Shown piece by piece: positions 1-13,815 of a stretch of 13,815 nt of DNA. The stretch spans positions 1-13,815 of the forward strand of contig NCSJ02000613.1 of NCBI GenBank assembly GCA_002812745.2, given 5' to 3'. This DNA comes from Scytalidium lignicola (lineage: Eukaryota > Ascomycota > Leotiomycetes). A program made the position numbers and the translations under genes. The notes below the pieces were generated by a model that was not told the origin of the DNA, did no database searches, and saw nothing but the letters and a program-made list of their open reading frames with translations. Position 1 is the stretch's first letter. Each line of letters starts with the position of its first letter.

Positions 1-49
1 GGAAACAGACACACCGGTAGATAACAACAACGAACAGCCTGTAGAAGGT

Positions 50-133
50 TCTGAAGAAGGCTCTGAGGAAGAATCTGAAGAGGGATCTGAGGAAGTATCT
101 GAGGAAAGTTCGGAAGATAGTTCTGAAGAAGAT
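50..133 (+). repeat. 12-bp coding minisatellite, seven units, encoding an acidic Ser-Glu-Glu tract
   Basis: A Ser codon (TCT, once TCG) recurs every 12 bases at 50, 62, 74, 86, 98, 110 and 122. Each is followed by two acidic codons and one variable codon, giving the pattern S-E-(E/D)-x repeated seven times in the N-terminal part of the Gag frame. There are no stops and almost no transition damage, unlike the rest of the element. It is probably a disordered acidic region; its role is unknown. If translation starts at the Met at 197, the tract lies in the leader. Confidence 0.8.
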
Positions 134-1141
134 CAAGGTGAGAGTCAGACTATCGAGGAAACTAACATCCAGGAGGGAGTGTTAGAAGAAGTTGTTATGC
201 CACCAAAGCAATCCACAAGGTCAACAGAAGGATCAACTGTTGGAGAATCGTCAAGAGCTTCGGGGAAGAAGCCAGCACCTCCATTACCTAAACCCAAGAC
301 AGAACCAGTTCAAGTACTAAGAGCTCTAAGCCCAGACCCTGATCCAGACTCAGAACCAGAAAACAATGCCGAACAAATTCCAATAACAACACCTAGAAAA
401 GTCAAAATCACCAGGCTAGACTTGTTCTATGAGGATAGAAAGAAGCTTAAAGCATATCTTGCTTAGACAAGAACTTATTTAGTATTAAATAATCACCTGT
501 TGCCTAAAGACACACATAAGGTTCTGTGAGCGTCAACGTATCTAAGAGAGGTAGCTAAGACATGGTTTCAACCCTTTAAAGATGAGTAGTTCACGATGAA
601 CAGAGGAACAACAAACTAAAAGGTGAAAAACATTATTAGAAGCTAGGAAAACTATACAGGTGAACTCAAACGCTTGTATGAGGATGTTGACAAGAAAAGG
701 AATGCCAAAAGACGCTTAGCTCACCTTAGACAAACCAAAAGCCCTAGTGAATATACAATGCTTTATCACTAGTATACAGTATCGGTCAATTAGGGAGAGG
801 AAGTGCATATACATCAGTTTAAGATTGGTCTGAAGGACTTGATCAAAGAGGAATTATATTAACAACCGGCTGTTAAAACACTGGATGCCCTTATTGACTT
901 GTCTATCAAGATCAGGAATGAACAATATAAGATGATCTTGGACAAGAAGGGTAAATCTTACTTCAACAAAAGAAAGACCAACAGAAGGAAAAATTAAGAG
1001 GACCCTATGGAGTTGAATGCCATAAAGAAAGCAAAGACCTTCAAAGGGAAAGGAAAGAAACACTTCGAAGGAAAAAGCAAGAAAGGAAATTCCTTCAGAA
1101 TTTCCCCTGAGGAACTTGACAAGAGAAGAAAAAACAAGTTA

Positions 1142-1183
1142 TACTTCAAGTGTAGACTTCCTGGACATATGGCCAACATCCAT
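1142..1183 (+). other. Gag zinc knuckle, CX2CX4HX4C spacing with three positions altered
   Basis: The stretch YFKCRLPGHMANIH matches the CX2CX4HX4C nucleocapsid knuckle in spacing. The first ligand is Tyr (TAC, one G-to-A step from TGC), the second Cys and the His are kept, and the usual Gly after the second Cys is Arg (AGA from GGA). The last ligand position is His (CAT), which one transition from a Cys codon cannot explain. It may be an ancestral CCHH variant or a double change. Confidence 0.75.
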
Positions 1184-1426
1184 AAGAAAAACAACAAGTC
1201 AAGTTTGTCAGTTAAAGTTAAGGCCATGAGAATTCTGAGAATTATGGACATTTCATCAGAGTCTTCAAAAGAGGAAAGCTTAGACGAGAGAAGGAACTCC
1301 TCGGAGGAAGAAGAGGAACGACCGAATTTGGTAACCATACTAGAAATCATTATTAAAACTAACGCAGATGAGATGGCAATAACAAGGATCCTGAAAACAG
1401 GTTTTGTACTAATGAAAAGGACTTAA

Positions 1427-2758
1427 CATAAAGGACATCCTTAGAATCAAGGAGAGGCTGTTAGCCCAAATAGATGAAGATTTATACTAGGAGTCAGTGG
1501 AATCTGGATGATCATGCTGGCGGAGTTTAAGGCTATACCAACAGAGTAGTATCCCGTTTTTGGAGAATTATTAGTCTTAAAATATTATCTCATGATTAAC
1601 ATAAGAGGGTTAAGAGGATAAGAGATCCTAGACAAGAACCAACTCTATAAAACTGTGTAGTAAGAAGAAGTGACTATCAAGGAACAAGAACTTAATCTTG
1701 AAGATCTTACTTTGGTTTATAAGACCAACTTACAGAGCATCGTTATAAAGAAAGGATCGTGCAAAATCCTCTTATCAGTAGAAAGGACTTAAATCCAAGA
1801 CGATTTCAATCAGATACCTGAGGATGCCTAGATGGTAATTGAAGAAGGGCTAAGCCATGTCATGTGAGGGTAATATAACATTTAACACAAAAGACTTCTG
1901 ATGATAACTTTCTGGCAAGACTGTTTGGAAGCAAAAACATAGCATGGAGAAATCTGAGGTTTAGGAAAGTCAGTAGAACAACTACTAGAAGCTGAACAAT
2001 ATTATGCCTAATAAGAACGAAAGGAACTGGTTAAGATTATTGTTGAACAAGCCAACTAGGATAAAGAAGCTTTGCCTATGGTTAATAAACTAGAAGAAGA
2101 TTCACTACCTTTGGAAGTACTGATTGTATTACCAGGAGAGGATAAACTATTACAAGAAATCAATAAACAGTTCAACTAAGAAGTAACAGTACACCCTTTG
2201 AATTCTGTAAAAAGAATTCCTATAATAAGTGATGTTTCTATTATTGAAATAAGGGAATATCTAGGAAATGAAATGGTAGAATGAGTACAAGATGTACACG
2301 CCTTCATAAACGATGGAAGCCTAGATGGACTAAGACTGCGAAATCTTAATGAAAGACAAGTAACACTATTTGAGGAACTTCAAGAAAACGCTGAAGATCT
2401 TGAAATTGAAGATGACATGTCAGTTGACAATGCTGAAAACATCAATCTTTATTCTATAAACAGTAAAAGTTCATTATATATTAATATAACACTATATGGA
2501 AAGCCAATAAGAGCCTTAATCAATTCAAGAGCTAAAAGGAACTTTATCAGTGAACAAGTCATAAAACAACTTGGACTTAACACAAAAGTCAAAGATAACA
2601 ACTATCTAATATCGTTAACAAACAATACCAAGGTTCAGAAGTATATCAACGTTCAAACTCAGAATTTAAATATAAGGTATAGTAAAAGCCACCAAGAAAA
2701 GATATCTTTTAATGTTACAAAGTTAAGAACATATCAGGTTATATTAAAAATCGAATAG
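1427..2758 (+). pseudogene. pol: Pol N-terminal region and aspartic protease of element A, broken
   Basis: From about 1680 the element frame reads as a linker with several Gln/Trp-type stops, including EQELNLEDLTLVYKTNLQS near 1682-1738 and KSVEQLLEAEQYYA near 1967-2008. It becomes continuous from 2285. The stretch 2417-2758 is the longest uninterrupted piece and holds the retroviral-type aspartic protease. The active-site motif expected as D-S-G-A appears as N-S-R-A within ALINSRAKRNFIS. The catalytic Asp is Asn (AAT at 2522) and the Gly is Arg (AGA at 2528), both single G-to-A changes, so the protease would be inactive. The stretch 1427-1680 has stops in all three frames, and its coding frame is unclear. 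Copy B at 6804-7157 is homologous to 2185-2550. Confidence 0.8.
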
Positions 2759-3720
2759 ATAAAAAAGCATAATCTAATAATTGATTGGAGAACAAGTATG
2801 ATTACCTTCCTAGAAGAAACTATATCTTTAGGAATTGTCCATGTTGACAAAACCATGAAATATATTCTTAAGGAATATTATAAATGACTAGAGTTATTCA
2901 TAGAAAGACCTGATGATTCAGCCTTACCTGAGCACAAACCATAGGATCATGAGATAAAGCTTAAAGAGGGGTTCAGACTAGCTTACAGACTAATTTATCA
3001 AACAACTCTCGTCGAGGATAAAGTAACGAAAAAATGATTGTTCAAGAAAATGATGCTTAGAAGTTTGTACAAAAAAGGTCATAACAAAACCAGAGCACTA
3101 CTGCATTATACAAAGAAAGGAGACAATCTGTTAGGACAACCTTGTGGTGACTACAGACACTTGAATAATAGAACTGAGAAAGACCAATACCCCTTACCGT
3201 TAATAAATTCAATGATAGACAAGCTGAAAGGAGTTGTCATATTCACTAAACTAAACCTATAATCAGCGTTTAATCTGGTTAAGATTAAAAGAGGTAACGA
3301 ATAAAAAGTTGTTATTCAAACAAAATACAGATTATTTAAGCTATTAGTTATAACATTTGATACGACAACTACTCCAACAACATAACAAAGAATAATAAAC
3401 CGAATATTAGAAAAATATTTAGAGAAATTCATAATGGTATATCTTGATGATATAATCATTTACTCAAAGAGTATTGAAGAATATAAAGAGTATGTTAAGC
3501 TTGTTTTAGAAGTGTTATAAGAGGTAAGATTATGTTACAAACTAGTAAAATGCAAATTCTATAAAGAACAAGTTCAATTCTTAGAATATTATATTTCTGA
3601 AGAAAGGATAAAAACCCTTGATAATAAGATTCAATTAATCAAGGAATGAGAAACACTTAAGATGGTTAAGTAATTACAAAGTTTTTTAAAGTTGGTTAAT
3701 TATTACCGAAGATTTGTAAA
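2759..3720 (+). pseudogene. pol: Reverse transcriptase domain of element A, broken
   Basis: This region holds the polymerase domain that copies element RNA into DNA. In the same frame as the protease one reads GDYRHLNNRTEKDQYPLPL (3146-3202) and then IFTKLNL, where the first catalytic Asp of the usual TKLDL motif is Asn (AAC at 3254). TAA replaces the following Gln, then SAFNLVKIK. The second catalytic motif YLDD is intact at 3440-3451 within MVYLDDIIIYSKSIEEY. The thumb-like block KCKFYKEQVQFLEYYISEE follows at about 3550-3605, then LQSFLKLVNYYRRFVKDYS. These are textbook Ty3/gypsy landmarks in the right order and spacing. Stops at 3259, 3302, 3385 and elsewhere, plus the lost first Asp, make it non-functional. 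Confidence 0.93.
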
Positions 3721-4254
3721 AGACTATTCTAAAATCTTCATGTCATTGACTGAACTTATAAAGAAGGATCAAGCTTATAAATAGAATAACATTGTGAAAG
3801 ATATATTTCAAAGTATCAAGGATGCCTTTGTAAAAGGAAATTTCTTAAGAATCTTCGACTTAAAGAGAGGAATAAGAATTAAAACTGATGCTTCTGATGT
3901 AGTATTAAAAGTAGTGTTATTATAATCATAGTAGATTAGTAAACAATACTACTAAGTATTATTAACATTTTGATTAAAGAAGTTAAACATTGTAAAAAGA
4001 AATTATTAGACATTGAATAAAGAAATGTTAACTATTATAAAAAGCTTTAAAGTATTAGAGAGTATATATTATTAAATCCAACAAAACAGTTGATATACTT
4101 TCGGATTATTATAACCTTTAATACTTCATAACAACTAAGCAGTTGAATGTTAAACAAGTATGATGAGCAAAGAAGCTATCCAAATATAATTTTAAGATTA
4201 TTTATGTTAAAGGTGAAGACAATAAAAAAAGTAAATGCTTTAAGTTAGAAACCT
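3721..4254 (+). pseudogene. pol: RNase H domain of element A, broken and frameshifted
   Basis: RNase H removes the RNA template during reverse transcription. The start is marked by IRIKTDASD (TDASD at 3884-3898), matching the gypsy motif around its first catalytic Asp, which is retained. KRNY-stop-TLNKEMLTIIKSFK follows near 3990-4050, matching the usual ERNY(E/Q)xxDKELLAI block. Between about 4080 and 4125 the coding frame shifts by +1. ITTKQLNVKQV and KKLSKYNFKIIYVKGEDN are then read at 4128-4220, corresponding to the family blocks TTKQLNRRQ and FKIIYRKGKEN. Tandem TGA codons in between are consistent with Trp. Confidence 0.85.
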
Positions 4255-5593
4255 AAGTACTTAGTTAAAGAGAAGGAGGAAAGTGAACTTATGTTAAAGG
4301 AAGATGAAAGTAGATTCTTAATGTATAATAAAGGACAATTTATAATTATTATAATAATAACAAACAAACATTAAGTTGATCAGATTAGTAAAGTAACTAA
4401 AAGGGAAAAAGAAGAAAATACTTTACTAGACATGATTAAAGGTAAGTAGGAGAAAATCGAAAACATTTAATATAAGAATAAGAAATTATATATACTAACA
4501 AGATTAGTAAAAGAGTTTATTAAGGAATAGTATAGTTTGTTATATAACAAACATATAAGAGTAACCTAATACTATTACCAAATCAATAAGGATTACTTTA
4601 TTATAAAATTACAGTTAATAGTTAAGAAAGTAATTGTAGAATGTGAAATTTGTAAGAAGACTAAGAATCTNAAAAAAGAAGCCTTAAGAATAATTATACT
4701 TTATACAAATACTTAATAATCTATAAGAATTAATCAAATAGGATTTTATTATGAAATTACTAGTTTCTACAGATTGTATAATAAAGGTTAAGTATAACTT
4801 TATCTTTATAATAATTGAACATCATATTAATTTTACAATATTTGAATTATTTAAGAAGACTTNAAAAAGCAGAAGAGATAACTAGTATATTCTTATAAAG
4901 AATAGTATCTTAATAAGGATTATCAAAACAAATAATCTTTGATAAAGATACTAAATTCACATCTAAGTTTTAGGAGATAATAATAACAAGAATAAAAAGT
5001 TAAAAAAGAAGTTATTAATAATATAACATCTACAAACTAACAGAAAAACAGAATGTTTAAACAGATAGTTAGAAGAATACCTAAAATGTTATGTTAACTA
5101 TAATCAAGATAATTAAGTTGATTACTTGTTAATAGTAGAAATAACATATAATAGTATATTATATGAATTAACTAAGATTATTCCATTCTATGCAAATTAT
5201 AAACAAGAACCAAAAAGGCTTTGTATTAGATTAGAACTAGAATTCACAAGCAAATCAATAAAGATTCATATAAAACAAATAGAAGAAATACAAGAAAAGA
5301 TCAAGAACTTATTTTAATATACTAAAGAAAGAATGAAAAAGTATTATAATTACAAATACTTAATAGANNTAACATANAAAAAAGNGNATAAAGTTTATCT
5401 TCTTAAAAAGAACATTAAAACAACAAAACTAAGTGATAAACTAAACTAGGTTAAGATAAGACTATATAAAATCAAAGAAGTTTATAAACTTTTAACATAT
5501 AAATTAAAACTATTAACAATAGTTAAGATACATTTTGTCTTTTATGTTTTACTTCTTAAATTAATACTTAAAAACATTTAAACATTAATGTTA
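4255..5593 (+). pseudogene. pol: Integrase of element A (zinc-binding, catalytic and C-terminal parts), broken
   Basis: Integrase inserts the DNA copy into the genome. The HHCC zinc-binding region is read at about 4530-4665: LLYNKHIRV, QINKDYFIIKL and ECEICKKTKN, with both Cys of the CX2C pair intact at 4642 and 4651. In another frame the catalytic core shows IFDKDTKFTSKF (Asp at 4941 and 4947), then HLQTNRKTE at 5027-5053, which is the damaged family motif HPQTDGQTE. ECLNR-stop-LEEYLKCYVNYNQDN follows, then an open piece at 5126-5317 containing IIPFYANYKQEP, the usual SPFYANYGYxP block. The C-terminal module reads KVYLLKKNIKT at 5390-5422 and IRLYKIKEV near 5456-5482. Two or more small indels separate these pieces. 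Confidence 0.87.
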
Positions 5594-5827
5594 GAAGAAG
5601 TCAATCTAGAAAGAGAATACAAAGTTAAGAAAATTATCAACTATAAGATGTATTATAAGAAATTATAATACTTGGTTAAATGAATAAGATATCCAGAAAA
5701 CAAGAATAAATAAGAACTTATGTTTAATCTTATAAGTTATAAGGAGTTATTAGAGGAATATCAACAAACTCATCTTAGAATAGATTTCTAAGCAATAGAA
5801 TTACAAGGTCAAAGAAGAAGAGGTTGA
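5594..5827 (+). pseudogene. pol: Chromodomain and C-terminus of element A Pol, broken
   Basis: Chromodomains bind modified histone tails and steer chromovirus integration to heterochromatin. The frame starts EEVNLEREYKVKKIINYK and continues YLVKxIRYPENKNK and SYKELLEEYQQTHLRIDF, the canonical chromodomain order with a terminal helix. The expected aromatic-cage Trp in LVKW is TGA here, but TGG in the inverted sister copy, so the change is directly visible. Likewise TAA at 5789 is CAG in the sister (complement of 11705-11707). The proposed C-terminus is GQRRRG with the stop at 5825-5827 (TGA; TAA in the sister). Confidence 0.9.
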
Positions 5828-5876
5828 CAATAAAGGAAAAAGCTATGCTTAAGTTAGTAGAATACAACTTTAAAAG

Positions 5877-6236
5877 TTATAAAGAATTCTGTTTCTCTTA
5901 CCTCTCTTTGCTCTCTTTAGCATTCAGTTCCTCCAAGGTTTTTAGACTATAACATATTATTTCCTCAACATACCTTTGAAGGAAAACCTATTGTTTATCT
6001 AAACAAACAAGGTAAGTAGTAACCTTTGCTAAGGCTTAAGAAGCTTAAGTCAAAGTAATAAAGGTCTTATACTCAGAAGAAAGGTATTTATCCTCATGTT
6101 TATATAACTCTTAAGAAAGTATATAAAGATACTTGTTATTACATTTGCAACTATTATAAACATACTCTTTATAACAATTGAAATCAAGAATTATCTTGTA
6201 TAATAATCCTTTTTGTTTATAATATATACAAGGCAT
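5877..6236 (-). pseudogene. Antisense small zinc-cluster (Zn2Cys6-spaced) gene in gypsy 3' region, copy 1, broken
   Basis: Read on the minus strand from ATG at 6236-6234 to TAA at 5879-5877, this is 119 codons plus stop with no frameshift. It has five internal stops (codons 42, 64, 67, 83, 113), all explicable as former Gln. The N-terminus begins MPCIYYKQKGLLY. Positions 3, 6, 13, 22, 25 and 32 are Cys, Tyr, Tyr, Tyr, Tyr, Cys. If the Tyr codons (TAT/TAC) are mutated TGT/TGC, the spacing is CX2CX6CX8CX2CX6C, that of fungal Zn(II)2Cys6 clusters. A charged, probably helical tail follows (LEELNAKESKER near the end). The gene converges on pol, whose stop is about 50 bp away. From memory, small MPCxxC proteins with such a tail are common in plant-associated ascomycetes, but I cannot confirm the family. 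Function unknown; DNA or nucleic-acid binding is only an inference. Confidence 0.7.
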
Positions 6237-6541
6237 TACTTTAATCCTAAGGTTTTGAATATAAATACTAAGACTTAATCTTTCTTAGTATTTCTTTAAT
6301 TATAACTGTTTTAATAAATTGTTATTGTTAGGACTTGAACGTTTTAATAGCATGTTAGAAAGAAAGAATAGATTAATGAATAATAAGATTGTTCATGATA
6401 ATAGTTAAGTATTAAAGTAATGTTAGTGCAAAAAGAAGGATAATGTTACAAGATTAACTGAATAAGCTAATTAGTATAAGCCTAAGGCTTAGTATATAAC
6501 AAGTATACATAAAGAACTTAACAATTAAGAGGTTACATAAC

Positions 6542-6630
6542 TTAGATCATAAGATCAGAATAATCTAATAATCTAGGAATTTAGATTAAAGGATTAAAGT
6601 AATCTAATAATCTAACTTTATTTTATTATT
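6542..6630. repeat. AT-rich counterpart of the GC island, with duplicated 14-mer
   Basis: The 14-mer AATCTAATAATCTA occurs at 6562-6575 and again at 6601-6614. The segment around 6600-6630 aligns with the reverse complement of the GC island in the inverted copy (10902-10966), with GGTCC-type words read here as AATCT-type words. It is therefore the heavily transition-mutated form of the same repeat-rich part of the terminal region. Confidence 0.6.
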
Positions 6631-6803
6631 TATATAAGTATACTATAAGAACATAAGAGTAAACTTCTTATGTTCAACTTAAATACATTATTAAACCTTA
6701 CCTTAACTTAGTTAACTACTAAAGTATACTTTATATTTACTACTCTTAATCATTTACTTTACCTTTGGTTATCTAGTAATTTAAATAGTATAATTTTGTA
6801 ACA

Positions 6804-7157
6804 AATAATATACTTTTTAAATTTTACAAAAAGAATTCTTAAAAAAAAGTAATATCTTTATTATTAAAATNAAAAAAACACTTTAGAAATGAAATAATAG
6901 AATAAGTATAAAATATATACACATTTATAAACGATAAATGCTTAAATAAACTAAGGTTNAAAAAATCTTAATAAAAGATAAATAATACTATTTGAAGAAC
7001 TTTAAGAAAATACTAAAGATCTNAAAAATCAAAGATAACATATCAGTTAATAATACTAGAAATGTCAATCTTTACTTTATAAACAATAAAAGTTCATTAT
7101 ATATAAATATAAAACTATATAAAGATATAAACATGAATTGTTAAAGGAATTTTATAA
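6804..7157 (+). mobile_element. pol: Fragment of a second gypsy copy (B), pol linker/protease region
   Basis: This segment is homologous to element A 2185-2550. Landmarks shared in order include the AAAAAGAATTC word, the block AATGAAAT, CATTTATAAACGAT against CTTCATAAACGAT, and AAAGTTCATTATATAT. Over 60 aligned bases (A 2261-2320, B 6882-6941) I count 16 differences. Thirteen are C-to-T or G-to-A in the direction of B, and three are transversions. Copy B is thus a much more heavily mutated relative. It lacks about 15 bases near 7125-7145, and recognisable similarity is lost near 7157. It starts exactly where the terminal region of A ends, as expected if A inserted into B. Confidence 0.8.
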
Positions 7158-7716
7158 AAAGTACTCTTTAAAGAAGATTATAAAAGAATAATTAAACCTT
7201 GATACTACACTAATATTAAAGCTTAATTCAATACTAATAATAAAGTTGTACTTAACATGTCAAATATACTTAGTTATAATATCACAAGTAAGACATAAGC
7301 ATAATGTAATTATAAGACATAACAATAGTATCATAAGTCTTAACTATTAACAAAAGAACTAACAATGTTAAAGTTATAGAGATAAGGAATACAACCAAAG
7401 AAAAGCAATAGAATAAGAGTTAAGCAATAACGAATATAAGGATTTATTATAATTCAACCAGTTAATTAAGGAGAAAAACACATATAAAGTACTTTAATTA
7501 ATAAAAAAAATTTTNATACCTCAAATTCAAACATAAAGTAATTACAAAACAATCTAACAATAATGATAACATACTAATTACTCGTAAAGACCTGNAAAAA
7601 AGCATTCATAGAAGTCATTTAACCTCAAGAGTATACATAAGCCTAAATAGTAACCCTCTTAACAATAATAATGTAGTCTGACAACAAGTATACAAAGAAC
7701 ACACAATAAAGAACCT
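7158..7716. other. Unassigned AT-rich segment between gypsy fragment B and LINE ORF1
   Basis: No frame is open for long and no conserved motif is convincing. Stretches rich in Lys, Asn, Gln and Leu with Gln-type stops can be read on the plus strand, so it may be the 5' leader or ORF1 N-terminus of the adjacent LINE, or unrecognised element sequence. Ambiguous bases occur at 7515 and 7594. Confidence 0.5.
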
Positions 7717-8530
7717 GTAGACTACTAGTAAAAAAAAGATTACAAAATCATTATATACACTTCAAGTATGTTATCAGAACTCAAGAACCATAACTTACAA
7801 GACATAATAACAATAATTAATACAGTTATATTCTTATAAGGTAATATACACATAATAAAGCAATTACTCAGCAATGACATAATAGTAATCTTCAAAGATA
7901 ACTAAAAAGAATAGTATTTGCTTAACATACAATGAGTTCAAAAGGTATTTGAAGAAGAAATATGAATTGTCAATAACAAAGTTATTATATATACCAAAAG
8001 TATATTTGATTACTTATTAACTGAATATAACAAAGTTTTAATCAAAGAAGTATTAGAAAAAGAGAATAAAATAACAATACTTTAAGTTAAAGCTTGTTAA
8101 GCTTACAAAGGAGGCTAATAACAGAAAAGTTACTTATATATCAAACTAACAATTACAAGAGATATATACAGATTTACAAACTAAAGTTTGTATTAAGAGG
8201 GTCAAGTATTCTACTATAAACTATTCAAGAACAAGTTATAGTCAAAACAATGTTTTAAATACTAGGCTTAGAGATATTACATACAGTATTATAAAACAAA
8301 GAAGTAATGTGCTTATTGTGTAAGAGTAATATATGAAGAAGAAGAAGAAGAATGTCCAACAAACNTAAGAGAAATTANACTTAAGTATTATAATTATAAC
8401 AAGGAATATACAATGTTTNATNANAGTTGTCTAATANNAAAGGANTANTANGATCAAGCAAAAGAAGTATATAAAAACAGAATAATAAAACTAGTTAAAC
8501 TAAATAACATAATTTATACTATAATTTAGC
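7717..8530 (+). pseudogene. ORF1 (Gag-like, zinc-knuckle protein) of a Tad1/I-like LINE, broken
   Basis: ORF1 proteins of fungal non-LTR retrotransposons bind the element RNA. In one frame, through many Gln/Trp-type stops, the sequence reads LLSNDIIVIFKDN, VFEEEI, NKVLIKEVLEKENKITIL and VFYYKLFKNKL, an order I associate with Tad1/I-clade ORF1. Three knuckles follow. Knuckle 1: ligand codons at 8251 (Cys), 8260 (Tyr), 8275 (Tyr), 8290 (Tyr), spacing CX2CX4HX4C. Knuckle 2: CAYC at 8308-8319, Tyr for His at 8332 and Cys at 8353 after a run of six Glu. Knuckle 3: 8386 (Tyr), 8395 (Tyr), 8407 (Tyr), 8428 (Cys), spacing CX2CX3HX6C. All replacements are one transition from Cys or His. The N-terminus is not defined. 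Confidence 0.8.
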
Positions 8531-8859
8531 TTAATACAATTAAGTTAATAAAAAGTAATAAAGAAGAAANGATAATAAATAATATTTAAAAAGAAGAAAC
8601 TTAGAACTTAAGTAAACTCATAAAGTAAACTTACAAGTCTAAGTATTACAAGAAGAATAAATAAAAATACTTTAAACAAATTTTCAAGTTAATGTAATAA
8701 CTTTATGTTTAATTAATTATTACTTAACTTATTATCAAGCTTTATAACTAACCAAAGTAATAAAAATCTAATAAATTAATAATAACGGACTAACTAACAA
8801 AGTAGTATAATAATAAACATAATTATAGTATAACTATGATTATAATCTTATATTAAAAC
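8531..8859. other. AT-rich gap between LINE ORF1 and ORF2 endonuclease
   Basis: It presumably holds the ORF1 C-terminus and the ORF2 N-terminus, but I see no motif I would defend. One ambiguous base is present near 8570. Confidence 0.4.
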
Positions 8860-10722
8860 CAAAATAGAAGATATAAATACATAATAAAAGTACTAAAGAA
8901 TAATAATGAGTATAATATGTTAATAGTCTAAGAACTATGAAATAAACAAACAGATTAAAGATATATACTATTTAAATAATAAGAATTACTAAAGAATATG
9001 AAGTAATAAAANGAGTAATTATATATATATACAAATGCTATGAATTAATTATATGATTGTATAAAGTAGAAGAGAACTAGGTAAAAGTAGTATTTATAAT
9101 TAAAAACATAATAGTTTACTTAATATACTTAACTAAATATATAACCTTAAATAACATATACTTATTTATAATCTTGTTATAGTAAAACTAGAAAGTTATA
9201 TAGTATTAACAAATAATTTTAATTAACATTACTTAATATAAGATAAAGAAGAAAGAATAAGTAATAAAGTTAATAAATTGTTAATGTTAGTATAATAATA
9301 AAAGCTTAAACTTGTTATACCTTAAGAAGAACTTATATAAAGATAAGATAACAACAAGAACTTAATTATTAATTATGCTTAGTATATAATAGATCTCTGA
9401 ATTTAATATATAAAAGTTGAAGATTAGACTAGCTTAAATTATACCTTATAATTTATTAAAATCAAACTTGAAGTAAGTAGATAATAAATATATAATAAAG
9501 AACTAAGTTATAATTAAAGATTAATAAACTATAAAAAAGTTAAAGTAATAATAGTTAGCTTATTACTCTTCTTAAACTATATATTTACTAAGGAGTAATT
9601 AGACAAAGTAATTGATATATTAACAAAATAATTGATTGATATTATAAATAAGACAATACTTAGAAGAAAGTTATTAGTTAACTACTTAATATTATAATGG
9701 AATTATACAATTAAGAAAGTAATTAAGGTTTCTTGGAAAGTAGAGTATTAATAATGTACAAATAAGTCTTTACAAAATCATTAAAACTTAGATTAAGCTT
9801 TTAAGGAATAAAAGAAAAGAATTACCTAAGCTTAAACAAAAAGTTAATAACAAGTAATAATAATAATAACAAAGGATACTTATAAGTTGTAAACGTTTGA
9901 ACAATAAGCATGAATATATAGTTATACATCTACTAACTTGTTAAAGATCTTAAAGTTATATAATAATAACCTAAAAAGACTATTAGTATATACATACAAT
10001 AAGAAAGTAATAATACTTATAATTAAGTTTTTCTTAAAAGTATAAGTAGATTATATTAGATTACAAGACATAAATCAAGTAAAAGTGATTAAGATAAATA
10101 AAGGTTATGATAAAGTAATTATTATACAAGTACTTTACAAGGTTAGAGTATAGAAGGCATTAAGGCTAGATTGATTAACTAATGAGTTTCTACAAGCTTG
10201 TAATTAACTATTATGATGAATTTTAATAGTCTTAATTGAAATAAGCTTTAAACTAGAACACTTTCCTTATANTTATTATATANTGAATNTAATAATANTN
10301 TGNAAANTAAGNAAGATAATANAATAATTATAANAAGTTAAAAGATAANNNTTAATNATATTACTTANTTATATAANAAAAGTATTTGAAGTTATAATAN
10401 TTATTTATATTATAAAAGTAANAAAGAAGTAAGGATTACTCTTAAAAGGANANATAGNAAATAAANATANNAAATTTACAAAATTAACAATAAGGATAAT
10501 AACAAACATTATTTATATAATATAAAGTTAAAGCATTATTACATTACTATTACAACTTAATCTTAAAAGAACATTTAACATAGTAAATTATAAATGGTTA
10601 TAATATATACTCTAAAAGAAAAACTTCTTATAATGATTAATAAGTTAGATTAATAATTACTTAACAAATAAGATTATTTGTTTATCCTTTAACAATAAAA
10701 CAACTTAGCTAATCTTAATAAA
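8860..10722 (+). pseudogene. ORF2 (APE endonuclease plus reverse transcriptase) of the LINE, broken and 3' truncated
   Basis: ORF2 nicks target DNA and copies element RNA at the nick. The endonuclease reads EYNMLIVxEL in one frame at 8911-8937; the catalytic Glu codon is 8932, and the family form is DILxxQEPW. After a frame change it reads NNFN-stop-HYLI near 9212-9235, VNKLLMLV and KLKLVIP, LIINYA near 9375, and TSLNYTL at 9428-9448, where the usual SDH triad is Leu-Asn-Tyr, each one transition away. The reverse transcriptase shows LTNEFLQACN and ISFKLEHFPY at about 10169-10271. LNLKRTFN follows at 10556-10579, with the catalytic Asp now Asn (AAT at 10559), then YLTNKIICLSFNNKTT at about 10650-10702. 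Sequence stops matching at 10723, before the YADD motif, where the inverted gypsy repeat starts. The interval 9490-10130 carries no clear motif. Confidence 0.82.
10262..10480. other. Cluster of ambiguous bases inside the LINE reverse transcriptase
   Basis: About thirty N positions fall in roughly 200 bases, far denser than elsewhere. They coincide with the early reverse transcriptase region, which is usually the best conserved part of such elements. A likely cause is an assembly consensus of several slightly different copies. Confidence 0.7.
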
Positions 10723-10901
10723 TGTTATAAAACTACACTATCCAGGTCACTAGATAGCTAAGGATAAGGTAAATGTTCAAGGACAATAAAAACATGTAAT
10801 ATAAGCAACTAAACTAAAGATAAGATCTAGTAATGTATTTAAGTTAAACACAAGAAGTCTACTCTCATGTTTTTATAATATGCTTATATAGATAATGAAA
10901 T

Positions 10902-10966
10902 CCAGTTGGACCCCCTGGACCTCCTAGGTCCCCCAAGTCCATAAACCCCTTGGACCCCCTAAGTCC
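10902..10966. repeat. GC-rich island of short GGACCCCC-type repeats
   Basis: This C/G-rich patch in very AT-rich surroundings is built from variants of an approximately 18-base unit containing GGACCCCCT or GGTCCCCCA followed by AGTCC. A perfect inverted repeat GGACCT-CCT-AGGTCC lies at 10917-10931. It sits inside the terminal region about 310 bases upstream of the zinc-cluster ATG. It contains few CpA dinucleotides, the preferred RIP target, which may explain its survival. It could be a regulatory array or simply a tandem repeat in the LTR. Confidence 0.75.
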
Positions 10967-11121
10967 TTTAAGTCTTAATCCTATTATATGATTGTTAGGT
11001 TCTCTATATACATTCTACTATATACTAAGCCTCAGGCCTACACCAATCACTATGTTATAATAAAACCTATAACATTATCCTCTTTTGTACTTAATGTTAT
11101 TCTAACACTAAAATATCATCT

Positions 11122-11160
11122 TCGAACTTTCTTTTGTTTATTAATCCTTTCTTCCTTTCT
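11122..11160. promoter_or_regulatory. Pyrimidine-rich tract upstream of the zinc-cluster gene (or antisense polypurine tract)
   Basis: A run of C and T with few interruptions (CTTTCTTCCTTTCT-like) lies about 115-150 bases upstream of the ATG at 11275. Fungal promoters often carry CT-rich tracts, so it could belong to the plus-strand gene. On the other strand it is a purine tract oriented with gypsy and could be a priming site. Similar sequence is present in copy 1 (complement of about 6355-6390). Confidence 0.4.
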
Positions 11161-11274
11161 AACATACTACTTAAACAACAACGTTTTAAGAGTAGTATAG
11201 AAGAAAGGACAAGATCAAGAAAATATCAAGAAGTATTAGACTTAGGAGATTATATAACAAAGTATAATATTAAG

Positions 11275-11619
11275 ATGTCTTCTTATAACTTTTACATCTA
11301 AAATAATTTAATCTGTTTGATGGTTTCTGAATCCAATTATTATAACAAGTATACTTGTCAAAAGCACAAATATAAGAGTAAAGGTATTCTTATAACCTCT
11401 TAAGAAACCCTTAATAAGGAAGAGGCTTGTCTTAAGGCTAAGGAGAAGAAGGTTGCTTAGGCTATAGCTAAGAATACAGCTTGTCTAACTTATCTTCACA
11501 AATAAAAGAAGTTCTTTTACAAACATACTAGTAAAATGATCTATTATAAGCTTTTTTCTTTAGACAAGTTAAACATTGTAAAAGAGAAAAAGAGATAAGA
11601 GAAACAGAATTCCTTATAA
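11275..11619 (+). pseudogene. Antisense small zinc-cluster (Zn2Cys6-spaced) gene, copy 2, broken
   Basis: This is the sister of the minus-strand gene at 5877-6236. ATG at 11275 to TAA at 11617 gives 114 codons plus stop without frameshift, with five internal TAA/TAG codons consistent with Gln. Codons 4, 7, 14, 23, 26 and 33 are Tyr, Tyr, Cys, Tyr, Tyr, Tyr. Their spacing is exactly CX2CX6CX8CX2CX6C, identical to copy 1 although the retained Cys differ. The tail reads EEACLKAKEKKVA, KNTACLTYLHK, KLFSLDKLNIVKEKKR and ends EKQNSL, as in copy 1 (EKQNSL). It probably forms a coiled coil. The gene again converges on the gypsy chromodomain. The two copies differ at many non-RIP positions, so they were distinct family members before decay. 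Role unknown. Confidence 0.72.
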
Positions 11620-11668
11620 CTCTTAAAGTCATATTCTATTAACTTAAGTATAACTTCTTCTTTTATTG

Positions 11669-12108
11669 TTAACCCTTTCTTCTTTAACCTTATGATTTCA
11701 TTGCCTGGAAATCTATTCTAAGATAAGTTTAGTAATATACTTTTAATAACTCCTTATAACTTGTAAGGTTAAAGGTAAGTTCTTATTTATTCTTACNTTT
11801 TTAAATATCTTATCCATTTAACTAAGTATTACAATTTCTTATAATACATCTTATAACTGATGATTTTCTTAACTTTGTATTCCTTTTCTAGATTAACTTC
11901 TTCTAACATTAAAGTTTAAGCATTTTCAAATGCTAATTTAAGAAATAATATATNAAAAAACAAAATATATCTTAATTATTATTAATAATTTTAATTTATA
12001 TGTTAAAGATTTATAAACTTCTTTGATTTCATATAATCTTATCTTTATTTAATCTAGTTTATTACTTAGTCTTATTATTTTAATGTTTTTTCTAAGAAGT
12101 ATAAAAAC
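11669..12108 (-). pseudogene. pol: Inverted copy of gypsy integrase C-terminus and chromodomain, fragment
   Basis: The reverse complement matches element A 5393-5827. It reads NLEKEYKVKKIISYKMYYKKL, then YLVKWIRY with the chromodomain Trp codon TGG intact, and IDFQA with the Gln codon CAG intact (complement 11705-11707). Both are stops in element A. An indel near 11795-11800, next to an ambiguous base, shifts the frame. The pol stop is TAA at the position equivalent to 5825. Homology ends near 12108, so the rest of pol is missing or unrecognisable. Confidence 0.85.
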
Positions 12109-12113
12109 AAATT

Positions 12114-12133
12114 AAATAAAATAAAATAAAATA
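12114..12133. repeat. (AAATA)4 microsatellite
   Basis: Four perfect AAATA units lie immediately beyond the point where similarity between the two gypsy 3' copies stops. It may mark a rearrangement or insertion junction. Confidence 0.8.
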
Positions 12134-13369
12134 AGTTAAAGAGAATTATAACAATTAATAAGTTAATTTTTAATAAAAGAATATTATAATAATATAAATT
12201 CTAATTCTTTTAACTTGTTGTAAATCTTACTTATACAACTTGATAGGTTAAGTATACTAACTTATAAAAACAATAATAATCAACAAATATTAAGTTATAT
12301 AACAAGTTTTAATGTATAAGAATATATAAAAATGTATAATTATACAAGTTTATACTAGTCTATACAAACAAAATACTAAAAGTTTATATAAGAATATACT
12401 CTTTAAGCTTTAATTAAAAACTTTATATTCAACTTAAGTTATAACTTTATAATATACTTTATTACTTCATAAAACTTTAGTTAACTTATTCTACAGATTA
12501 ACTTATGAATAACTAAGCTTATATTATATGTTAATAGTTAAGAGTTTTATAACATAACCTGTTAATTTATTTATCTTAATATTAAATAAACTTAAAATAA
12601 ATAATATAAAATGTAAGTTATTATATAAAGAAAAGAATTATAAATAAATATATTGTTTATTATAATAAATATAAGAACATTATTAAAAAGTTTATAATTA
12701 AAAAACATTAATATGAGTAATTAATTAAAAAGAGCGTTAAAGTTAAAGAATTTAAAAAGTTATAAAAGATTAAAGTTTATTATTAAAGATTTTTTAAATA
12801 AAGTTTAACAGTTTATCCGTTAAAGCTTAACCTTTAAAAGCTTATACTTTACAATTTAACCTTAAATGTTAAACTACTTTTAATTGTAGATTTAAAAGCT
12901 CTTTAACTGTTAAGCTTAATATCTTCATAACAGATTAAACAATTGTAAAATTCTTAGTATTATATATAAAAAGATTTGAGTAACTTATCGAATAGTATTA
13001 GTTATATCTTATTATAATTGAAACTAATAAAGATATATATATACAAAGTTGAAAATGTTAAGNTTTTTTACTTTCTTTATTATTTTATACTATTAATTAT
13101 GAGATTATAATAATAAGAAGCATATATACATATAAGTTTAAATATTAACTATCTGATAATATATCTTGTATCTTTATATGATAAATAATTGTTAATTAAG
13201 TTAAATGTAAAGTTTAAAAGTGAAAATTATTAAAAAGTTATTACTTAACTTTAAGTTAAAAGTTAACCTTACTCTAGTTTAATTAAGTATAATACATATA
13301 TTCAAGCATATAACTTTAAGATTTGAAGTTGAAAACCGTATTTAAACATCAAATCCTTTTATAATAATA
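12134..13369. other. Unassigned very AT-rich segment
   Basis: No coding frame, RNA gene or element motif is recognisable in about 1.2 kb. It contains a 14-base palindrome (TGTATAATTATACA, 12333-12346). Around 12730-12920 there is a concentration of GTTAAAG/CTTTAAC words, including AGTTTAACA near 12803 and its complement TGTTAAACT near 12867. It is probably old repeat sequence eroded beyond recognition. Confidence 0.6.
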
Positions 13370-13377
13370 ACAATAAT
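13370..13377. repeat. Left 8-bp target site duplication (ACAATAAT)
   Basis: ACAATAAT immediately precedes the left terminal inverted repeat and recurs exactly at 13771-13778. Both flanks are AAT-rich, so chance similarity must be considered. Confidence 0.6.
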
Positions 13378-13481
13378 TAGACTGGCTGATCGGTCCAGAC
13401 CGGACCAGACCGTGGGTTTTGTGGGGACCGTGCTCAGACCGTAGACCGTACGAAAATTTTGAGACCAGACTGTGAGACTAG

Positions 13482-13513
13482 AGTCTGGTCTGGCTTAAAA
13501 AATGGGGACCGTA
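13482..13513 (+). repeat. Internal direct repeat of the MITE, left copy
   Basis: This 32-base segment, containing GGCTTAAAAAATGGGGACCG, recurs at 13644-13675, 162 bases downstream, with three differences. Two are C/T changes and one is at the final base. Confidence 0.85.
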
Positions 13514-13643
13514 TATTAATGTCAGACTGTACTCAGACCGTGCTCAGACCATGTAGTCTAAAATGTTACTATATTTAGTATATTTTTGCCTTATTTAAGT
13601 AATATTAGCGAATTACGGTCTCGCTTCATTTAAATCAGACCGT

Positions 13644-13675
13644 AGTCCGGTCTGGCTCAAAAAATGGGGACCGTT
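13644..13675 (+). repeat. Internal direct repeat of the MITE, right copy
   Basis: Partner of 13482-13513, with GGCTCAAAAAATGGGGACCG in the same orientation. It suggests an internal tandem duplication or a composite origin of the element. Confidence 0.85.
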
Positions 13676-13770
13676 CTACGGTCTCGCTTAATTTTTTGCG
13701 GACGAGACCGTGTGGCTTACGGTCTCGTCCGGACCAGACCACGGTCTAATGCAACGGTCCGGCCAGTCTA

Positions 13771-13778
13771 ACAATAAT
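13771..13778. repeat. Right 8-bp target site duplication (ACAATAAT)
   Basis: Exact match to 13370-13377, directly after the right terminal inverted repeat, followed by an AAT-rich simple stretch to the window end. Confidence 0.6.
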
Positions 13779-13815
13779 AATAATAATCATAATAACTTTA
13801 ATAATAGTAATCGTA

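Follow-up and report, generated by a model that had tools for sequence, protein, structure and literature searches.

Organization of the locus

The window, i.e., the whole stretch of 13,815 nucleotides that was analyzed (contig C570 of the Scytalidium lignicola assembly), contains two oppositely oriented elements of one chromodomain gypsy family, each carrying an additional gene antisense to pol. Further copies were searched for in the genome (46.85 Mb, 664 contigs). The features of the window are as follows.

1-6803, forward strand: element 1 (gene type A), a RIPped chromodomain gypsy element whose 5' LTR lies beyond the contig end; delimited by end-to-end alignment with locus L070
530-835, forward strand: gag (Retrotrans_gag, Pfam PF03732, E 8.9e-5, just below the cut-off)
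2471-2785, forward strand: aspartyl protease (Pfam PF09668, E 2.9e-4, below the cut-off)
3131-3586, forward strand: reverse transcriptase (Pfam PF00078, E 1.4e-16)
3803-4066, forward strand: RNase H (Pfam PF17919, E 2.1e-9)
4501-4668, forward strand: integrase zinc-binding domain (Pfam PF17921, E 2.8e-4, below the cut-off)
5394-5870, forward strand: pol C-terminus with the SH3-like and chromodomain region (SH3_Tf2-1, E 0.0029, below the cut-off), near-identical across gene types
5877-6236, reverse strand: antisense gene, type A, with Cys6 N-terminus, linker and predicted helical part; the frame goes on to about 5775
6421-6803, forward strand: 3' LTR of element 1 (from the LTR pair of L070; ends judged by eye)
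about 6532-6653, forward strand: hypervariable U3 block of element 1 (from the between-type profile; the half-site scan found zero exact half-sites left)
6804-7123, forward strand: part of a further copy of this gypsy, adjoining the 3' LTR of element 1 (matches L070 4392-4707 and window 2197-2497)
10710-11075, reverse strand: 3' LTR of element 2, type B (aligned to the LTRs of L070-L072)
10858-10979, reverse strand: hypervariable U3 block of element 2, with half-sites GGACC at 10908, GGACC at 10917, GGTCC at 10927 and GGACC at 10952
11275-11721, forward strand: antisense gene, type B, given as far as codon 149, the first near-invariant stop
11580-12105, reverse strand: C-terminal end of pol in element 2, which matches window 5394-5917 in inverted orientation (84%) and shares a tail-to-tail overlap with the antisense gene

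Positions 3-6713 of the window align to L070 2204-8927 at 77% identity, and L070 has both LTRs, the 3' one being cut by the end of the stretch analyzed there. In L070, L071 and L072, whose LTR pairs lie about 6.8 kb apart, the antisense gene separates the end of pol from the 3' LTR; in element 1 the type A gene starts 185 bp from the 3' LTR, the LTR end being judged by eye. The order of reverse transcriptase, RNase H and integrase, together with a C-terminal chromodomain, identifies the family as a chromovirus. The chromodomain is assigned via the sibling copy L017, the one in which Pfam Chromo scored above the cut-off (E 4.7e-8); the window copy itself gave no match to this profile.

Two other parts of the window deserve mention. 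Positions 7480-10500 are very AT-rich, have zero Pfam matches in any frame and probably represent older, heavily RIPped repeats. Positions 13380-13780 form a GC-rich block with GACC/GGTC-type inverted repeats amid very AT-rich DNA; it holds seven GGACC/GGTCC sites, yet looks unrelated to the LTR.

The antisense gene

The earlier note had described two antisense copies (complement 5877-6236 and 11275-11619), and their coordinates, strands and frames were all found to be correct. Each copy is a single frame with six stops of RIP type, the last codon counted. The absence of frameshifts was also borne out: of the 29 other B loci read, 28 align with copy B without an indel, the exception being L003, which is 1 nt longer, and copy A, one codon shorter than the other A loci, keeps its frame. 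The last codon of the open reading frames as originally given is CAA or a RIPped TAA, and therefore the frame extends about 34 codons more. It stops at codon 149 in type B (25/27 copies) and at codon 155 in type A (13/17 copies); this comparison and that of the opposite frame used 27 of 31 B and 17 of 29 A copies. The stop at codon 149/155 could itself perhaps be a RIPped TGG, in which case the true end would lie about 15 codons beyond. The antisense gene and pol overlap tail to tail.

The pattern CX2CX6CX8-9CX2CX6C is present in all seven gene types (A-G, see below). As had been claimed, both window copies have C or Y at each of the six positions, and every Tyr is one RIP-type transition away from Cys, the C/Y positions being encoded only as TGY or TAY. 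DNA similarity by itself identified 59 loci (29 A, 30 B), and in these C or Y fills 346 of 354 motif positions; the eight exceptions all fall in L032 and L041, both of which are frameshifted upstream. Another 23 loci fit the pattern but were located by it, so that they are C or Y by construction; none was dropped. The start codon is ATG in 50 and ATA in 32 of the 82 loci, which is likewise partly by construction for the 23 pattern-located ones. Chance spacing of cysteines was rejected: in the six-frame translation of the window and L070-L072 (81,620 codons), the pattern combined with an ATG or ATA start was matched five times, always at a cassette.

Occurrence in the genome and gene types

The final 467 bp of pol, used as query, yielded 287 candidates, of which the best 40, ranked by likeness to the window copy, were scored. 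All of these best 40 carry the antisense gene, which belongs to type A in 7, B in 11, C in 9, D in 6, E in 6 and F in 1. Seventeen of the 40 coincide with listed A or B genes; the gene itself was read in 15 of them, and two (C536:2070 and C462:15149) rest on DNA match. The other 23 all have a Cys6 antisense gene (23/23). Since the gene lies within the LTR pair of full-length copies and all 40 pol-3' matches listed carry it, it belongs to the element, as the earlier note had proposed; members without the gene, named there beforehand as the case against this view, were absent from the best 40 of the 287 candidates.

A seventh type, G, was read at 3 loci. Genome searches with the individual types gave 18 matches for E and at least 40 for each of the types A (some of them short), B, C and D. 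The type F search gave nine matches, consisting of four at 78-100% identity, three of type G and two short ones. Two type A genes, L037 and L038 (C41:30445-30847 and 31856-32259), lie 1.4 kb from each other, share their indels and have identical translations, and represent a local duplication or an assembly repeat; L038, its translation being identical to that of L037, was left out of the gene counts. The two genes of the window, regarded at the outset as two copies of one gene, are indeed antisense copies in one gypsy family, but they are different alleles, A and B. The initial picture of one antisense gene was real as far as it went, and it omitted the many types, their recombinational exchange and the co-varying U3.

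Coding selection before decay

Transversions, which RIP does not cause, were the chosen measure of divergence between types, and 68 of the 82 copies entered the codon-position analyses, with 14 frameshifted or truncated copies left out. In a frame-blind nucleotide alignment, mean between-type transversions are 0.21 at the first, 0.14 at the second and 0.30 at the third codon position, and every one of the 15 type pairs shows the order 3>1>2. When codons were aligned instead, this order held for 14/15 pairs, the exception being D-F. The lower rate at position 2 than at 1, and at 1 than at 3, in all pairs of the frame-blind alignment indicates that the antisense frame coded for a selected protein, so the suggestion that the gene was under selection before its decay holds at the protein level.

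Two explanations that dispense with a functional protein bear on this result. According to the first, the reading frame would be a chance product or a mirror-frame artifact of pol, or an unrelated insert spread by segmental duplication. The pol frame does stay open opposite the antisense gene, apart from stops at RIP-prone codons, which speaks for such an artifact. However, variation in the antisense codon peaks at the nucleotide that is position 2 of the sense frame, on which ground the mirror-frame origin was rejected; the five pattern matches in the six-frame translation are all cassettes; and seven types occur across many separate insertions. This explanation is refuted in the main and hardly credible. 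The second holds that the antisense RNA alone matters, through dsRNA and silencing, with the reading frame as a by-product. Retrotransposon antisense transcripts can feed silencing, according to the accessible part of a review (PMC7264820), but the codon-position signature in 15/15 type pairs and the conserved Cys pattern and ATG site speak for a protein, which leaves the RNA explanation very improbable.

A hypervariable gene on a uniform backbone

Within gene types, the gene shows about 0.20 transitions and 0.002-0.011 transversions per site. This transition excess among copies is as expected of RIP, which was probably its cause. Genes of different types are 0.13-0.29 transversions per site apart, and RIP was rejected as the source of the type differences on account of these transversions. 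The pol end differs between types by about 0.006 transversions (medians averaged over type pairs), a value about equal to that found within types C-E (0.003-0.009). Where type A is one of the pair, mean pol-end values are raised by odd copies (up to 0.041; A-A 0.056). Medians for the pol end, LTR and U3, as well as the distance correlation given below, are based on the same 68 of 82 copies minus L056 and L011.

Four long copies were compared along their length. They differ by 0-3.4% transversions from the reverse transcriptase to the integrase zinc domain, by up to 9% in patches of the gag-protease region that do not track type, and by 11-21% between types in the cassette. For types C-F, the pol end was the sole part of the backbone compared. 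Change in place can hardly account for so divergent a gene next to a near-identical pol, and therefore old alleles appear to have been moved by recombination, most simply by template switching.

Other signs of exchange were seen elsewhere. In the gag-protease patches with up to 9% transversions among the window copy and L070-L072, window positions 1215-1514 of the type A element are closer to L071 (type B) than to L070 (type A), a pattern that may be taken as a sign of recombination among copies. L134 and L135 combine an E-type upstream region with a B gene, and are either recombinants or carriers of a minor B upstream variant.

The U3 block and its half-site arrays

A second hypervariable segment lies in the U3 part of the LTR, at -417 to -296 from the gene start, with 0.125 between-type transversions compared with 0.014 in the outer LTR (both as medians averaged over type pairs). 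When 79 copies were clustered by this block, the clusters comprised 27 A copies; 35 B and E copies together with one A copy; 7 C; 6 D; and 1 F, with two aberrant copies, L056 and L011. The U3 cluster matches the gene type in 76 of the 79 copies, B and E being counted as one shared cluster, as they have one U3 variant in common and different genes. The intervening segment (-232 to -112) is mosaic and does not track type, B being split 22 to 8.

Short half-sites recur in these blocks: GGACC/GGTCC in types B, C and E, GGATC/GATCC in A and F, and GGAGTCC in D. The motifs were picked after inspection of the blocks, and L056 and L011 were omitted from the half-site and repeat analyses. GGACC occurs 44 times and GGATC 0 times in the B blocks (29 copies), versus 0 and 12 times, respectively, in the A blocks (28 copies). 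The possibility that GGATC is merely a RIP product of GGACC was rejected, as GGACC is absent from all 28 A copies and occurs 44 times in the 29 B copies. The D blocks (6 copies) contain GGAGTCC 8 times and also 12 GGATC/GATCC sites, and the C blocks have a few GGATC/GATCC besides GGACC/GGTCC.

Repeat content exceeded that of more than 95% of dinucleotide shuffles in 20/29 B, 4/7 C, 4/6 D, 5/6 E and 1/1 F blocks, i.e., in 34 of 49 B-F copies, compared with 0 to 8 of 49 when five other regions of these copies were examined. The arrays of type A are weak: 5 of 28 copies beat the shuffles, the same number as in the outer LTR of this type (5/28). Half-sites of the same direction are spaced 9 bp apart in B, E and D, and 8 bp apart in A (with a relaxed motif), C and F; C also has a spacing of 7 bp. 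In better-kept copies, pairs are followed by pairs in the opposite direction, the best E copy reading >><<>><<>><<; in most copies sites have been lost and the order is irregular. The type B copy of the window retains four sites at 10908-10956, and its type A copy none.

Genome-wide, the B/E array pattern gave 145 matches versus 1 for the reversed control (both strands, overlaps included), and the A/F pattern 47 versus 0. The matches listed include 47 B/E-type array loci, of which 20 are no more than 900 bp away from a listed cassette, LTR or upstream region, 10 lie about one element length from such a feature and 17 could not be tied to one. For the A/F type, 3 of the 17 loci among the matches listed are near such features, 2 are about one element length off and 12 are unplaced.

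It is possible, although unlikely in our view, that the gene acts elsewhere (in integration targeting, in an RNA or particle function, or in host defense) and that the U3 arrays are independent repeats travelling along with it. Gene and U3 block are only 300-420 bp apart; each type represents one or few lineages, so their linkage may reflect descent and not function; and B and E combine a common U3 with different genes. Over six types, gene distance and U3 distance are not significantly correlated (r 0.35, permutation p 0.10), nor are gene distance and the upstream segment -111 to -5, for which r is higher (r 0.66, p 0.15). Against independent repeats, the mosaic segment lying between gene and U3 tracks type less well than the U3 block does, and the half-sites of better-kept copies have an ordered orientation and recurrent spacing. 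With the correlation weak and one block shared by B and E, a functional pairing of gene type and U3 block is suggested, not proven.

The predicted protein

A long helix at residues 43-91 was predicted by AlphaFold2 for a native B copy without inner stops, L018, aligned with 13 relatives. Mean confidence per 10-residue block is 94-98 over residues 51-90 of this model, which has a second helix too and an undefined Cys region. The helix follows the linker, as it would in a Zn(II)2Cys6 protein, and may form a coiled-coil dimer. The N-terminus of L077, in which the six cysteines are intact, was modelled separately (43 residues) as helix-strand-helix-strand with low confidence (pLDDT 62.5); this predicted repeat recalls the two-part structure of a Zn2Cys6 cluster.

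Zn(II)2Cys6 clusters have the spacing CX2CX6CX5-12CX2CX6-8C, into which the antisense genes fall. The zinc-cluster identity put forward in the earlier note agrees with the data in this respect, and found no support from profiles or folds. The HMM check that it had recommended gave no match to Pfam Zn_clus up to E 10, even for L077 with its six cysteines, the power of this search being lowered by RIP damage and by the HMMER filters. The model of the L077 N-terminus had no match in a PDB fold search, and a PDB sequence search returned nothing meaningful (best E 0.14, unrelated proteins). For want of a Zn_clus match and of PDB support for the fold, the protein is called zinc-cluster-like here and is not filed in the Zn(II)2Cys6 family.

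Proposed role of the antisense gene

With middling confidence, we propose that the antisense gene encodes a zinc-cluster-like coiled-coil regulator of the element's own U3, most likely a repressor, giving rise to immunity-like types. The gene would be a normal part of this chromovirus and its product a small putative DNA-binding regulator, built of a Cys6 N-terminus with Zn(II)2Cys6 spacing that may bind zinc, a short linker and a long, probably dimerizing helix. Transcription would proceed antisense from the 3' LTR side, against gag-pol. U3 is present in both LTRs of LTR elements after reverse transcription; dimers might bind the paired half-site array in the U3 of the same element, each type presumably recognizing its own LTRs. 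The likeliest effect would be to limit the element's own transcription, as a phage immunity repressor does. A recombinant with a new gene and U3 array could escape repression by the resident copies, and this advantage may keep many old alleles circulating on one near-uniform gag-pol backbone. The self-regulatory role that the earlier note had ventured fits the U3 arrays found, although we infer both the binding and its sign.

The opposite sign has to be considered. The same protein could be a self-specific activator that binds its own U3 and switches the element on in a Tat-like manner, with the types diversified against exploitation by non-autonomous copies. The anatomy and the array data fit this equally well, and fungal Zn2Cys6 proteins are mostly activators. 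It explains the coexistence of many types on one backbone less well than escape from repression does, and appears rather unlikely on balance, if somewhat less so than independent arrays. A repressor is preferred because repression accounts for the persistence of many types on one backbone.

If the repressor model is correct, retrotransposons would have immunity types in the full sense, each composed of an exchangeable antisense regulator and a matching U3 operator array, with each type controlling its own kind and new recombinants escaping. We advance this generalization tentatively, as more doubtful than the regulatory role itself. It would explain how retrotransposon families diversify and how they coexist in one genome, and would supply diverse zinc-cluster-like proteins of natural origin along with candidate target sites.

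Comparison with known systems

Extra antisense genes at the 3' end of pol, ahead of the 3' LTR, have been described from plants and from the Boty elements of Botrytis and Sclerotinia, as stated in the accessible part of a 2020 review, according to which their function is unknown and a regulatory role has been proposed (PMC7264820). The antisense gene of Boty-like gypsy elements is brtn (Zhao et al., 2011, as cited in PMC7264820 and PMC8365987), named without a function in the available portions of PMC8365987, PMC4227169 and PMC5987419. The genes described here have in common with brtn that they are extra antisense genes of a fungal chromodomain gypsy and are placed between pol and the 3' LTR (PMC7264820, PMC4227169). 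The likeness concerns the position of the gene; the zinc-cluster spacing, allelic types and U3 arrays are absent from the descriptions of brtn as far as these are available. Likewise, the aORF-3R genes of plants (gene23 of Grande, and those of RIRE2, Retand and PvRetro13) are described, in the parts of the sources available, without Cys6, allelic modules or matching LTR arrays.

The antisense arrangement itself is therefore already known from brtn of Boty, whereas the Cys6 pattern, the allelic types and the type-specific U3 arrays did not come up in the accessible literature, which excludes most subscription journals. The alleles with their matching U3 arrays suggest a concrete function for such a gene, i.e., self-specific regulation of the LTR.

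Outside retrotransposons of this kind, three systems offer parallels. First, Gal4-like Zn(II)2Cys6 factors consist of a Cys cluster, a linker and a dimerizing helix, and bind paired CGG half-sites. The antisense proteins share with them the Cys spacing, the linker followed by a predicted helix and the paired half-sites; they differ in being unmatched by Pfam, in having half-sites GGACC or GGATC instead of CGG, and in having no long activation domain. Second, HBZ of HTLV-1 is an antisense DNA-binding regulator of the bZIP class that is expressed from the 3' LTR side and acts on its own LTR, as is proposed here for the product of the antisense gene. To our knowledge, HBZ, in contrast to the present family with its allelic types and matching LTR arrays, has no allelic type set with matching LTR operators. 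Finally, in the immunity regions of lambdoid phages, a regulator gene and the operators belonging to it form a variable module, the rest of the genome being exchangeable. The variation of regulator and cis sites as a module is what we propose for this family, although here the carrier is a retrotransposon, the protein is zinc-cluster-like and repression is the presumed mode of action. If the proposal is correct, the types of this chromovirus would correspond to phage immunity regions and to plasmid incompatibility groups.
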